Shown one piece after another: positions 1 through 64,000 of a DNA stretch of 64,000 bases. Position 1 is the first letter of the stretch. Each line of letters opens with the position of its first letter. The stretch is from Pseudomonadota bacterium (GTDB taxonomy: Bacteria; Pseudomonadota; Gammaproteobacteria; Burkholderiales; Gallionellaceae), in NCBI GenBank assembly GCA_021782365.1, contig JAJXVB010000002.1:124001-188000 (forward strand), written 5' to 3'. A program made the position numbers and the translations under genes. The notes below the pieces were generated by a model. That model made no database searches. It was given only the letters and a program-made list of their open reading frames with translations, and was not told the origin of the DNA.

Positions 1-7
1 AATTATC

Positions 8-739
8 ATGGCTGTAACAATGCGTCAAATGCTGGATGCCGGAGTTCATTTCGGTCATCAAACCCGTTTCTGGAATCCGAAGATGGCACCTTTCATCTTC
101 GGTCACCGCAACCGCATACACATCATCAATCTGGAAAAGACCGTTTCGATGTTCGCCGAAGCGGAAAACTACGTGCGCAAGCTTGCTGCAAAGAAGGGCA
201 CCATCCTTTTCGTGGCAACCAAGCGCCAGGCGCGCGAGATCCTTCAAGAGGAAGCGGCCCGCGCGAATTCCCCCTATGTGAATCACCGTTGGTTGGGCGG
301 CATGCTCACCAACTACAAGACGGTGCAGCAATCCATCAAGCGCCTGCGCGATCTCGAAGCCATCATGGCGGAAGGAACGGTAGAGGGCGTTTCCAAGAAG
401 GAATTGCTGATGATGAACCGCGAGCTCGAAAAGTTGAATCGCAGTCTGGGCGGCATCAAGGATATGGTCAATCTGCCGGACGCGATCTTCGTGATCGACG
501 TGGGCTACCAGAAGGGTGCCATCGTCGAAGCGAAGAAGCTCGGCATACCCGTGATCGGCATCGTCGATACCAACAATTCGCCGGCTGGTGTGGACTTCGT
601 GATACCCGGCAACGACGACTCCACTCAGGCGATCCGTCTTTATGCGCGCGGCATCGCGGATGCGGTGCTCGAAGGCCGCGCGCAGTCGCTGAACGAACTG
701 GTCCAACAGGTTTCGGAAGAACCGGAGCAGGCAGCTTAA
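8..739 (+). CDS. rpsB: 30S ribosomal protein S2 (uS2)
   Basis: Small-subunit ribosomal protein of 243 residues, the usual length for bacterial uS2, which binds the platform side of the 30S subunit and is needed for bS1 to join. The N-terminus [20 protein letters not shown] and the internal segments [11 protein letters not shown] and [10 protein letters not shown] are diagnostic of the family. The ATG lies only seven bases from the window edge, so its promoter and leader are outside. It heads a rpsB-tsf-pyrH-frr cluster, the standard order in Proteobacteria; a hairpin terminator separates it from tsf. Confidence 0.98.
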
Positions 740-754
740 GGTCATTCGGCGCAC

Positions 755-778
755 AAAGGGGCGCAAGCCCCTTTTTTT
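755..778 (+). terminator. Intrinsic terminator between rpsB and tsf
   Basis: A hairpin with stem AAAGGGGC (755-762), loop GCAA and matching arm 767-774 runs directly into a T tract ending at 778. It lies 16 bases after the rpsB stop and 34 bases before the tsf start. In this position it is probably a partial terminator or attenuator that sets the rpsB:tsf ratio, since no clear new promoter is visible between the two genes. Confidence 0.8.
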
Positions 779-811
779 ATAGGTTTGTTATCTGAATTTT
801 AGGAGTTGAGC

Positions 812-1711
812 ATGGCAGAAATCACTGCAGGTATGGTCAAGGAATTGCGCGAGGCGACCGGCCTTGGCATGATGGAGTGCAAGAAGGCATTGGTCGAGGC
901 GAATGGCGATTTCAAGGTTGCTGAAGAGCAGTTGCGCATCAAGAGCGGCGCGAAGGCCAGCAAGGCGTCGTCGCGCGTGACGGCAGAGGGCGTGGTCAGC
1001 ACATTCATCTCGCCTGATGCAAAAACAGGTGCGGTCGTCGAAGTGAACTGCGAAACCGATTTCGTCGCGAAGAACGAAGATTTTATTGCGTTTGCAAAAC
1101 AGGTTGCCGAAACGGTGAGCCAAAACAATCCGGCCGATATCGCGGCATTGTCGGACATGAAGATCGCGAATGGCAATGAGTCCGTTGAAGAGACTCGCAA
1201 GGCGCTGGTGATGAAGCTTGGCGAAAACATCTCGGTGCGTCGTTTCGAGCGCTATGAGACTTCGACTGGAAGGCTTTCGAGCTATCTGCACGGCAGCAAG
1301 ATCGGCGTGCTGCTCAGTTTCACCGGCGGCGACGATGCGCTGGGTCGCGACATCTGCATGCACATCGCAGCCTCGAAGCCGAAGTCTGTCGATGCCTCGG
1401 GAGTGAATCAGGAAGAGATAGCCACGGAACGCCGCATCGCGATCGAGAAGGCCAAGGAATCCGGCAAGCCGGACGCGATGCTCGAGAAGATCGCCGAAGG
1501 CACCGTGCAGAAATTCCTGAAGGAAGTCACGTTGCTGGGTCAGGTCTTCGTCAAGGCGGAAGATGGCAAGCAGACCATAGAGCAGCTCCTGAAGTCCAAG
1601 GGTGCGACAGTTTCCTCATTCAGGATGTTCGTCGTGGGCGAAGGCATCGAGAAGAAGGTCGAGGACTATGCGGCGGAAGTGGCCGCAACGATCGCCGCAG
1701 CGCAGGGGTGA
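812..1711 (+). CDS. tsf: Elongation factor Ts
   Basis: Guanine nucleotide exchange factor that recycles EF-Tu-GDP to EF-Tu-GTP in the cytoplasm; 299 residues, normal length. The N-terminal UBA-like module ([20 protein letters not shown]) and the motif [13 protein letters not shown] are typical. The ATG at 812 is chosen because AGGAG stands at 801-805; a TTG six bases earlier would add three residues but lies against that ribosome binding site. pyrH follows after six bases. Confidence 0.97.
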
Positions 1712-1717
1712 TGAGCC

Positions 1718-2437
1718 ATGGCGACGCCTGTCTATAAACGCATACTGTTGAAGCTTTCCGGCGAGGCGCTGATGGGGGATGACAGCTATGGCATCAACCG
1801 TCAGGTGATCGAGCGCATCGTCGCCGAGATTGCGGAAGTGGTTGAGATGGGCGTTCAGGTGGCTTTGGTGATCGGTGGCGGCAACATCTTCAGGGGTGTT
1901 GCTCCTGCGGCTGCCGGCATGGACAGAGCGACGGCCGACTACATGGGCATGCTGGCCACCGTGATGAATTCGATGGCGTTGCAGGATGCGATGAGCCGCG
2001 GCGGGCTGGATTGCCGGGTGCAGTCTGCCTTGAACCTGGAACAGGTTGCGGAACCTTTCATAAGAGGCAAGGCGCTGCGCTATCTGGAAGAGGGCAAGGT
2101 GGTGATATTTGCAGCCGGGATAGGCAGCCCCTTCTTCACCACGGATACTGCTGCTGCGCTACGCGGCGTCGAGATGGGAGCCGAGGTGGTGATCAAGGCG
2201 ACCAAGGTCGACGGCATCTACACGGCGGACCCCAAGAAGGATCCGCATGCGGTGCGCTACCAGTCGCTTAGTTTTTCGGAGGCGATCAGCAAGAATCTGC
2301 AGGTCATGGATGCCACCGCGCTGACGCTTTGCCGCGACCAGAAGCTGCCCATCATCGTGTTCAGCATCTTCAAGCCGGGCGCGTTAAAGCGCGTGCTGAC
2401 AGGCGAGGGCGAGGGCACGCTGGTCAGAGTCGAGTAG
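1718..2437 (+). CDS. pyrH: UMP kinase
   Basis: Hexameric amino-acid-kinase-family enzyme that phosphorylates UMP to UDP with ATP, feeding pyrimidine nucleotide synthesis. The 239-residue protein shows the phosphate-binding KLSGEAL near the N-terminus, [10 protein letters not shown] around residue 50 and the UMP/ATP-site segment [11 protein letters not shown]. It sits six bases after tsf and sixteen before frr, in the conserved translation cluster. Confidence 0.97.
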
Positions 2438-2452
2438 TTTTGAGGAGAAAGC

Positions 2453-3010
2453 ATGATTGCTGAAATCAGGAAGGATACCGAGCAGAGAATGCGCAAGTCG
2501 CTCGATGCGCTGCGCGCCGACCTCGGCAAGATACGCACGGGCCGGGCGCACGCCGGCCTGTTGGACCACGTGATGGTCGATTATTATGGTAATCCTACGC
2601 CTGTCAATCAGGTGGCGAACATCACCCTGGTCGACGGACGCACGATAGGCGTGCAGCCCTATGAAAAGAGCATGGTGGGCAAGGTCGAGCGCGCGATACG
2701 GGATTCCGATCTGGGATTGAATCCCGCAGCAAGCGGCGACCTGATCCGCGTTCCGATGCCGATGCTGACCGAAGAGCGCCGCCGCGATCTGATCAAGCTG
2801 GTCAAGTCCGAAGGCGAGAATGCGAAGGTCGCGGTGCGCAACATACGCCGCGATGCGAACCACGGTTTGAAGGAGCTCATCAAGAAGAAGGAAATCTCGG
2901 AGGACGACGAGCGCCGCATGCAGGATGATATCCAGAAGCTCACAGACAAGTTCGTTTCCGAAATCGACCAGATGCTGTCAGCCAAAGAAGTCGATTTGAT
3001 GGCCGTGTAA
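2453..3010 (+). CDS. frr: Ribosome recycling factor
   Basis: RRF splits post-termination ribosomes together with EF-G. The 185-residue length and the segments [26 protein letters not shown] and [13 protein letters not shown] match the family along its length, covering the three-helix bundle and the small second domain. TGAGGAGAAAG ahead of the ATG is a good ribosome binding site. uppS begins one base after the stop, so the two are probably translationally coupled. Confidence 0.97.
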
Positions 3011-3011
3011 T

Positions 3012-3758
3012 GTGACGAGCTCAACGCTTACCATCCCCGATGTCTCGAAGATACCGCGTCACATCGCCATCATCATGGATGGCAATGGACGCTGGGCCAA
3101 GCGCAGGTTGCTGCCGCGCATCATGGGGCATCAGCGGGGTGTCGAGTCCCTGCGGATCATCGTCAAGGCCTGCCGCGAGCTCGGCGTAAAATATCTCACG
3201 GTGTTCGCCTTCAGCAGCGAGAACTGGCGTCGTCCGCCTGACGAGGTTTCATTCCTGATGTCGCTTTTCATGAAGATGCTGGAGCGCGAGGTCGCGAGCT
3301 TGCATAGCAACAACATTCGCCTGAAGATCATCGGCGAGAGGAAGCATTTCGATGAAAAGCTGCAGCGAGCCATTTCCGATGCCGAGGCGCTCACCGCAAA
3401 CAACACCGGATTGATTCTGACCATCGCCGCGAACTACGGCGGGCGCTGGGATATGATGCATGCCGTGCATGAGATGCTCCAGGAGCATCCCGAATTGGCG
3501 GACTCGTTCACCGAAGCGGATCTGCAGCCCTATCTTTCCATGGGCGATGCGCCCGAACCGGATCTCTTCATACGCACGGGAGGCGAGAAGCGCATCAGCA
3601 ATTTCATACTGTGGCAACTGGCCTATACCGAGCTCTATTTCACCGACACCCTGTGGCCCGCCTTCAATCGCCGCGCGCTGGACTTGGCCATCGCCTCCTA
3701 CCAGAACCGCGAGCGGCGCTTCGGGCGGACGAGTGATCAGCTGACGGCTGCCAAATAA
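3012..3758 (+). CDS. uppS: Isoprenyl transferase (undecaprenyl diphosphate synthase)
   Basis: Cis-prenyltransferase that elongates farnesyl diphosphate with isopentenyl diphosphate to undecaprenyl diphosphate, the lipid carrier for peptidoglycan and O-antigen. The 248-residue protein carries the catalytic IAIIMDGNGRWAKRR motif, FAFSSENWRRP, and the Mg-binding C-terminal RTGGEKRISNFILWQ. The start is a GTG at 3012, one base after the frr stop; no ATG lies upstream of the catalytic motif. cdsA starts one base after its stop. Confidence 0.96.
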   Translation: MTSSTLTIPDVSKIPRHIAIIMDGNGRWAKRRLLPRIMGHQRGVESLRIIVKACRELGVKYLTVFAFSSENWRRPPDEVSFLMSLFMKMLEREVASLHSNNIRLKIIGERKHFDEKLQRAISDAEALTANNTGLILTIAANYGGRWDMMHAVHEMLQEHPELADSFTEADLQPYLSMGDAPEPDLFIRTGGEKRISNFILWQLAYTELYFTDTLWPAFNRRALDLAIASYQNRERRFGRTSDQLTAAK

Positions 3759-3759
3759 G

Positions 3760-4551
3760 ATGCTCAAGTCCAGAATCATCACTGCCGTCATTCTGCTGCT
3801 GCTCTTGTTGCTCGTGCTGTTCGCGCTGCCCGGCAGCGGGTGGACTCTCGCAGTGATGCTGCTGGTGATGCAGGGAGTGGTCGAATGGTCGAGGCTTTCG
3901 AAGCTTACCCGTGCGCAGACCTTCATCTACGCGATACTCACGCTGCTCTTCATGGGCGCGATGATCGTGCGCGGCTTTCCTCATCAGTGGGCATATGCCG
4001 TGTCCATCCTGTTCTGGGTCTTCATTGTGCCCGTCTGGATGGTCAAAGGTTTCAAGGTCGAAAACCGTCTGGCCATGTGTTTGACAGGATGGGCGGTCCT
4101 ACTGCCCACCGGATTGGCGATGCTGGATTTGCGTAGCTTGAGCCCGTGGCTGTTGCTGCTTGCGATGAGCCTCGTCTGGGTTGCGGATATCGGCGCCTAT
4201 TTTTCAGGCCGCAGATTCGGCAAGCACAAGCTCGCGCCCGCCATCAGCCCCGGAAAAACCTGGGAAGGGGTGATGGGCGCCGTGCTTTGCACAGCCCTTT
4301 ATGCCTTGATCGTCTGGTATGGGATGGGCTCAAGGTTTGTCGTTCCCTCTTTGGCTATCGTCCTGCCCGCGATCCTTGTCTGGGTTGCGCTGTCTGTGAT
4401 CGGCGATCTTTTCGAGTCCTTGATCAAGCGCCACGCGGGCGTGAAGGACAGCGGTTCATTGCTGCCGGGGCACGGCGGCCTTTTGGATCGCATCGATGCC
4501 CTGACTTCGACATTGCCGCTTGCGGCGATGGCCTTGCTGACCTGGGGATGA
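3760..4551 (+). CDS. cdsA: Phosphatidate cytidylyltransferase
   Basis: Integral inner-membrane enzyme making CDP-diacylglycerol from phosphatidic acid and CTP, the branch point for all phospholipids. The 263 residues are mostly hydrophobic helices; the C-terminal CDP-diglyceride synthetase signature is present as [17 protein letters not shown] followed by [15 protein letters not shown]. It lies one base after uppS and one base before dxr, the usual uppS-cdsA-dxr-rseP-bamA order. Confidence 0.96.
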
Positions 4552-4552
4552 C

Positions 4553-5734
4553 ATGCAATTTCTCACGATACTGGGATCGACAGGAAGCATAGGCACCAGC
4601 ACCTTGGATGTGGTGTCGCGTCATCCCGACAGATACCGCGTCGTCGCGCTGACTGCAAACAAGCAGGTCGATTTGTTGTACAGGCAGTGCGTCGAATTCA
4701 AGCCTGTCTATGCGGTCTTGCTCGACGAAGCCGCCGCATTGCAGCTTTCCGCGATGCTTGCTCAAGCGGGGCTGAAGACCCAGGTGCTGTGCGGTTTGGA
4801 TGCGCTGGAAGGCGTCTGTACTCTGCCGGAGGTGGATACGGTGATGGCCGCCATCGTCGGGGCGGCAGGCTTGCGGCCCACGCTTGCCGCGGCTCATGCG
4901 GGCAAGAAGATACTCCTGGCGAACAAGGAAACGCTGGTGATGGCGGGCAATGTGTTCATGGATGCGGTGCGTGCGAGCGGCTCCGCGTTGCTGCCGATCG
5001 ACAGCGAGCACAACGCGATCTTCCAGGCATTGCCGCATGACTATCGAGGAGACATGGAGAGCTCGGGCGTTTCCCGCATATTGCTGACCGCATCGGGAGG
5101 GCCTTTTAGGAAGACTTCTTTTGAGGATCTTCAGCGGGTCACGCCGGACGAGGCGTGCGCACATCCCAACTGGTCGATGGGGCGCAAGATTTCGGTGGAC
5201 TCCGCGAGCATGATGAACAAGGGGCTTGAAGTCATCGAGGCGCACTGGCTTTTCAACGTTGCGGCCGAGAACATACAGGTCGTGGTTCATCCGCAGAGCG
5301 TGATTCATTCACTGGTACAATACATAGACGGCTCCGTGATCGCACAGCTCGGCAATCCTGACATGCGCACGCCGATTGCCTATGGGCTTGCGTATCCCGA
5401 GCGCATCGCGTCCGGTGTGGCCTCGCTCGATCTTTTCAAGGTCGCGAGGCTGGATTTTGCAGAGCCCGATTTCGAGCGCTTCCCATGCCTTGCGTTGGCC
5501 TATGATGCCCTGAAGGCAGCCGGTACGGCGCCTGCCGTGCTGAATGCCGCGAATGAAGTTGCCGTCGCGGCATTTCTGAATCGCGAAATTTCATTCCTTT
5601 CCATCGCCCGCGTGATTGAATCCGTGCTGGAACTTCTGCCAGTCGAGAACGTTACCTGCCTCGAGGATGTGCTCGAGGCAGACGCCAGTGCGCGCCGCAC
5701 TGCCATCCAACAAGTTATGCGATTTAGCCTATGA
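4553..5734 (+). CDS. dxr: 1-deoxy-D-xylulose 5-phosphate reductoisomerase
   Basis: Second enzyme of the MEP isoprenoid pathway: NADPH-dependent conversion of DXP to MEP. The 393-residue protein begins with the nucleotide-binding [16 protein letters not shown], then has [12 protein letters not shown], the metal-binding segment [14 protein letters not shown], and the substrate loop [20 protein letters not shown]. Its stop overlaps the rseP start by four bases. It supplies precursors for the undecaprenyl diphosphate made by uppS two genes upstream. Confidence 0.97.
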
Positions 5735-7086
5735 TGACCTTGTTTGCATTTGTCGTTGCAGTGGTGCTGCTCGTGATGTTTCACGAATATGGACACTACT
5801 GGGTTGCGCGCCGCTGCGGCGTGAAGGTGCTGGTCTTCTCGCTGGGCTTCGGAAAGGTGATATACCGAAAGCGCTTTGCAAATTCAGACACCGAATGGGT
5901 GATCTCCGCGATTCCTCTTGGCGGCTATGTGAAGATGCTGGACGAACGCGAAGGCGAGGTGGCGCCTGAAGAATTGCATAGGGCATTCAACCGCAAGCCT
6001 GTCCTGCAGCGCATGGCGATCGTCGTGGCAGGCCCCATCGCGAACTTCATCCTCGCGATACTGCTTTACTGGGTATTGTTCATGCACGGCATAGAAGGGC
6101 TGAAACCCGTGTTGGGCAATGTGCCGCAAGGCACGCCAGCCGCGCTGGCCGAGATGCACAAGGGAGAGCGGATACTGAGCGTCAACGGGACAGTCATCCC
6201 GAGTTGGCAGGAATTGCGCTGGGCGTTGATGACAGAGGCGCTGAAGTCGAACCGCGAGGTGGATGTGGAAGCGAGCTTGGACAATGCGATCCTGCATCAT
6301 CAGCTCGACATGAGCGGAATCTCGATCAAGGATCTGGAAGGCGACTTTCTCGAAAAGCTGGGATTGCATTCGGAACAGCCTTCGATTTCCCCCGTGATCG
6401 GCATGCTGACCGAGAAGGGGGTGGCAAGACAGGCTGGTTTGCGGGAGGGGGATTTGATCCTGAGCGCGAATGGTGTTCCCGTGCATGACTGGGAACAGAT
6501 GGTTGAACTGGTGCGCGCGAGCCCCAAGCGTTCGATAAGGATGGATGTGCGGCGCGGGCAACAGACCTTGAGCTTCGATGTGATACCGGAAGCCATTGTC
6601 GAATCGGGGAAGACGATAGGAAGGATAGGCGCAGCCCCCAAGTTTGACGAGAAGGCGTGGCAGGAAGTGGTCACGACGGTAAGCTATGGTCCGCTGGATG
6701 CGATGCGCCAGTCGTTTTCCAAGACCTGGGAGACTTCCGTCATCAGCCTGAAGATGCTGGGCAAGATGGTGGTAGGCGAAGTGTCCGTTAAAAATCTGAG
6801 CGGCCCGGTTACGATCGCGGATTATGCCGGACAGTCCGCGCACATGGGGGTGATCGCCTATCTCGGATTCCTTGCATTGATCAGCATCAGTCTGGGTGTA
6901 TTGAATTTGTTGCCCGTTCCATTATTGGATGGCGGACACTTGCTGTATTATGTCGCCGAATCGGTCAAGGGCAGTCCGGTGTCCGAGAGGGCATGGGAGA
7001 ACGGCCAGAAAATCGGCATCGCGTTGCTCGGCACGTTGATGGTTCTTGCTTTTTATAACGATATTAATCGCCTCATCTCAGGTTAG
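5731..7086 (+). CDS. rseP: RIP metalloprotease RseP
   Basis: Site-2 intramembrane zinc protease that cleaves RseA and other single-pass substrates, releasing the sigma-E envelope stress response. Visible are the zinc-site HEYGH at about residues 18-22 in the first membrane helix, two PDZ regions (about 115-200 and 205-290), and the C-terminal metal-ligand motif [13 protein letters not shown]. The length of 451 matches the family. The start overlaps the dxr stop (ATGATGA); a second ATG follows immediately, so the exact start is ambiguous by one codon. Confidence 0.96.
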
Positions 7087-7092
7087 CAATAA

Positions 7093-9378
7093 ATGAATAA
7101 GACAAGACTTGCTGGAATACTCTCGCTGTTATTCGTCTCGCCGGCTTGGGCGATCACGCCTTTTACCGTGAAGGACATACGCGTTGAAGGGATACAGCGC
7201 ACCGAAGCGGGAACGGTGTTCAGTTACCTTCCGGTCAAGGTGGGCGACACGATGGATGACGAGAAGGCGAAAGCCGCGATTCATGCATTGTATGGAACCG
7301 GATTCTTCAAGGATGTCAGGCTCGAAGTCGAACAGGGCGTGCTGATCGTGCTGGTGCGCGAGCGTCCCACCATCGCAAGCATAGAAGTCAACGGCGTCAA
7401 ATCCTTCTCCAAGGATCAGCTCAAGGAAAACATGAAATTCGCAGGCCTGGTCGAGGCGCACATCTTCGACAAGGGCGCGCTGGAAAAGGCGGTGCACGAC
7501 CTTAAGATGCAATATATCGCCAGAGGAAAGTACGGCGTTTCAGTGACCACCAAGGTGACCAAGCTCGAGCGCAATCGCGTGAGCATCGTGTTCGACGTGG
7601 ACGAGGGAGAGACATCCAAGATCAGGCAGATCAACATCATCGGCAACAAGGCTTATCCCGAATCGGACCTTGTGGGCCTGATGAAACTGAGCACGCCGAC
7701 CTGGTTGAGTTTCCTGACCAAGAACGACCAGTATTCAAAGCAGAAATTGTCGGCCGACCTCGAGACGCTGCGCTCGTACTACATGGACAGCGGCTATCTC
7801 GAGTACAACATCAATTCCACGCAGATCTCGATCACGCCGGACAAGAAGGATGTCTATATCACGATCAACGAGACGGAAGGCGACAAATACAAGGTTTCCA
7901 AGGTTGAGGTCACCGGCAATACCCTGATCTCCCAGGCCGAAATGGACAAGCTGATCAAGATCAAGCCGAACGACACCTTTTCGCGCAAGGCGCTGACCGA
8001 CACCACCAAGATGATAGGCGAGCGCCTGGCGGAAGAGGGTTATGCCTTTGCGAACATCAATGCGAATCCGGATGTTGACAAGGAAAAGCATGAGGTGTCC
8101 TTCAATTTCGTGGTCGATCCGGGGCATCGCGTGTATGTGCGCCACATCAACATCACCGGAAATTCAAAGACGCGCGATGAAGTGATACGCCGCGAATTCC
8201 GCCAGGTTGAGAACTCCTGGTTTGATTCGACGAAGGTCAAGAAATCCAAGCAGCGCACGGACCGTCTGGGTTATTTCTCGGAGGTCAACATCGAGACTCC
8301 CGCGGTTCAGGGAACTGCGGACCAGCTGGACGTCAACGTGTCCGTGAAGGAGCAGTCCACGGGCAGCTTCACGATAGGCGCCGGCGTCAACAGCGGAGAA
8401 GGGCTGGTTTTGTCTGGCGGCGTATCGCAGACCAACCTGTTCGGCAGTGGAAACACGCTGTCCTTGCAGCTCAACACGAGCCAGATCAACCAGAACATCT
8501 CGCTTTCCTATACCAATCCTTATTACACCGAGGAAGGGCTCAGCCGGGGCTTTGACATTTACAAGAACGTGATCAACACCACGAGCATTGCATTGAGCGC
8601 GTTCACCTCGGATACCTTGGGCGCAGGCATACGCTATGTCGTGCCGATCAGCGAGGACCAGTTCATCAAATTCGGCACCTCGGTCGAACAGACGACGATC
8701 GGGCTGACCAGCCTGAGCCCTATCAGCTATGTCAATTACGTGAACACGTTCGGCGGCACGAACAGCACGGTTCTGACGACGCTGGGCTGGGGAAGCGACA
8801 CGCGAGACAGCGCGATATACACCACGCAGGGCATGATGCAGAACGCCTATACGGAAATTGCGCTTCCCGTGATGGACATGCGCTACTACAAGCTGAATTA
8901 TAATAACCAGTGGTTTTACCCGATCAACGCAGACTGGACATTCATGACCAATGCGATGCTGGGCTACGGCAACGGCTATGGCGGGAAAGAGCTGCCCTTC
9001 TTCAAGAATTTTTATGCGGGTGGTGTTGGGTCCGTGCGGGGCTACCAGATCAACTCTCTTGGACCGCGCGATTCGACCGATTTGCCGGTCGGCGGTTCGC
9101 GTATGGGGATTGCGAGCATGGAGCTGATGACGCCTATGCCGGGCGTCAAGGACAAATCGGTGCGCGTGAGCGGTTTCATCGATTCGGGTATCGTCTCGGG
9201 CTATGTCGCCAATCAGGGATATTTGCCCGGCACTGCGGGCATGCGCTACTCTGCGGGTATTGCGGTGACCTGGATGTCTCCGATGGGTCCTTTGAAGCTG
9301 AGCTATGCAAGGCCTTTGAATGCGCAACCTCAGGACATGCTTCAGGCTTTCCAGTTCACCATGGGTTCGATGTTCTGA
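7093..9378 (+). CDS. bamA: Outer membrane assembly factor BamA
   Basis: Central Omp85 subunit of the BAM complex that folds beta-barrel proteins into the outer membrane. The 761-residue precursor has a Sec signal peptide ending SPAWA near residue 20, five POTRA repeats (about 22-420), and a C-terminal 16-strand barrel. The barrel contains the lid-loop VRGY motif (SVRGYQINSLGP) and ends in an aromatic residue (GSMF), as needed for BAM recognition. It sits between rseP and skp. Confidence 0.97.
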   Translation: MNKTRLAGILSLLFVSPAWAITPFTVKDIRVEGIQRTEAGTVFSYLPVKVGDTMDDEKAKAAIHALYGTGFFKDVRLEVEQGVLIVLVRERPTIASIEVNGVKSFSKDQLKENMKFAGLVEAHIFDKGALEKAVHDLKMQYIARGKYGVSVTTKVTKLERNRVSIVFDVDEGETSKIRQINIIGNKAYPESDLVGLMKLSTPTWLSFLTKNDQYSKQKLSADLETLRSYYMDSGYLEYNINSTQISITPDKKDVYITINETEGDKYKVSKVEVTGNTLISQAEMDKLIKIKPNDTFSRKALTDTTKMIGERLAEEGYAFANINANPDVDKEKHEVSFNFVVDPGHRVYVRHINITGNSKTRDEVIRREFRQVENSWFDSTKVKKSKQRTDRLGYFSEVNIETPAVQGTADQLDVNVSVKEQSTGSFTIGAGVNSGEGLVLSGGVSQTNLFGSGNTLSLQLNTSQINQNISLSYTNPYYTEEGLSRGFDIYKNVINTTSIALSAFTSDTLGAGIRYVVPISEDQFIKFGTSVEQTTIGLTSLSPISYVNYVNTFGGTNSTVLTTLGWGSDTRDSAIYTTQGMMQNAYTEIALPVMDMRYYKLNYNNQWFYPINADWTFMTNAMLGYGNGYGGKELPFFKNFYAGGVGSVRGYQINSLGPRDSTDLPVGGSRMGIASMELMTPMPGVKDKSVRVSGFIDSGIVSGYVANQGYLPGTAGMRYSAGIAVTWMSPMGPLKLSYARPLNAQPQDMLQAFQFTMGSMF

Positions 9379-9420
9379 TGCCGGCATGATTTGACGGCGA
9401 CGATTAAAGAGGTGGGAGCG

Positions 9421-9930
9421 ATGAAAAAGAAAATCTGTTTGCTTTTTGCAGGCCTCATGTGCGCAGGTTCTGCGCTGGCCGGCGATTTCAAGGTAGGCGT
9501 AGTCGATACCGAGCGCATTCTGAGGGAATCGGTGCCCGCGATCGCGGCCGAGAAGAAGATCGAAAAGGAATTCTCCGGCCGTGATCAGGAGATCAAGAAG
9601 GAAATGAAGCAGGCCAAGGATCTGCAGCTCCTGCTGGACAAGGATTCGGGAGCCTTGAGCGAAGTGGACAGGCGTAACAAGGAGCGCGAGCTGAATGCGC
9701 TGAATGTCAATCTGCAGCGTCTGCAGCGCGAATTTCGCGAGGACTTGAGCCTGCGCAAGAACGAGGAATTGGCGGTCGTGCTCGAGCGCGCCAACAAGGC
9801 GATACAGGCGATTGCGGAATCCGAAAAATACGACCTGATCCTTCAGGAGGCCGTCTACCGCAATCCCAAGATCGACATTACCGACAAGGTGATCAAGAGC
9901 CTAGCCTCGGACAAGGCCGACAGCAAATAG
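9421..9930 (+). CDS. skp: Periplasmic chaperone Skp (OmpH family)
   Basis: Small periplasmic holdase that carries unfolded outer-membrane proteins to BamA. The ATG at 9421 is chosen because it gives a clear signal peptide (MKKKICLLFAGLMCAGSALA) and is preceded by GGTGGGAG; an in-frame TTG thirty bases earlier has neither. The 169-residue product has the charged alpha-helical centre (about 50-130) that forms the Skp tentacles. Its TAG stop overlaps the lpxD GTG start by one base. Confidence 0.93.
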   Translation: MKKKICLLFAGLMCAGSALAGDFKVGVVDTERILRESVPAIAAEKKIEKEFSGRDQEIKKEMKQAKDLQLLLDKDSGALSEVDRRNKERELNALNVNLQRLQREFREDLSLRKNEELAVVLERANKAIQAIAESEKYDLILQEAVYRNPKIDITDKVIKSLASDKADSK

Positions 9931-10970
9931 TGGCTTATACCCTGGCACAGATTGCGGCGCGTTTGGGCGGCCGCGTACTCGGCGATGCGGAAATTGAAGT
10001 CGCTCAGGTTGCCACACTCGAAGAGGCTGCTTCGAACGAAATCAGCTTTCTTGCAAACAGCAGGTACAGAAGCAGGCTCTCGGCGACCAGGTCAGGTGCG
10101 GTGATATTGTCAGAAGCGGATGCCGATGCGACGGATTTGCCGCGCATCGTTTCATCCAATCCCTATGCCTATTTTGCAAAGGTCTCCGCACTTCTGAATC
10201 CGTCTCCCAGGGTTTTGCCAGGGGTGCATCCGCATGCGGTCGTGTCAATTGACGCCACGATAGATCCGACGGCATGCATCGCGGCGACGGCGGTCATAGG
10301 TTCGGGCGCCGTGATAGGCGCGCATTCCGTGATCGGCGAGGGCTGCTTCATAGGCGACAGGACGGTTGTGGGCGTTGGCGTGCACTTGAATCCGCGCGTG
10401 GTGGTCTACCACGATTGCGTGCTTGGCGACAACCTGATCGCCCATTCAGGAGCGGTGATAGGTGCAGATGGCTTTGGCTTTGCGATGGAGGAAAGACGCT
10501 GGCTCAAGATTCCGCAGATCGGGCGGGTCGTGATCGGCAAGGATGTCGAGATAGGCGCGAACACGACGATAGACAGGGGCGCGCTTGACGATACCGTGAT
10601 CGAAGACGGGGTGAAGCTCGACAACCAGATTCAGATCGCGCATAACGTGAAGATCGGTGCGCACACGGCGATTGCAGGATGCGTGGGGATTGCGGGCAGC
10701 ACGACGATAGGGAAGCGTTGCCAGATAGGCGGAAGTGCGGGGATACTGGGGCATCTCGAAATCGCTGACGACGTCACGATCGCATCCTTCACCCTGATCG
10801 GAAAATCAATACATGAAGCGGGTTCCTATGCTGCAATCTATCCCTTCGGGAAAACCGAGGACTGGCGCAAGAATGCCGTTCATTTGCGGCATCTGGACGA
10901 GATGAACCGGCGCATCAAGAAACTGGAGCAGGAATTGGCTAAACAGGAATCGTTAAAGGATCAAAGATGA
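9930..10970 (+). CDS. lpxD: UDP-3-O-(3-hydroxyacyl)glucosamine N-acyltransferase
   Basis: Third step of lipid A synthesis, transferring a 3-hydroxyacyl chain from ACP to the 2-amino group. The 346-residue protein has the N-terminal uridine-binding domain, a long left-handed beta-helix of hexapeptide repeats from about residue 100, the conserved IGADGFGFA segment and the catalytic-region histidine in [15 protein letters not shown]. The start is a GTG overlapping the skp stop by one base. Its stop overlaps the fabZ ATG. Confidence 0.96.
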
Positions 10971-11437
10971 ATACGCAAAAAACATCCCAAGCACCCCTGA
11001 TGGACATACATGCGATACTAGAGAATTTGCCGCACCGCTATCCGTTTCTTCTGGTGGACAGGGTGTTGTCCATCGAGCCCGGAAAGCGCATCGTCGCGCT
11101 GAAAAACGTCACCATCAACGAGCCGTTCTTCCCAGGGCACTATCCTCATCATCCCGTGATGCCGGGCGTTCTGATCATCGAGGCGATGGCGCAGACGGCC
11201 GCATTGCTTTCCTTCCAGAGCATGGAAAGAAAGCTGGACGAAAAGTCCGTATACTATTTTGCGGGCATAGACGGGGCGCGTTTCAAGCGGCCTGTTTCGC
11301 CAGGCGACCAGCTTGTCATCAAGGCGGAGCTCACGCGCAGCATGCGCGGCGTTTACAAATTCAAGGCGGAAGCCGAAGTTGACGGGCAGCTCGTGGCCGA
11401 GGCGGAACTGATGTGCACGGTCAAGACGGTGGACTGA
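10967..11437 (+). CDS. fabZ: (3R)-hydroxyacyl-ACP dehydratase FabZ
   Basis: Hot-dog-fold dehydratase of type II fatty acid synthesis; it removes water from 3-hydroxyacyl-ACP and so competes with LpxA/LpxD for their substrate. The 156-residue protein has the signature [13 protein letters not shown] and the active-site segment [20 protein letters not shown], containing the catalytic histidine. It overlaps lpxD by four bases and lpxA by one, keeping the acyl-ACP branch point enzymes together. Confidence 0.97.
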
Positions 11438-12207
11438 TGATACACGAAACCGCGATCGTTCATCCCAACGCCAAACTCGCCGAGCATGTCTCGGTGGGAG
11501 CCTACTCGATCATAGGTGAACATGTCGAGATAGGAGAGGGCACGGTGATCGGCCCGCATGTGGTCATCGAAGGCCACACGCGCATAGGCATTCACAACCG
11601 CATCTTCCAGTTCTGTTCCCTTGGAGAGATCCCGCAGGACAAGAAATACGCGAACGAGCCGACCCGTCTTGAAATCGGCGACCACAACACGATACGCGAA
11701 TTCTGCACCTTCAATATCGGAACGGTCCAGGATGTCGGGGTGACGCGCATCGGCAGCCACAACTGGATCATGGCCTATGTGCATATCGCGCATGACTGCC
11801 AGGTCGGCAGCCATACCATCATGGCAAACGGCGCAACGCTGGGCGGCCATGTGCATGTCGGAGATTGGGCATTTCTGGGCGGCCTATCAGGCGTGCACCA
11901 GTTCGTGCGCATCGGGGCGCATGCGATGACGGGTTTCCAGACCCGGTTAGCCCAGGACCTGCCGCCTTTCGTCACTGCTGCGGGAAATCCGGCCTCGGCT
12001 CATGGCATCAATTCCGAGGGGCTCAAGCGGCGCGGCTTTTCAAATGAGTCCATCATGGCGATCAGGCGCGCATACAAGACGCTATACAAGTCCGGCCTTG
12101 CCTTTGAAGAAGCCAAACAGGCGATCGGGAGCCAGGTTGCGGAATGCCCGGATTTGCGGCTGCTCATGGATTTTCTCGCCGTTGCGACGCGCGGCATCAC
12201 ACGTTAA
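11437..12207 (+). CDS. lpxA: UDP-N-acetylglucosamine O-acyltransferase
   Basis: First step of lipid A synthesis, a homotrimeric hexapeptide-repeat acyltransferase. The ATG at 11437 ([14 protein letters not shown]) is chosen since it matches the family N-terminus and overlaps the fabZ TGA. An upstream in-frame ATG at 11413 would lie inside fabZ. The 256-residue protein includes the catalytic histidine in [12 protein letters not shown] and the conserved [16 protein letters not shown], followed by the C-terminal helical domain. Confidence 0.96.
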
Positions 12208-12210
12208 TCT

Positions 12211-13350
12211 ATGGCACAGGTAATCGGTATCGTTGCGGGCGAGGCATCGGGAGATTTGCTTGCGAGCCATCTGATGGAGGCGATCAGGCGCGTGCGCCCG
12301 GATGTGGAGTTTGTCGGGATAGGCGGGCCGAAGATGAAGTCTGTCGGCATGCGCGTGCTGTTTCCGATGGAAAAGCTCGCGGTCTTCGGCTATGTCGAAG
12401 TGCTGCGGCATTACCTGGAACTGGTCGGCATACGCCGCAAGCTGCGCGCGCATTTCCTGTCCAACAGGCCCGCGCTCTTCATCGGGGTGGATGCGCCCGA
12501 TTTCAATTTCGGCCTTGAACATGCGCTGAAACAGCGCGGCATTCCGACGATACATTACGTCAGCCCTTCGATATGGGCCTGGCGCGGGGAGCGCATCAAG
12601 AAGATCAGGCGCGCCGTGACCCACATGCTCGCCCTTTTTCCTCATGAGCCCAAGATATACCAGGATGCGGGCGTGCCGGTGAGCTATGTGGGGCATCCGC
12701 TTGCCGACATGCTGCCTTTGAATCCGGACCGTGCCGGGATGAGGGAGACGATGCGAATTCCTTTGCATGCGAAGGTGTTTGCATTCCTGCCAGGAAGCAG
12801 GCAGTCCGAGGTCAGGCAGCTCGCCGCGCTTTACATCGAGACGGCGAAAATCATCCTGCAAAGCTTGCCCGATGCGCGGTTTCTGGTGCCTCTGGTGAGC
12901 CGGGAGACGCGCGCGATTTTCGAGCAGGCGTTATACGATTGCAAGGCAGAGGAGCTGCCTTTTTCGCTTTTGTTCGGACATGCGCAGGATGCGATGACGG
13001 CAGCCGACATCGTTCTGGTCGCATCGGGAACCGCCACACTCGAGTGCGCGCTGCTCAAGCGCCCCATGGTCATCACCTATAGGCTGAACAAGCTGACCTG
13101 GCGCATCATGAGGCGTAAGAGCTATCTTCCCTATTTCGGTCTGCCCAACATATTGCTCGGGCGTTTCGTCGTGCCCGAATTGATGCAGTCTGATGCGACG
13201 CCGGAAAACCTGGCGCAGGCGCTGCTCAATCTTCTGAACGATGGCGATGCGGTGGCGCAGCTCGAATCGATATTCTCAGAGCTGCACGAGACCTTGCGTC
13301 AGAACACTGCTCAGAAGGCGGCGGAAGCCGTTTTGTCCTACTTGCCGTGA
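12211..13350 (+). CDS. lpxB: Lipid-A-disaccharide synthase
   Basis: GT19 glycosyltransferase that condenses lipid X with UDP-diacylglucosamine at the cytoplasmic face of the inner membrane. The 379-residue protein shows [13 protein letters not shown] near the N-terminus, [41 protein letters not shown] and the donor-binding [11 protein letters not shown]. It begins three bases after lpxA and its TGA overlaps the rnhB GTG, continuing the lpx operon. Confidence 0.96.
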
Positions 13351-13913
13351 TAGAAACCCTGATCTGTGGAGTGGACGAGGCAGGAAGGGGCCCACTGGCG
13401 GGACCCGTGAGCGCCGCAGCAGTGATTTTGGATGAGGCTCGTCCCATCCCTGGCCTGAATGACTCCAAGAAGCTGACAGAGCGACAACGCGAGAAGCTTG
13501 CACCTATGATCAGGGAGTCCGCGCTGGCGTGGGCTGTGGCTTATGCGTCTGTGGAGGAGATAGACCGCCTAAACATCCTGAATGCCACGCTGCTTGCGAT
13601 GAAACGCGCCGTGCTGGCGTTAGACGTCGAACCCAGTCTCGTCCTGGTGGATGGCCTGTACTGTCCAAAGATCGACATGCCATGCAATGCGGTTGTGAAA
13701 GGGGACAGCAAGGTCGCCGCGATTTCCGCAGCCTCCATACTCGCCAAGACTTCGCGGGATGAATTGATGCTGGAGTTGCACGAGCGATATCCTCAATACG
13801 GATTTGCGATCCACAAGGGCTATCCTACTCACATGCACATCGAGGCATTGAGAAATCATGGCGCATGTTCGGAGCATCGCAAAAGCTTCAAGCCGGTCCG
13901 CGACGCGATCTGA
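13347..13913 (+). CDS. rnhB: Ribonuclease HII
   Basis: Endonuclease that removes ribonucleotides and RNA primers from DNA-RNA hybrids. The 188-residue protein carries the catalytic [14 protein letters not shown] motif at residues 8-21, the conserved [13 protein letters not shown] and the C-terminal hallmark GYPTHMH. The start is a GTG overlapping the lpxB stop by four bases. It is the last gene of the housekeeping block; a new promoter begins right at its end. Confidence 0.96.
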
Positions 13914-13941
13914 TTGTGGTTTTCAGGCTTGCTGTGATAAT
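13914..13941 (+). promoter_or_regulatory. Candidate sigma-70 promoter for the response regulator gene
   Basis: A -35-like TTGTGG (13914-13919), a 16-base spacer and a -10-like GATAAT (13936-13941) lie immediately after rnhB. Transcription would begin near 13948, which excludes the earliest in-frame TTG at 13944 as the start of the next gene. Confidence 0.5.
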
Positions 13942-13985
13942 CTTTGAAAAATGATAGCCCTGTGGTCATCGGTCGGAGAGGTGCT

Positions 13986-15653
13986 TTGAACGAAACAAGT
14001 GGCATGGAAGCCCTGGTTCGAGGGCGCAACGCCGTCGAAAATGAATATATCGATTTCGGCAAGCTGTCGGCCCTTGTCATCGACGATATCAGCTCGATGC
14101 GGCATGCGGTTCGTTCCCAGCTCCAGTCTTTGGGTATCAATACAGTCAAGCTCGCAAGCACTGCAACGGAGGCCCTCGTTCAAGTAGAAGCGAATTCCTT
14201 CGACATCATCGTATGCGACTATAACCTGAACAATGTCAGTTCAGGGCAGCATTTCCTGGAACATCTGCGCACCGAAAATCTGCTTAGCGCGACTTCCGTT
14301 TTCGTGATGCTCACGGCAGAGACCGAATATGACTTTGTCGCGAGCGCGGTTGAATTCATCCCTGATGATTATCTTTTAAAGCCATGCCCTGAGAAGAAGC
14401 TGCGTTCCCGTCTGACGCGGCTTTTGGATAAACGCGCCTTCCTGATGCCGGTGCTTAAAGCGATCAATGCAAGGCAGTACGATGTGGCCGTGCGCGAATG
14501 CAACAGGTTGCTGGAAATTGCGCCAGACGAGCGCCGGATGCTGGATGTGCTAAGGCGCAAGGCGGATTCTGAGCTCGCGATGCAGGACTATGCATCCGCG
14601 CTCGAGACTTTTGATCGCGCGGCAAGTATGCGCAGCGATGTTCCGTGGATCATGATGGGACAGGCTCGCGCGCATTATGCGTTGGGTGAACTTGAAGCGG
14701 CGGCGAAGATTACCAAGCAGCTCATCGAGATGAACAAGAACTATGTCTCCGCCTACGAATTGCTTTCCAAGATATCGATCGATATGGATGATGAGGCGGG
14801 CGCTTATGAATATCTTTGCCGTTCATCCGCGATATTGCCGAGCGCCAAGCGCTTCAGGGCGGTATCACAGGCGGCATTCCTGCTGGGAAAGCTCGAGGAG
14901 GCGAAGTCGAACTCCCTTGATGCCATGAGATTGTCGACAGGGTCGATGGTGGAGAGAACGGGGGATTATCTTTCTCTCGCGCAGGTGCAGGTTGACTTGG
15001 GCGACCAGAAGGGGGCGATAGAGACCCTGGAAAAGACAGCAAGAAAACATGGCGAGGTGGGGCTTTTCGGCGTCGCGAAAAATGCGATCCTGGCTCAGGC
15101 CTATTTCGATCTGGGAGATCATGAGAAATCACAAAAGCTGCTCGAGAGAGCAAAGTCGCTTTTGGCAAACCGGAAGAACAGCTTCGTGATGACCGCGCTT
15201 GGCAAGTCAGCGCTGAAAACCGGGGATATGGTTCTTGGCCTGAAGATGATGACGGAAGCGATACAGGTCAGCGGCAAGGACGAGAAGCGCATTGCGCGCC
15301 ACGTCAAAAAATCCATGGTTGACACGGGGCACGACGACAAGGTTCTGGACGTGATAGACGGGGGAAGAAAGCGCATCCTGAATCTGGTGGAGGAGGCGAA
15401 CAGGCTGATGCGTGCAGCGCATTTCGAGGAGGCGAATCTGAAAGTCCAGGAAGCGTTTTCCATCCATGGTGAAAACCTGGATGCGTTGATGACCGCAGCT
15501 CAGTTGCATCTCTTGTGGCTCAAGCAGGGAGGGCTGAATGATGTGCTCGTGGAACGGGCCAAAGGCTATCTGATGACGCTGGACAGGCTGCTTCCCAACA
15601 ATCAGAAGGTGATGAACTTTTATCGATTCTTCAACGAGATCGTGAGCGAATGA
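13986..15653 (+). CDS. Response regulator with C-terminal TPR-like repeats
   Basis: A CheY-like receiver domain (roughly residues 20-140) has all phosphorylation landmarks: the acidic pair in LVIDD, the acceptor aspartate in IVCDYNL, the threonine in MLTAE and the lysine in LLKPC. After it come some 400 residues of helical pairs such as ALETFDRAASM, ALGELEAAAKITKQLIEMN and AYFDLGDHEKSQKLLERA, typical of tetratricopeptide scaffolds, with no DNA-binding or enzymatic output domain. The TTG at 13986 is preferred because GGAGAG stands six bases before it; an ATG at 14004 is the alternative. The next gene overlaps the stop, so output is probably by protein-protein contact. Confidence 0.82.
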   Translation: MNETSGMEALVRGRNAVENEYIDFGKLSALVIDDISSMRHAVRSQLQSLGINTVKLASTATEALVQVEANSFDIIVCDYNLNNVSSGQHFLEHLRTENLLSATSVFVMLTAETEYDFVASAVEFIPDDYLLKPCPEKKLRSRLTRLLDKRAFLMPVLKAINARQYDVAVRECNRLLEIAPDERRMLDVLRRKADSELAMQDYASALETFDRAASMRSDVPWIMMGQARAHYALGELEAAAKITKQLIEMNKNYVSAYELLSKISIDMDDEAGAYEYLCRSSAILPSAKRFRAVSQAAFLLGKLEEAKSNSLDAMRLSTGSMVERTGDYLSLAQVQVDLGDQKGAIETLEKTARKHGEVGLFGVAKNAILAQAYFDLGDHEKSQKLLERAKSLLANRKNSFVMTALGKSALKTGDMVLGLKMMTEAIQVSGKDEKRIARHVKKSMVDTGHDDKVLDVIDGGRKRILNLVEEANRLMRAAHFEEANLKVQEAFSIHGENLDALMTAAQLHLLWLKQGGLNDVLVERAKGYLMTLDRLLPNNQKVMNFYRFFNEIVSE

Positions 15654-16294
15654 TGCAGAATGCGCTCTCCGCACTGGTCATCCACGACATCAAGAATGCG
15701 CTGGCTCTCCTGGAGATTGAACTTGAACAGTTGAACCATCATGAAGGCGTGCCGGTCGAGGGGCAGCGCGCTTACCGGCGCTGCATAGAGCTTAAAGTCA
15801 GACTGATGGGTTTTCTGACGCTATACAAGCACGACCAGTCTGGGTTGAAACCGATGATCCAGGAGATCGATCCTCTTGAATTTCTTGAGGATCTGGTTGA
15901 GGCCAGCCAGTCCGTGCAGATGGGCAAGAACCATCAGGGGCATCCGATCTCGGTGGAAGTCGATCTAAAGAAAATCAAACAGAAGGCCGCCGGCTTCTTT
16001 GACGAGAACCTGGTCGAACTGGCGCTGGAGTCCGCCCTCAACAATGCGGTCCGCTACGCGCATCGCGAGGTCCGGGTTTGGTTCGAGCAGGAAGGCAACG
16101 CGTTGACCTTCAAGGTATTTGACGACGGGACGGGCTTCGCGACAGAACCAGTGCGGCGCTCAAGTTCTTCCACAGGTTTGGGACTTGCGCTTTGCGAAGC
16201 GGTCGCCAGCGCGCATGGCGACGGCAAGATTTCCATTGAATCCCTGCCTGGCGAAGGGACACTTTTTGCAATGACCCTGCATCGCGCAGGCTAG
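15650..16294 (+). CDS. Soluble histidine-kinase-like ATPase
   Basis: A 214-residue protein with no membrane segment or sensor domain. It starts with an H-box-like VIHDIKNALALLEIE (candidate phospho-acceptor histidine at about residue 12) and ends in a HATPase_c domain with N-box ALNNAVRYA, G1 box DDGTGF, G2 box STGLGLALCEAVASAHGD and GEGTLFAMTL. It overlaps the upstream response regulator by four bases (ATGATGA), so the two are almost certainly a cognate pair. With no input domain it may depend on a partner for sensing. Confidence 0.8.
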   Translation: MMQNALSALVIHDIKNALALLEIELEQLNHHEGVPVEGQRAYRRCIELKVRLMGFLTLYKHDQSGLKPMIQEIDPLEFLEDLVEASQSVQMGKNHQGHPISVEVDLKKIKQKAAGFFDENLVELALESALNNAVRYAHREVRVWFEQEGNALTFKVFDDGTGFATEPVRRSSSSTGLGLALCEAVASAHGDGKISIESLPGEGTLFAMTLHRAG

Positions 16295-16305
16295 CTTTTC
16301 GAGAG

Positions 16306-17835
16306 TCAAAGCTCGTCGTCGATGGGCAGCAGAGAAAGGGCGTCGGCCTCGATTCTTTGCCAGTCGTTCCTTGCGGGTTCGGCATGATACTCGATCTCTT
16401 TTCCTTTTTCCTGCGTGAGCCAGACGATGCGCTTTTGTGGGCTCAGCAAGAGCTTGTATGCGTTTCCTGGTTGCGTCATGGCGTCGAATCGCGAGGAGAT
16501 CTGTTTGGCTATCAGCGGGGAATCGATGATCAGGCCGATCTCGGTGTTGAGATGCATGGAGCGCTGGTCGAAATTCATCGAGCCGATGAATACGCGCTTG
16601 CGATCGAAGACGAAGAGCTTCGCATGCAGGGCATAATTTCCATGGCGCAACAGGGCCTTGGTCTCGCCGCTGCCTCGGCTATTTTCCGGTTTTGAGCGGA
16701 TTTCATAGAGCTCCACGCCTTCTTCGAGCAGAGGAATCCTGTAATGCATGTAGCCGGCCTGCGCCAGCAGCACATTGGATGAGTCGAGCGAGCTCGTCAG
16801 GATGCGGATGCGTACTTTGCGGTCGCGCAGGTCGCTGATCAGATCCATTCCCTCTCTGCCGGGAACCAGATAGGGCGTGATGATCAGCAGTTCATCCTTC
16901 ACTTCCAATGCGGCATCGACGACAGAGCGGTTCATCAGGTTTCCCGCCATTTTTCCGCTCTCGACTTTTTTCTTGTAAGGGCTGTCGTACACGAGCGTGG
17001 CATGCGCCCATGTCAGCGGCAGGCGTCCCGAAAGTATGCCGGCCAAAGGCTCGTCTGCCGAGACGAGCTTCATGTAGTCGGGATCGTCCACTAACTCGGT
17101 CTGCTGTTCATTTGACGGGGGAGTGAGCGCCTCGATCGGGATCGAAAGATCGCAATTCCAGAATTCATCGAAGCTTCCAGAGAGTTTCCGGACGATGGGC
17201 CCTGCCGCGAATACATCGTCATCGGCGAACTGGGATGAGGGATCGATCTGGAAATACTGGTTCCCTATGTTGCGCCCGCCTATCAGCGCGACCGCATTGT
17301 CTACGACTAGCAGCTTGTTGTGCATCCTGTAGTCAAGCCTACGCGCGTTGAAGAGAAATTCGCCAGCCCTCATGAACATGCTGTGGCCGCGATATGCGAA
17401 CGGGTTGAATATTCTGACCTCGATGTCAGGGTGCGCCTTGAGCCTGATGATCTGATCGTCGTCCTCTCTGGTTTCGCCGTCGTCGATCAGGATGCGCACG
17501 CGCACTCCGCGGGCTGCGGCTCTCAGCACCGCGTCGGTCAAAAGCCTGCCGGTATGGTCTCCGCGGAAGATGAAATACTGAAGATCGAGCGTCTTTTCTG
17601 CCGCATTGATCATTTGCATGCGCATCGAGAACCCGTCCATGCCGTCAGGAATGATGCGGAAAGCGGAGTTGCCGGGATGAGCTTGTGCAGCAGCTTCGAA
17701 TTGGCTGCCCAGGCGGGTTTTTTCAGGATAGGCAAAAGCCGTGGATTTCGCCTTGGGATAGTCCGCTCCGGGAGGAAGCGATGCGCATCCCGCAAGAATG
17801 TTGAGCAGGCATGCGAAGAGCATGAGCCTGATCAT
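16306..17835 (-). CDS. Phospholipase D family lipoprotein (cardiolipin synthase C-like)
   Basis: A 509-residue protein with a lipoprotein signal peptide ending in the lipobox LAGC at residues 14-17 and two complete HKD motifs, HNKLLVVDNAVALIGGRN and HAKLFVFDRKRVFIGSMNFD. The length and two-HKD layout match ClsC (YmdC)-like enzymes that transfer phosphatidyl groups to make cardiolipin. The lipobox would anchor it in the envelope rather than the cytoplasm. It converges on the kinase gene with an 11-base gap and is separated from upstream fabI by a terminator, so it is probably its own unit. Confidence 0.82.
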   Translation of the reverse strand: MIRLMLFACLLNILAGCASLPPGADYPKAKSTAFAYPEKTRLGSQFEAAAQAHPGNSAFRIIPDGMDGFSMRMQMINAAEKTLDLQYFIFRGDHTGRLLTDAVLRAAARGVRVRILIDDGETREDDDQIIRLKAHPDIEVRIFNPFAYRGHSMFMRAGEFLFNARRLDYRMHNKLLVVDNAVALIGGRNIGNQYFQIDPSSQFADDDVFAAGPIVRKLSGSFDEFWNCDLSIPIEALTPPSNEQQTELVDDPDYMKLVSADEPLAGILSGRLPLTWAHATLVYDSPYKKKVESGKMAGNLMNRSVVDAALEVKDELLIITPYLVPGREGMDLISDLRDRKVRIRILTSSLDSSNVLLAQAGYMHYRIPLLEEGVELYEIRSKPENSRGSGETKALLRHGNYALHAKLFVFDRKRVFIGSMNFDQRSMHLNTEIGLIIDSPLIAKQISSRFDAMTQPGNAYKLLLSPQKRIVWLTQEKGKEIEYHAEPARNDWQRIEADALSLLPIDDEL

Positions 17836-17849
17836 CGCGATTCAATCTT

Positions 17850-17877
17850 AAAAAAAAGGGCACCCGCATGGATGCCC
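17850..17877 (-). terminator. Intrinsic terminator after fabI
   Basis: Read on the minus strand, an 8-bp stem (17877-17870 paired with 17865-17858, one G-T pair) with a four-base loop is followed by eight T. It lies about 130 bases after the fabI stop and just before the phospholipase D gene, ending fabI transcription. Confidence 0.75.
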
Positions 17878-18004
17878 AAGATGAAAACATGAAAAGTGTG
17901 ACGGGGGAGGGCGTCGAAACTCACTTTCATTCTTTGCTTCATCAGGGTTTCATTATGATGCAAGTTTGTTTCAAAATTATGACTGATGCTTCAGGGCTGA
18001 GACG

Positions 18005-18793
18005 CTAGGCTTCGGTTGCGCCAAGCGATGTGGTGTTGAATCCGCCGTCCACATATGTGATCTCTCCCGTGATGCCGCTTGCCAGATCGCTGCAGAGGAA
18101 GGCTGCCGCGTTTCCAACCTCTTCTGAGGTGACGTTGCGCTTCAAGGGCGAATGCTGTTCGTTGAAGCCCAGAAGCTTGTTGAAGTCGGCGATGCCTGCC
18201 GCCGCGAGCGTCCTGATGGGGCCCGCGGATATCGCATTCACGCGTATGCCTTTTCCGCCCAGCTGCATCGCGAGATACCTGACCGAGGCCTCGAGGCTCG
18301 CCTTTGCAAGCCCCATCACGTTGTAGTGCGGCATGGTGCGCACCGCACCCAGATAGCTCAAGGTCAGAAGCGCCGCATTTCGGCCTTCCATCATCGGCAG
18401 CGCGGCCTTGGCCATCGCCGGAAAACTGTATGCGCTGATGTCGTGCGCGATGCGGAATGCCTCGCGGCTTAAGCCGTCCAGTATCTCTCCGTCCAGGGAC
18501 TCGCGCGGCGCATAGGCGATCGCATGCACGAAGCCGTCGAATTTTTCCCAATGCTGCTTGAGGGTTGTGAACACCCTGTCGATCTCTTCGTCGGAGGCGA
18601 CATCGCATGGGAAGACCAGTTCGCTGTCAAACTGGCGGGCAAGCTCGACGACCCGATCGCGCACCCGTTCGCCCTGATAGGTGAAGGCGAGCTCCGCGCC
18701 CTCGCGGCGCATGGCCTGGGCGATCCCGTATGCGATGGAGCGGTTGCTGATCATGCCTGTGATCAGGATGCGTTTGTCGTCGAGAAATCCCAT
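18005..18793 (-). CDS. fabI: Enoyl-[acyl-carrier-protein] reductase (NADH)
   Basis: Short-chain dehydrogenase that completes each fatty acid elongation cycle. The start at 18793 gives [20 protein letters not shown], the canonical FabI N-terminus, and 262 residues, the standard length; an AAGGAT site precedes it. An upstream in-frame start would add 17 unrelated residues. The active-site pair is seen in SYLGAVRT and [12 protein letters not shown] (Y-x6-K). It is divergent from ccmA. Confidence 0.96.
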
Positions 18794-18823
18794 GTGCGAT
18801 CCTTGTGAAGTTGTCCGGCGGCG

Positions 18824-18868
18824 ATTATAAGGCATGATGCGCAATCGGCAGATGCAATCGTATATAAT
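18824..18868. promoter_or_regulatory. Divergent fabI / ccmA promoter region
   Basis: Between the divergent starts there are two perfect TATAAT -10 hexamers: one on the minus strand at 18824-18829, 31 bases upstream of the fabI start codon, and one on the plus strand at 18863-18868, 31 bases upstream of the ccmA start codon. The -35 elements are weak on both strands, so this call rests on the -10s and their positions. Confidence 0.5.
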
Positions 18869-18898
18869 CGGCGGATTGTCAATTTCAGGTTTGACTCG

Positions 18899-19519
18899 AT
18901 GCTGGAAGTCAGCAACTTAGCTTGTAGCCGCGGTGATCATCGTCTGTTTTCGGGATTGGGGTTTGCGCTCTCGCCCGGGCAGATCATGCAGGTTCAGGGC
19001 GAGAATGGCAGCGGCAAGACCAGCCTTTTGCGCACCCTTTGCGGCTTCATCCAGCCTGACGAGGGAAGGATCGCGTGGGAGGGGGCAGACGTGAGCGATC
19101 TGGCCGAGGCGTATTATTCCAGGGTGCTATATTTGGGGCACCTGAACGCGATCAAGGACGAGCTGAGCGCGCTCGAGAATCTGAAGATATCGGCCGCCTT
19201 GTCTGGCGTAGAGCTTGGCGAGTCTGCCGCGATTGCCGCACTTCGCCGCATGGGACTGAAAGGGCGGGAGCGCCTGCCCGTCAAGGTGCTGTCTCAAGGG
19301 CAGCGCCGCCGCGCGGCACTCGCAAGACTGCTGGTGAGCGGTGCGGCGCTTTGGATACTGGATGAACCTTTGGCTGCATTGGATGTCAACGCTGTGGCGC
19401 TGATCGAAGAGCTCTTCGGGGAACATCTGGCAAGGCAGGGCATGGTGATATTCACCACGCACCAGCCGCTTCTGGTGTCAGGAACGGAAATGATCAGTTT
19501 GTCCCTGTCGGCGCCATGA
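18899..19519 (+). CDS. ccmA: Heme exporter ATP-binding protein CcmA
   Basis: ATPase of the CcmABCD complex that releases holo-CcmE during cytochrome c maturation. The 206-residue protein has Walker [13 protein letters not shown], the ABC signature [15 protein letters not shown] and Walker [13 protein letters not shown]. It opens the ccmABCDEFGHI cluster; its TGA overlaps the ccmB ATG by four bases. Confidence 0.95.
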
Positions 19520-20193
19520 ATAAAATATTATTGTTGCTGTTCGTGGTGGTGCGCCGCGATCTGGTTTTGGCGATGCGCCGCCGTGCGGATGTGCTGACCA
19601 CGCTGATTTTTTTCGTGATGGTGGTGAGCCTTTTCCCGCTGGGAGTAGGTCCCGAGTCGGACATGCTGAGGAAAATGGCGCCAGGCGTGCTTTGGGTATC
19701 AGCCTTGCTCGCCTCAATGTTATCGTTGGGCAGACTGTTCTCGGCGGACCATTTGGATGGTACGCTAGAGCAGATGCTGCTGGCACCCCAGCCATTGTCG
19801 GTTCTGGTGCTGGGAAAAATGGTTGCGCACTGGATGGTGTCGGGCTTGCCGCTCGTGTTGATGACGCCAGTGCTGGGTTTGCAGTTCGACATGCCGCTTG
19901 AGGCTGTCGGGGTGCTGATGTTGAGCTTGTTGCTCGGCACGCCCGTTCTGAGCATGATAGGCGCGATAGGCGCTGCATTGACCCTGGGTTTGCGGGGTGG
20001 GGGAGTGCTCTTGTCGTTGCTGGTGCTGCCCTTGTGCATACCGGTGTTGATCTTCGGCACTGGGGCTGTGGGCGCTGCAACCAGCGGGATGAGCTATTCC
20101 TCTCATCTGTCACTGCTCGGGGCATTGTTGGTGCTGGCTGTTGCGTTCACGCCGTGGGTTACGGCGCAGGCGCTGCGCATTTCGATGGAATGA
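19516..20193 (+). CDS. ccmB: Heme exporter membrane protein CcmB
   Basis: Six-helix inner-membrane subunit of the CcmABCD ABC complex; 225 residues, very hydrophobic apart from the arginine-rich start. Family features include the opening VVRRDLVLAMRRRADVLT and the segment FSADHLDGTLEQMLLAPQP. Its position between ccmA and ccmC makes the call firm. Confidence 0.94.
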   Translation: MNKILLLLFVVVRRDLVLAMRRRADVLTTLIFFVMVVSLFPLGVGPESDMLRKMAPGVLWVSALLASMLSLGRLFSADHLDGTLEQMLLAPQPLSVLVLGKMVAHWMVSGLPLVLMTPVLGLQFDMPLEAVGVLMLSLLLGTPVLSMIGAIGAALTLGLRGGGVLLSLLVLPLCIPVLIFGTGAVGAATSGMSYSSHLSLLGALLVLAVAFTPWVTAQALRISME

Positions 20194-20208
20194 TTTTAGA
20201 GATTTTTT

Positions 20209-20946
20209 ATGGCAATAAACTGGTTTAAATATTCAGCACCTGCCATGTTTTATCCGCTGGCAGGCAAGCTGGTTCCGTGGTTTGCAGTTTCTTCAGCCAT
20301 TCTGTTTGCGGTGGGCATGTATCTCGGCTTTGTCGTGGCGCCCACCGATGCGACCCAGGGGGAGTTCTACCGCATCATCTATATCCATGTGCCGGCATCG
20401 ATACTCTCGATGTTCCTTTATCTGGTGATGGCGGGTTACGCCGCGCTGGGCCTGGTCTTCAACACCAGGCTTTCCTCGATGATGGCAAGCGCCATGGCGC
20501 CCACGGGTGCACTCTTTGCGTTCATCGCGCTCTGGACGGGCGCGCTCTGGGGAAAGCCGATGTGGGGAACCTGGTGGGTGTGGGATGCGCGACTGACATC
20601 CGAACTGATACTCCTGTTCCTCTACCTCGGCTTCATCTCGCTTCATGCATCCATCGATGATCCGCGCCGCGCAGATCGCGCTTCTGCACTGCTTGCGATC
20701 GTGGGTTCGGTGAACGTGCCCATCATCTACTTCTCGGTCAAGTGGTGGAATACGCTGCACCAGGGGTCGACCATCAAGTTTACCGGCACCTCGATGCAGA
20801 TCACCATGCAGCACGCGATGTTCACCATGCTCGCGGCCTGCTGGCTTTATGCGGTCGCGGTCGTGCTCTCCCGCGTGCGCAGCATCATCCTGGAACGCGA
20901 GAGACATACCAAGTGGGTTGCCGAATTGCCGGAGGTGGCGCTGTGA
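20209..20946 (+). CDS. ccmC: Heme exporter protein CcmC
   Basis: Multi-pass membrane protein that loads heme onto CcmE. The 245-residue sequence contains the heme-handling tryptophan-rich motif WGTWWVWDARLTSELIL and a conserved histidine-bearing loop (IHVPASILSM). It follows ccmB by 15 bases. A later GTG at 20943 and ATG at 20949 begin ccmD. Confidence 0.95.
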   Translation: MAINWFKYSAPAMFYPLAGKLVPWFAVSSAILFAVGMYLGFVVAPTDATQGEFYRIIYIHVPASILSMFLYLVMAGYAALGLVFNTRLSSMMASAMAPTGALFAFIALWTGALWGKPMWGTWWVWDARLTSELILLFLYLGFISLHASIDDPRRADRASALLAIVGSVNVPIIYFSVKWWNTLHQGSTIKFTGTSMQITMQHAMFTMLAACWLYAVAVVLSRVRSIILERERHTKWVAELPEVAL

Positions 20947-20948
20947 GC

Positions 20949-21110
20949 ATGGATTTATGGATGAGGGCGAATCCGCTGACCTATGTATGGATAGGCTCCT
21001 ATGCGGTCGCATTTGTGGTCTTCGCGGTCGAGATCGCGCTGGTCGTGCACAAGAGAAAAGCCACCCTGCAAGAGGTGCGCCAGTTGATGGATGTTGAGGA
21101 GAGCGAATGA
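20949..21110 (+). CDS. ccmD: Heme exporter protein CcmD
   Basis: Short single-pass membrane protein of 53 residues that helps release holo-CcmE from CcmABC. It has an N-terminal segment [20 protein letters not shown] forming the membrane helix, then the charged cytoplasmic tail [12 protein letters not shown], the typical CcmD layout. A GTG at 20943, overlapping the ccmC stop, could be used instead and would add two residues. The stop overlaps ccmE by four bases. Confidence 0.9.
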
Positions 21111-21538
21111 AGCCGCGTCAGAAAAGATTGGTATATATCGTTATTGCGCTGGCAGCCGTGGGGCTTGCTGTGGGCCTTGTGCTGAACGCGCTGAAGGACA
21201 ACGTCAGCCTGTATTTCACGCCTACCCAGGTTTACAACAAGGAGGCGCCGATCGACCGCAGTTTCCGCATAGGCGGCTTGGTCGAGAAGGGCAGCATGAA
21301 GCGGGAAGGCGATGGCCTGACGGTGCATTTCGTGATCACGGATTTGAAGAAGAGCCTGCCGGTGGTGTACAAGGGCATACTGCCGGATCTTTTCAAGGAA
21401 GGAAAAGGCGTGGTTGCCCAAGGAAAGATGGAAGCCGATGGGGTGATGCATGCCTCGGAAGTGCTGGCCAAGCACGACGAAAACTACATGCCGCCAGAGG
21501 CGGCCGATGCGCTGAAGAAGGCGAAATCCGTTCAATAA
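21107..21538 (+). CDS. ccmE: Heme chaperone CcmE
   Basis: Membrane-anchored periplasmic carrier that binds heme covalently and passes it to CcmF/H. The 143-residue protein has an N-terminal [13 protein letters not shown] anchor and the heme-attachment motif H-x3-Y in [12 protein letters not shown] near the C-terminus. The OB-fold segment [11 protein letters not shown] is typical. It overlaps ccmD by four bases. Confidence 0.95.
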
Positions 21539-21554
21539 TTTAGAGAGTGCCGAC

Positions 21555-23573
21555 ATGATTCCAGAGCTAGGTCATTTTTCCCTCATCATTGCGCTGTTCC
21601 TCGCAGCCACACTTGGCGTGCTGTCCATCCTGGGTGCCCAGCGCAACAGCCGCGCGCTGATGGGAGTTGCCCGCCCGCTGGCTTACGGGATGTTCGTTTT
21701 CGTGGCCCTGGCCTTCGGCGTTCTGGCCCACGCCTTCCTGAGCAACGACTTCTCTGTGTTGTATGTCGCTCAGCATTCGAATTCCCAATTGCCGGGGCAG
21801 TACCGCTTCGCTGCGATCTGGGGCGGGCACGAAGGATCGCTTTTGCTCTGGGCGCTCCTGCTGTCCGTTTGGGCCGCTTCTGTCGCCACCTTCAGCCGTC
21901 ATTTGCCCGAAGAGATGGTCGCGCGGGTGCTTGGCGTGATGGGCCTGATCGAGGCGGGTTTTCTGCTTTTCATGCTGATCACGTCCAATCCATTCACGCG
22001 CCTCCTTCCTGCCGCCGCGGACGGGGCTGACTTGAATCCGCTTTTGCAGGATCCGGGACTCGTGATTCATCCGCCCATGCTGTACATGGGCTATGTCGGC
22101 TTCTCCGTCGCCTATGCGTTTGCGATCTCAGCCTTGCTGGGCGGCAAGCTCGATGCGACATGGGCGCGCTGGTCGCGTCCGTGGACCACGGTCGCCTGGG
22201 TTTTCATGACCATAGGCATCGCTTTGGGCAGCGGCTGGGCCTATTACGAGCTGGGCTGGGGCGGCTGGTGGTTCTGGGATCCGGTCGAAAACGCTTCTTT
22301 CATGCCCTGGCTATTGGGCACCGCGCTGATCCATTCGCTTGCGGTCACGGAAAAGCGCGGCGCATTCAAGAGCTGGACCGTGCTCCTTGCGATCGGCGCA
22401 TTTTCTCTCAGCCTGTTGGGAACCTTCCTGGTCCGTTCGGGCGTGCTGACTTCCGTGCACTCATTCGCATCCGACCCCAGGCGAGGCATCTTCATCCTGG
22501 GATTCCTGGTCGCGGTGGTGGGTGCGTCCCTGCTGCTTTTCGCATGGCGCGCGCCCAAGGTGGGGCTGGGCGGCAAGTTCGACATGCTCTCCCGCGAGTC
22601 GCTCCTGCTTTCCAACAACGTGCTGCTTTCCGTGGCCTCCGCCTCGGTGCTGATCGGCACGCTTTATCCGCTGTTCATGGATGCGCTGGGCTACGGCAAG
22701 CTGTCTGTGGGTGCGCCCTATTTCCAGGCGGTGTTCGTGCCACTGATGGTGCCCATGGTTTTCATGATGGGCCTGGGCCCATTGGCGCGCTGGAAGAAGA
22801 TGGCAGCACCCGATCTGGCCAGCCGGGTGAAATGGGGTTTTGCCGGAGCCTTGATTGTTGCCCTCTTGCTTCCTCTCACGATGGGAAAGCTTCTCTCGCT
22901 TGAATCTCACAAGTGGTCTCCCCTGATCGCGCTGGGATTGCTGATGTCCTTCTGGATCATCGCATCGCTTGTGATCAGCCTGAAGCAGCGCCTGTCTGGC
23001 GAGGGCGACTTCGTGCAGAAGCTGCGCCGGCAGAGCCTGAGCTATTACGGGATGCAGCTCGCACACCTTGGAGTTGCGGTATTCATCATCGGCGTGACGA
23101 TGGTCAAGGGCTATGAGACGGAGCGCGACGTGCGCATGAATGTCGGCGATACGCTGGCCGCAGGAGGTTATGAATTCCGTTTCAACGGGGTCTCCCAGGT
23201 GGCAGGCCCCAATTACGTTTCCGGCATGGGCAGCGTGACGGTGCATAAGGACGGCCGCCTCGTGACCGAGCTTCATCCGGAGAAACGCGTATATAACGTT
23301 TCCGGCATGCCGCTGACCGAGGCCTCCATACAGCCTGGGCTGTTCCGCGACCTTTATGTCTCCCTGGGCGAACCCATACCCGAATCGGATGGCGCATGGG
23401 CCGTGCGCATTTACATCAAACCCTTCGTCGACTGGATATGGGCAGGCTGCCTGATGATGGCGCTGGGCGGCGTTCTGGCGATCTCCGACAGGCGTTACCG
23501 CATCCACCAGAAGGCGGTTGCCCGCGCGGGCAACGGAACCATAGTCGGCAATCTTCAAGGACAAACATCATGA
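21555..23573 (+). CDS. ccmF: Heme lyase CcmF
   Basis: Large membrane subunit of the cytochrome c heme ligation complex; 672 residues with many transmembrane helices. The WWD heme-handling domain is visible as WGGWWFWDPVENASFMPWL, with conserved flanking histidine segments such as WGGHEGSLLLW and HPPMLYMGYVG. The C-terminal periplasmic loop and final helix are present, so it is full length. Its stop overlaps the ccmG start. Confidence 0.96.
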   Translation: MIPELGHFSLIIALFLAATLGVLSILGAQRNSRALMGVARPLAYGMFVFVALAFGVLAHAFLSNDFSVLYVAQHSNSQLPGQYRFAAIWGGHEGSLLLWALLLSVWAASVATFSRHLPEEMVARVLGVMGLIEAGFLLFMLITSNPFTRLLPAAADGADLNPLLQDPGLVIHPPMLYMGYVGFSVAYAFAISALLGGKLDATWARWSRPWTTVAWVFMTIGIALGSGWAYYELGWGGWWFWDPVENASFMPWLLGTALIHSLAVTEKRGAFKSWTVLLAIGAFSLSLLGTFLVRSGVLTSVHSFASDPRRGIFILGFLVAVVGASLLLFAWRAPKVGLGGKFDMLSRESLLLSNNVLLSVASASVLIGTLYPLFMDALGYGKLSVGAPYFQAVFVPLMVPMVFMMGLGPLARWKKMAAPDLASRVKWGFAGALIVALLLPLTMGKLLSLESHKWSPLIALGLLMSFWIIASLVISLKQRLSGEGDFVQKLRRQSLSYYGMQLAHLGVAVFIIGVTMVKGYETERDVRMNVGDTLAAGGYEFRFNGVSQVAGPNYVSGMGSVTVHKDGRLVTELHPEKRVYNVSGMPLTEASIQPGLFRDLYVSLGEPIPESDGAWAVRIYIKPFVDWIWAGCLMMALGGVLAISDRRYRIHQKAVARAGNGTIVGNLQGQTS

Positions 23574-24097
23574 TGCGCTTCATCCTGCCTCTCATACTCT
23601 TCCTGATCCTTTCCATATTTCTGTACAAGGGGCTGGGACGCGATACCCGCGAAGTGCCTTCCCCGCTGATAGGAAAGCCAGCGCCGGCATTTGCGCTGCC
23701 CACGCTGCAGGATCCGGCAAAACAGTTTTCCCCCAAGGAGATGCAGGGCAAGGTATGGCTGCTCAACGTCTGGGCCTCCTGGTGCGAGGCGTGCAAGGAC
23801 GAGCATCCCGTGCTGATGGAGTTTTCCATGCAGAAGATGCTGCCGATCATCGGCGTGGATTACAAGGACAAGCGGGAGCAGGGCATGGATACGCTCAAGA
23901 ATGCCGGAAACCCCTATGATCAGGTGATCTCAGACGCGGACGGAAAGGTGGGCTTCGATTACGGCGTCTACGGCGTACCCGAAACCTATGTGATCGACAA
24001 GACGGGCGTCATCCGCTTCAAGCAGATCGGTCCGATCACGCCGGAAAACCTGCGCGACAAGCTGATGCCGTTGATTGCGGAGCTGCAAGCCAAATGA
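23570..24097 (+). CDS. ccmG: Thiol:disulfide interchange protein CcmG (DsbE)
   Basis: Membrane-anchored periplasmic thioredoxin that reduces the apocytochrome/CcmH disulfide. The 175-residue protein has an N-terminal anchor (FILPLILFLILSIFLYKGL), the family segment PLIGKPAPAFALPTL, the active site ASWCEACKDEHP (WCxxC) and the cis-proline loop GVYGVPETYVID. The start ATGATG at 23570 overlaps the ccmF stop; either ATG may be used. Confidence 0.94.
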   Translation: MMRFILPLILFLILSIFLYKGLGRDTREVPSPLIGKPAPAFALPTLQDPAKQFSPKEMQGKVWLLNVWASWCEACKDEHPVLMEFSMQKMLPIIGVDYKDKREQGMDTLKNAGNPYDQVISDADGKVGFDYGVYGVPETYVIDKTGVIRFKQIGPITPENLRDKLMPLIAELQAK

Positions 24098-24561
24098 GAT
24101 ATCTCCTGATCGCACTGTTTTGCCTCCTGCCCAGCCTGACTTTTGCCGCTGTCGCGAAAGATATCGCCGAGGATCCCGTGATCGAAATGCGCATGATGCA
24201 TCTGGCCGAAAAGGTGAGATGCCTGGTTTGCCAGAGCGAGCCCGTTTCGACTTCCCACTCCGAATGGTCTCACGATGTGCGCAACATCATGCTGCAAAAG
24301 ATGAAGGAGGGGGCGACAGACCAGCAGATACTCGACATGCTGGTGGCCAGATTTGGAAAATCGGTCCTGTATGATCCGCCTGTTGACGACGAAACCGCGC
24401 CGCTTTGGGTGGCACCCTTTGTGATGCTCTTCATCGGCGGGGGCTTGCTGTTCTATCAGTTGAAAAAACGTCGCGTGAACGATGTTGCCTTGACGCCACA
24501 GGATGAGCAACGCGCCGCAGAACTCCTCAACGAAACCTCTTCGAAAGATCCTCAAGCATGA
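24094..24561 (+). CDS. ccmH: Cytochrome c maturation protein CcmH
   Basis: Thiol oxidoreductase that handles apocytochrome c cysteines for CcmF. The 155-residue precursor has a signal peptide ending near TFAA, the redox motif VRCLVCQSEP, the helical segment typical of the family (GATDQQILDMLVARFGKSVLY) and a C-terminal membrane helix (FVMLFIGGGLLFYQL). It overlaps both neighbours by four bases. Confidence 0.93.
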   Translation: MRYLLIALFCLLPSLTFAAVAKDIAEDPVIEMRMMHLAEKVRCLVCQSEPVSTSHSEWSHDVRNIMLQKMKEGATDQQILDMLVARFGKSVLYDPPVDDETAPLWVAPFVMLFIGGGLLFYQLKKRRVNDVALTPQDEQRAAELLNETSSKDPQA

Positions 24562-25808
24562 CTTTATTCTGGATACTCTGCGCGGCACTGCTCGCGCTGG
24601 CGCTGTCTTTTCTGGTCTTGCCGCTTTGGCGCAAATCGGCTGCCGACAACCAGGTGCTGCGTGATGCCGCAAATCTGGAGATTTTACGCGACCAGGCGAA
24701 CGAGCTCGAAGCGGATCTTAAGAGCGGGCTCCTGACGCAGGATGCTTTCGAGCAGGGAAAGCGCGAATTGCAGGCGCGCCTGCTCGAGGAAGTGAAAGGC
24801 AGCGATGCGCCATTGCCTGCAAGGAATGCGCGCAAACTGGCTATCGTTCTGGCCCTGTTGATCCCGATAGGCAGCGTGCTGTTCTATCTCAAGCTTGGCA
24901 ATGTGAGTGCGATGCAGCCGCCTGATCAGCAGCAGGCCGAATCAGCAGCAGGCTTTGGAACGTTGAAGTCCGAAGCGGCCTTGCAGGAACTCGAAGGCAA
25001 GCTTGCAAAGAATCCGAACAACCCCAACGGCTGGCTGACGCTCGGGCGCTCCTATAGCGAGCTTCAGCGCTTTCCGGATGCAGTGCGCGCATACAAGCAG
25101 CTGGTCAATCTGGTGCCCAAGGAATCGCAGGCATGGACGGAGTATGCCGATGCGCTGGCGATGACCAACAATCAGTCCCTGCTCGGAGAGCCCACCAAGC
25201 TTCTGGATAAGGCGCTGCAGCTCGATCCCGAGAACACCACTGCGCTCGCACTTATCGGATCGGCGGACATGGAGCGGGGCGACTATGTCGCGGCCATCAC
25301 GCATTGGCAAAAGCTGCTCACGCTGCTTCCCCCGGATTTCCCGCAGATACAGATGATACGGGAAGGCGTTGCTCAGGCGAGAGACTTCCTGTCCAAGCAG
25401 CCGGGCGGCAGGGAGAAGCTTGCAAAGCTCCCCGCTGCGCCTGAAGTTGCAAAGGCGGATCCTGCCAAGGCGATCAGCGGCCATGTCTCTTTGAGCGCTG
25501 CGATGGCAGGAAATGCGTCGCCGAATGATTACGTCTTCATCCTCGCTCGCGCGGCGGAAGGCCCAAAGATGCCGCTCGCGGTGATACGCAAGCAGGTCAA
25601 GGATCTGCCGATGGACTTCACGCTGGATGACAGCATGGCCATGCAGCCTCAGATGAAGCTTTCGGGCTTCGACAAGGTGGTCGTGGTTGCGCGCGTTTCC
25701 AAGTCTGGGATGCCGATCGCTCAGCCTGGGGACATCGAGGGCACGGCTGGGGTCGTCAAGCCGGGCACCAAGGGGCTTGACATCAGCATCGATAATTTGG
25801 TGAAGTGA
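24558..25808 (+). CDS. ccmI: Cytochrome c maturation TPR protein CcmI
   Basis: Apocytochrome c chaperone of the Ccm system. The 416-residue protein has two N-terminal membrane helices flanking a cytoplasmic leucine-zipper-like loop, TPR repeats (for example GWLTLGRSYSELQRFPDAVRAYKQL) at about residues 145-290, and a C-terminal domain with the segment VFILARAAEGPKMPLAVIRK, typical of long-form CcmI. It closes the cluster; no strong terminator follows. Confidence 0.92.
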   Translation: MTLFWILCAALLALALSFLVLPLWRKSAADNQVLRDAANLEILRDQANELEADLKSGLLTQDAFEQGKRELQARLLEEVKGSDAPLPARNARKLAIVLALLIPIGSVLFYLKLGNVSAMQPPDQQQAESAAGFGTLKSEAALQELEGKLAKNPNNPNGWLTLGRSYSELQRFPDAVRAYKQLVNLVPKESQAWTEYADALAMTNNQSLLGEPTKLLDKALQLDPENTTALALIGSADMERGDYVAAITHWQKLLTLLPPDFPQIQMIREGVAQARDFLSKQPGGREKLAKLPAAPEVAKADPAKAISGHVSLSAAMAGNASPNDYVFILARAAEGPKMPLAVIRKQVKDLPMDFTLDDSMAMQPQMKLSGFDKVVVVARVSKSGMPIAQPGDIEGTAGVVKPGTKGLDISIDNLVK

Positions 25809-25855
25809 TCGCACGCCATAGGCAGAAAAACCTGCCACGGTGCAATGCGACGCTT

Positions 25856-26272
25856 CTATCCCTGATTTTCCCTGATCAGCCTGTACACGATTCCGAGCGC
25901 CAGGAGCGATGCTGCAAGTGCCGCAAGAACCGCTGCGGAATCGGACTGAAGCTCAAAGACGATGAACTGTCTGGATATCGCGAGTATGGCGATCAGCACG
26001 ATCGTCTGGGTCTTGATCATCCCCCCGCTTCTTGAGGTCGGATGGATGATGGAGTGGCTGAATTCCAGCGCGATCAGCAGCGTCAGGATCATGCTGAACA
26101 CGGCCTGAAAGGCCTTGTGGTCCAGATGGTCTGTGCCGTGCAGGACCAGATGATAGATTTCCACGATGAGTCCCCACAATGCGGCAAGGACCATGATGGA
26201 AATCAGCATTGCTAGCACGGCCGTGACGCCTTGCTCGAATCTTTGATAAAGTGTTTTCTTTTCCTCTTCCAT
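25856..26272 (-). CDS. PsiE-family membrane protein
   Basis: A 138-residue protein with four predicted membrane helices and the PsiE-family core LALEFSHSIIH and IKTQTIVLIAILAISRQFIV. In E. coli PsiE is phosphate-starvation inducible but its biochemical role is unknown. It is downstream of the HDOD gene on the same strand. An inverted repeat at 26278-26305 lies just before its start codon. Confidence 0.8.
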   Translation of the reverse strand: MEEEKKTLYQRFEQGVTAVLAMLISIMVLAALWGLIVEIYHLVLHGTDHLDHKAFQAVFSMILTLLIALEFSHSIIHPTSRSGGMIKTQTIVLIAILAISRQFIVFELQSDSAAVLAALAASLLALGIVYRLIRENQG

Positions 26273-26277
26273 GCTTC

Positions 26278-26305
26278 ATCCCGTTGTGGATCGTTTCAAC
26301 GGGAT
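26278..26305. repeat. Inverted repeat before the PsiE-like gene
   Basis: Perfect 8-bp arms ATCCCGTT (26278-26285) and AACGGGAT (26298-26305) flank a 12-base loop, ending six bases before the PsiE-like ATG on the minus strand. No T tract follows on either strand, so a protein operator or a structure controlling translation is more likely than a terminator. Confidence 0.45.
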
Positions 26306-26369
26306 TAGTCAGGACTTTCCGGCATTAGTTTCAAGGAAGATTTGCCGGCATGGGGCCTGAGGGTGGCGG

Positions 26370-27233
26370 CTATTCTGCAGTCGGAATGGAGGCGGCTTCC
26401 TCGCACAATGCTTCCAGCTCGGCTTCATCCAGTCCGAGCACCTGCAAACAGGCAGCGCCGAGCTTGGGCCATTCCTGGGTCAGATCCGATTGCATCTGTT
26501 TCGCTACGATGTATTCGGAGAGCTGTGCGGTTGCGATCAGGCGGCGGCTCAGGATGGGGAGCTTGTCCGATTTCAATGCGGCCAGGTTGTGGTGGTTGCG
26601 GATCGCAAGGCAGAGCTCGTTGGGCAGCCACCAGTTCTGCGCCAGTATGCAGCCCACCATCGCGTGGTTGGTCGGCAGCGAGGCATTCTCCACATCGGTG
26701 TAGCTGTGTATGGGATCGCTGCACGCTGACTGCTGTATCTTTTCATATTCCGGGAATCGGCCGAGCAGAACGGGAATGCCGCAGTCTCTGAAGAGACCGA
26801 AGGTATAGGTGTCTTCTGCATGCAGGCCGGCGATGCGCAGGTGCAGCGCAAGCCAGCCTGAAAGGTGGGAGATGCGCGCCGAGGTATCCCAGAAGCGCTC
26901 GAGGTTGCGCACGTTCGGGAAAGTCTTGCGCAGTATGATGCCTGCCACGGCGCGGCTTGCGGTCCTCATGCCGAGCATCGCGAGCGCTTCATTGACGGAG
27001 CGCACATGCTGGCGGATGCCGAAGTAAGCGGAATTGGCGGTCTTGATAAGGCCTGCAGAAACGGCGACATCGCTGCTGATGATGCTGGTCATCAGGTTGA
27101 AGTCGGGTTCGTCCTTGCGTGCTTCGGTCATGAAGCGATCCAGTATCACCGGGCAAGGAGGGATGCCGATGTCGACGAGCGATCGTTCGATCAGTGCGTC
27201 GAGACCCGATGTGTCTTGTTGGGTATCCGTCAT
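26370..27233 (-). CDS. HDOD-domain protein (copy 1)
   Basis: A 287-residue protein dominated by an HDOD domain, a catalytically dead relative of HD phosphohydrolases found in signalling proteins. Recognisable segments include LMTSIISSDVAVSAGLIKTANSAYFG, YTFGLFRDCGIPVLL and NHAMVGCILAQNWWLP. It overlaps the upstream GGDEF-EAL gene by four bases, so the two are co-translated. A paralogue of this gene and of its partner lies at 36195-38365. Confidence 0.85.
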   Translation of the reverse strand: MTDTQQDTSGLDALIERSLVDIGIPPCPVILDRFMTEARKDEPDFNLMTSIISSDVAVSAGLIKTANSAYFGIRQHVRSVNEALAMLGMRTASRAVAGIILRKTFPNVRNLERFWDTSARISHLSGWLALHLRIAGLHAEDTYTFGLFRDCGIPVLLGRFPEYEKIQQSACSDPIHSYTDVENASLPTNHAMVGCILAQNWWLPNELCLAIRNHHNLAALKSDKLPILSRRLIATAQLSEYIVAKQMQSDLTQEWPKLGAACLQVLGLDEAELEALCEEAASIPTAE

Positions 27234-28525
27234 TTTTTGTCCCTTGTTTTGAGCCAGTTGATCAATACTTCTTCTGGCATCGGTTTCGCGCAGAAAAATC
27301 CCTGTATCGCATCGACACCGGAATTCAAAAGCGCATCGACTTCATCCTGTCTTTCGCAGCCTTCGGCCACGACGGTCATGCCGAGTTCGTGCGCGAGCTG
27401 TATCACCGCCCTGACCACCGAGAGGGCGCGGCGGTTTTCCGGCAGCACGTTGATGAAGGCACGGTCCAGCTTGAGTTTTTTCGCAGGGATGTCCTTCAGG
27501 TTCGCAAGGCATGAGTATCCGGTTCCAAAGTCGTCTATGGAAAGGTTCACTCCTGTGGTCATGATGTTTTTCAGATTCTTCTGCACTGTGTCTGAAACAT
27601 CCATGAACAGCGACTCGGTGAGCTCCAGTTCAACCAGTTCGGGTTTGACGTTCGAACAGATCAGCGCCGCATGCAGCGCGTGGGTGAACTTCGTCGAGAT
27701 CAGCTGAGCGCGGGAGACGTTGATGGAAACCTTGATGTTATAGCCGGCATTCTGCAGTTCGCGCGCCTGCAATGCGCCCTGCAGCAGGCTCCATTCGCCT
27801 AGGCGAACGATGATGCCTGTCCTCTCTGCGACAGGGATGAATTTTCCCGGCACGATCTGGTCGCCGTTGACCGTGCAGCGCATCAGCGCTTCGACCGAGT
27901 CGACTTCGCCGTTTGCGCGCATGATGGGCTGGTAATGCAAGGACAGCCCGCCCGTTCCCAGGGCCGTATGCAGTGCGCTTTCGATGGAGAGTTCCTCGCG
28001 CGCGAGTGTTGCACCTATACGTCCGTGCACGGCGTCATCTCCTGAACATACGATGCTGTTTCCGCCCCTGGTCTTGGCGATGAACATCGCGCGATCCGCG
28101 CGCTCAAGCAATGACAGTGAATCCTCTCCGGGCTCGTAGATCGCGATGCCTATGCTGGCAGTGGGGCAGAGGATCAGATTGCCCAGAGGGATGAATTCCT
28201 CGACCGTGCTGGCCATTTCCCGAGCGAAGCTTTCCGCCGACGCCTGGTCGCATCGCGGAATCAGGAAGACGAATTCGTCACCACCCATGCGCGCGATTTC
28301 CGCCCGGCCGCTTGCGCGTGCGCGAAAGCGCACGGAAAGGTTCTGTATCACCTCGTCCCCGCCAGGGTGGCCGAAGGAGTCATTGATTTTCTTGAAGCGA
28401 TCCAGATTGATCCAGATGACGGCAAAAGGCTCGCGATTGCTTTTTGCATTTGCGGTGAAGCGTTCGGCCTCGTGCAGACAACCGAAGCGGTCGAGAAATC
28501 CGGTCAAAGGGTCTATGTTAGACAT
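27230..28525 (-). CDS. GGDEF-EAL protein, cyclic-di-GMP metabolism (copy 1)
   Basis: A 431-residue cytoplasmic protein that starts directly at its GGDEF domain (DPLTGFLDRFG, then ARMGGDEFVFLI) and continues into an EAL phosphodiesterase domain (VEALMRC and DDFGTGYSCL, LKLDRAFI). Both catalytic motifs are intact, so it may make or degrade cyclic-di-GMP. There is no N-terminal sensor or membrane anchor; the co-encoded HDOD protein may supply regulation. Confidence 0.88.
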   Translation of the reverse strand: MSNIDPLTGFLDRFGCLHEAERFTANAKSNREPFAVIWINLDRFKKINDSFGHPGGDEVIQNLSVRFRARASGRAEIARMGGDEFVFLIPRCDQASAESFAREMASTVEEFIPLGNLILCPTASIGIAIYEPGEDSLSLLERADRAMFIAKTRGGNSIVCSGDDAVHGRIGATLAREELSIESALHTALGTGGLSLHYQPIMRANGEVDSVEALMRCTVNGDQIVPGKFIPVAERTGIIVRLGEWSLLQGALQARELQNAGYNIKVSINVSRAQLISTKFTHALHAALICSNVKPELVELELTESLFMDVSDTVQKNLKNIMTTGVNLSIDDFGTGYSCLANLKDIPAKKLKLDRAFINVLPENRRALSVVRAVIQLAHELGMTVVAEGCERQDEVDALLNSGVDAIQGFFCAKPMPEEVLINWLKTRDKK

Positions 28526-28777
28526 GCGTTTTCAAGATGCGAGTCAAGTTAATGCAGGAATGCCTTCAAACATTTGAGCGTGTTTCACTTCAAATCAAAA
28601 CCGGATTGCAAAATCATGTATGTATTGTGCATCATCTCCGGATTTTAGAATAGTGCATTGTTTTCATAGATACGAATGCATGTCGCGATTCGTGCATGCC
28701 GTAATTGATGATATTCTATCAGGGCATGCGGATGCGATTCCGTCAACAGGAATTTGAATCGGATATCAAGGCCAGAG
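28526..28777. other. Divergent intergenic region without a recognised gene
   Basis: About 250 bases between the GGDEF-EAL gene and the AI-2E-type permease. It is AT-rich and contains three GCATG pentamers between 28678 and 28730. It presumably holds divergent promoters, but I cannot assign -35/-10 pairs with confidence and see no small gene. Confidence 0.4.
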
Positions 28778-29812
28778 ATGCTGACACAGGATACGCTTAA
28801 AAATTATTTTTCGATGATCATACTGGCAGCGGCCCTCTGGCTGGTGCACGGATTCATACCTGCGATGCTCTGGGCAGTGGTCATCGCCATCGCCACATGG
28901 CCCTTGCGCGTGCGTCTTGCAGGTGTCGTTCCGGGCAACACGAAGGTCGCGGCCATCATGACCGCTGCTGTGGCCATCCTGCTGTTCTTCCCGATCATCT
29001 ATGCGCTTTTTCGCGCGGCATCCGACATTGGGGCGATGACACGCTGGATGGTGGCAGCTCAGCAGACCGGCATAGCGGCGCCTGCATGGTTGCATGCGCT
29101 TCCCGTCATGGGGGAGCAGGCAGCGAAGTGGTGGGCGACAAATTTGACAGATCCCTCCAGCCTCTCGGTCTTTCTGGGAAGGTTTGACAACGCATGGATA
29201 AAGTCCGCTGCGCAGAATCTCGGCACACAGGCGGCGCATCGATTGGTCACGCTGGTGTTTACCGTGACCACGCTTTTCTTTCTTTACGAAAAGGGGGAGC
29301 GTCTGACGAATAAGGCGCTTGTGCTTTTGCAGAGGCTGGCTGGCGATACAGGAAAAAGATACGGGCTTCAGGCGGCAGTCGCGATCAGGGCGACCGTCAA
29401 CGGCGTGGTGCTGGTGGGTTTGGGCGAGGGCCTCATCATCGGCATTTCCTATTGGGTTGCAGGCGCGCCTCACGCCGCGATGCTGGGTTTGCTGACAGGC
29501 GCTCTTGCGATGATTCCCTTTGCCGCCCCCCTGATCTTCACCGGCGTGTCCCTGATCCTGATCTCCCAGGGAAACACGGCCGGGGCGCTTGGCGTTTTCG
29601 TCTTCGGCATGCTGGTGTTGTCGATCGGGGATCATATTGTGCGCCCAAAGATCATCGGCGGCTCTGTCGAGCTTCCCTTCCTGTGGGTGCTCTTCGGCAT
29701 ACTGGGTGGGGTGGAAGTGTTCGGGCTGATCGGACTCTTTGTCGGACCTGCGCTGATGGCATTGGTCACCATGATGTGGAGCGATATGACCAGGGAGCAG
29801 GAGGCGATGTAG
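28778..29812 (+). CDS. AI-2E family transporter (UPF0118, YdiK-like)
   Basis: A 344-residue membrane protein with about eight helices and the family C-terminal block (VFVFGMLVLSIGDHIVRPKI, ELPFLWVLFGILGGVEVFGL, GLFVGPALMALV). Members are loosely linked to autoinducer-2 export or Na+/H+ exchange; the substrate here is unknown. The ATG at 28778 is chosen; a TTG 24 bases upstream, preceded by AGGA, is an alternative. Confidence 0.85.
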   Translation: MLTQDTLKNYFSMIILAAALWLVHGFIPAMLWAVVIAIATWPLRVRLAGVVPGNTKVAAIMTAAVAILLFFPIIYALFRAASDIGAMTRWMVAAQQTGIAAPAWLHALPVMGEQAAKWWATNLTDPSSLSVFLGRFDNAWIKSAAQNLGTQAAHRLVTLVFTVTTLFFLYEKGERLTNKALVLLQRLAGDTGKRYGLQAAVAIRATVNGVVLVGLGEGLIIGISYWVAGAPHAAMLGLLTGALAMIPFAAPLIFTGVSLILISQGNTAGALGVFVFGMLVLSIGDHIVRPKIIGGSVELPFLWVLFGILGGVEVFGLIGLFVGPALMALVTMMWSDMTREQEAM

Positions 29813-29862
29813 GAAGCGGAGCGTTTGGTAAGCGAGAACTTTTACGCAATTCTGATGGTCAC

Positions 29863-30456
29863 ATGAATATGAAGACGGCATCGAAAATAGCGGCCTTGGC
29901 TTTGGTGGTTCTTTCGTTTTGGAGCGTTGAAAGAGGCCCCGAGTCCGTCCCTGTCGTGCAGACCGGGAAGAAGATCCTTCAGGCAGGCGCCAGGATACTT
30001 AGGCATGAGGATCCTGTGCCTAAGGAAGCAGCAGCTCCGGTTCCCAAGGCTCATGATGCCCATGTTTTTGCCGTGACAAAGGACAAGCCGAAGGCTGTGC
30101 CAGCGCCTCAATCCGACATCAAGATGGTGCCGGTGGAAAAGCTGCTCGAGGAAACTGCAGTCAGAGAGAAAGCCAGGCCGGCCATCGCGTTTGGAAAACC
30201 CGCGAAGAAGCGTGAGGATGATGAAGTCGGGGTCGATATAGGAAAGGGGCTGCCCTTGCCCATGCCAGACAGCGCGCTGATCACGCCCATCGACAAGCCT
30301 GACGGGTATCACGTCGGTGTGGATTATCGCGTGGATCAGAAATGGGACCTGACAGGCCTGGCAGGTGTGACGACCACAACCGGGCCGGTGGGTTTGATGA
30401 CCACGACGAAACCCTATATCAATCAGATAGGCTTCAAGGCAAGCTACCGGTTCTGA
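29863..30456 (+). CDS. Hypothetical secreted protein with an outer-membrane-like C-terminus
   Basis: Not recognised. The 197-residue product starts with a weak signal-like segment (KTASKIAALALVVLSFWSV), continues with a proline/alanine/lysine-rich middle (about 45-130), and ends in alternating polar/hydrophobic stretches such as YHVGVDYRVDQKW and INQIGFKASYRF, closing on phenylalanine as beta-barrel proteins do. It may be a small envelope protein or a barrel fragment. Its last 13 bases overlap the 3' end of recJ on the opposite strand. Confidence 0.6.
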   Translation: MNMKTASKIAALALVVLSFWSVERGPESVPVVQTGKKILQAGARILRHEDPVPKEAAAPVPKAHDAHVFAVTKDKPKAVPAPQSDIKMVPVEKLLEETAVREKARPAIAFGKPAKKREDDEVGVDIGKGLPLPMPDSALITPIDKPDGYHVGVDYRVDQKWDLTGLAGVTTTTGPVGLMTTTKPYINQIGFKASYRF

Positions 30457-32147
30457 GATGGCGGCTCTTGCCAATGCCTGATGAGGAGCTGCAGGCTCTG
30501 GTTTCCGTTGTATTCGTTGATGCTCAGGCTATATACGATGCGGCAGGTTTCCGGCAGGTATTCTGTCTGGCCGAACAGCATTGCATCGACCGCAACTCCC
30601 TCTTTGGATAGCTTGAGTTTCAAGTGCTTCTCCCCCACGATGCGCTGGCTTACCACCGCAAAGGTGTCGTCAAACTGGGGGGCAGGGAAGCCCTGCCCCC
30701 ATACCTGCTCTTCGAGCTTTTGCGCGGCGCCCAAGGTCAAGGCTTGAGCATCCAGTCCGCCGTCTGTTTCGATGCGCATCAATAGATCGTCAGGACTCAA
30801 CAGTTCGCGAGCCACTCGTTCGAATGCGCTGGAGAATTCGGCAAGATCGCTTCTTGAAATGCTAAGGCCTGCCGCCGCGGCATGTCCGCCGAATTTCCTG
30901 ATGAGATTGGGGCTTCGCTTGCTTATGAGGTCGAGCGCATCCCTTAGATGCAAGCCTGAGATGGAACGTCCGGAGCCCTTGAGCTCTCCTGTGGATGCTT
31001 CCGCAAATGCGATCACCGGCCTGTGGAATTTGTCCTTGAGGCGAGAGGCGAGTATGCCGATCACCCCCTGATGCCAGGATGCATCGAAAAGCGTGAGGCT
31101 GAAATTTTCATGCGGGTCGACAGACTCGAGCGAGGTCAAGGCGCTGTCCTGCATGCCGGTTTCTATGCTGCGCCGCTCGCGGTTCAAGGTGTCCAGCTGT
31201 GTCGCGATGCGCTTCGCAATGCCTTCATCCTCGCTCAACAGGCAATCGATCCCGAGCCGCATGTCGTCCAGCCTTCCGGCTGCATTCAGGCGCGGACCCA
31301 GCGCAAATCCGAGATCGATGCTCGTGAGCCTGGCGGGATTTTTTCTGGATACTTCCATGAGCGCATTGATGCCGATGGAGGCGCGGCCTGATCTTATGCG
31401 CTGCAAGCCTTGCTGCACCAGTATGCGGTTGTTCTGATCGAGTTTCACGACGTCGGCTACCGTGCCAAGTGCGACGAGATCCAGCAGCTCGAGCAGCTTT
31501 TTCCCCTTTTCATCCGTCATCTCACCTCTGTTGCGCAGCTCTGCGCGCAGCGCAAGCAGCACGTAAAACATGACGCCTACGCCTGCGAGGTTCTTGCTTG
31601 GGAATGCGCATCCCGGCTGGTTCGGATTGACGATGCACGCCGCATCCGGAAGCGAGTCTCCCGGCAGGTGGTGATCGGTGACAAGCACCTGCATGCCAAG
31701 GCGGTTGGCCTCCAAGACGCCATCCACGCTGGCAATGCCGTTGTCGACCGTGATCAGGATGTCGGGTCTGGATTCTGCTGACAGCCTGACGATCTCAGGC
31801 GTCAGGCCATACCCGTATTCGAATCGGTTGGGCACGATGAAGTCGACATGGGCGCCGAATGCGCGCAGTCCCCTGACCGCGACTGCGCAGGCCGTCGCGC
31901 CGTCGCAGTCATAGTCAGCGACGACCAGCATCTTCCTGCCCGCTGCTATCGTATCGGCGAGCATGCAGGCCATCTTTCTTGCGTTCTTCAGTTCCTCGAA
32001 GGAATGAAGGTGGGTGAAAGTGGTATCAAGTTGGGAACGGCTCTCGATGCCGCGCGCCGCGAAAATTCCGGCCATCTCGGGCGGGAATCCCTCGGATATC
32101 AGGGACGCTTTTGCATTTTGTGGGATTTTTCTCGCTGTGATTTGCAT
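30444..32147 (-). CDS. recJ: Single-stranded-DNA-specific exonuclease RecJ
   Basis: DHH-superfamily 5'-3' exonuclease for recombination and mismatch repair. The 567-residue protein shows catalytic motifs VVADYDCDGATACAV, ITVDNGIASVDGV and VTDHHLPGD, and the DHHA1 region GHAAAAGLSI. The length is normal. It lies upstream-to-downstream after uvrB on the minus strand? No: transcription runs away from uvrB's 3' end, with 57 bases between them, so both repair genes share orientation and may be co-transcribed. Confidence 0.95.
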   Translation of the reverse strand: MQITARKIPQNAKASLISEGFPPEMAGIFAARGIESRSQLDTTFTHLHSFEELKNARKMACMLADTIAAGRKMLVVADYDCDGATACAVAVRGLRAFGAHVDFIVPNRFEYGYGLTPEIVRLSAESRPDILITVDNGIASVDGVLEANRLGMQVLVTDHHLPGDSLPDAACIVNPNQPGCAFPSKNLAGVGVMFYVLLALRAELRNRGEMTDEKGKKLLELLDLVALGTVADVVKLDQNNRILVQQGLQRIRSGRASIGINALMEVSRKNPARLTSIDLGFALGPRLNAAGRLDDMRLGIDCLLSEDEGIAKRIATQLDTLNRERRSIETGMQDSALTSLESVDPHENFSLTLFDASWHQGVIGILASRLKDKFHRPVIAFAEASTGELKGSGRSISGLHLRDALDLISKRSPNLIRKFGGHAAAAGLSISRSDLAEFSSAFERVARELLSPDDLLMRIETDGGLDAQALTLGAAQKLEEQVWGQGFPAPQFDDTFAVVSQRIVGEKHLKLKLSKEGVAVDAMLFGQTEYLPETCRIVYSLSINEYNGNQSLQLLIRHWQEPPSQNR

Positions 32148-32204
32148 CGCGCAGGGACTGGGCTTTAAACCCGAAGTTTAACATTCGCGCCTGAACGATG
32201 TCCG

Positions 32205-34229
32205 CTAGAGAGGCGAGATCAGCACGCTCTCGCGAAGTTTTTTCATCTGATCCCGAAGTTTTGCCGCCTTTTCGAATTCTAGGTTCTTTGCGGCGGCCAG
32301 CATTTCCTTCTCGAGTCTGCTGATTTCCTTGGCGATCTGCTTTTCACTCATCGCCAGATATTTTTCCTGCTCCTTGACGGTCTTCTGGAAATGGCGCACA
32401 TCTTCCATGTCATAGGCGCTTTCTATGATGTCCTTGATGCGCTTTTGCACGCCCTGAGGGGTGATTCCGTGGGTCTGATTGTATGCCATCTGCTTTGCGC
32501 GCCGGCGCTCGGTTTCGTCTATCGCACGCTTCATCGAATCGGTGATCTTGTCCGCATAAAGGATGGCCGTGCCGTGCAGATGGCGCGCGGCTCGCCCTAT
32601 GGTCTGGATCAGCGAACGCTCCGAGCGCAAGAATCCTTCCTTGTCCGCATCGAGTATCGCAACCAGGGATACTTCCGGAATGTCCAGGCCTTCGCGCAGA
32701 AGGTTGATGCCGACCAGAACGTCGAACTGTCCCATGCGCAGGTCGCGGATGATCTCGACCCGTTCTACCGTGTCCACGTCGGAATGCAGGTAGCGCACCT
32801 TGATGCCGTGTTCTGTGAGGTATTCGGTGAGATCTTCTGACATGCGCTTTGTCAGGGTCGTGACCAGAACGCGCTCTTCCTGTGCGATGCGCAGTTTGAT
32901 CTCGGACATCAGATCGTCGACCTGATGGGTCGCCGGACGCACGATGATCACCGGGTCGACAAGTCCCGTGGGGCGCACCACCTGTTCGACCACCTGGCCT
33001 GCATGTTCGGCCTCATAGGTCGCAGGGGTTGCCGAGACGAAGACGCTCTGGCGCATGATGCGCTCGAATTCGTCGAAGCGAAGAGGGCGGTTGTCCAGCG
33101 CGGAAGGAAGGCGAAATCCATAGTTCACGAGGTTTTCCTTGCGCGCCCGATCGCCCTTGTACATGCCGCCTACCTGGGGAATCATCACATGGCTTTCATC
33201 CAGGAACATCAGCGCGTTGGGAGGGAGATAGTCGAGCAGGGTGGGCGGCGGCTCGCCTTGCTTTCTGCCTGAAAGGTGCCTCGAATAATTCTCGATGCCT
33301 TTTGTGAAGCCGATTTCTGCGAGCATCTCAAGATCGTGCCTGGTGCGCTGTTCTATGCGCTGAGCCTCGACCAGCTTGTTTTCGCGGACGAAATAGTCGA
33401 TGCGCTCCTTCAGTTCCTCCTTGATGGTCTCTATCGCATGAAGGACGGTGCTGCGCGGCGTGACGTAGTGGCTGGAAGGATAGACGGTGTAGCGCGGCAC
33501 CTTCTGCTGGATGCGGCCTGTCAATGGATCGAACAGCGAGAGCGCCTCCACCTCGTCGTCGAAAAGTTCTATGCGCAATGCGAGCTCGCTGTTCTCTGCG
33601 GGGAATACGTCGATCACGTCTCCGCGGACGCGGAATGTCCCGCGGGAAAAATCCATATCGTTGCGCTCGTATTGCATCTCGATCAGACGCTTAATCACTT
33701 CGCGCTGGTGCATCTTTTCGTTGTTCCTGAGATGCAGAATCATGCCGTGGTAGTCGACAGGGTCGCCTATGCCGTAGATCGCGGATACGGTGGCCACGAT
33801 GATCGCGTCTTCGCGCTCGAGAAGCGCCTTTGTGGCAGAAAGCCGCATCTGTTCGATCTGTTCGTTGATCGCGGAGTCCTTCTCGATGAACACGTCGCGC
33901 GAGGGCACATAGGCCTCAGGCTGGTAGTAGTCGTAATAGGAGACGAAATATTCAACCGCATTTTCCGGGAAGAATTCCCTGAACTCGGAATAGAGCTGAG
34001 CCGCCAGCGTCTTGTTGGGCGCCATCACCATCGCGGGCCGCCCGAGCCTGGCGATCACATTTGCCATGGTGTAAGTCTTGCCAGATCCCGTCACGCCGAG
34101 CAGAGTCTGGAACGCCAAGCCATCCTGAATGCCTTCGACCAGTCGCGCGATCGCATCGGGCTGGTCTCCCGATGGTTCGAAAGGCTGGTGCAAGCGGTAA
34201 GGGCTGTTTGGAAAGGTCCTGATGTCCAT
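32205..34229 (-). CDS. uvrB: Excinuclease ABC subunit B
   Basis: Damage-verifying helicase-like subunit of nucleotide excision repair. The 674-residue protein contains Walker [15 protein letters not shown], the beta-hairpin segment [13 protein letters not shown], the DEAD-like [11 protein letters not shown], helicase motif VI (QTIGRAARH) and the C-terminal UVR motif for UvrC ([16 protein letters not shown]). Full length. A small uncharacterised gene lies six bases upstream and recJ follows. Confidence 0.97.
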
Positions 34230-34235
34230 GCGGCA

Positions 34236-34610
34236 TCAGAAAAAGATCTTGTATGCCTTGAATGTCGCGGCAAATCCGATCAAAGCGAGAAACGGGTAGA
34301 TGTAGCGCATCAGACCGTTTCCTTCGCTGCGTTTGGCCATGGCCTTGCGCGCGGCGACTGCAGGTCTTGCAGGGGTCACGATTTCGGGCTCCTTGTTGAA
34401 GCGAGGATAGAGCGCGTCATGCCGGTCAAGCAGCAAGAGTATCGTCTTGGCATCCTCGTGCGAAAATCCCGTGCGGTTGCCGGCTCGCGAGTCGCTCATC
34501 AGGGAAACCAGCATATCCCGGCATTCCTGATTTCCCCATGACATCGTGATTTTCTTTGCAAGATGGGGGTAGCGCGAAAAAAGGGCCGCTGTGTCTATGG
34601 TTTGCATCAT
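34236..34610 (-). CDS. Hypothetical protein with a C-terminal membrane helix
   Basis: Not recognised as a named family. The 124-residue product has a soluble, mainly helical N-terminus (ALFSRYPHLAKKITMSWGNQ) and a single hydrophobic segment near the end (YIYPFLALIGFAATFKAYKI), suggesting a tail-anchored protein. A GGAGGA ribosome binding site abuts an ATGATG start, so the second ATG (34607) may be the true start. It ends six bases before uvrB and may share its transcript. Confidence 0.65.
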   Translation of the reverse strand: MMQTIDTAALFSRYPHLAKKITMSWGNQECRDMLVSLMSDSRAGNRTGFSHEDAKTILLLLDRHDALYPRFNKEPEIVTPARPAVAARKAMAKRSEGNGLMRYIYPFLALIGFAATFKAYKIFF

Positions 34611-34659
34611 TCCTCCGAGTGCGCTCGACTAAGCGCTGCGGGTTAATTGGCATATGACA

Positions 34660-35970
34660 TTATGCTTCATCTTCCATCATGCCGCTTAACTGTTGAAGCA
34701 ATGCGGCATACAGCTGCTTTTGCGTGATGAGCCCGGATGAGACGAGATAATTGCCGCAATGGCCGTCACGCTTCGGGTCGAAATCTGCCAGCACATGTTC
34801 GAGTTCGGGTTCTGTCACGGCGCCCATCCTGATTAGGACATCGCTTATGGAGCGGGGTCTGACCATGCTCTCGAGCGGGTTTGCGGGCTGGCATTTTTTT
34901 GATTCTTTGTTCTGCAGTTTCAATGCTTCATCGAGTTCGCGCTGCCCGATCAAACCCTTATTGAGCAGGTGGCTGCCGAGCTTTCCGTCCCGAAGGTGAT
35001 CAAACTGGCTGAGGTTTTTTTCCAGTTCTTCCTTGGACAAGGCCTGGATGTCCACCAGTATGCTTCCCAGGGCCTGCCGCTTTTCCGGTTTGGCTTGAGG
35101 CGACTGTATGTCAGGGTCGAAATACAGCGGGTTTTCCGGGTCTATGCAGCAGCCTACTTGCTGTATTTCGCGCCAGGCGTCGTTTCTGCCCACGGTTTTC
35201 AGGAATTTTTTTGCGATGACCTCGAACTGGCGGGTATTCCCGCGGAAGATGGATAGCAGCAACAGCCAGACCTCGAGTCTCTCCGGATGTTGCAAAATGA
35301 TGTTGTTCAATATCTCGATCGCATTGTTCAGGTGGCCGTGGATTGCATACAGCTCGGCCTCTTCGATCATCGAATCGACCTCTTTGGCTTCAATGACATG
35401 TTTATGCGGGGCGGTGTTTTCGGAGTTGTTGGAAATGGATTCGGTATAGGCGGGCGTCTTGATCGAGCCTGACCCGATATCAGGCTGGGTTTCGGTCTGC
35501 TCTTTCGTGTTGCGGGTTGTCCATTGCCTGAAAAGCCAGAAGGTGAGTGCTGCGGCGGCCAGGAGCCAGGTCATGTTGGCAGGGCTTATCGGGAACGATG
35601 CAGAAGGTGCTGAGGGAGGTGCAGCCTTGGCAGGCAATGCTTTCGCAGGCGTTTGAGGCACCGAGCTTGCGGGCGCAGTGGGCGCAGAAGAAGGCAGGCT
35701 GGATTGCAGACTCTTGATCGTCGCCTGCATCTGTGCGATCTCAACATTCAGATCTTCGATTTCCTGTTCCCTTGAGCTCAGCACCTTGGGAGCGGGTTCT
35801 GGGGAGGCTTGCTCAGGCTCGGAAAGGGGGATGGTGAGCGACATGGTCATCCGATTGCCGATATCTGGCTTGACAGTGGCATCCTCTGCAGATGCGATCG
35901 GCGAAAACCATGCAAAGAGGAAAAACGCACACAGAGCGAGCGTCATATCCTCCCTTTTCGGGACGTTCAT
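34660..35970 (-). CDS. FimV-like membrane protein with MshEN-like repeats
   Basis: A 436-residue protein: signal peptide (about 1-28), a short coiled coil (63-90), a proline/alanine linker, a membrane helix at about 132-150, a TPR-like region (195-270; AELYAIHGHLNNAIEILNNI) and two tandem pairs of GspE/MshE N-terminal motifs. The clearest are KLGSHLLNKGLIGQRELDEA (330-349) and YLVSSGLITQKQLYAALLQQ (408-427). The helix plus TPR layout resembles FimV/HubP polar hub proteins; MshEN domains can bind cyclic-di-GMP. A GGAGG two bases before an internal ATG (35946) makes the start slightly uncertain. Confidence 0.7.
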   Translation of the reverse strand: MNVPKREDMTLALCAFFLFAWFSPIASAEDATVKPDIGNRMTMSLTIPLSEPEQASPEPAPKVLSSREQEIEDLNVEIAQMQATIKSLQSSLPSSAPTAPASSVPQTPAKALPAKAAPPSAPSASFPISPANMTWLLAAAALTFWLFRQWTTRNTKEQTETQPDIGSGSIKTPAYTESISNNSENTAPHKHVIEAKEVDSMIEEAELYAIHGHLNNAIEILNNIILQHPERLEVWLLLLSIFRGNTRQFEVIAKKFLKTVGRNDAWREIQQVGCCIDPENPLYFDPDIQSPQAKPEKRQALGSILVDIQALSKEELEKNLSQFDHLRDGKLGSHLLNKGLIGQRELDEALKLQNKESKKCQPANPLESMVRPRSISDVLIRMGAVTEPELEHVLADFDPKRDGHCGNYLVSSGLITQKQLYAALLQQLSGMMEDEA

Positions 35971-36194
35971 GAGTTGTCAGGTGAGCGGCTGGGGAATGGG
36001 TTTGTCTGGCGACTCATGTGAGGCGCAGCTTTGAAATCTGGCATTGCACGTTCCCTCTGTTTGTAAAGAATCTGTCAGCCCCCCGACAGTGCATCTGACA
36101 GATCCAAGAGGTTCCTTCACGGCCGGATTCATCTTGATCAGTCGTGTCAATGTTACCTTAAAAATTCAGGCAATAAAATGCTCTGTCGTCAAAC

Positions 36195-37076
36195 TCAATT
36201 CTCGATCTCGATGACTTCAGTTGCTTCTGTCATGACTCTCTCAAGGCCGTCATTGTTGAGATTGAGCAATTGCAGACATGCGGGACCTAACTTGGACCAT
36301 TCCTGGGTCTGGCTGAGTCCGGAGTGTTTCTGCAGTAGATATTCGGCAAGCTGAGAGACCGCGATCATGTGGCGGCTGTTCACCGAAGGTGGGATGGATG
36401 TGCTCTTCAGCGTGTCCACGTCGTGATGACGGCGGATGGCCAGTATGGTTTCCTCCGAGAGCCACCAGCTTTGAGCAAGCACATAACCTATCACGGCATG
36501 GTTGGTAGGAAGCGACAGGTCCTCTATGTCGGTGAAGCTGCGGACAGCGTCCTGGTTTGCTTCCTTCAGGATGTTCGGGTAATCGGGAAATCTCGAGATC
36601 AATATGGGTATGCCGCAATCGCGGAACAGCCCGAAGGTATAGGCGTCATCTGCACGCAGCGTGCTGTTTCTGATGCGTTGCGCGAGCCAGCCAGAAAGCC
36701 TGGCGATGCGGGCTGATGAGTCCCAGAAACGCTCGAGGTGAGGGGAGCTGGGGAATGCGCGGCGCATGACGAGTCCTGCGATCGCCTTGCTTGCGACATT
36801 GAGGCCCAGCACCATCAAGGCCTCGCGAGCCGTATGCACGCGGCCGCGAAAGCCGAAATAGGGGGAGTTGGTGATGCTGATCAGGCTCGCAGCCAGGGCC
36901 ACGTCCGCAGAGATGATGACGGAGAGATGGTTGATGTCCGGCTCATCCTTCTTCATCTCCGCGCTGATGGTCTCGAGGATCGCAGGGCGAGGAGGAATGC
37001 CGATCTTGTTCAGCGATATTTCCAGTTGCGTCTCGAGAGCAGAGTGATGAGGTGTCATTTTCTGTTCCGTATCCAT
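36195..37076 (-). CDS. HDOD-domain protein (copy 2)
   Basis: A 293-residue paralogue of the HDOD gene at 26370-27233, with matching segments such as LGLNVASKAIAGLVMRRAF, YTFGLFRDCGIPILI and NHAVIGYVLAQSWWL. The start at 37076 is supported by alignment of DTEQKM with DTQQDT in copy 1. It overlaps the upstream GGDEF-EAL gene by 22 bases, more than the four-base overlap in copy 1. Confidence 0.84.
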   Translation of the reverse strand: MDTEQKMTPHHSALETQLEISLNKIGIPPRPAILETISAEMKKDEPDINHLSVIISADVALAASLISITNSPYFGFRGRVHTAREALMVLGLNVASKAIAGLVMRRAFPSSPHLERFWDSSARIARLSGWLAQRIRNSTLRADDAYTFGLFRDCGIPILISRFPDYPNILKEANQDAVRSFTDIEDLSLPTNHAVIGYVLAQSWWLSEETILAIRRHHDVDTLKSTSIPPSVNSRHMIAVSQLAEYLLQKHSGLSQTQEWSKLGPACLQLLNLNNDGLERVMTEATEVIEIEN

Positions 37077-38365
37077 TTTAGTAACGCATCTTCCGGCATC
37101 GGCCTGGCATAAAGATATCCCTGTATCGCCTGGACGCCGGCATCGAACAGCGCATCTGCCTGCTCCTGGCTTTCCACGCCTTCGGCGACGACCAGCATGC
37201 CCAGATCCTGGCCGAGGCGGGCGATCGCGCTTACCACGGAAAATGCGCGTCTGTCATGAGGCAGCGCGACGACAAAGGCGCGGTCTATCTTGAGTTTGCT
37301 GGCATGAATGTCCTTCAGGGTTGCCAGGCAGGAAAAACCGGTCCCGAAATCATCAATGCTGATTCTAACACCAGTGTCCTTGGTTGCGCGCAGGTTGATC
37401 TGCACGATGCTGGAATTGTCCATGAAAAGCGATTCGGTGAGCTCAAGCTCTACCCGTTGAGGTTCGACATTGGCGCAAAGCAGCGCGGCATGCAGCGTCT
37501 GCGGGAAGTGCGGCATGGCAAATTGCGCGCGGGAAATGTTGATGGAGACGCTGGTTTGCTGACCAACTGATTGGAGCCTGCGCGCAAAGGTCGCGCCTTC
37601 GAGTAAGCTCCATTCCCCAAGACGGGTGATCAGGCCTGTTTTCTCGGCGATGGGGATGAATTCGCCGGGCGAAATCTGGTCGCTGTTGCAGCGCATCAGC
37701 GCTTCGACGGAAATCAGGCTGCCGTCTGCAGCGACGATAGGCTGGTACTGCAGATGCAGCTTGCCATGGTCGATGGCGACATGCAGCTTGTTCTCGATCT
37801 GCAGCTCATCGTGTGCCAGGCGTATGCCCAATCTGCCGGGGATAAACTCCTTGCCTGACGTGACGATGCGTCCTCCCCCCGCGCGTTTTGCCGACTGCAT
37901 CGCATGGTCCGCCCTTTCAAGGCAGGCATGAGGAAATTCGTCGGGTTCGAGCACTGCGATGCCGAGGCTCGCTGTAGGATGAAGCGTAAGATTGTTCAAG
38001 GAAAGCGGGACTCCGATTCCATCGAGCAATGAAGAGGCGAGCTTCTTCGCCTGGTCCAGGTCTTCGCTCAGCGCCAAGTGAACGAATTCATCGCCCGCCA
38101 TGCGAAACCAGAGTGTGTCGGGCTGCGTCCGATCGCGCAGCCGGCTTGCGATCTGAAAGATCGTCAAGTCTCCCCCCTGATGTCCGCAGGATTCATTGAC
38201 TCTTTTGAACCGGTCGAGTCCTATCCAGATGACGACTAGCCTTCTATGAGAGGTTGATTGTGTGGCAAGCTGCGAAATCTCGTTGAAACAGGCGGCGCGA
38301 TTGAAAAAGCCTGTGATCGGATCGGTTGATGACGCCTGTATGTTTTGATGACTGAAGTGAGGCAT
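37055..38365 (-). CDS. GGDEF-EAL protein (copy 2)
   Basis: A 436-residue protein parallel in layout to the one at 27230-28525: GGDEF domain from the N-terminus (DPITGFFNRAACF), then EAL (VEALMRC, DDFGTGFSCL, LKIDRAFVV). The diguanylate cyclase signature reads RMAGDEFVHLA, that is AGDEF rather than GGDEF; some AGDEF enzymes are active, so synthesis is not excluded. The EAL motifs look intact. It is co-translated with its own HDOD partner. Confidence 0.86.
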   Translation of the reverse strand: MPHFSHQNIQASSTDPITGFFNRAACFNEISQLATQSTSHRRLVVIWIGLDRFKRVNESCGHQGGDLTIFQIASRLRDRTQPDTLWFRMAGDEFVHLALSEDLDQAKKLASSLLDGIGVPLSLNNLTLHPTASLGIAVLEPDEFPHACLERADHAMQSAKRAGGGRIVTSGKEFIPGRLGIRLAHDELQIENKLHVAIDHGKLHLQYQPIVAADGSLISVEALMRCNSDQISPGEFIPIAEKTGLITRLGEWSLLEGATFARRLQSVGQQTSVSINISRAQFAMPHFPQTLHAALLCANVEPQRVELELTESLFMDNSSIVQINLRATKDTGVRISIDDFGTGFSCLATLKDIHASKLKIDRAFVVALPHDRRAFSVVSAIARLGQDLGMLVVAEGVESQEQADALFDAGVQAIQGYLYARPMPEDALLKWIRNRK

Positions 38366-38491
38366 GAACAGAGCTTATTAGGCATAACCCGAAGCTGTCA
38401 AGAAATCTTGCACTGCGAAGATGATGGCGTGCTTGAAAAATGAGCGCATGCCTCCATAATTATGCCCTGTGATTGGAGAGGGTGGCGAACC

Positions 38492-39373
38492 ATGAAGCGC
38501 ATTTTCTTGTTTGTCCTGACGAATCTGGCTGTGCTTTTCGTGATCAACATCACGCTCAGGATTCTGGGTGTCGACCGCATTCTGAATCAGAGCGGAACCA
38601 TCGATTTCAACTCCCTGCTCGTGATGTCTCTGGTGATCGGATTCTCGGGCTCCATCATATCGCTGTTCATGTCCAAGTGGTCCGCCAAGCGCATGGTGGG
38701 CGCAGAGGTCATCACTGCCCCAGCAGATTCGACTCAGCAATGGCTCTTGGCAACCGTGAGCAGGTTGGCGCAAAGCGCTGGCATAGGCATGCCAGAAGTG
38801 GCGATCTATGATGCGCCGGATGTCAATGCATTCGCCACGGGCTGGAACCGGAACGATGCGCTTGTGGCAGTGAGCACAGGTCTTCTTCGCAACATGAACA
38901 GGGACGAGGCCGAGGCTGTGCTGGGCCATGAGATCAGCCATGTCGCCAACGGAGACATGGTGACATTGACGCTGATCCAGGGCGTGGTGAACACCTTCGT
39001 CGTGTTCTTCGCGAAGCTGGTCGGCATCTTCGTGGACTCGTTGCTGCGCCGTGACAGTGAAGAGCGCGGGCCTGGCATGGGATCGTTTGTTGCGGAAATC
39101 GCAGCCCAGGTCGTATTGGGCGTTCTGGCCAGCATGATCGTGATGTGGTTTTCCCGCCACCGAGAGTTTCGCGCAGATGCGGGGGGCGCGGCACTCGCAG
39201 GCAGGGAGAAGATGATCGCGGCGCTTGAGCGGCTGAAGATCAATCACGAGCAGGCGTCGCTGCCCGAAGAGATGGCCGCTTCCGGCATATCCGGAGGCCA
39301 CGGCATGAGCCGGCTGTTCATGACGCATCCTCCGCTCGATGAGCGCATCGCCGCCTTGAGGGCGGGGCGCTGA
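38492..39373 (+). CDS. htpX: Membrane metalloprotease HtpX
   Basis: Heat-inducible M48 inner-membrane zinc protease that degrades misfolded membrane proteins. The ATG at 38492 gives [20 protein letters not shown], the family N-terminus, and follows GGAGAGGGTGG; an in-frame ATG thirty bases earlier adds an atypical stretch. The 293-residue protein has the zinc motif [13 protein letters not shown], two pairs of membrane helices and the C-terminal [12 protein letters not shown]. It converges on the ABC1 kinase gene with a three-base gap. Confidence 0.95.
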
Positions 39374-39376
39374 TTT

Positions 39377-41077
39377 CTATTCGCGGTCTGCGCGGTTGCT
39401 CTTCCAGATGGAAAGCATCAGCCAGATTCCGCCTACGGCCGCGCTGGTGAACCCAAGAAGTCCCAGCACAGGAAGCCCGAACAGGCGCGGGCCTCCTGGC
39501 ACGGTCATCACGATCGAAGAGCCCACGATGAGCGAGGCGACCACGATGCCGATCACCAGGCGGTTCGCGGCGCTGTCGAGCTGATTGCCGACATGCCGGA
39601 GATTGGTGACGTCTATGTGGATTTCCAGTCTGCCCCGGCGAGCGGCGCGCAGCAGTCTGGAAAGATCGTGGGGAAGGCCCGAGATCAGCGACAGCATCTC
39701 GGTCAGCGCCTTGCCGCCGCGCTTGATCAATGCAGAAGGCGTGTACCTTGCCCGCAGCAATTCTTCCAGCATGGGCATGGCTTCGCCCGCGATGTCGAAA
39801 TCGGGGTCCAGCTCCCGTCCCATGCCTTCGAGAGAGATGAAGGCCTTGATCAGCAAGGCGAGGTCCGCTGGCAGCATCAGCTGGTGCTGGCGCAATATCG
39901 CCACCGTGTCGGAAAGCATCGTGCCCAGGCTCAACTGCTTCAAGGGAACGCCGTGATACTGGTCCAGGAAGGTCTGTATTTCCAGGGTGAGCGAGGCTTC
40001 GTCCTGAACGCCGTCTCCGGTCCAGTCGAGCAGCACGTCGAGCACTTTCTTGGGGTCGTGTCGCACGAGCCCCAGCAGAAAGTGGATCAGCTGTTCACGG
40101 CGTTCGTCGGTCAGCCTCCCAACCATGCCGAAATCGATGAATGCGATTCGGTTGTCTGGCAGGTAGAAAACGTTGCCTGGGTGGGGATCTGCGTGAAAGA
40201 AGCCGTCTTCGACTATCATCTTCAATACCGCGTGTGCGCCGCGGCGGGCGAGCAGCTTGCGGTCCAGCCCCGCCTCGTCGACGGCCTTTAGCTGGCGTCC
40301 AGGTATGCCCGATATGTATTCCTGCACGCATATTCTTTCGCCGGTCCATTGCCAGTAAACGCGCGGGATTTCAATGATGGGCAGCCCGGATTCATCCTTG
40401 TATTCGGCAAAATTCTGCAAGATGCGTTCGGCGTTTCGGCACTCGACCGAGAAATCCAGTTCGCGTCTCAAGGAAAGCGCAAACTGGCGCACCACCTCCT
40501 TGGGGCGGAAGCTGCGAAGCTCTGGGCTTTCCGATTCGGCAAGCTCGGAGAGCCTGGATAGCCAGCGCAGGTCTGCCTCGATCACGGGCCTTATGCCAGG
40601 GCGGCGCACCTTGAGGACCACCTCGTTGTTATCCTCCGTCCTTGCGCGATAGACCTGAGCGATGGAGGCTGCAGCGAGGGGTTCTGGATCGAAGTGTGCA
40701 AATATCTCTTCTGGAAGCGCTCCCAGGTCTTCCGTCAGCTGTTGCCGGATGTTCTCATAGGGTACGGGAGGAGCGCTGTCCTGCAGCTTGCCGAATTCCG
40801 CGATCCATTCCGGATCGAACATGTCCACCCGCGTGGCCAGAAGTTGGCCAAGCTTCACAAAGGTCGGCCCCATTTCCTCGAGCGCGCGACGCACCCTGAC
40901 GGGCGCCGGAAGGTGCGCGTGTTCGGACTTGCCGTTGCGATGAAAGCCTGCACGGTCCAGCGCATGCGTCACACCCATGCGGTTGACGATGTCGCCGAAA
41001 CCATAGCGGATCATGATGGTGGCGATGTCGTGCAGCCGGGATAGGTCTCGTACCGCCGCCAGAGCCTGCAATAGCAT
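39377..41077 (-). CDS. ABC1/UbiB-family atypical kinase
   Basis: A 566-residue member of the ABC1/ADCK/UbiB family, which supports quinone biosynthesis or lipid homeostasis. Visible are the family KxGQ motif in FVKLGQLLATR, the alanine-rich loop AAASIAQVYRAR, the catalytic lysine in VVLKVRRPG, FHADPHPGNVFY and the metal-binding IDFGMVG. Two membrane helices close the protein. There is no ubiE/ubiJ context, so it may be a UbiB paralogue and I give no symbol. Its ATG shares a base with the stop of the upstream gene (TGATG). Confidence 0.85.
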   Translation of the reverse strand: MLLQALAAVRDLSRLHDIATIMIRYGFGDIVNRMGVTHALDRAGFHRNGKSEHAHLPAPVRVRRALEEMGPTFVKLGQLLATRVDMFDPEWIAEFGKLQDSAPPVPYENIRQQLTEDLGALPEEIFAHFDPEPLAAASIAQVYRARTEDNNEVVLKVRRPGIRPVIEADLRWLSRLSELAESESPELRSFRPKEVVRQFALSLRRELDFSVECRNAERILQNFAEYKDESGLPIIEIPRVYWQWTGERICVQEYISGIPGRQLKAVDEAGLDRKLLARRGAHAVLKMIVEDGFFHADPHPGNVFYLPDNRIAFIDFGMVGRLTDERREQLIHFLLGLVRHDPKKVLDVLLDWTGDGVQDEASLTLEIQTFLDQYHGVPLKQLSLGTMLSDTVAILRQHQLMLPADLALLIKAFISLEGMGRELDPDFDIAGEAMPMLEELLRARYTPSALIKRGGKALTEMLSLISGLPHDLSRLLRAARRGRLEIHIDVTNLRHVGNQLDSAANRLVIGIVVASLIVGSSIVMTVPGGPRLFGLPVLGLLGFTSAAVGGIWLMLSIWKSNRADRE

Positions 41078-41733
41078 CAGCTTCCCTTGTCGGATGGCTT
41101 GATGTGTTCAGCTACTCCGGTGAGCACGCCTGCAGCGATCTGCCGCAACAGATCGGAAGTCGCCTGTGCAAAATGCAATCCTGCGACTGCCTGGGTTTTC
41201 CCCGCCGCAGTGAGCTGGTGTGTGATGATGGAGAGCGTTTCCTTGAGCTGTGTGCCAACCGCTGAACCATGGGTGCAGCTGTGGGCCACGATGTCGCGCA
41301 GGATTTCGCCCGCGGCATCCTTTGCGCTCGACGCCGAGGTCTGAAGCGTCTCAAGGAACATGGTCTCGATGTTTTCGAGGTTCTCACGCGCATGCGCAAG
41401 ATCTTCGCTGGAAAATTTCTGCGCGCGCCCGGCTGCTTCCTCGACCGCGAGCTTGGCGGCTGAAGCGACCTGCGCGAGCGCGCCATCCAGCCCTGCGACC
41501 GCCTGCTTTAGCTGCGTGCGCGCGGTATCGAGCTGTGCGGAAGACAGATTCAATTCCTTCTGGACAGCGGCCCTTGCTCCGCGCAGAACGCTGGCCGATA
41601 TCTTCTGCAGGGATTCGATGTCTAAAGAATGGGCATCGATGCGGCGCAGGGTCAACTGCTTGACCTGTTCCTGCACGTCATGCCCCTTTTCGATTGCATT
41701 CCTTACGTCGGCTTCCAGTGTGTCGTTCGACAT
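41077..41733 (-). CDS. Hypothetical helical protein (DUF6781-like) co-encoded with the ABC1 kinase
   Basis: A 218-residue alanine-rich, almost entirely helical protein with no signal peptide or membrane segment; the pattern recalls phasin-like or apolipoprotein-like amphipathic proteins and I tentatively compare it to DUF6781. Ribosome binding is strong (AAGGAGGAGG ahead of the ATG). It is translationally coupled to the ABC1 kinase, so a role in membrane or quinone-lipid handling is possible but not shown. Its promoter appears to use the repeat array at 41810-41850. Confidence 0.6.
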   Translation of the reverse strand: MSNDTLEADVRNAIEKGHDVQEQVKQLTLRRIDAHSLDIESLQKISASVLRGARAAVQKELNLSSAQLDTARTQLKQAVAGLDGALAQVASAAKLAVEEAAGRAQKFSSEDLAHARENLENIETMFLETLQTSASSAKDAAGEILRDIVAHSCTHGSAVGTQLKETLSIITHQLTAAGKTQAVAGLHFAQATSDLLRQIAAGVLTGVAEHIKPSDKGS

Positions 41734-41786
41734 ATCCTCCTCCTTTGTGAGTGGCTATCCTGAAATGTCCGGCTGCGCCTGGCAAA

Positions 41787-41815
41787 ATTATCTGCTCAAT
41801 TCGGCGCGAGATCAA
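41787..41815 (-). promoter_or_regulatory. Candidate promoter for the DUF6781-like / ABC1 operon
   Basis: On the minus strand, TTGATC (41815-41810) and GATAAT (41792-41787) are separated by exactly 17 bases, upstream of the gene starting at 41733. The -35 hexamer is the last unit of the palindromic array, so a repressor or activator bound to the array would act directly on this promoter. Confidence 0.5.
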
Positions 41816-41850
41816 ATGATTTGATCAAATGATTTGATCAAATGATTTGA
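41810..41850. repeat. Tandem palindromic 13-bp array
   Basis: Three contiguous copies of a 13-base unit (41810-41822, 41823-41835, 41836-41848). They create two perfect 12-bp palindromes, ATTTGATCAAAT, at 41819-41830 and 41832-41843, with partial sites on each side. Regular spacing of just over one helical turn suggests cooperative binding of a dimeric regulator, or a trace of repeated insertion or slippage. Confidence 0.85.
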
Positions 41851-42023
41851 AAGTCCGGTGCGAATCTCACGGCATGCATCTGCTTGGGACGATAGCCTCG
41901 TCCACCTGTGTTTCGGGATAGCTCTCGGCTGATGGTGAATGGGCTCCGTTCAAGCACGTTGGCAATCTCGAACTGTGTGTGTACCTCTCTCTTCATGGCA
42001 TAAATCTGGTATCGTTCTTCATG
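41838..42023 (-). pseudogene. IS30-family transposase N-terminal remnant
   Basis: Read on the minus strand, this stretch encodes EERYQIYAMKREVHTQFEIA, then VLERSPFTISRELSRN and GGRGYRPKQMHAV, the helix-turn-helix start of IS30 transposases, before a TGA at 41840-41838 inside the repeat array. The DDE catalytic domain is absent and the residues before EERYQ no longer match, so this is a degraded fragment of about 60 codons. It marks a past insertion between the ABC1 operon and the acuI-like gene. Confidence 0.8.
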
Positions 42024-42189
42024 GGGAGAGCGTAGCGAGGGGGCGGGTCCTGTGTGTAGTTCATTTCTGCAATTTCGACTGGCTGGTCAAAAGGCTCAGA
42101 TACTACCGCATCTCTCCCACTTGACCAGAATCACTCAAAATTGCACTTCAAACTTGAATCCGCCACATGAGCTACGATGAAAATTTCCA
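42024..42189. other. Non-coding stretch between the IS30 remnant and the acuI-like gene
   Basis: No gene recognised. An inverted repeat CTGGTCAA (42083-42090) / TTGACCAG (42121-42128) with a 30-base loop lies here and could be a mobile-element trace or an operator for the following gene. Confidence 0.35.
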
Positions 42190-43173
42190 ATGAATAAATT
42201 TTCTGCTTACCGCATCTTTGAACAGGACGGCAGGTCGCAAGGCCGTTTCGTCGATCTTTCCCTGGGTGATCTGGATCCAGGGGAGGTCTTGATCAGGTCG
42301 CATTTTTCGAGCGTGAATTACAAGGATGCGCTGGCGGCAACAGGAAAGGGAAAAGTGGTGCGGCGCTTTCCCTGTGTTGGCGGAGTTGACGTGTCAGGCG
42401 TCGTCGAACATTCAGAGGATGTGCGTTTCAGTAAGGGCGATCAGGTTCTGGTCACGGGCTATGGCATGGGCGTATCGCACGATGGGGGATTTGCCGAATA
42501 TGTGCGCGTGCCGGCAGACTGGATCGTGCCGCTGCCTTCCGGTTTGACGCTTTATGATGCGATGGCGCTGGGTACTGCCGGATTCACCGCTGCGCTGTCT
42601 ATGCACAGGCTTGAGCAGAATGAATTGTCTCCAGACGGCGGCAAAGTGGTCGTGACGGGGGCTACAGGCGGCGTCTCCAGTCTTGCGATCGCGATGCTCG
42701 CTCAAAAAGGCTACGAGGTCGCGGCAATTACCGGGAAGCGGGATGCGCACGATTACCTGAAGTCCCTGGGGGCGGCTCAGGTTATCGACCGCAGAGAGCT
42801 TGAAATGGGAGTGAGGCCGTTGGAGAAGGCGCAATGGGCAGGCGCCTTCGATTCAGTAGGCGGAGAGATGCTGGCCTGGCTTACGCGCACCATGCTTCAG
42901 GATGGCGCGATCGCAAGCTATGGCAACGCAGGTGGCATAGAGCTCAATACGACTGTGTTGCCATTCATCCTGCGCGGCGTGAAGCTGATCGGCATAGACT
43001 CTTCCGCAACCAGGATGCCGCTTCGTCTCAAGATATGGAGGAGGCTTGCGACCGACCTTCTTCCTTCTGTGCTCGATAAAACTGTGCATACGATTTCCAT
43101 CGAGAAACTTCCTGAAGTCTTCGAGGCGATGCTTGATGAAAAATCCCATGGCCGCGCCGTGATCAGGTTCTGA
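42190..43173 (+). CDS. AcuI/YhdH-type NADPH-dependent quinone or acryloyl-CoA reductase
   Basis: A 327-residue zinc-free medium-chain dehydrogenase/reductase of the YhdH/AcuI group, which reduces acryloyl-CoA or related enones with NADPH. Characteristic segments are SSVNYKDALAATGKGKVVR, GVDVSGVVEHSEDVRFSKGD and the nucleotide-binding VVVTGATGGVSSLAIAMLA. Full length. It stands alone, so the physiological substrate is not indicated by context. Confidence 0.85.
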   Translation: MNKFSAYRIFEQDGRSQGRFVDLSLGDLDPGEVLIRSHFSSVNYKDALAATGKGKVVRRFPCVGGVDVSGVVEHSEDVRFSKGDQVLVTGYGMGVSHDGGFAEYVRVPADWIVPLPSGLTLYDAMALGTAGFTAALSMHRLEQNELSPDGGKVVVTGATGGVSSLAIAMLAQKGYEVAAITGKRDAHDYLKSLGAAQVIDRRELEMGVRPLEKAQWAGAFDSVGGEMLAWLTRTMLQDGAIASYGNAGGIELNTTVLPFILRGVKLIGIDSSATRMPLRLKIWRRLATDLLPSVLDKTVHTISIEKLPEVFEAMLDEKSHGRAVIRF

Positions 43174-43202
43174 TCTTGGGTTGATGGGAGTGATGATATA
43201 AT
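43174..43202 (+). promoter_or_regulatory. Candidate tRNA-Leu promoter
   Basis: A perfect TATAAT -10 at 43197-43202 lies eleven bases upstream of the tRNA-Leu 5' end, with a weak TCTTGG/CTTGGG -35 about 16-17 bases earlier, right after the acuI-like stop. Confidence 0.5.
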
Positions 43203-43213
43203 CCGCATTCTTT

Positions 43214-43298
43214 GCGAGTGTGGCGGAATTGGTAGACGCACTGGATTTAGGTTCCAGCGCCTTACAGCGTGGGAGTTCGAGTCTCCCCACTCGCACCA
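43214..43298 (+). tRNA. tRNA-Leu (UAG)
   Basis: An 85-nt class II tRNA with acceptor stem GCGAGTG (43214-43220) pairing with CACTCGC (43288-43294), discriminator A and encoded CCA (43296-43298). The anticodon stem CTGGA/TCCAG closes the seven-base loop TTTAGGT, giving anticodon UAG for CUN leucine codons. A long variable arm and the TTCGA T-loop are present. Nothing indicates an integrated element at its 3' end: the multi-PAS gene begins seven bases on, converging. Confidence 0.95.
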
Positions 43299-43304
43299 TC
43301 AGCA

Positions 43305-46112
43305 TCAATGCAAATTCATCTCGAACTGCTCGATAGGTTCGGGCTTGCCGAAGAGATATCCTTGGTAGTGGGTGCAGCTCTGGTTTAAGAGCATCTCCAT
43401 TTGCTCTTGGGCCTCCACTCCTTCTGCGATGACATTCATGTTCAGTCCTTCCGCCATCGCGATGATGGTATGCACGATGGCCTTGTCGCTAGTATTGGTT
43501 GCGATGTCGTGGACAAAGGAGCGGTCTATCTTGATCTGGTCTAGCGGAAGGCGCTTTATGTATTGCAGGGAGGAATAACCGGTTCCGAAGTCGTCGAGCG
43601 AGAACCTGACGCCCAGTTTCTTCAATGCATTCATGGTCGATATGGTTTCGTCGATGTTTTCCTGCAGCAGGCTTTCGGTCAGCTCGAGCTTCAGTCTCAT
43701 CGGATTGATCTTGTTGCGGGCTATTGCATCCTGCACCTGAAAGACGAATTCAGGATCCTTGAATTGCCTTGCGCTGACGTTTATGGAAAGCGTCAGATTT
43801 TTGGTGATCGCTTGCCTTTGCCATGAACTGATCTGGGAACAGGCGGTTTCCAGCACCCATTGCCCGATGGGCAGGATGAGTCCGGACTCTTCTGCCAGTG
43901 GGATGAATTGTTCGGGATATATCATGCCTTTCTCAGGATGCTTCCAGCGTATCAGGGCTTCCGCTCCGAGCGCCTGATGATCGCTGTTGGTCTGGATCTG
44001 GTAGTAAAGCTCCAGTTGCTTTTCAGAAAGCGCACGGCGCAGCTCATGCTCCATGCCGACCCTCGCATCTATGCTCTCCTGCATCCGCCGGTCAAAGAAG
44101 CGCAGCGTGTTGCGACCGGCCTTCTTGGATTGATACATGGTGATGTCCGCCTGTTTCATCAGTTCTTCCATGGTCTGATGATTCTCGTTGAACAGGGTGA
44201 TGCCGATGCTGGCCGTGCAATGATACAGGTGATTGGCAAGCTGGTAGGGCTGCCTCAATTGAGCCAGGATTTTGTCTCCTATCGCTTCTGTCTGAGCAGC
44301 TGCCTCGAGCATTTGCATGTCGAGTTCCAGGAGCATCACCACGAACTCGTCTCCGCCAAGACGCGCCACGGTATCGCCTTCACGGACACAGGATTCGAGC
44401 CGATTTGCAACTTCCTTCAGGAGCATGTCGCCGACATCGTGTCCTAGGGTGTCGTTTAGATTCTTGAAGTTGTCGACATCGATGAACAAGAGCGCGCCGG
44501 ACCAGCCATGGCGCTCGCTCGAAACCATCGCCTGCTTCAGCCTGTCGAGCAGCAGCGCGCGATTTGGCAGGCCGGTTAACTGGTCATGGTAAGCGAGGTA
44601 TTCGATTTTTCTTTCGGTCAGTTTGCGTTCGCTGATGTCCTTGACGGTTGCGATGTGACTCGCGATGCTGCCATCCTTATCCTTGACGACAGAGGGGCTG
44701 ACAATGACGGGAAACCGCCTTCCCTCCTTGTGCATGAAGGTCAGCTCCCAGTCGTTCATCTCGCCCTTCAATGTACATCGGAATGAGGCATCGATCTTCT
44801 CATGCTCCTCGGGCGGCCAATATGGGAAAGGAGGGGTGGTGCCTATCAGTTCTTCGCGCGTAAAGCCTGTCATCCTGCAGAAGGCCGGGTTTGCATCAAT
44901 GGTGACGGCATTCTGATCCAGTATCGAAAAGCCATCCTGCATGGAACGTATCAGATTGTTCGAGAATTCGAGCGATGCCTCCAGTCTTTCGCGGTTTTTC
45001 TTGCGCGCGCTGATGTCCCTGAAGAATGAAACGAATTGCTGCTGCTCGGGCAGATGGCTGACCGAGACTTCGACATCGAACAGGCTGCCGTCCTTTTTTC
45101 GATGCTTGGATTCAAATAGGGCGTTGCCTTCTGAGCTTATTTTCTTGATGCGCTCTTTCACGTCGTCGCGTGAATCTAGCGCATCGACCTCTGAGATGTG
45201 CATGTTCAGCAATTCTTCTATCATATACCCAGACATGTCGGCATAAGCCTGGTTTACTTCCAGAAGATTGCCTTTCATGTCGGTCAGCCAGAACCCGTCG
45301 CGGGTGGTCTTGAGTACCGCCTGGTAGCGGTTCATCGCATTTTCGGCGATTTTGCGATCGGTTATGTCGCGTTTGATCGAGACGAGCCGGCCGTCTTCGA
45401 GCATTTTTGCGGTCATGTCCACCACGATGAAGCTGCCGTCCTTGCGGCGCAGCCGGCGCTCTTCATGTACTGGCTGGCCGGACCAGAGCGTTTCGAGCAG
45501 CATTTGAAAGTTCGGCAAGTCATCCGGGTGAATGAAGTCCTTGATGCCAAGCGTAAGAAACTCGTCGCACGTATAGCCAAACAGGTCGCAGGCGGCCAGA
45601 TTGACTTCGATATAATGCAGGCCTTCATGGTCGGCTACCGTGATCGCATCGCCTGCCTGTTTTATGATATCGCGGTAGCTGCGCTCGTTTTTTTGCAGCG
45701 CATCCAAAAGCCCAGGCTTGAAGACGGGTGCGCCGTTCCATGTCTGCATGTCGTTTGGGGTGGAGGTGTGATGCGGCTTGGCGGCTTCCTTGCGAGATCT
45801 GATGTCGCGGACGGTGGAAAGAAAAGCCTTTTTCCCGTTCAATGCGATAGTCCTGCTGTAAATCTCTATGGGCAAAACAGAGCCGTCATGGTGCAACTGT
45901 TCCGACTCGAGATAGTCTCCTTCCATTTTCGCAAAAGCATGGCTTTGCAGGATAAAGTCGTCCATCGTCCGGCCCAGCATCTCAGCCTTTGCGTAGCCTA
46001 GCTGTTGATGGGCGATCCGATTGAGATCAACGATGATGCGGTTTTCATCGAGGATGAACATCGCATCCGCGGCGAGATCGAACAGCCCATGGTAATCCTT
46101 ATCGCTTAGCAT
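43305..46112 (-). CDS. Multi-PAS GGDEF-EAL signalling protein
   Basis: A soluble 935-residue protein with about four PAS domains (near 1-110, 145-260, 265-385 and 390-510), then GGDEF (LTGLPNRALLLDRL; ARLGGDEFVVML) and EAL (AEALIRWKHPEKG; DDFGTGYSSLQYIKR; IKIDRSFV). All catalytic motifs are intact, so it may synthesise and degrade cyclic-di-GMP under PAS control. The ATG at 46112 is preferred since AGAGG stands six bases upstream; an ATG two codons earlier directly abuts that site. It converges on tRNA-Leu. Confidence 0.9.
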   Translation of the reverse strand: MLSDKDYHGLFDLAADAMFILDENRIIVDLNRIAHQQLGYAKAEMLGRTMDDFILQSHAFAKMEGDYLESEQLHHDGSVLPIEIYSRTIALNGKKAFLSTVRDIRSRKEAAKPHHTSTPNDMQTWNGAPVFKPGLLDALQKNERSYRDIIKQAGDAITVADHEGLHYIEVNLAACDLFGYTCDEFLTLGIKDFIHPDDLPNFQMLLETLWSGQPVHEERRLRRKDGSFIVVDMTAKMLEDGRLVSIKRDITDRKIAENAMNRYQAVLKTTRDGFWLTDMKGNLLEVNQAYADMSGYMIEELLNMHISEVDALDSRDDVKERIKKISSEGNALFESKHRKKDGSLFDVEVSVSHLPEQQQFVSFFRDISARKKNRERLEASLEFSNNLIRSMQDGFSILDQNAVTIDANPAFCRMTGFTREELIGTTPPFPYWPPEEHEKIDASFRCTLKGEMNDWELTFMHKEGRRFPVIVSPSVVKDKDGSIASHIATVKDISERKLTERKIEYLAYHDQLTGLPNRALLLDRLKQAMVSSERHGWSGALLFIDVDNFKNLNDTLGHDVGDMLLKEVANRLESCVREGDTVARLGGDEFVVMLLELDMQMLEAAAQTEAIGDKILAQLRQPYQLANHLYHCTASIGITLFNENHQTMEELMKQADITMYQSKKAGRNTLRFFDRRMQESIDARVGMEHELRRALSEKQLELYYQIQTNSDHQALGAEALIRWKHPEKGMIYPEQFIPLAEESGLILPIGQWVLETACSQISSWQRQAITKNLTLSINVSARQFKDPEFVFQVQDAIARNKINPMRLKLELTESLLQENIDETISTMNALKKLGVRFSLDDFGTGYSSLQYIKRLPLDQIKIDRSFVHDIATNTSDKAIVHTIIAMAEGLNMNVIAEGVEAQEQMEMLLNQSCTHYQGYLFGKPEPIEQFEMNLH

Positions 46113-46242
46113 CGGCATCCTCTACTGTTGACTCATTACTTGGGGGCATGAGCAAACGAACGGGATATTACTATAATTTTCAGCGAATGATGATTAAACA
46201 GCGTTCGGGTAGTTTTTTACCGTAGAGGCCCTAGTGCACGTT

Positions 46243-46653
46243 TCAATCTACCACGCCCCAGATGGTAAAGTCCTGTCCCGGCAGGATATGCATGTCAGGA
46301 TAGTCAGGATGCGCAGAGCGAAGGATTGGACCGTCTGGCGAATGCAGCAGCTGTTTGATCACGAATTCTCCTTCCACCACCGCGATCACGATAGAACCTG
46401 GGCAGGGGGTGAGGGCGCGATCGACCACCAGCAGATCGCCATCCAGAATTCCCAACCCCTGCATGGAGTCGCCCGAGACTCTCATGAAAAAAGTCGATTC
46501 GCGTCGTTTGATCGAATGTTTGTTCTGGTTAAGGGTGGCAGGTGATGATCCCGCAGGCATCGCGCATTTAAGCAATGCGCTTTGGCGAAAAAACAGTTCC
46601 TTGTTCGGATAAGTCATCGAGAGCAGGGCTTTGCGGGATGAATGCTGAAGCAT
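46243..46653 (-). CDS. umuD: UmuD-like S24 self-cleaving protein
   Basis: A 136-residue S24-family protein whose body matches UmuD: an Ala-Gly cleavage site in CAMPAGSSPA, catalytic serine in VSGDSMQGLGILDGD and catalytic lysine in EGEFVIKQLL. UmuD, cut by RecA-stimulated autoproteolysis, activates DNA polymerase V. It starts two bases after the LexA-like stop with AGAGG placed well, so the two form one operon. No umuC follows; the next gene on this strand is the PAS-GGDEF-EAL gene. Confidence 0.78.
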   Translation of the reverse strand: MLQHSSRKALLSMTYPNKELFFRQSALLKCAMPAGSSPATLNQNKHSIKRRESTFFMRVSGDSMQGLGILDGDLLVVDRALTPCPGSIVIAVVEGEFVIKQLLHSPDGPILRSAHPDYPDMHILPGQDFTIWGVVD

Positions 46654-46655
46654 GT

Positions 46656-47237
46656 TTACCTCTTGTATTTGCGAACAAGGCCTATGAGCACGCCGAATAT
46701 TTCCAGCGTGCCCTGCGGGCGGATGACGGGAAAGGCAGGATTGGCAGGACGCAGTATGAATGCGCCATTTTCTCTATCCAGGGTCTTGAGCGTGAAGTCG
46801 TTGTCCACGATGGCGACCACGATATCGCCTATGTTTGCAGTCAATCGCTTTTCCACCACGGCGACATCGCCGTCCTGGATGCCGGCGTCTATCATCGAGT
46901 CACCTTTCACCGTGATGAGGGTGGTTTTGGAGGGCGTGTCGATCAGCATTTCGTCGATGACGAAATAATCGCCCTGAGTGGCTGTCACGGAGACCGGCAT
47001 GCCCGCCTGTACGGTCGATTCTGCATGCGCACGAGCAAAGAATTGCCGCGTCGGAATCCAGCTGCCGTCCGGTGTGCGCTCGATGAAATCGGCATCTGCG
47101 AGGCGCGTCAGTATGGTTTTCACCCAGGATTTGGAGGCAATGCCGAAGACCTCGCACAGCTTTGCGTAGGACGGGATGTTTTTCCAGTCGGCATAATAAT
47201 CCTGAAGTTTGCTAAGATACTCGCTGTCTTTGGACAT
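46656..47237 (-). CDS. LexA-like S24 repressor
   Basis: A 193-residue protein with an N-terminal winged-helix-like DNA-binding region (SKLQDYYADWKNIPSYAKLC, then KSWVKTILTRLADADFIERT) and a C-terminal S24 peptidase domain: cleavage site VQAGMP, catalytic serine in VKGDSMIDAGIQDGD and lysine in NDFTLKTL. The start at 47237 follows AAAGGG; an earlier in-frame ATG at 47297 lies in the promoter. The N-terminus diverges from classical LexA, fitting the unusual operators upstream, so it is a LexA-like or LexA2-type repressor rather than confidently LexA itself. Confidence 0.8.
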   Translation of the reverse strand: MSKDSEYLSKLQDYYADWKNIPSYAKLCEVFGIASKSWVKTILTRLADADFIERTPDGSWIPTRQFFARAHAESTVQAGMPVSVTATQGDYFVIDEMLIDTPSKTTLITVKGDSMIDAGIQDGDVAVVEKRLTANIGDIVVAIVDNDFTLKTLDRENGAFILRPANPAFPVIRPQGTLEIFGVLIGLVRKYKR

Positions 47238-47250
47238 GGTAAACCCTTTG

Positions 47251-47297
47251 AGAACGAACGTGCTGATCAATATAAAGAACGTTTGTTCTGTTGTCAA
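47251..47297 (-). promoter_or_regulatory. LexA-like operon promoter with two GAAC-N4-GTTC-type operators
   Basis: On the minus strand, TTGACA (47297-47292) and TATATT (47274-47269) are spaced by exactly 17 bases, a near-consensus sigma-70 promoter. A perfect palindrome AGAAC-N4-GTTCT (47276-47289) fills the spacer; a second, one-mismatch copy (47251-47264) covers the likely start point. The 25-base spacing puts both on nearly the same helix face, as expected for autorepression. Confidence 0.75.
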
Positions 47298-47381
47298 TCC
47301 TATGGATTGCTGAAAGCGACTTTGCCCGATGCGGCTTAAATTTCAATACAAATATCAAGCAGCTATCAGTTAGAATGCAGC

Positions 47382-50300
47382 ATGGATGAAAGAATTGTTT
47401 TTGTCAGGACGAGCAGTGGTGAAGACGAGGCGCGGAGCAGGACGGCGCTTTTGTCCAAAGACATCAAGCGCGCCCTCCTGATGGTGGATGGCGCGTCTAC
47501 TGTCGCTGAAATCAAGAAGCGTTCATCGCCCAGCCTGCGCATTGCGCTGGATGACATGTTTGAAGAGCTGCTTAGGGATGGCTTCATACAGGACAAGGCG
47601 CGCATAGCCCATACATCCAAACTTGTTCGCCCTTCAGCGAAGAAAAGCATCAACGAAGCGGAAGAACTGGATTTTACCGCTGCATTCAGGGTGCCTACAC
47701 AGGCGCTTCTGGCGGAGGAAGCAGCAAGGCAGAAAGCTTCCGATGAGGCTCGCGATGCAAAAAGAAAGGCCGGAATAGCGGAAGAAAGAGCCAGGCTTGA
47801 AACAGCCGAAGCTCGCGCCCGCGAGCTTGCAAAGGCCGAGAAGGAGGCTGCCGAAGCGCTTAGGCTTGAGGCGGAGCGCCAGGCCAAAACGGCGGTCGAG
47901 ATGGCGCGCAGGGCTGAACAGCAGGCAGAAAAAATCAAGGCGGAGTCGCTTGATCGTGCACGCATCGTTGCAGAAGAGAAGGCGAGACTCGAAGCTGAAG
48001 TAGCCAAGCTCAAGGCGATCGCAGAATCAGAGGCCAAGGCCCGTGCAGAAGAACATGCGAAGCTGGAAGCCGAAAAACTTGCACATCTCGAGGCGGCTGC
48101 ACGCGCAAAAGCAGAAATGGCAGCCATAGAGGAAGCCGCGCGTCGCAAGGCTGATCGACAGGCCAAGGCTGCCGTTGAGGCTGCAAGGCTTGCCGAACAG
48201 CACGCAGAACAAGTCAAGTACGAAGCGCAAGCCCGTGCGCGTGCAATCGCGGAAGAGAAAGCCAGGCTTGAGGCTGAGGTAGTCAAGCTCAAGGCGATCG
48301 CTGAAGCGGAAGCTCAGGCGCGAGCCGAAGAGCGGGCGCGCATGGAAGCGGAGAGAGCCGAGCGTCGAGAGTTAGCTTCGAAAGCTAAGGCCGAGAAGGC
48401 TGCTTTGGAGGAAGCCGCGCGCATGGAAGCGGAGCGGTTGGCGAAAGAAGCCATAGAGGTCGAAAAGGCTAAAGCCGAGGAGCGCCTGCGCGCTGTAGCC
48501 GAAGAGAAAGCCAGACTGGAAGCGGAAGTGCTCAAGTTGAAGGCGGTTGCCGAGGCTGAGGCCCAGGCAAAGCGAGATGCGGAGACTTTACGCATCAAAG
48601 CCGAACAGGAAGCCGAACGCATCAAAGCCGAACAGGAAGCCGAACGCATCAAAGCCGAACAGGAAGCCGAACGCATCAAAGCCGAACAGGAAGCCGAACG
48701 CATCAAGGCCGAGCAGGAAGCCGAACGCATCAAGGCCGAACAGGAAGAACGCATCAAGGCCGAACAGGAAGCCGAACGCATCAAGGCCGAGCAGGAAGCC
48801 GAGCGCATCAAGGCCGAGCAGGAAGCTGAACGCATCAAGGCCGAGCAGGAAGCCGAGCGCATCAAGGCCGAGCAGGAAGCCGAGCGCATCAAGGCCGAAC
48901 AGGAAGCCGAACGCATCAAGGCCGAACAGGAAGCCGAACGCATCAAGGCCGAGCAGGAAGCCGAACGCATCAAGGCCGAACAGGAAGCAGAGGCTGTGCT
49001 GGCATCCGTTGTAAGGCTCAACACGGAGCATGAGGATACGGAGGAGAGCTTTTTCCTGGCGCTGAACGAATCGGTGATGAGGGTGGCGGAATGCGAAGAT
49101 GCTGACTTCAACCCCGAGACTTCTCCCGAAAGGCGCACGGTTCCGGCTGTCTTATCAGGTTGCGACAGCAGGGGCGGCAATAACGGGGTGCCCGTCGTCG
49201 AAAGAAGGACGACGACGGCAGCTGTGTTATTTCTCGATATCGCAGGGTACACAAAACAGTCAGACAGCAAGCAGCTGGAGCTGAAAGAAGAGTTCAACGG
49301 TTTGCTGACTGAAAGCCTGGCATCTCTGGGTTCGGGCGAGCGAATTTCCCTGGATACCGGCGATGGCGCCGCGATCGGATTCCTGCAGCATCCCGCAGAC
49401 GCGCTCGAATCGGCAGTGCGTTTCCGTACTAAATTGATCGCCAACAAACATTTCGATTATCCGGATCTGCGCATAAGATTCGGCATACACCTTGGGCCTG
49501 TCAGCCTGGTCAAGGATATGAACGGGCAGATCAACATGCTGGGAGATGGCATCAATAGCGCGCAACGGGTGATGAGTTTTGCAGGCCTGGATCAGATACT
49601 GGTGTCTCGCGCCTATTTCGACTTTGTATCCAGCATGAGCGATGAATACGACGAGCTTTTTCGCTACCGCGGTTCTCAGCAGGACAAGCATGGGCGAGAA
49701 TATCGCGTATACGAACTGATCGACGGTGAAGAAAATGCGCAGGCTCCGGTAGTTCAAACTCAGTCGTCGGACGCATCGGCTGGGTTTAATTTTGAAGCAT
49801 TTGATGTCCCAGATCAGCATATCGAGACGCAGAGTCAAGAGCCGGAAATCATGCCCGTTGACGGTGCGGAGCAATTGCTCGTGGATACGATCGCTTTGGG
49901 ACATGCCGATGTCGAAACCGAGCATGAGAAAATCGAGCATGAGGTTAAGGTCCCGCAGGAAAGCCTTGCGCTGGAAGATGAGGCGGATCCTTATGCGAGA
50001 GCGGATACAGAGCAATTGGCAGATGCGCAGGCGAAAAAATGGCAGGAGGCGGAGCAGCGCGCGATAAGGCTCGCCAAGGAAAGGTCGGAAAATGTGCCTC
50101 ACCAGCGTCAAAGTCAACCTGCGACAATAGGCCGGATTCAACAACGCAAGCCTCTTCCATGGGGAAAAATGCTTGCGGGTCTAATGGTGCTATGCGTGCT
50201 GGCATTGTTCATTTTGCCGTTTCTGCTTCCAATGGAAGATCAAAAAACAAGTCTTGAGCGCCTGCTGGGTTCGGAGCTGAAACAGCCTGTGCATATTGGC

Positions 50301-51344
50301 CGCCTTTCCGGGCGCATACTGCCTACGCCGCGTCTGGTATTGGACGAGGTGTCCATCGGCGATGCAAAGCAGATTCAGGTCGCCAATGCGCAGGCGAATT
50401 TTTCGATGCTGGATCTTGGAGCAATCAAGATAGTGAACAGTCTCGATCTTCGGGGCGTGGTAGTGAAGGGAGGAGGGTTGCAGCAAGCCGCTTCCTGGAT
50501 AGAAGAGATTGCAGGCAGCAAGACATACCCAATTGCGAAAATCACGCTGTCACAAGGAAAGCTGGATGCAGAAGGGATGCCCTTGTCCGATGTGGATGGT
50601 GAGATCGATTTCAGCTCACTCGGAAAATTTTCGCGCGCGCATTTGAATGCCTTGAGCCGCAAGCTTGCCGTGAATATCAGCGCCGATCCTTCGCAGAAGC
50701 TTTCGGTTTCCACAACGCTGCACGATAGTGCGCTGCCTTTTTTGCCTGACTGGTCATTCGATGATTTGAAGGCAAATGGCGAGCTGAGCCATGACGAGTT
50801 GCGCATCACTGATCTGGATGGCAGGATAAAAGGCGGGGCGATGACAGGAAATGTGCGGGTGAACTGGAGAAGTGGCTGGCGTGTCCAGGGGGACCTCGTC
50901 GCCAAAGTTGTGCCGCTTGAAAACATCAACAAGTTGTTGACCGGTGAAATGGATGGCACGGCGCGCTTTCAATCCCAGGCGGATAGCCTGTCCTCGCTTG
51001 CCGATAATGCTCTTTTCAACGGCGTTTTTGATGTCAAGAAGGGCATGATAGGCGGCGTTGATATTGTGGAGAGCACGCGTCTTATGAGTCGCGAAAACTT
51101 GCCTGGCGGTAGGACGCATTTCGATGAACTGAGCGGCGAACTGTTCTATTCCAAGGGTGGCTACAGGTTTTCCAAGATCAGCATCCGGGACAGCGTATTC
51201 CAGGCTAACGGTTCGATGACGGTCGAGGATCAGGCGATTACCGGTCGCATATTGTCGAGCCTGAAGGTGCGTTCCGGTATGCCTTCCGTGATGCTGCAGG
51301 TTTCTGGCACGGTAGACAGCCCTTCCTTGCGTGTGGCGAATTAG
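47382..51344 (+). CDS. Coiled-coil / class III nucleotide cyclase / AsmA-like membrane protein
   Basis: A 1320-residue mosaic. Residues 1-85 form a globular N-terminal domain (RIVFVRTSSGEDEARSRTAL). About 105-540 is a charged coiled coil, its last third (405-538) built of nine-residue repeats. About 605-780 is a class III adenylate/guanylate cyclase domain with the metal-binding aspartates in FLDIAGYT and LDTGDGAAIGF and the N-x3-R pair in GDGINSAQRVM. One membrane helix (about 927-951, MLAGLMVLCVLALFILPFLL) separates it from a periplasmic AsmA-like region (PVHIGRLSGRILPTPRLVLD). The purine-selecting lysine seen in many adenylate cyclases is not evident, so activity is uncertain. A lipoprotein and a YdbL-like gene follow. 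Confidence 0.8.
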   Translation: MDERIVFVRTSSGEDEARSRTALLSKDIKRALLMVDGASTVAEIKKRSSPSLRIALDDMFEELLRDGFIQDKARIAHTSKLVRPSAKKSINEAEELDFTAAFRVPTQALLAEEAARQKASDEARDAKRKAGIAEERARLETAEARARELAKAEKEAAEALRLEAERQAKTAVEMARRAEQQAEKIKAESLDRARIVAEEKARLEAEVAKLKAIAESEAKARAEEHAKLEAEKLAHLEAAARAKAEMAAIEEAARRKADRQAKAAVEAARLAEQHAEQVKYEAQARARAIAEEKARLEAEVVKLKAIAEAEAQARAEERARMEAERAERRELASKAKAEKAALEEAARMEAERLAKEAIEVEKAKAEERLRAVAEEKARLEAEVLKLKAVAEAEAQAKRDAETLRIKAEQEAERIKAEQEAERIKAEQEAERIKAEQEAERIKAEQEAERIKAEQEERIKAEQEAERIKAEQEAERIKAEQEAERIKAEQEAERIKAEQEAERIKAEQEAERIKAEQEAERIKAEQEAERIKAEQEAEAVLASVVRLNTEHEDTEESFFLALNESVMRVAECEDADFNPETSPERRTVPAVLSGCDSRGGNNGVPVVERRTTTAAVLFLDIAGYTKQSDSKQLELKEEFNGLLTESLASLGSGERISLDTGDGAAIGFLQHPADALESAVRFRTKLIANKHFDYPDLRIRFGIHLGPVSLVKDMNGQINMLGDGINSAQRVMSFAGLDQILVSRAYFDFVSSMSDEYDELFRYRGSQQDKHGREYRVYELIDGEENAQAPVVQTQSSDASAGFNFEAFDVPDQHIETQSQEPEIMPVDGAEQLLVDTIALGHADVETEHEKIEHEVKVPQESLALEDEADPYARADTEQLADAQAKKWQEAEQRAIRLAKERSENVPHQRQSQPATIGRIQQRKPLPWGKMLAGLMVLCVLALFILPFLLPMEDQKTSLERLLGSELKQPVHIGRLSGRILPTPRLVLDEVSIGDAKQIQVANAQANFSMLDLGAIKIVNSLDLRGVVVKGGGLQQAASWIEEIAGSKTYPIAKITLSQGKLDAEGMPLSDVDGEIDFSSLGKFSRAHLNALSRKLAVNISADPSQKLSVSTTLHDSALPFLPDWSFDDLKANGELSHDELRITDLDGRIKGGAMTGNVRVNWRSGWRVQGDLVAKVVPLENINKLLTGEMDGTARFQSQADSLSSLADNALFNGVFDVKKGMIGGVDIVESTRLMSRENLPGGRTHFDELSGELFYSKGGYRFSKISIRDSVFQANGSMTVEDQAITGRILSSLKVRSGMPSVMLQVSGTVDSPSLRVAN
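48594..48995 (+). repeat. 27-bp coding tandem repeat array
   Basis: Fifteen head-to-tail units encode IKAEQEAER. One unit, near 48729, is 24 bases long and lacks a codon; the last unit ends IKAEQEAEA. Silent changes (AAA/AAG, GAA/GAG, GCC/GCT) differ between units and cluster, showing several rounds of expansion. Because the unit is a multiple of three, copy-number changes lengthen or shorten the coiled coil without frameshift. Confidence 0.95.
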
Positions 51345-51362
51345 CATTTGAAAGGATAAGGT

Positions 51363-51521
51363 ATGAACAAGGTCTGGATCATTTTGACAGTCATGCTGCT
51401 TGGCGCATGCCAGACGGTTGACGTGTTCTTTCCGCAGGAGTCGGCAACCAGGGCTGCGGACAGGATCATCAGCGAGGTATGGCAGCCTGTCGGCAAACCC
51501 GCTTCGAAGGAGCTGAAATGA
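51363..51521 (+). CDS. Small lipoprotein between AsmA-like and YdbL-like genes
   Basis: A 52-residue product beginning MNKVWIILTVMLLGAC, a lipoprotein signal with lipobox LGAC (cysteine at residue 16). The mature part is only about 37 residues, with the segment VDVFFPQESATRAADRIISE. In E. coli the equivalent position holds YnbE, an outer-membrane lipoprotein that links to YdbH; the sequence is not clearly YnbE but the size, lipobox and context agree. Its stop overlaps the next ATG by four bases. Confidence 0.75.
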   Translation: MNKVWIILTVMLLGACQTVDVFFPQESATRAADRIISEVWQPVGKPASKELK

Positions 51522-51922
51522 GACTCTTCGCATATCTTCTGTTACTGGCGCTTTCATTCAATGCATGCGCGTTGGAGAACATCCAGTTCGATACGCCTAG
51601 TGTGCGGGCGGTCGAGGCGCGCATGAAGTCGCGCCATGCCGAGCTTCTGCCATACTATGTCAGCGGCGCGGTGGGTCTCAACCTCGATGGCACGATCGTG
51701 CTGCGGGACATCGCTTCGGTGCCATTGGCTGCACGCAAGCATCTAAATGAGCTTGTGAATGCGGAGAACAAGGATCGCGAAATCCTGTATGCCGAAATTG
51801 CCAATGCCAATGCGCATCCCGAATGGCAGTCACAAATTCGCAATGCATTCGCGCCTCGCTGGATAGCGCATGCACAGCGCGGCTGGTGGGTAATGAGCGA
51901 TGACGGCTGGATACAGAAGTGA
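51518..51922 (+). CDS. YdbL/DUF1318-family periplasmic protein
   Basis: A 134-residue secreted protein with a signal peptide (MRLFAYLLLLALSFNACA) and the DUF1318-like core HLNELVNAENKDREILYAEI, then RWIAHAQRGWWVMSDDGWIQ. In E. coli YdbL works with YdbH and YnbE in inner-to-outer membrane phospholipid transport. The ATGA overlap with the lipoprotein gene makes co-expression with it and the cyclase/AsmA-like gene very likely. Confidence 0.75.
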   Translation: MRLFAYLLLLALSFNACALENIQFDTPSVRAVEARMKSRHAELLPYYVSGAVGLNLDGTIVLRDIASVPLAARKHLNELVNAENKDREILYAEIANANAHPEWQSQIRNAFAPRWIAHAQRGWWVMSDDGWIQK

Positions 51923-51948
51923 ATGGCATTCAAGACAAGGATTTCTGA

Positions 51949-52722
51949 TTGATTCCCACCCTCGTTTTTGACATCGAAACGGTCCCTGACATTCATGGAT
52001 TGCGCATTCTGCATGGGCTCGATGAGAGCGTGTCCGATGCGGAAGTCGCCGAAATGGCCTTTCAACAACGCCGCCAGGCGACCGGAAGCGATTTCCTTCA
52101 GCACCATCTGCAGCGTGTGATCGCGATTTCATGCGCCTTGCGCGAGGGGGATCAGTTCAGGGTCTGGTCAATAGACGAGACAGAGGAAGGTGATCTGATT
52201 CAGCGTTTCTTCGATGGAATCGAAAAATATACGCCTCAGCTCGTGTCCTGGAACGGCGGCGCATTCGATCTTCCGGTGCTGAATTACCGCGGCTTGATCC
52301 ACGGCGTTCAGTCTCCCCGCTATTGGGAGATGGGCGAGGATGACCGGGACTTTAAGTGGAACAATTACATCAGCCGCTATCATCTGCGTCACCTGGATCT
52401 GATGGATTTGCTCGCAATGTATACCGGGCGTGCGAATGCGCCTCTGGACGATATGGCCAGGCTCATCGGGTTACCCGGGAAGCTTGGCATGGATGGCAGT
52501 CAAGTGTGGGATGCCTATCAGCAAGGAAGGCTTTTTGAAATTCGCAACTACTGCGAAACCGATGTGATGAATACATACCTTGTGTATCTGCGCTTTCAGT
52601 TGATGCGCGGACACATGAGCCGTGATGGATATGAGAATGAATGCAAGCTTGCAAGACGCGATCTGGTAAAGCTCGGCTTGCCGCACTGGGACGAGTTTCT
52701 TGCCGCATGGCCTGAAAATTGA
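51949..52722 (+). CDS. Predicted 3'-5' exonuclease, PolB-exonuclease type
   Basis: A 257-residue DEDD-type nuclease. Visible motifs are Exo I VFDIETVPD (catalytic D and E), Exo II in LVSWNGGAFDLPVLNYRG and Exo III in YCETDVMNTYLVYLR (YxxxD). It belongs to the stand-alone exonucleases related to the DNA polymerase B proofreading domain; the cellular substrate is unknown. The start is a TTG at 51949 with AAGGA eight bases before it; no in-frame ATG precedes Exo I. Confidence 0.85.
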   Translation: MIPTLVFDIETVPDIHGLRILHGLDESVSDAEVAEMAFQQRRQATGSDFLQHHLQRVIAISCALREGDQFRVWSIDETEEGDLIQRFFDGIEKYTPQLVSWNGGAFDLPVLNYRGLIHGVQSPRYWEMGEDDRDFKWNNYISRYHLRHLDLMDLLAMYTGRANAPLDDMARLIGLPGKLGMDGSQVWDAYQQGRLFEIRNYCETDVMNTYLVYLRFQLMRGHMSRDGYENECKLARRDLVKLGLPHWDEFLAAWPEN

Positions 52723-52746
52723 GCGCTTGCGTGAATCAGGAACGAC

Positions 52747-54072
52747 ATGATTAAAAGCAATAGGGTGACCATCGAGTCGCTGGATCAGGAAGGGCGCGGC
52801 ATCGCGCATTCGGATGGCAAGGTGATCTTCATCGAAGGCGCTTTGACGGGAGAGGTCGTAAGCTATTCCTCGTATCGCAAGAAGGCGACTTTTGAGATGG
52901 CACAGATGGCCGAGCTCCATCATGCCGCCTCCATCAGGGTTGAGCCAAAGTGCGTGCATTTCGGCGTGTGCGGAGGATGCTCGATGCAGCATCTGGACTC
53001 GCGCGTTCAGGTTGCCGTGAAACAGCGCATCCTCGAGGAGAGCCTGTTGCGCATCGGGCGCGTGAAACCAGAAAACATGCTGCCCGCGATCTACGGGCAA
53101 AGCTGGGGATATCGTGAGCGCGCGCGCATCTCGGTCAAACATGTGATCAAGAAGGGCAAGACGCTGGTGGGTTTTCATGAAAAGCGCAGCAGCTTTGTCG
53201 CAGACATGCAGAATTGCGAAATTTTGACACCAAAAATAGCCGCGCTGATCTCTCCGCTTGCAAGACTGATAGAAGGGCTGTCGATACGCGACAGGCTGCC
53301 GCAAATTGAAATCGCGGCAGGAGAATATGTCGATGTGCTGGTGCTGCGCATCTTGGCGCCGCTTTCAATCGACGACGAAGCCGCATTGCGTTCGTTCGCG
53401 GACATGCACAAAATCCAGTTCTGGCTGCAACCCAAGGGACCGGAGACCATCGCGCCTTTTCATCCAGTCGATGCGCCAGCGCTTTCATACAGCCTTCCTG
53501 AATTCAACATCGTGATGCCGTTTGCGCCGAGCGAATTCACCCAGGTGAATAGCCGGCTGAACCGTGTGATGGTGAGCCGAGCGATGCGCCTGCTCGATCC
53601 TCAAGCCGAAGAGCGCATCGCCGATTTTTTCTGTGGTCTTGGAAATTTCACGCTGCCGATCGCGAAAAGCGGGGCAAGCGTGCTGGGAGTAGAGGGAAGC
53701 GATGCGCTTGTTAAACGTGCCAGACAGAATGCGAGCACCAATGGTTTGCCCAGCAATACGGAATTTTCGGCGGTGAATCTGTTCGAAATGAATGAAGCGG
53801 AGCTTTCGAGCTTGGGCAGATTCGACAAATGGCTGGTCGATCCGCCCAGGGATGGAGCCCTGGAGCTCGTGAGATCCATATCGCGTGAGATTGCGCCAGG
53901 GCGCATCGTCTATGTGAGCTGCAACCCGGCAACACTTGCGCGCGATGCAGCCGAGCTCGTGCAGAAAGGTTATATACTGAAATCGGCTGGCGTGATGAAC
54001 ATGTTTCCGCACACCTCACATGTCGAATCCATCGCCCTGTTCGAAATGAGCCCTTCATGGGCCAACGCCTGA
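52747..54072 (+). CDS. rlmD: 23S rRNA (uracil-1939-C5)-methyltransferase
   Basis: SAM-dependent enzyme that makes m5U1939 in 23S rRNA, in the RumA/TrmA group. The 441-residue protein has an N-terminal TRAM domain, the [4Fe-4S] cysteines in [15 protein letters not shown] plus a later cysteine (QNCEIL), the SAM-binding [16 protein letters not shown], and catalytic VDPPRDGA and [12 protein letters not shown]. It starts 24 bases after the exonuclease gene. Confidence 0.93.
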
Positions 54073-54083
54073 AAGCCTAGACG

Positions 54084-55556
54084 ATGAAAAAAGTGGATGT
54101 CTTGCTGGTGGGGGCTGGCGTGATGAGCGCTACGTTAGGTCAGTTGCTTTTGCTGCTGGACCCCACCTTGCGCATCATGATGGTCGAGCGCTTGAGCCGG
54201 GTGGCAAGCGAAAGCTCTCACGCGCTTAACAATGCGGGAACGGGACATGCCGGATATTGCGAGCTCAATTACACCCCGCAGACGGACGGATCGGTGGACA
54301 TCGGCCGCGCGCTCGCGATCAATTCGGCCTATGAGATTTCCTTGCAGTTCTGGTCCTATCTGGTCGAAAACGGCATGCTGCCGGAGCCTCAAAAATTCAT
54401 CAATCCGATCTGTCATCAGAGTTTTGTCTGGGGAGAGCAGAACGTAGAATTTCTCAAGAAACGCTTTGAAGCCTTGCATGCGCATCATCTTTTCGCGGAG
54501 ATGGAATACAGCGAAGACCATGAGGTTTTGAGGCAATGGATGCCGCTCGTGATGGAAGGGCGGGATCTGCATCAAAGGGTTGCGGCAACACAGGTGAAGC
54601 ATGGCACCGATGTGGATTTCGGCGTGCTGACGAGAAACCTCGTGAAGGCGATGGGCAGGTTTGAGAGTTTCGAGCTTCTGCTTTCCCATTCGGTCTCAGG
54701 CATGAAGCAGCATTCCGATGCGAGCTGGCATGTGCGCATCATGGATAATCATACCAAGCAGATCAAGACTGTTTCAGCAGGTTTCGTGTTTTTGGGCGCG
54801 GGCGGCGGAGCGTTGCCGCTTTTGCAAAAATCCGGGATTCCTGAGAGTTCCGGTTATGGCGGCTTCCCGGTGAGCGGGCAATGGCTGATCTGCAAGAATC
54901 CCGATGTGGTCAATCGCCACAGGAGCAAGGTCTACGGGAAAGCGCCCATGGGCGCGCCGCCCATGTCGGTTCCGCATCTCGACGCCCGCTTGATAGACAG
55001 CAAGCCGGCATTGCTGTTCGGTCCTTTTGCAAGCATCACCACCAAATTCCTGAAGGAAGGGTCGGTGCTGGATCTTTTTTCCTCCCTGAAGTCAGATAAC
55101 CTCAAACCCATGCTTTCCGTCGCACGGGACAATATGGATCTAACGCGCTACCTCATCACCGAGGCATTCAGGTCGCACAAGGAAAGAGTGGCAAGCCTGA
55201 AAGAGTTTTATGCCGACGCAAGGGAGGAAGACTGGGAGTTGGCATCTGCGGGGCAGCGCGTTCAGATCATCAAGGGATGCAATGTCAAAGGCGGGCGCCT
55301 TGAATTCGGCACGGAAATCGTTTCTGCCCATGATGGCACGCTTGCCGCGCTGCTGGGTGCATCGCCTGGCGCATCGGTTTCGGTGAAGGCGATGCTGGCT
55401 GTGATCGAGCGCTGCTTTGATTCCAGAATGCAAGAATCTGGATGGAATGAGAAATTAATGAAAATCATCCCTTCCTTTGGCGTATCCCTGGATGAAAATC
55501 CGGAACTGCTGCGCATGGTGCGCGAAAGGAATCTCAGCACGCTTGGTCTTACATAG
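54084..55556 (+). CDS. mqo: Malate:quinone oxidoreductase
   Basis: FAD-dependent peripheral membrane enzyme that oxidises malate to oxaloacetate and reduces the quinone pool, an alternative to malate dehydrogenase. The 490-residue protein has the N-terminal FAD-binding VLLVGAGVMSATLGQLL, the family segment HALNNAGTGHAGYCELNYTP, and SGYGGFPVSGQWLIC. It is the last metabolic gene before the flagellar region. Confidence 0.95.
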   Translation: MKKVDVLLVGAGVMSATLGQLLLLLDPTLRIMMVERLSRVASESSHALNNAGTGHAGYCELNYTPQTDGSVDIGRALAINSAYEISLQFWSYLVENGMLPEPQKFINPICHQSFVWGEQNVEFLKKRFEALHAHHLFAEMEYSEDHEVLRQWMPLVMEGRDLHQRVAATQVKHGTDVDFGVLTRNLVKAMGRFESFELLLSHSVSGMKQHSDASWHVRIMDNHTKQIKTVSAGFVFLGAGGGALPLLQKSGIPESSGYGGFPVSGQWLICKNPDVVNRHRSKVYGKAPMGAPPMSVPHLDARLIDSKPALLFGPFASITTKFLKEGSVLDLFSSLKSDNLKPMLSVARDNMDLTRYLITEAFRSHKERVASLKEFYADAREEDWELASAGQRVQIIKGCNVKGGRLEFGTEIVSAHDGTLAALLGASPGASVSVKAMLAVIERCFDSRMQESGWNEKLMKIIPSFGVSLDENPELLRMVRERNLSTLGLT

Positions 55557-55670
55557 GCATCCAGTCTGAAATTTCACCAATCCCTCATAAAAAAATTGAA
55601 ATTCTTCCAATAAATTTCAAATTTTTTCTATCTATTTGTTTTTAAGCAAATAAATCTTTTCAAAAAAACC

Positions 55671-55697
55671 TAAAGTTTTTCTAAATGCTGCCGATAA
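55671..55697 (+). promoter_or_regulatory. Perfect sigma-28 (FliA) promoter upstream of flhDC
   Basis: TAAAGTTT (55671-55678), an 11-base spacer and GCCGATAA (55690-55697) match the enteric FliA consensus at every position. Transcription would begin near 55705, about 220 bases before flhD, leading through the hairpin at 55749-55773. FliA control of the master regulator would be a feedback loop not seen in the enteric cascade. Confidence 0.8.
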
Positions 55698-55704
55698 TAC
55701 TCAC

Positions 55705-55784
55705 AAGAGCCATGTTTGACCCCTCGCAAACGAGTGCTCCGCAATGGTCTCCGGCCCCCTCAGCGGGCTGGAGAGTTTTGCTTT
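55705..55784 (+). ncRNA. Possible FliA-dependent small RNA
   Basis: A transcript from the FliA promoter could end at the GC-rich hairpin CTCCGGCCC (55749-55757) / GGGCTGGAG (55765-55773) followed by TTTTGCTTT, giving an RNA of roughly 80 nt. The T tract is interrupted, so the transcript may equally read through into flhDC. No reading frame of note lies inside. Confidence 0.35.
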
Positions 55785-55804
55785 GTAGGCGAAATTCCTA
55801 CAAA
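55783..55804. promoter_or_regulatory. Candidate operator upstream of flhDC
   Basis: The inverted repeat TTTGTAGG-N7-CCTACAAA resembles RcsB/NarL-type response regulator sites (TAGGA / TCCTA cores), and a further half site CCCTACA follows near 55818. RcsB is a known flhDC repressor in enterics, so a LuxR-type regulator is a reasonable but unproven candidate. Confidence 0.4.
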
Positions 55805-55926
55805 TCCTTACGCCATTCCCTACAGAATAATTAGTCCTCTTCTGATTTGAATTACCTCTTTCCTTCGGCACAATTCAGCCGTCGCCGATGCTCATCAAGA
55901 TTATTGGCTCAAACGAGGGGAAATTC

Positions 55927-56250
55927 ATGAATACAGCGCAATTGCAAGAAGGGATCCGGGATTTAAATCTGACTTATCTGATGCTGGCTCAGGAGATGAT
56001 CAAGCAGGACAGGTCGGCAGCGATCTTCCGTCTGGGATTGAGTCAGGAGCTGGTTGACCTAATCGGCGGCTTAACTCCTGCCCAAGTGCTCAAGATGGCG
56101 AGCTGCAACATGCTGTTGTGCGGTTTCCGTTTTGATGAAAACATCCTGTTGAACATGGTGACGGACTACAGCAAGAGCCGCATGATGTCGCAAATGCATG
56201 CAGCGATTCTGATGTCTGCGCAAAATATCGAAGAAGCTGCAGCGGCCTAA
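55927..56250 (+). CDS. flhD: Flagellar transcriptional regulator FlhD
   Basis: Half of the FlhD4C2 master activator of class II flagellar genes. The ATG at 55927 follows GAGGGG; an in-frame ATG at 55888 has no such site and adds an atypical stretch. The 107-residue protein shows the family segments IRDLNLTYLMLAQEMIKQDR, AIFRLGL and VLKMASCNMLLCGFRFDE. flhC follows after fourteen bases. Confidence 0.93.
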   Translation: MNTAQLQEGIRDLNLTYLMLAQEMIKQDRSAAIFRLGLSQELVDLIGGLTPAQVLKMASCNMLLCGFRFDENILLNMVTDYSKSRMMSQMHAAILMSAQNIEEAAAA

Positions 56251-56264
56251 ATAGGGAGAGCGAC

Positions 56265-56819
56265 ATGGCGATCAAGACGGTGCTGGGTGAGGCTCAGCAG
56301 GTTAAAATAGCTAAAGAGCTCATTGAATTGGGCGCCAGATTGCAGGTTTTGCAGGAAGAAACAGCCCTGAGCCGCGAGCGTCTCCTCAAGCTCTACAAAG
56401 AGGTCAAGGGGGAGTCTCCCTCCAAGGGCATGCTGCCTTATTCGACCGACTGGTTCATCAGCTGGCAGCCGAACATCCACTCATCTCTGTTCATGGGCGT
56501 CTATCATTTCATGGTAAAGCATGCGGGCGTGTCGGGGGTTCAGGCCCTGATTTCCGCGTATCATTTGTATCTGGATCAGGTGCAGGGCATCGAAGACGGA
56601 GAGGCTGTGCTTAGCATCACGAGGGCCTGGTTTCTCGTGCGCTTCTTCAATGCGGGCATGATGCAGCTTGTTCCATGCCGCGAATGCGCTGGTCATTTCG
56701 TGGCTCACTCCAATGAATTGCACAGCAATTACGTGTGCGGCATCTGCCATCCCCCTGCGCGCGCCGGGAAGACAAATCCCAAGTCCAAGAATCCGGAGCC
56801 TATAGAGCAGGCGGCCTGA
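56265..56819 (+). CDS. flhC: Flagellar transcriptional regulator FlhC
   Basis: Zinc-binding DNA-contacting half of FlhD4C2. The 184-residue protein carries the family segments ELIELGARLQVLQEETALSR, SKGMLPYSTDWFISWQPNIH and the zinc cysteine cluster CRECAGHFVAHSNE plus YVCGICHPPARAG. AGGGAGAG precedes the ATG. The gene ends 176 bases before motA. Confidence 0.94.
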   Translation: MAIKTVLGEAQQVKIAKELIELGARLQVLQEETALSRERLLKLYKEVKGESPSKGMLPYSTDWFISWQPNIHSSLFMGVYHFMVKHAGVSGVQALISAYHLYLDQVQGIEDGEAVLSITRAWFLVRFFNAGMMQLVPCRECAGHFVAHSNELHSNYVCGICHPPARAGKTNPKSKNPEPIEQAA

Positions 56820-56956
56820 CCGGATTTGCAATTTCAGATATTTGCATTCCTCGCTTTCATGCGGGCGATCGCCGGCATTTCTGAAGTTTGCGTATTTCTA
56901 AGTCGCAAATAAATATCGCCTGATGGTTGGCAAGGCGCGCCTTGTTTGGCTGATTT

Positions 56957-56980
56957 GCATTAAAATGCGCTGGCTATAAT
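56957..56980 (+). promoter_or_regulatory. Candidate motA promoter with palindrome
   Basis: A perfect TATAAT (56975-56980) lies 15 bases before the motA ATG, with a 12-bp palindrome GCATTAAAATGC at 56957-56968 in the -35 position. The weak -35 and the palindrome suggest an activator-dependent promoter. Upstream, TAAG-N15-GCCTGATG (56899-56925) is only a poor FliA match. Confidence 0.4.
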
Positions 56981-56995
56981 TCGGGAGAGTGCTGC

Positions 56996-57850
56996 ATGCT
57001 AGTAATCATAGGTTATGTCGTAGTGCTGGGTGCTGTGTTTGGAGGCTTCGCGTTGGCGGGAGGGCATCTGGGAGCACTGTGGCAACCGGTCGAATTGCTG
57101 ATGATATTTGGCGGTGCCTTGGGGGCTTTTTTTGTCGCCAACAACATGGCGACGATCAAGTCAACCATGAAGGATCTTCCTGGCCTTTTGAAGGGTTCGA
57201 AATACACCAAAGACACCTACATGGAACTGATGGCGCTGATGTACGACATGCTGACCAAGGTTCGCAAGGAAGGGTTGATGTCGATCGAGGGGGATATCGA
57301 AAATCCCACAGAGAGCCCGGTCTTTTCCAAGTATCCCAAGATAATGGCAGATCACCATGTGGTGGAATTCATGACGGATTATCTGCGCATCATGGTCAGC
57401 GGGAATCTCAATGCGATGGAGATAGAGAACCTGATGGATGTCGAGCTCGAGACGCATCATCACGAGGCGATGATCTCATCTCATGCGGTTGCAAAGCTGG
57501 CTGACGGTATGCCTGCATTCGGCATCGTGGCTGCGGTGATGGGGGTTGTGCACACCATGGAATCTGTGGGTATACCACCTTCTGAGCTAGGCATGCTGAT
57601 TGCGCATGCGCTGGTTGGAACTTTTCTGGGGATACTGCTGGCATATGGTTTCATTGGGCCATTGGCAAGTCTTCTGGAACAGAAGGCCGAGGAAGACGGG
57701 AAGATATTTCAGACGATCAAGGTAACGCTGCTTGCCAATCTGAATGGTTACGCGCCTGCGATGGCTGTCGAATTCGGACGCAAGGCACTGAGCTCCAAGG
57801 ATAGGCCAAACTTTGCCGATCTGGAGGCGCATGTCAAGCAAAAGCGCTAA
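56996..57850 (+). CDS. motA: Flagellar motor stator protein MotA
   Basis: Inner-membrane subunit of the proton-driven stator; 284 residues with four membrane helices and a large cytoplasmic loop containing the rotor-contact charges. Family segments include PVELLMIFGGALGAFFVANN, LADGMPAFGIVAAVMGVVHT and GILLAYGFIGPLASLLE. GGGAGAG precedes the ATG. motB follows after 28 bases. Confidence 0.95.
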   Translation: MLVIIGYVVVLGAVFGGFALAGGHLGALWQPVELLMIFGGALGAFFVANNMATIKSTMKDLPGLLKGSKYTKDTYMELMALMYDMLTKVRKEGLMSIEGDIENPTESPVFSKYPKIMADHHVVEFMTDYLRIMVSGNLNAMEIENLMDVELETHHHEAMISSHAVAKLADGMPAFGIVAAVMGVVHTMESVGIPPSELGMLIAHALVGTFLGILLAYGFIGPLASLLEQKAEEDGKIFQTIKVTLLANLNGYAPAMAVEFGRKALSSKDRPNFADLEAHVKQKR

Positions 57851-57878
57851 GCTTTGTCCGTGCCCATAAGGGGAAGTC

Positions 57879-58835
57879 ATGGCTGAAGACAAGAATAAAC
57901 GACCCATCGTCATAAAGCGCGTCAAGAAGGTGGTGGGAGGCCATCACGGCGGGGCGTGGAAGATCGCCTATGCGGATTTCGTCACCGCGATGATGGCTTT
58001 TTTCCTTTTGATGTGGCTCTTGGGATCCACAACGAAGGGAGATCTTTCCGGTATCGCCAATTATTTCAAGATGCCACTCAGAGTTGCTTTGATGGGAGGA
58101 TCCGGCAGTGGCGACAGTTCCAGCATCATCAAGGGCGGCGGTAAGGATCTGACGCGCAGTTCGGGCCAGATCAAAGAAGGTGAATTGCCTGTCGAAAAGA
58201 AGGTCATCAACATCAAGGATGCGGCTGAGGAAGTGAGGCGAGTAGAGCTTGAAAAACTCAAGGGGCTCAAGGCCTCGATAGAAGCCGCAATCAACGGCAG
58301 CGACAAGCTCAGGAAATATAAGAATCAGATTCTGCTCGATATGACCAGCGAAGGATTGCGCATCCAGATCGTGGATGATCAAAACCGTCCGATGTTCCAG
58401 AGCGGCAGCGCGGAACTCGAACCCTATACTCAGGAAATCCTGCGCGCAATAGGCCAGGCGTTAAACGACGTGCCCAACAAGGTGAGCATCTCCGGGCACA
58501 CCGATGCGACGCCCTATGCGGGTGACGACAAGGGGTACAGCAACTGGGAATTGTCCGCAGACCGGGCGAATGCCACGCGTCGTGAGCTTCTCGCCGGGGG
58601 CATGAACGACGACAAGATCGTGAGAGTCGTAGGACTTGCATCGGCAGTTCCCTTCAACAGGGCCGATCCATATGACCCTAGCAATCGCAGGATCAGCCTG
58701 ATCGTCATGAATAAAAAGGCTGAAGAAGCGGCCGCACATGATGGAGGAACTGTTGGTGTGGATACCGAAGAAAGCGATCAGGGGGTCAAGCAAACCATCA
58801 ACAACAGCGTCCTTCCTGCGCGTTCTCATCAATAA
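57879..58835 (+). CDS. motB: Flagellar motor stator protein MotB
   Basis: Peptidoglycan-anchored stator subunit of 318 residues. The single N-terminal helix holds the proton-binding aspartate (KIAYADFVTAMMAFFLLMWL); the following plug and linker lead to a C-terminal OmpA-like domain (about 150-285) with ISGHTDATPYAGDDKGYSNW and the NRRISLIVM segment. With motA it forms a normal stator pair. Confidence 0.95.
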   Translation: MAEDKNKRPIVIKRVKKVVGGHHGGAWKIAYADFVTAMMAFFLLMWLLGSTTKGDLSGIANYFKMPLRVALMGGSGSGDSSSIIKGGGKDLTRSSGQIKEGELPVEKKVINIKDAAEEVRRVELEKLKGLKASIEAAINGSDKLRKYKNQILLDMTSEGLRIQIVDDQNRPMFQSGSAELEPYTQEILRAIGQALNDVPNKVSISGHTDATPYAGDDKGYSNWELSADRANATRRELLAGGMNDDKIVRVVGLASAVPFNRADPYDPSNRRISLIVMNKKAEEAAAHDGGTVGVDTEESDQGVKQTINNSVLPARSHQ

Positions 58836-58949
58836 ACCTATTCCATTGGTTTTTATCGATTGGACTTTGAACAACGCCTGCCAGTATGAATCCATTCCGA
58901 TCGGGCCATCAATTCGTCGAATTGACGGGGTTTCATTTGACTATTCTCC

Positions 58950-58976
58950 TAAAGAAATTTCATATTTTGCCGTTAC
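58950..58976 (+). promoter_or_regulatory. Sigma-28 (FliA) promoter for the first chemoreceptor gene
   Basis: TAAAGAAA, an 11-base spacer and GCCGTTAC (58969-58976) match FliA consensus at most positions, with TAAA and GCCG exact and spacing ideal. It lies 85 bases before the receptor ATG at 59061, fitting class III flagellar gene control. Confidence 0.75.
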
Positions 58977-59060
58977 AGTAGCTAAGCTTCGTAAACGATG
59001 CTCAGATTCTCGAATGGTTGCCATAGACTGAGCGTTGCTTCGAAGAAACATGGGGGAAGA

Positions 59061-60713
59061 ATGTTAAATGATATGACGATCAAGTCGAGGCTCAATCTGC
59101 TGCTGTTGGTGTTGATGGCGATTGCGGTGATCATTGCAGCCTTGGCCTTCAAAGGACTTGCCAGCCTGCAAAGCCAGACTGAAGTGATCGCGGTGGAGCA
59201 GATCAATCTGATCAGGACAATCAACAAGGCGATGTATGCCGTTGCTGACGATCGGTCGAGCGTGTTAAGGGCTGCCCAGCATGACCCTGAATTGGAAGTG
59301 GCTAAGCTGCAGGATCATCCGGTCGAGCGTCATCTTCAGGATATTTCTGCAAGTCTCGCCAAGACCGATGGGTATTTTGCGGAATTGGAGCGGGATACGC
59401 ATGATGATGAGGGCAAGGCTGACCTAAAGGCATTCAAGGAAGCGCGCGAAACTTATGTCAAGGAGGCAATACTGCCTTCTGTGCAGGCGATAAAGAGCGG
59501 CGATTACAAGGAGTTGAACATTTTGCTTGGCAGCAAGATCAACCCTCTGCTTAAAGACCTATTGGAAAAGGGCAATGCGGAGTCTGAGCATGAGGATCAA
59601 ATGGCAAAGCAGGGATATGAGGCTGCGATGAGGACTGCACATAGTGCGGAGCTTATATTGATCGTGGGCGTGATTCTGATGCTGGCAGTCGCGGCAGGCC
59701 TGGGTTATTCGATCATCAGCGGGATATCTCGCGCCACAGGCGATATGCGCGATGTGATGAGCCGGACGGCAGCGGATGGCGATCTTTTGCGTCGCGTCAA
59801 AATTCATGGAAATGACGAGGTGGGACAGGCCGCCGCTGCGTTCAATGGGTTGATGGAAGGTTTTTCGGGGATCATCCGTCAGGTTAACGAGAGTGCGGGG
59901 ACGGTGTCGAGTACTGCCGGGAGCCTGTCGGCGACATCGACGCAGATAGAGCATGGATCGCAGGCGCAGAGCGAGGCGGCGGCGTCGACTGCGGCGGCGG
60001 TTGAAGAGATCACGGTGAGCATCAGTTCGGTGGCGAACAATACGGAGGACGTGAGGAAGCTCTCTGAAAGGAGTCTGCAGCAGACGCGTCTTGGGAACGA
60101 GAATGTTGCTGGCATGGTAGGGGAGATAGAGCGTGTTCAGGAGTCGGTGAAGCTGATTGCGTCGTCGGTTGCGGAATTTGTTGAGAGCACGCGAGCGATT
60201 GCCGGGATGACGCAGCAGGTGAAGGATATTGCGGACCAGACGAATCTTTTGGCTTTGAATGCGGCGATTGAGGCGGCGCGTGCGGGTGAGCAGGGTCGCG
60301 GATTTGCGGTGGTGGCGGACGAGGTGAGGAAGCTTGCGGAGAAGTCGGCGCAGTCGGCTGACGAGATAGATAGGGTGACGAGTTCATTGAACCATAAGTC
60401 GACGGATGTTGAGGAGGCGGTGTCGCAGGGATTGCAGTCACTGCAGACGACGCAGGAGCAGGTTGAACGGGTATCCCAGGTATTGACGGAGGCGGGCGCA
60501 CTGGTTGAGCAGTCGAGCGCCGGGGTGAACGATATTGCGTCGTCGGTGAAGGAGCAGAGCATGGCGAGCAACGAGATCGCGCGGAATGTGGAGAACATCG
60601 CGCAGATGTCTGAGGAGAATCATGCGGCGGTGGCGTCGAATACGGAGCAGATTGCGCGTCTCGAGGAACTTGCGCAAGAGCTGCAGAATGCCGTGAAAAG
60701 ATTCAAGGTCTGA
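59061..60713 (+). CDS. Methyl-accepting chemotaxis protein 1
   Basis: A 550-residue transducer: N-terminal membrane helix ([18 protein letters not shown]), a helical periplasmic four-helix-bundle-like sensor (about 35-190), a second helix ([20 protein letters not shown]), HAMP and a signalling domain with the hairpin tip [20 protein letters not shown]. The ATG at 59061 follows GGGGGAAGA; an earlier in-frame ATG lies upstream of that site. From 59832 the DNA is nearly identical to the next gene. No NWETF-type CheR tether is present at the end. Confidence 0.92.
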
Positions 60714-60714
60714 A
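59832..60714 (+). repeat. Chemoreceptor signalling-domain repeat, copy 1
   Basis: An 883-bp block repeated at 61514-62396 (offset 1682). I see only two differences, both silent: G60551/A62233 and A60668/G62350. The match begins abruptly within the HAMP region and ends just after the stop codon, so it follows gene-functional boundaries rather than insertion-element ends. Confidence 0.95.
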
Positions 60715-60744
60715 GTAAGCATGTGCTGATTAAAAAATTGCAAA

Positions 60745-60750
60745 TATAAT
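60745..60750 (+). promoter_or_regulatory. Candidate -10 element for chemoreceptor 2
   Basis: A TATAAT hexamer lies 22 bases before the second receptor ATG in the 59-base AT-rich spacer between the two receptors. No FliA-type element or good -35 is seen, so the gene may instead be read through from receptor 1. Confidence 0.35.
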
Positions 60751-60772
60751 AAAAAATAAAAGGGAGTTATGC

Positions 60773-62395
60773 ATGTTTAGGGATATGAAGATCAGCATTC
60801 GCTTGATGATCCTGTTGGGTTCGCTGTTATTGCTTACCTTGGTGATCGGTGCTGTGGGACTTTATGCATCAAGCGGCTCTAACACTTCGCTCAAGTATGT
60901 ATATGAGGACAGACTACAGCCTATCGTGGAACTCAATTTGATCATGCGCGGCAATCTGCGCAACCGGGTTGCGATGGCTAACGGCCTCTTGCAGCCTGAC
61001 CATATGCATGAATTTGTCGGCGTGATAGAGGGAAATGTTGCCGAGAGTACAAAGCAATGGAATGCCTACATCGCAAACCCGCTGTCTGAAAATGACAAGG
61101 CGCTCGCCGCCAAATTCAATGATGCCAATGTGCGCTTCAACGAGGAAGGCATCAAGCCTGCGCTGGCAGCGATGAAATCAGGGGATGCGGATGCGCTGAG
61201 GAAGGTTCAGGCGGAACGCATCAAGCCTTTGTTCTTGAAGATGAACGATGCGCTCGAAGAATTGATCGCGCAGCAGGAGAAACAAGCCAAGAAACTGTAT
61301 GATGCATCGGATGAGACTTTCAGGACGGTGCGCATGGTGTCGATTGCGTTTATCCTGATTGGCAGCATATCGGGCATTCTGTTCGGGCTTTCCATCATCA
61401 ACAGCGTCAAACGACCGGTCGGCGAGTTGCGCGGCGTGATGCTGAAGATATCCTCGGGCGGCGACTTGAATGCGCGCGTCAAGGTGCATGGCAAGGACGA
61501 GATAGGCGAGATGGCCGCTGCGTTCAATGGGTTGATGGAAGGTTTTTCGGGGATCATCCGTCAGGTTAACGAGAGTGCGGGGACGGTGTCGAGTACTGCC
61601 GGGAGCCTGTCGGCGACATCGACGCAGATAGAGCATGGATCGCAGGCGCAGAGCGAGGCGGCGGCGTCGACTGCGGCGGCGGTTGAAGAGATCACGGTGA
61701 GCATCAGTTCGGTGGCGAACAATACGGAGGACGTGAGGAAGCTCTCTGAAAGGAGTCTGCAGCAGACGCGTCTTGGGAACGAGAATGTTGCTGGCATGGT
61801 AGGGGAGATAGAGCGTGTTCAGGAGTCGGTGAAGCTGATTGCGTCGTCGGTTGCGGAATTTGTTGAGAGCACGCGAGCGATTGCCGGGATGACGCAGCAG
61901 GTGAAGGATATTGCGGACCAGACGAATCTTTTGGCTTTGAATGCGGCGATTGAGGCGGCGCGTGCGGGTGAGCAGGGTCGCGGATTTGCGGTGGTGGCGG
62001 ACGAGGTGAGGAAGCTTGCGGAGAAGTCGGCGCAGTCGGCTGACGAGATAGATAGGGTGACGAGTTCATTGAACCATAAGTCGACGGATGTTGAGGAGGC
62101 GGTGTCGCAGGGATTGCAGTCACTGCAGACGACGCAGGAGCAGGTTGAACGGGTATCCCAGGTATTGACGGAGGCGGGCGCACTGGTTGAGCAGTCGAGC
62201 GCCGGGGTGAACGATATTGCGTCGTCGGTGAAAGAGCAGAGCATGGCGAGCAACGAGATCGCGCGGAATGTGGAGAACATCGCGCAGATGTCTGAGGAGA
62301 ATCATGCGGCGGTGGCGTCGAATACGGAGCAGATTGCGCGTCTCGAGGAGCTTGCGCAAGAGCTGCAGAATGCCGTGAAAAGATTCAAGGTCTGA
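60773..62395 (+). CDS. Methyl-accepting chemotaxis protein 2
   Basis: A 540-residue transducer with the same layout as its neighbour but an unrelated sensor region: first helix [20 protein letters not shown], sensor about 35-185 (contains [20 protein letters not shown], typical of the Tar-like 4HB_MCP group), second helix [20 protein letters not shown]. The signalling domain is identical in protein sequence to receptor 1 from [20 protein letters not shown] through the C-terminus. cheV follows 18 bases after the stop. Confidence 0.92.
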
Positions 62396-62396
62396 A
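61514..62396 (+). repeat. Chemoreceptor signalling-domain repeat, copy 2
   Basis: Second copy of the 883-bp block at 59832-60714, coding for the HAMP end and the whole cytoplasmic signalling domain of receptor 2. The flanking sensor-coding regions show no similar conservation. Confidence 0.95.
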
Positions 62397-62413
62397 AGAT
62401 TTAGGAGCGGGAA

Positions 62414-63358
62414 ATGTCTGATCTGTTGAAGCGTATTGATGGCAGGACCAAATTGGCCGGCACAAACAAGCTGGAGATACTGATGTTCTCGCTGGGCGTG
62501 GATACACGAACACAGCGAGAAGAGACCTTTGGCATCAATGTCTTCAAGGTGCGAGAAGTGATGCGCATCCCTGACATCACGCGCGCGCCGGAAATGCCTC
62601 CTGCAGTCGAGGGCATGGTCAGCCTGCGCGGGTCGCTGGTTCCTGTGATTGATCTGGCTAAATATATCGGACTTCAGACGGATGGGAAGCCGGAGATCAT
62701 GATCGTCACCGAATACAATGGCCATACTCAGGGTTTTTTGGTCAAGGCGGTCGACAACATCCTGCGCCTCGACTGGTCCGCGATGCGAGTCCCCCCTGCG
62801 ATGCTGGTGGCGGAAATGGGCGGCTTGGTCACTGCGATCACCGAACTCAAGGACAAACGCCTGGTGATGATGATAGACGTGGAGAAAGTCCTCGCAGAGA
62901 CCGGGCAGTTCAATGCGGACGAGATGATGTACAGCGCAGTCAAGCCGCTGGGTCTGGATAACCGCACGGTATTCTTCGCGGATGATTCTGCGGTTGCGCG
63001 CAATCAGATTACCCGCACGCTGGACGCGATGGGTGTGAAGCATATCTCAGCGATGAACGGGCGCCAGGCCTGGGAAGAGCTGTCCAAGATGGCGACATAT
63101 GCGGAGAATACGAATACGCCGATGAAGGACATGATACAGCTCATCCTGACTGATGTCGAAATGCCCGAAATGGATGGCTACATGCTGACGCGCAAGGTCA
63201 AGGAAGACAAGCGCTTTGCTGGAATTCCCGTGCTGATGCATTCGTCCTTGTCCAGTCAGTCCAATCAGCAGCTCGGAAAGGCTGTCGGTGTGGACGAGTA
63301 TGTTCCCAAATTCGAACCGCAAAAGCTTTCCAACACATTGGCAAGGCTGCTGGCATAA
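62414..63358 (+). CDS. cheV: Chemotaxis protein CheV (1)
   Basis: A 314-residue coupling protein with an N-terminal CheW-like domain (FGINVFKVREVMRIPDITRA; GMVSLRGSLVPVIDLAKYIG) and a C-terminal receiver with the acidic residues in FFADDSAVARNQI, acceptor aspartate in LILTDVEMPEMDGYML and lysine in EYVPKFEP. It docks receptors to CheA and can act as a phosphate sink. AGGAG precedes the ATG; a second cheV starts 21 bases after its stop. Confidence 0.93.
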   Translation: MSDLLKRIDGRTKLAGTNKLEILMFSLGVDTRTQREETFGINVFKVREVMRIPDITRAPEMPPAVEGMVSLRGSLVPVIDLAKYIGLQTDGKPEIMIVTEYNGHTQGFLVKAVDNILRLDWSAMRVPPAMLVAEMGGLVTAITELKDKRLVMMIDVEKVLAETGQFNADEMMYSAVKPLGLDNRTVFFADDSAVARNQITRTLDAMGVKHISAMNGRQAWEELSKMATYAENTNTPMKDMIQLILTDVEMPEMDGYMLTRKVKEDKRFAGIPVLMHSSLSSQSNQQLGKAVGVDEYVPKFEPQKLSNTLARLLA

Positions 63359-63379
63359 AGGCTGACTGAGGAGATTTAA

Positions 63380-64000
63380 ATGTCATATTCGGAAGAAATG
63401 CTGAGCAGCGTTGAAGATGGGTTGCTGGGCGATATCGATGCCAGGGCCGGTCTTGCCGGAACGAACAAGATGGAAATCCTGTTGTTCAATCTGGGCAGCG
63501 AAGAAAAATTCGGCATCAATGTGTTCAAGGTCAAGGAAGTGAGCCAGGCAGGCAAGATCACGCGCACGCCGAACATGCCTCACGGAGTGGACGGCATCGT
63601 CTCGCTGCGCGGCCACGTGATGCCAGTCTTGAATCTGGCCACGTTGATGGGGATAGCTCCTTCTATTCCCTATCAGACCATGATGGTTGCCGAATACAAC
63701 ATGCATGTCCTGGGATTTCTGGTGGAAAGCGTGGATCGCATCATCAGGGTGGACTGGGAAAAGGTGCGTCCTGCAGACGGCATGCTCTCCGACAAGGGCG
63801 CGCTGATCACTGCGATCACCGAGCTCCCCGATGGGACGCTGGTGTCGCTACTGGATGTGGAGCAGATCCTGTCGAACGCATTCGGCGAAGCGATCGTCGG
63901 TAATGTGGAGCCTATCGAATCGGGACACGAATTGTGTGTATTTTTTGCCGATGATTCCATGGTTGCCAGACGCAAGATTGCCGAGGTGCTGGACAAGATG
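63380..64000 (+). CDS. cheV: Chemotaxis protein CheV (2), truncated by window end
   Basis: The first 207 residues of a second CheV, cut by the window edge. The CheW-like domain is complete (FGINVFKVKEVSQAGKITRT; GIVSLRGHVMPVLNLATLMG) and the receiver begins at VFFADDSMVARRKIAEVL. It is clearly paralogous to the preceding cheV but diverged, unlike the receptor pair. GAGGAG precedes the ATG. Confidence 0.92.
   Translation, partial: MSYSEEMLSSVEDGLLGDIDARAGLAGTNKMEILLFNLGSEEKFGINVFKVKEVSQAGKITRTPNMPHGVDGIVSLRGHVMPVLNLATLMGIAPSIPYQTMMVAEYNMHVLGFLVESVDRIIRVDWEKVRPADGMLSDKGALITAITELPDGTLVSLLDVEQILSNAFGEAIVGNVEPIESGHELCVFFADDSMVARRKIAEVLDKM

Follow-up and report, generated by a model that had tools for sequence, protein, structure and literature searches.

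In E. coli, an inner-membrane AsmA-clan gene, ydbH (879 aa in its product), lies in one row with the gene of a small lipoprotein, YnbE, and the DUF1318 gene ydbL. Kumar, Davis and Ruiz (PNAS 2024) reportedly proposed the addition of a beta-strand by YnbE to YdbH and the prevention of YnbE multimers by YdbL. E. coli lacking both tamB and yhdP is sensitive to bile salts (PMC8593681). In Pseudomonas, the very short AsmA-like protein PA2708 (361 aa), listed under PF05359, was judged unable to span the periplasm, and the DUF748 (PF05359) protein PA4735 of P. aeruginosa was redundant with YdbH, YhdP and TamB (PMC10900882).

In this study, we analysed a window of 64 kb (the whole stretch of DNA examined) from an assembly of 2.53 Mb in 32 contigs and 93.7% complete (G000), together with 150 relatives. 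In the window, a fusion of a class III nucleotide cyclase domain with an AsmA-like region is followed by genes for a YnbE-like lipoprotein and a YdbL-like protein, in the same row as in E. coli. Unlike E. coli YdbH, the AsmA-like part of the fusion has no YdbH profile match, has less than half of the length (369 aa) and is accompanied by a predicted cytoplasmic cyclase and helix; the motif of the lipoprotein is also changed with respect to YdbH-linked lipoproteins. The best profile matches of this part are those of YhdP and AsmA (PF13116 and PF05170), although only the profile start is matched and these proteins lack the long cytoplasmic part of the fusion. PA2708 has a similarly short AsmA-like part but, with 361 aa in all, leaves no room for a cyclase and a long helix. 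In the literature library that we searched, to which this statement is limited, no description of an AsmA-cyclase fusion was found. The subject bears on the regulation and the partner needs of AsmA-clan lipid bridges, and the fusion family sets a strongly conserved cyclase domain on what is predicted to be the cytoplasmic side of an AsmA-clan protein.

Organization of the locus and of the fusion protein

The features of the locus are provided in Table 1. An AsmA-clan gene, a small lipoprotein gene and a DUF1318 gene lie on the same strand with tight spacing, which is how we defined an operon of this type. The lipobox and the DUF1318 profile (65 bits, cut-off 27) confirmed the lipoprotein and the DUF1318/YdbL-like protein as described in an earlier note on this DNA. 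The 4-base coupling proposed there applies to the lipoprotein and ydbL genes, which overlap in ATGA, but not to the fusion and lipoprotein genes, which are 18 bp apart.

Table 1. Features of the three-gene locus and its 5' neighbour (window positions).
Feature	Coordinates	Strand	Description
LexA-like S24 peptidase gene, divergent	46656..47237	-	193 aa; outside the three-gene unit
Fusion gene	47382..51344	+	1320 aa; N-domain, charged helical region (predicted), class III cyclase, membrane helix, AsmA-like region
N-terminal domain, residues 1-75	47382..47606	+	present in 52/57 homologs read (3 of the 5 exceptions are frames running off a contig end); no Pfam name
Ala/Glu/Arg/Lys-rich region, residues ~111-555	47712..49046	+	composition
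27-bp tandem repeat, 14.9 copies	48590..48988	+	within the predicted helical region
Class III nucleotide cyclase domain, residues 608-782	49203..49727	+	profile match, conserved residues
Single membrane helix, residues ~930-951	50169..50234	+	hydropathy peak
AsmA-like region, residues 952-1320 (369 aa)	50235..51341	+	profile matches
YnbE-like lipoprotein gene	51363..51521	+	52 aa; lipobox LLGAC, mature start CQTVDVFFP
ydbL-like gene, DUF1318 (PF07027)	51518..51922	+	134 aa from the ATG at 51518

This three-gene arrangement is genuine and conserved within its clade. The fusion stands beside ynbE-ydbL in four genomes (G000, G031, G061 and G004, hereafter the linked clade), with a gap between fusion and lipoprotein genes of 12 bp in G031 and 18 bp in the others, and in the same frame throughout. 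The three other proteins are 71-86% identical to that of the window over residues 600-1320, and dS exceeded 1 in most pairs of the clade.

Two artefacts were considered and discarded. A chance open frame is ruled out by the conserved homologs of the fusion, and an assembly accident at the junction with the lipoprotein gene is rejected because its position is identical in four assemblies.

The earlier reading of one frame carrying a cyclase domain with both metal aspartates (D619 and D661), a single membrane helix and an AsmA-like region was borne out. Judging by composition, residues ~111-555 are probably helical, as a coiled coil or a single helix, and the position of the cyclase after this region differs between homologs. 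Just one strong hydrophobic stretch was present (residues ~924-954), and the basic residues that precede the membrane helix suggest that its N side is cytoplasmic; with a topology based on these two elements, the AsmA-like region would be periplasmic. This region matched the YhdP profile with 20.5 bits (cut-off 46, protein scan), covering positions 15-96 of 1224, and the AsmA profile with 22.8 bits (cut-off 29.8, genome search). Among 21 fusion family members, YhdP was matched in 12 and AsmA in 9 (E<=0.01; best AsmA E 9e-9), and the AsmA cut-off was exceeded by several homologs, including those of G061, G004, G024, G033 and G009. The expected AsmA affiliation of residues 952-1320 is probable at the level of the clan, with matches below cut-off in the window protein itself, while the YdbH profile (PF11739) matched neither the fusion nor anything else in its genome. 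The omega of the region was 0.11-0.15 in the linked clade; all omega values given here were obtained by the Nei-Gojobori method and are rough estimates, since dS was often >1.

On its 5' side, the fusion is flanked by the LexA-like gene in the window and also in its nearest relatives, whereas the 3' junction is not common to them. Elsewhere, an aminotransferase-like gene often lies 3' of the fusion (in about 12 of 20 loci, according to names assigned by eye). A palindrome GAAC-N4-GTTC, the sole copy in the window, was found at 47277-47288 in the interval that separates the LexA-like gene from the fusion. Twelve other genomes also carry it at most 260 bp before the fusion, and it is missing from the remaining 44 fusion loci read, some of whose starts were unrecognised; 11 of the 13 loci bearing it also have a script-recognised divergent LexA-like gene. 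The palindrome looks like a LexA-type operator. As this putative operator is closer to the LexA-like gene, its control over the fusion is no more than conceivable. With one mismatch allowed, the classic LexA box CTGT-N8-ACAG appeared 15 times in the window, 14.6 being expected, and not between these two genes.

The cyclase domain across the fusion family

A search with residues 600-1320 retrieved 294 proteins (E<=1e-3), of which the 120 listed each cover at least 98% of the query; the source names among those listed were mostly Gallionella or Gallionellaceae. This part was matched in 118 of the 150 relatives, many of the matches being a cyclase-only paralog of ~350-490 aa. We read 57 loci, 56 from the family of the window organism and one (G125) from elsewhere in the order; the sample was not random, since 20 were chosen mostly for suspected lack of the cyclase. 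The N-domain, cyclase and AsmA parts occurred together in 31 of them, N-domain and AsmA without cyclase in 21, cyclase and AsmA in 3 (two cut by contig ends) and AsmA alone in 2 (one cut). On a tree of the AsmA region, cyclase presence must have changed 8 times, and supported branches impose 7 of these changes. Given these repeated changes and the absences among homologs, the predicted cyclase is an optional module of the family.

The Guanylate_cyc profile matched the window protein with 20.8 bits in the protein scan and 24.3 in the genome search (cut-off 21.9), and was found in 20 of 21 family members (E<=0.01), in agreement with the domain announced in the earlier note. In addition to the metal aspartates, the Asn/Arg pair (N725, R729) is present. 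Solved cyclases were matched weakly, with a best E of 4e-4 for the single domain and 1e-5 for an alignment as query. Class III cyclases canonically recognise the base by a Lys/Asp or Glu/Cys pair; the latter is visible in the alignment to 3et6. The corresponding positions in the window, assigned from alignments to solved cyclases and from what is known of the family, are Leu657 and Asn718, so that neither canonical pair occurs in the fusion cyclase, and Leu/Asn is nearly fixed in the family. Among the 120 matches listed, the window included, conservation was as follows: D619 in 119, D661 in 113, N725 in 119, R729 in 117, L657 in 119 and N718 in 118. All four catalytic residues were kept in 113.

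At least one catalytic residue was lost in the other seven of these matches (P0022, P0025, P0045, P0048, P0051, P0054 and P0101). Mycobacterial cyclases with unusual base-recognition pairs can be active. Ma1120, in which Ala replaces the Asn of this pair of Asn and Arg, is active (PMC4215837).

It is conceivable, although we lean against it, that the domain is a nucleotide-binding or dimerisation module and not an enzyme, a question independent of how the locus as a whole is read. The Leu/Asn positions, the seven homologs with catalytic losses and the lack of the domain in 23 of the 57 homologs read all argue for such a module. Against it, the great majority of the listed homologs keep the complete catalytic set, 12 cNMP-binding matches were found in the genome of the window, and in the linked clade no part of the fusion is more constrained than the cyclase (omega 0.03-0.05). 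Direct nucleotide control of the system, as suggested in the earlier note, may exist, but fusion homologs repeatedly lack the cyclase.

A cyclase paralog of 442 aa was observed in the window's genome (C28:221691-222206; L005, L124), with a likely membrane helix recognised by eye. Its cyclase domain is 51% identical to that of the fusion and has the same Leu/Asn positions; unlike the fusion, it has no AsmA match. Many of the listed relatives have similar frames (~350-490 aa).

The YdbH-like gene, the lipoprotein motif and DUF748

DUF1318 was matched in 63 of the 150 relatives. A local YdbH-like family (~645-701 aa) was matched in 49, all of them with DUF1318, and PF11739 was found in 1 of 12 of its members. 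In the 63 DUF1318 stretches (1.8 to 13 kb, some cut by contig ends), the YdbH-like gene was present in 48, the fusion in 4 and neither in 11; among the latter, G006 and G116 have a gamma-type YdbH and G114 has a YdbH-like gene ~6 kb away. The fusion is therefore unlinked to the two other genes in most of these relatives, an outcome that the earlier note had named as refuting its reading of one system. Fusion homologs occur also in genomes with no DUF1318 match. No YdbH-like match was found in the four linked genomes, which are draft assemblies in which absence is not proof.

The earlier note considered the fusion to be a shortened YdbH. The location before a YnbE-like lipoprotein and YdbL, and the AsmA-clan matches, agree with a YdbH-type arrangement. 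The shortened YdbH itself was rejected, since hhalign between the AsmA part and the local YdbH-like family gave a probability of 0.7% (no signal) and, among the 57 genomes with a fusion homolog read, 17 have a separate YdbH-like gene as well.

A YhdP tree of 16 genomes requires 3 changes of the ydbH state, of which supported branches impose 2. The sister of the linked clade, with moderate support (85/97), is the YdbH-like-positive G010, so that a loss of the YdbH-like gene would fall on the way to this clade. Of 394 AsmA positions, only 3 are both invariant within the linked clade and different in at least 75% of the 51 other homologs, and the stem of the clade measured 0.28 for the fusion AsmA part vs. 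0.29 for YhdP; hence, nothing points to a new interface.

The motif CVT[IV]N[IV] at the start of the mature lipoprotein was present in all 49 genomes with a YdbH-like gene (48 by script and G139 by eye), whereas all 9 assessable genomes that lack this gene also lack the motif, linked to the fusion or not (G062 read by eye). At this place the window lipoprotein reads CQTVDV, and all four linked genomes have the form CQTV[DN]VFFP. The comparison leaves out G066 (motif present, contig ending at the lipoprotein), G074 (contig ending within DUF1318), G141 (DUF1318 matched with 36 bits, but no lipoprotein identified), and G006 and G116 (gamma-type YdbH with gamma-type YnbE). In the nine genomes lacking the YdbH-like gene, the slot before the lipoprotein and DUF1318 genes contains the fusion in the linked clade, a dienelactone-hydrolase gene in G055 and G067, a DedA-type gene in G033 and G002, and a SodB-like gene in G062 (identified by eye in G067, G002 and G062). 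For this order, the motif result fits the strand proposal for YnbE and YdbH. Comparison of genomes that have naturally lost the YdbH-like gene with those that keep it marks this motif as the YnbE residues that may depend on it. In G062 (L099), which has no YdbH-like gene, the lipoprotein was seen by eye to be fused in frame to DUF1318.

Both small genes are under purifying selection in the linked clade, with an omega of 0.14-0.43 for ynbE (six pairs) and 0.08-0.11 for ydbL in three genomes (without G031). The DUF1318 frames are open and the lipoproteins intact in all four. In one YdbH-like-positive group, the lipoprotein omega was lower (0.06-0.16).

In the genome of the window, the AsmA-clan genes found were those of YhdP, AsmA, a DUF748 protein (C9:19051-22098; L155) and the fusion, with no match to TamB or YdbH in this 93.7% complete assembly. 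Across the 76 genomes of the genus, DUF1318 was found with the YdbH-like gene and without DUF748 in 25, with DUF748 (E<=1e-20) and without the YdbH-like gene in 8, and alone in 4 (G004, G006, G062 and G066); 4 genomes had DUF748 without DUF1318 and 35 none of the three. DUF748 was thus present in 8 of 12 DUF1318-positive genomes lacking the YdbH-like gene vs. 0 of 25 having it, although the pair test on the tree was not significant, with too few independent pairs. Regarding G002, which keeps ynbE-ydbL with no YdbH-like match, its AsmA- and YhdP-profile matches fit only YhdP and DUF748, and the fusion is matched there only once (E 3.6e-47), as strongly as would be expected of the cyclase paralog.

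Possible roles of the fusion beside ynbE-ydbL

The explanation that we favour, at somewhat less than an even chance, is that the fusion is an autonomous signalling protein whose neighbourhood is accidental or only loosely functional. It would be an inner-membrane protein of the Gallionella family, with the N-domain, the long charged helix and, in many members, the class III cyclase on the cytoplasmic side, and with the membrane helix leading into a short periplasmic AsmA groove that probably could not extend to the outer membrane unaided. The long helix probably pairs two subunits, by which the cyclase domains could form a dimer, and the membrane helix would probably couple nucleotide turnover or binding to the groove. 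A rearrangement in one clade would have put the fusion before ynbE-ydbL, where relatives have a YdbH-like gene. Long-range bridging in the window organism would most likely be due to YhdP and the DUF748 protein, and YnbE and YdbL would be retained chiefly to serve another AsmA-clan partner in trans and not the fusion. The conservation of the family with or without ynbE-ydbL, the four linked cases among 63 DUF1318 neighbourhoods, the common 5' but not 3' side and the constraint on the cyclase all agree with an autonomous protein, as does the distribution of DUF748, considered with the redundancy of PA4735 (PMC10900882). It must be noted that the slot was filled by another AsmA-clan gene and not by a random one; with 4 such genes among ~2,400 (estimated from the assembly size), the chance would be about 1 in 600 per event. 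The conservation of the junction at the divergence of the four linked genomes and the purifying selection on ynbE and ydbL also weigh against autonomy, as do the lack of a DUF748 match in the linked genome G004, the non-significant pair test and the four genus genomes with DUF748 but without DUF1318.

Alternatively, the fusion may have taken over the role of YdbH in this clade, with a YnbE-like strand, ordered by YdbL, extending the AsmA groove into a nucleotide-controlled bridge or part of one. An AsmA-clan gene in the ydbH slot, the junction and the lipoprotein form shared by all four linked genomes, the lack of YdbH-like matches in them and the selection on both small genes are in its favour, and we regard such a partner switch as possible but doubtful. 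However, the AsmA domain shows hardly any clade-specific change and no profile similarity to the YdbH-like family, and the motif is also changed where DedA-type, hydrolase or SodB-like genes occupy the slot. Moreover, 369 aa is short for a bridge, PA2708 having been judged too short (PMC10900882), and G002 keeps ynbE-ydbL with only YhdP and DUF748 as apparent AsmA-type proteins. For these reasons the autonomous protein is favoured. If a switch with cyclase control were true, a lipoprotein-capped lipid bridge would have changed its inner-membrane partner. The full version, in which YnbE and YdbL work with the cyclase-bearing AsmA protein after the loss of the YdbH-like gene and the cyclase controls outer-membrane lipid traffic from the cytoplasm, seems unlikely to us. 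Finally, YnbE and YdbL might be slowly decaying leftovers of that loss, their place behind the fusion being meaningless. The loss of the motif in 9 of 9 assessable genomes, the higher lipoprotein omega in the linked clade than in the YdbH-like-positive group and the fused lipoprotein of G062 would agree with decay, but the low omega of YdbL, the preservation of DUF1318 frames and lipoproteins throughout the linked clade and the retention of both genes in several separate lineages without the YdbH-like gene make it quite improbable.

An additional AsmA-like gene (~570-590 aa) was observed directly before the fusion and on the same strand in five other loci (L077, L078, L079, L081 and L082); the product in L077, the sole copy scanned, matched PF05170 with 65 bits.
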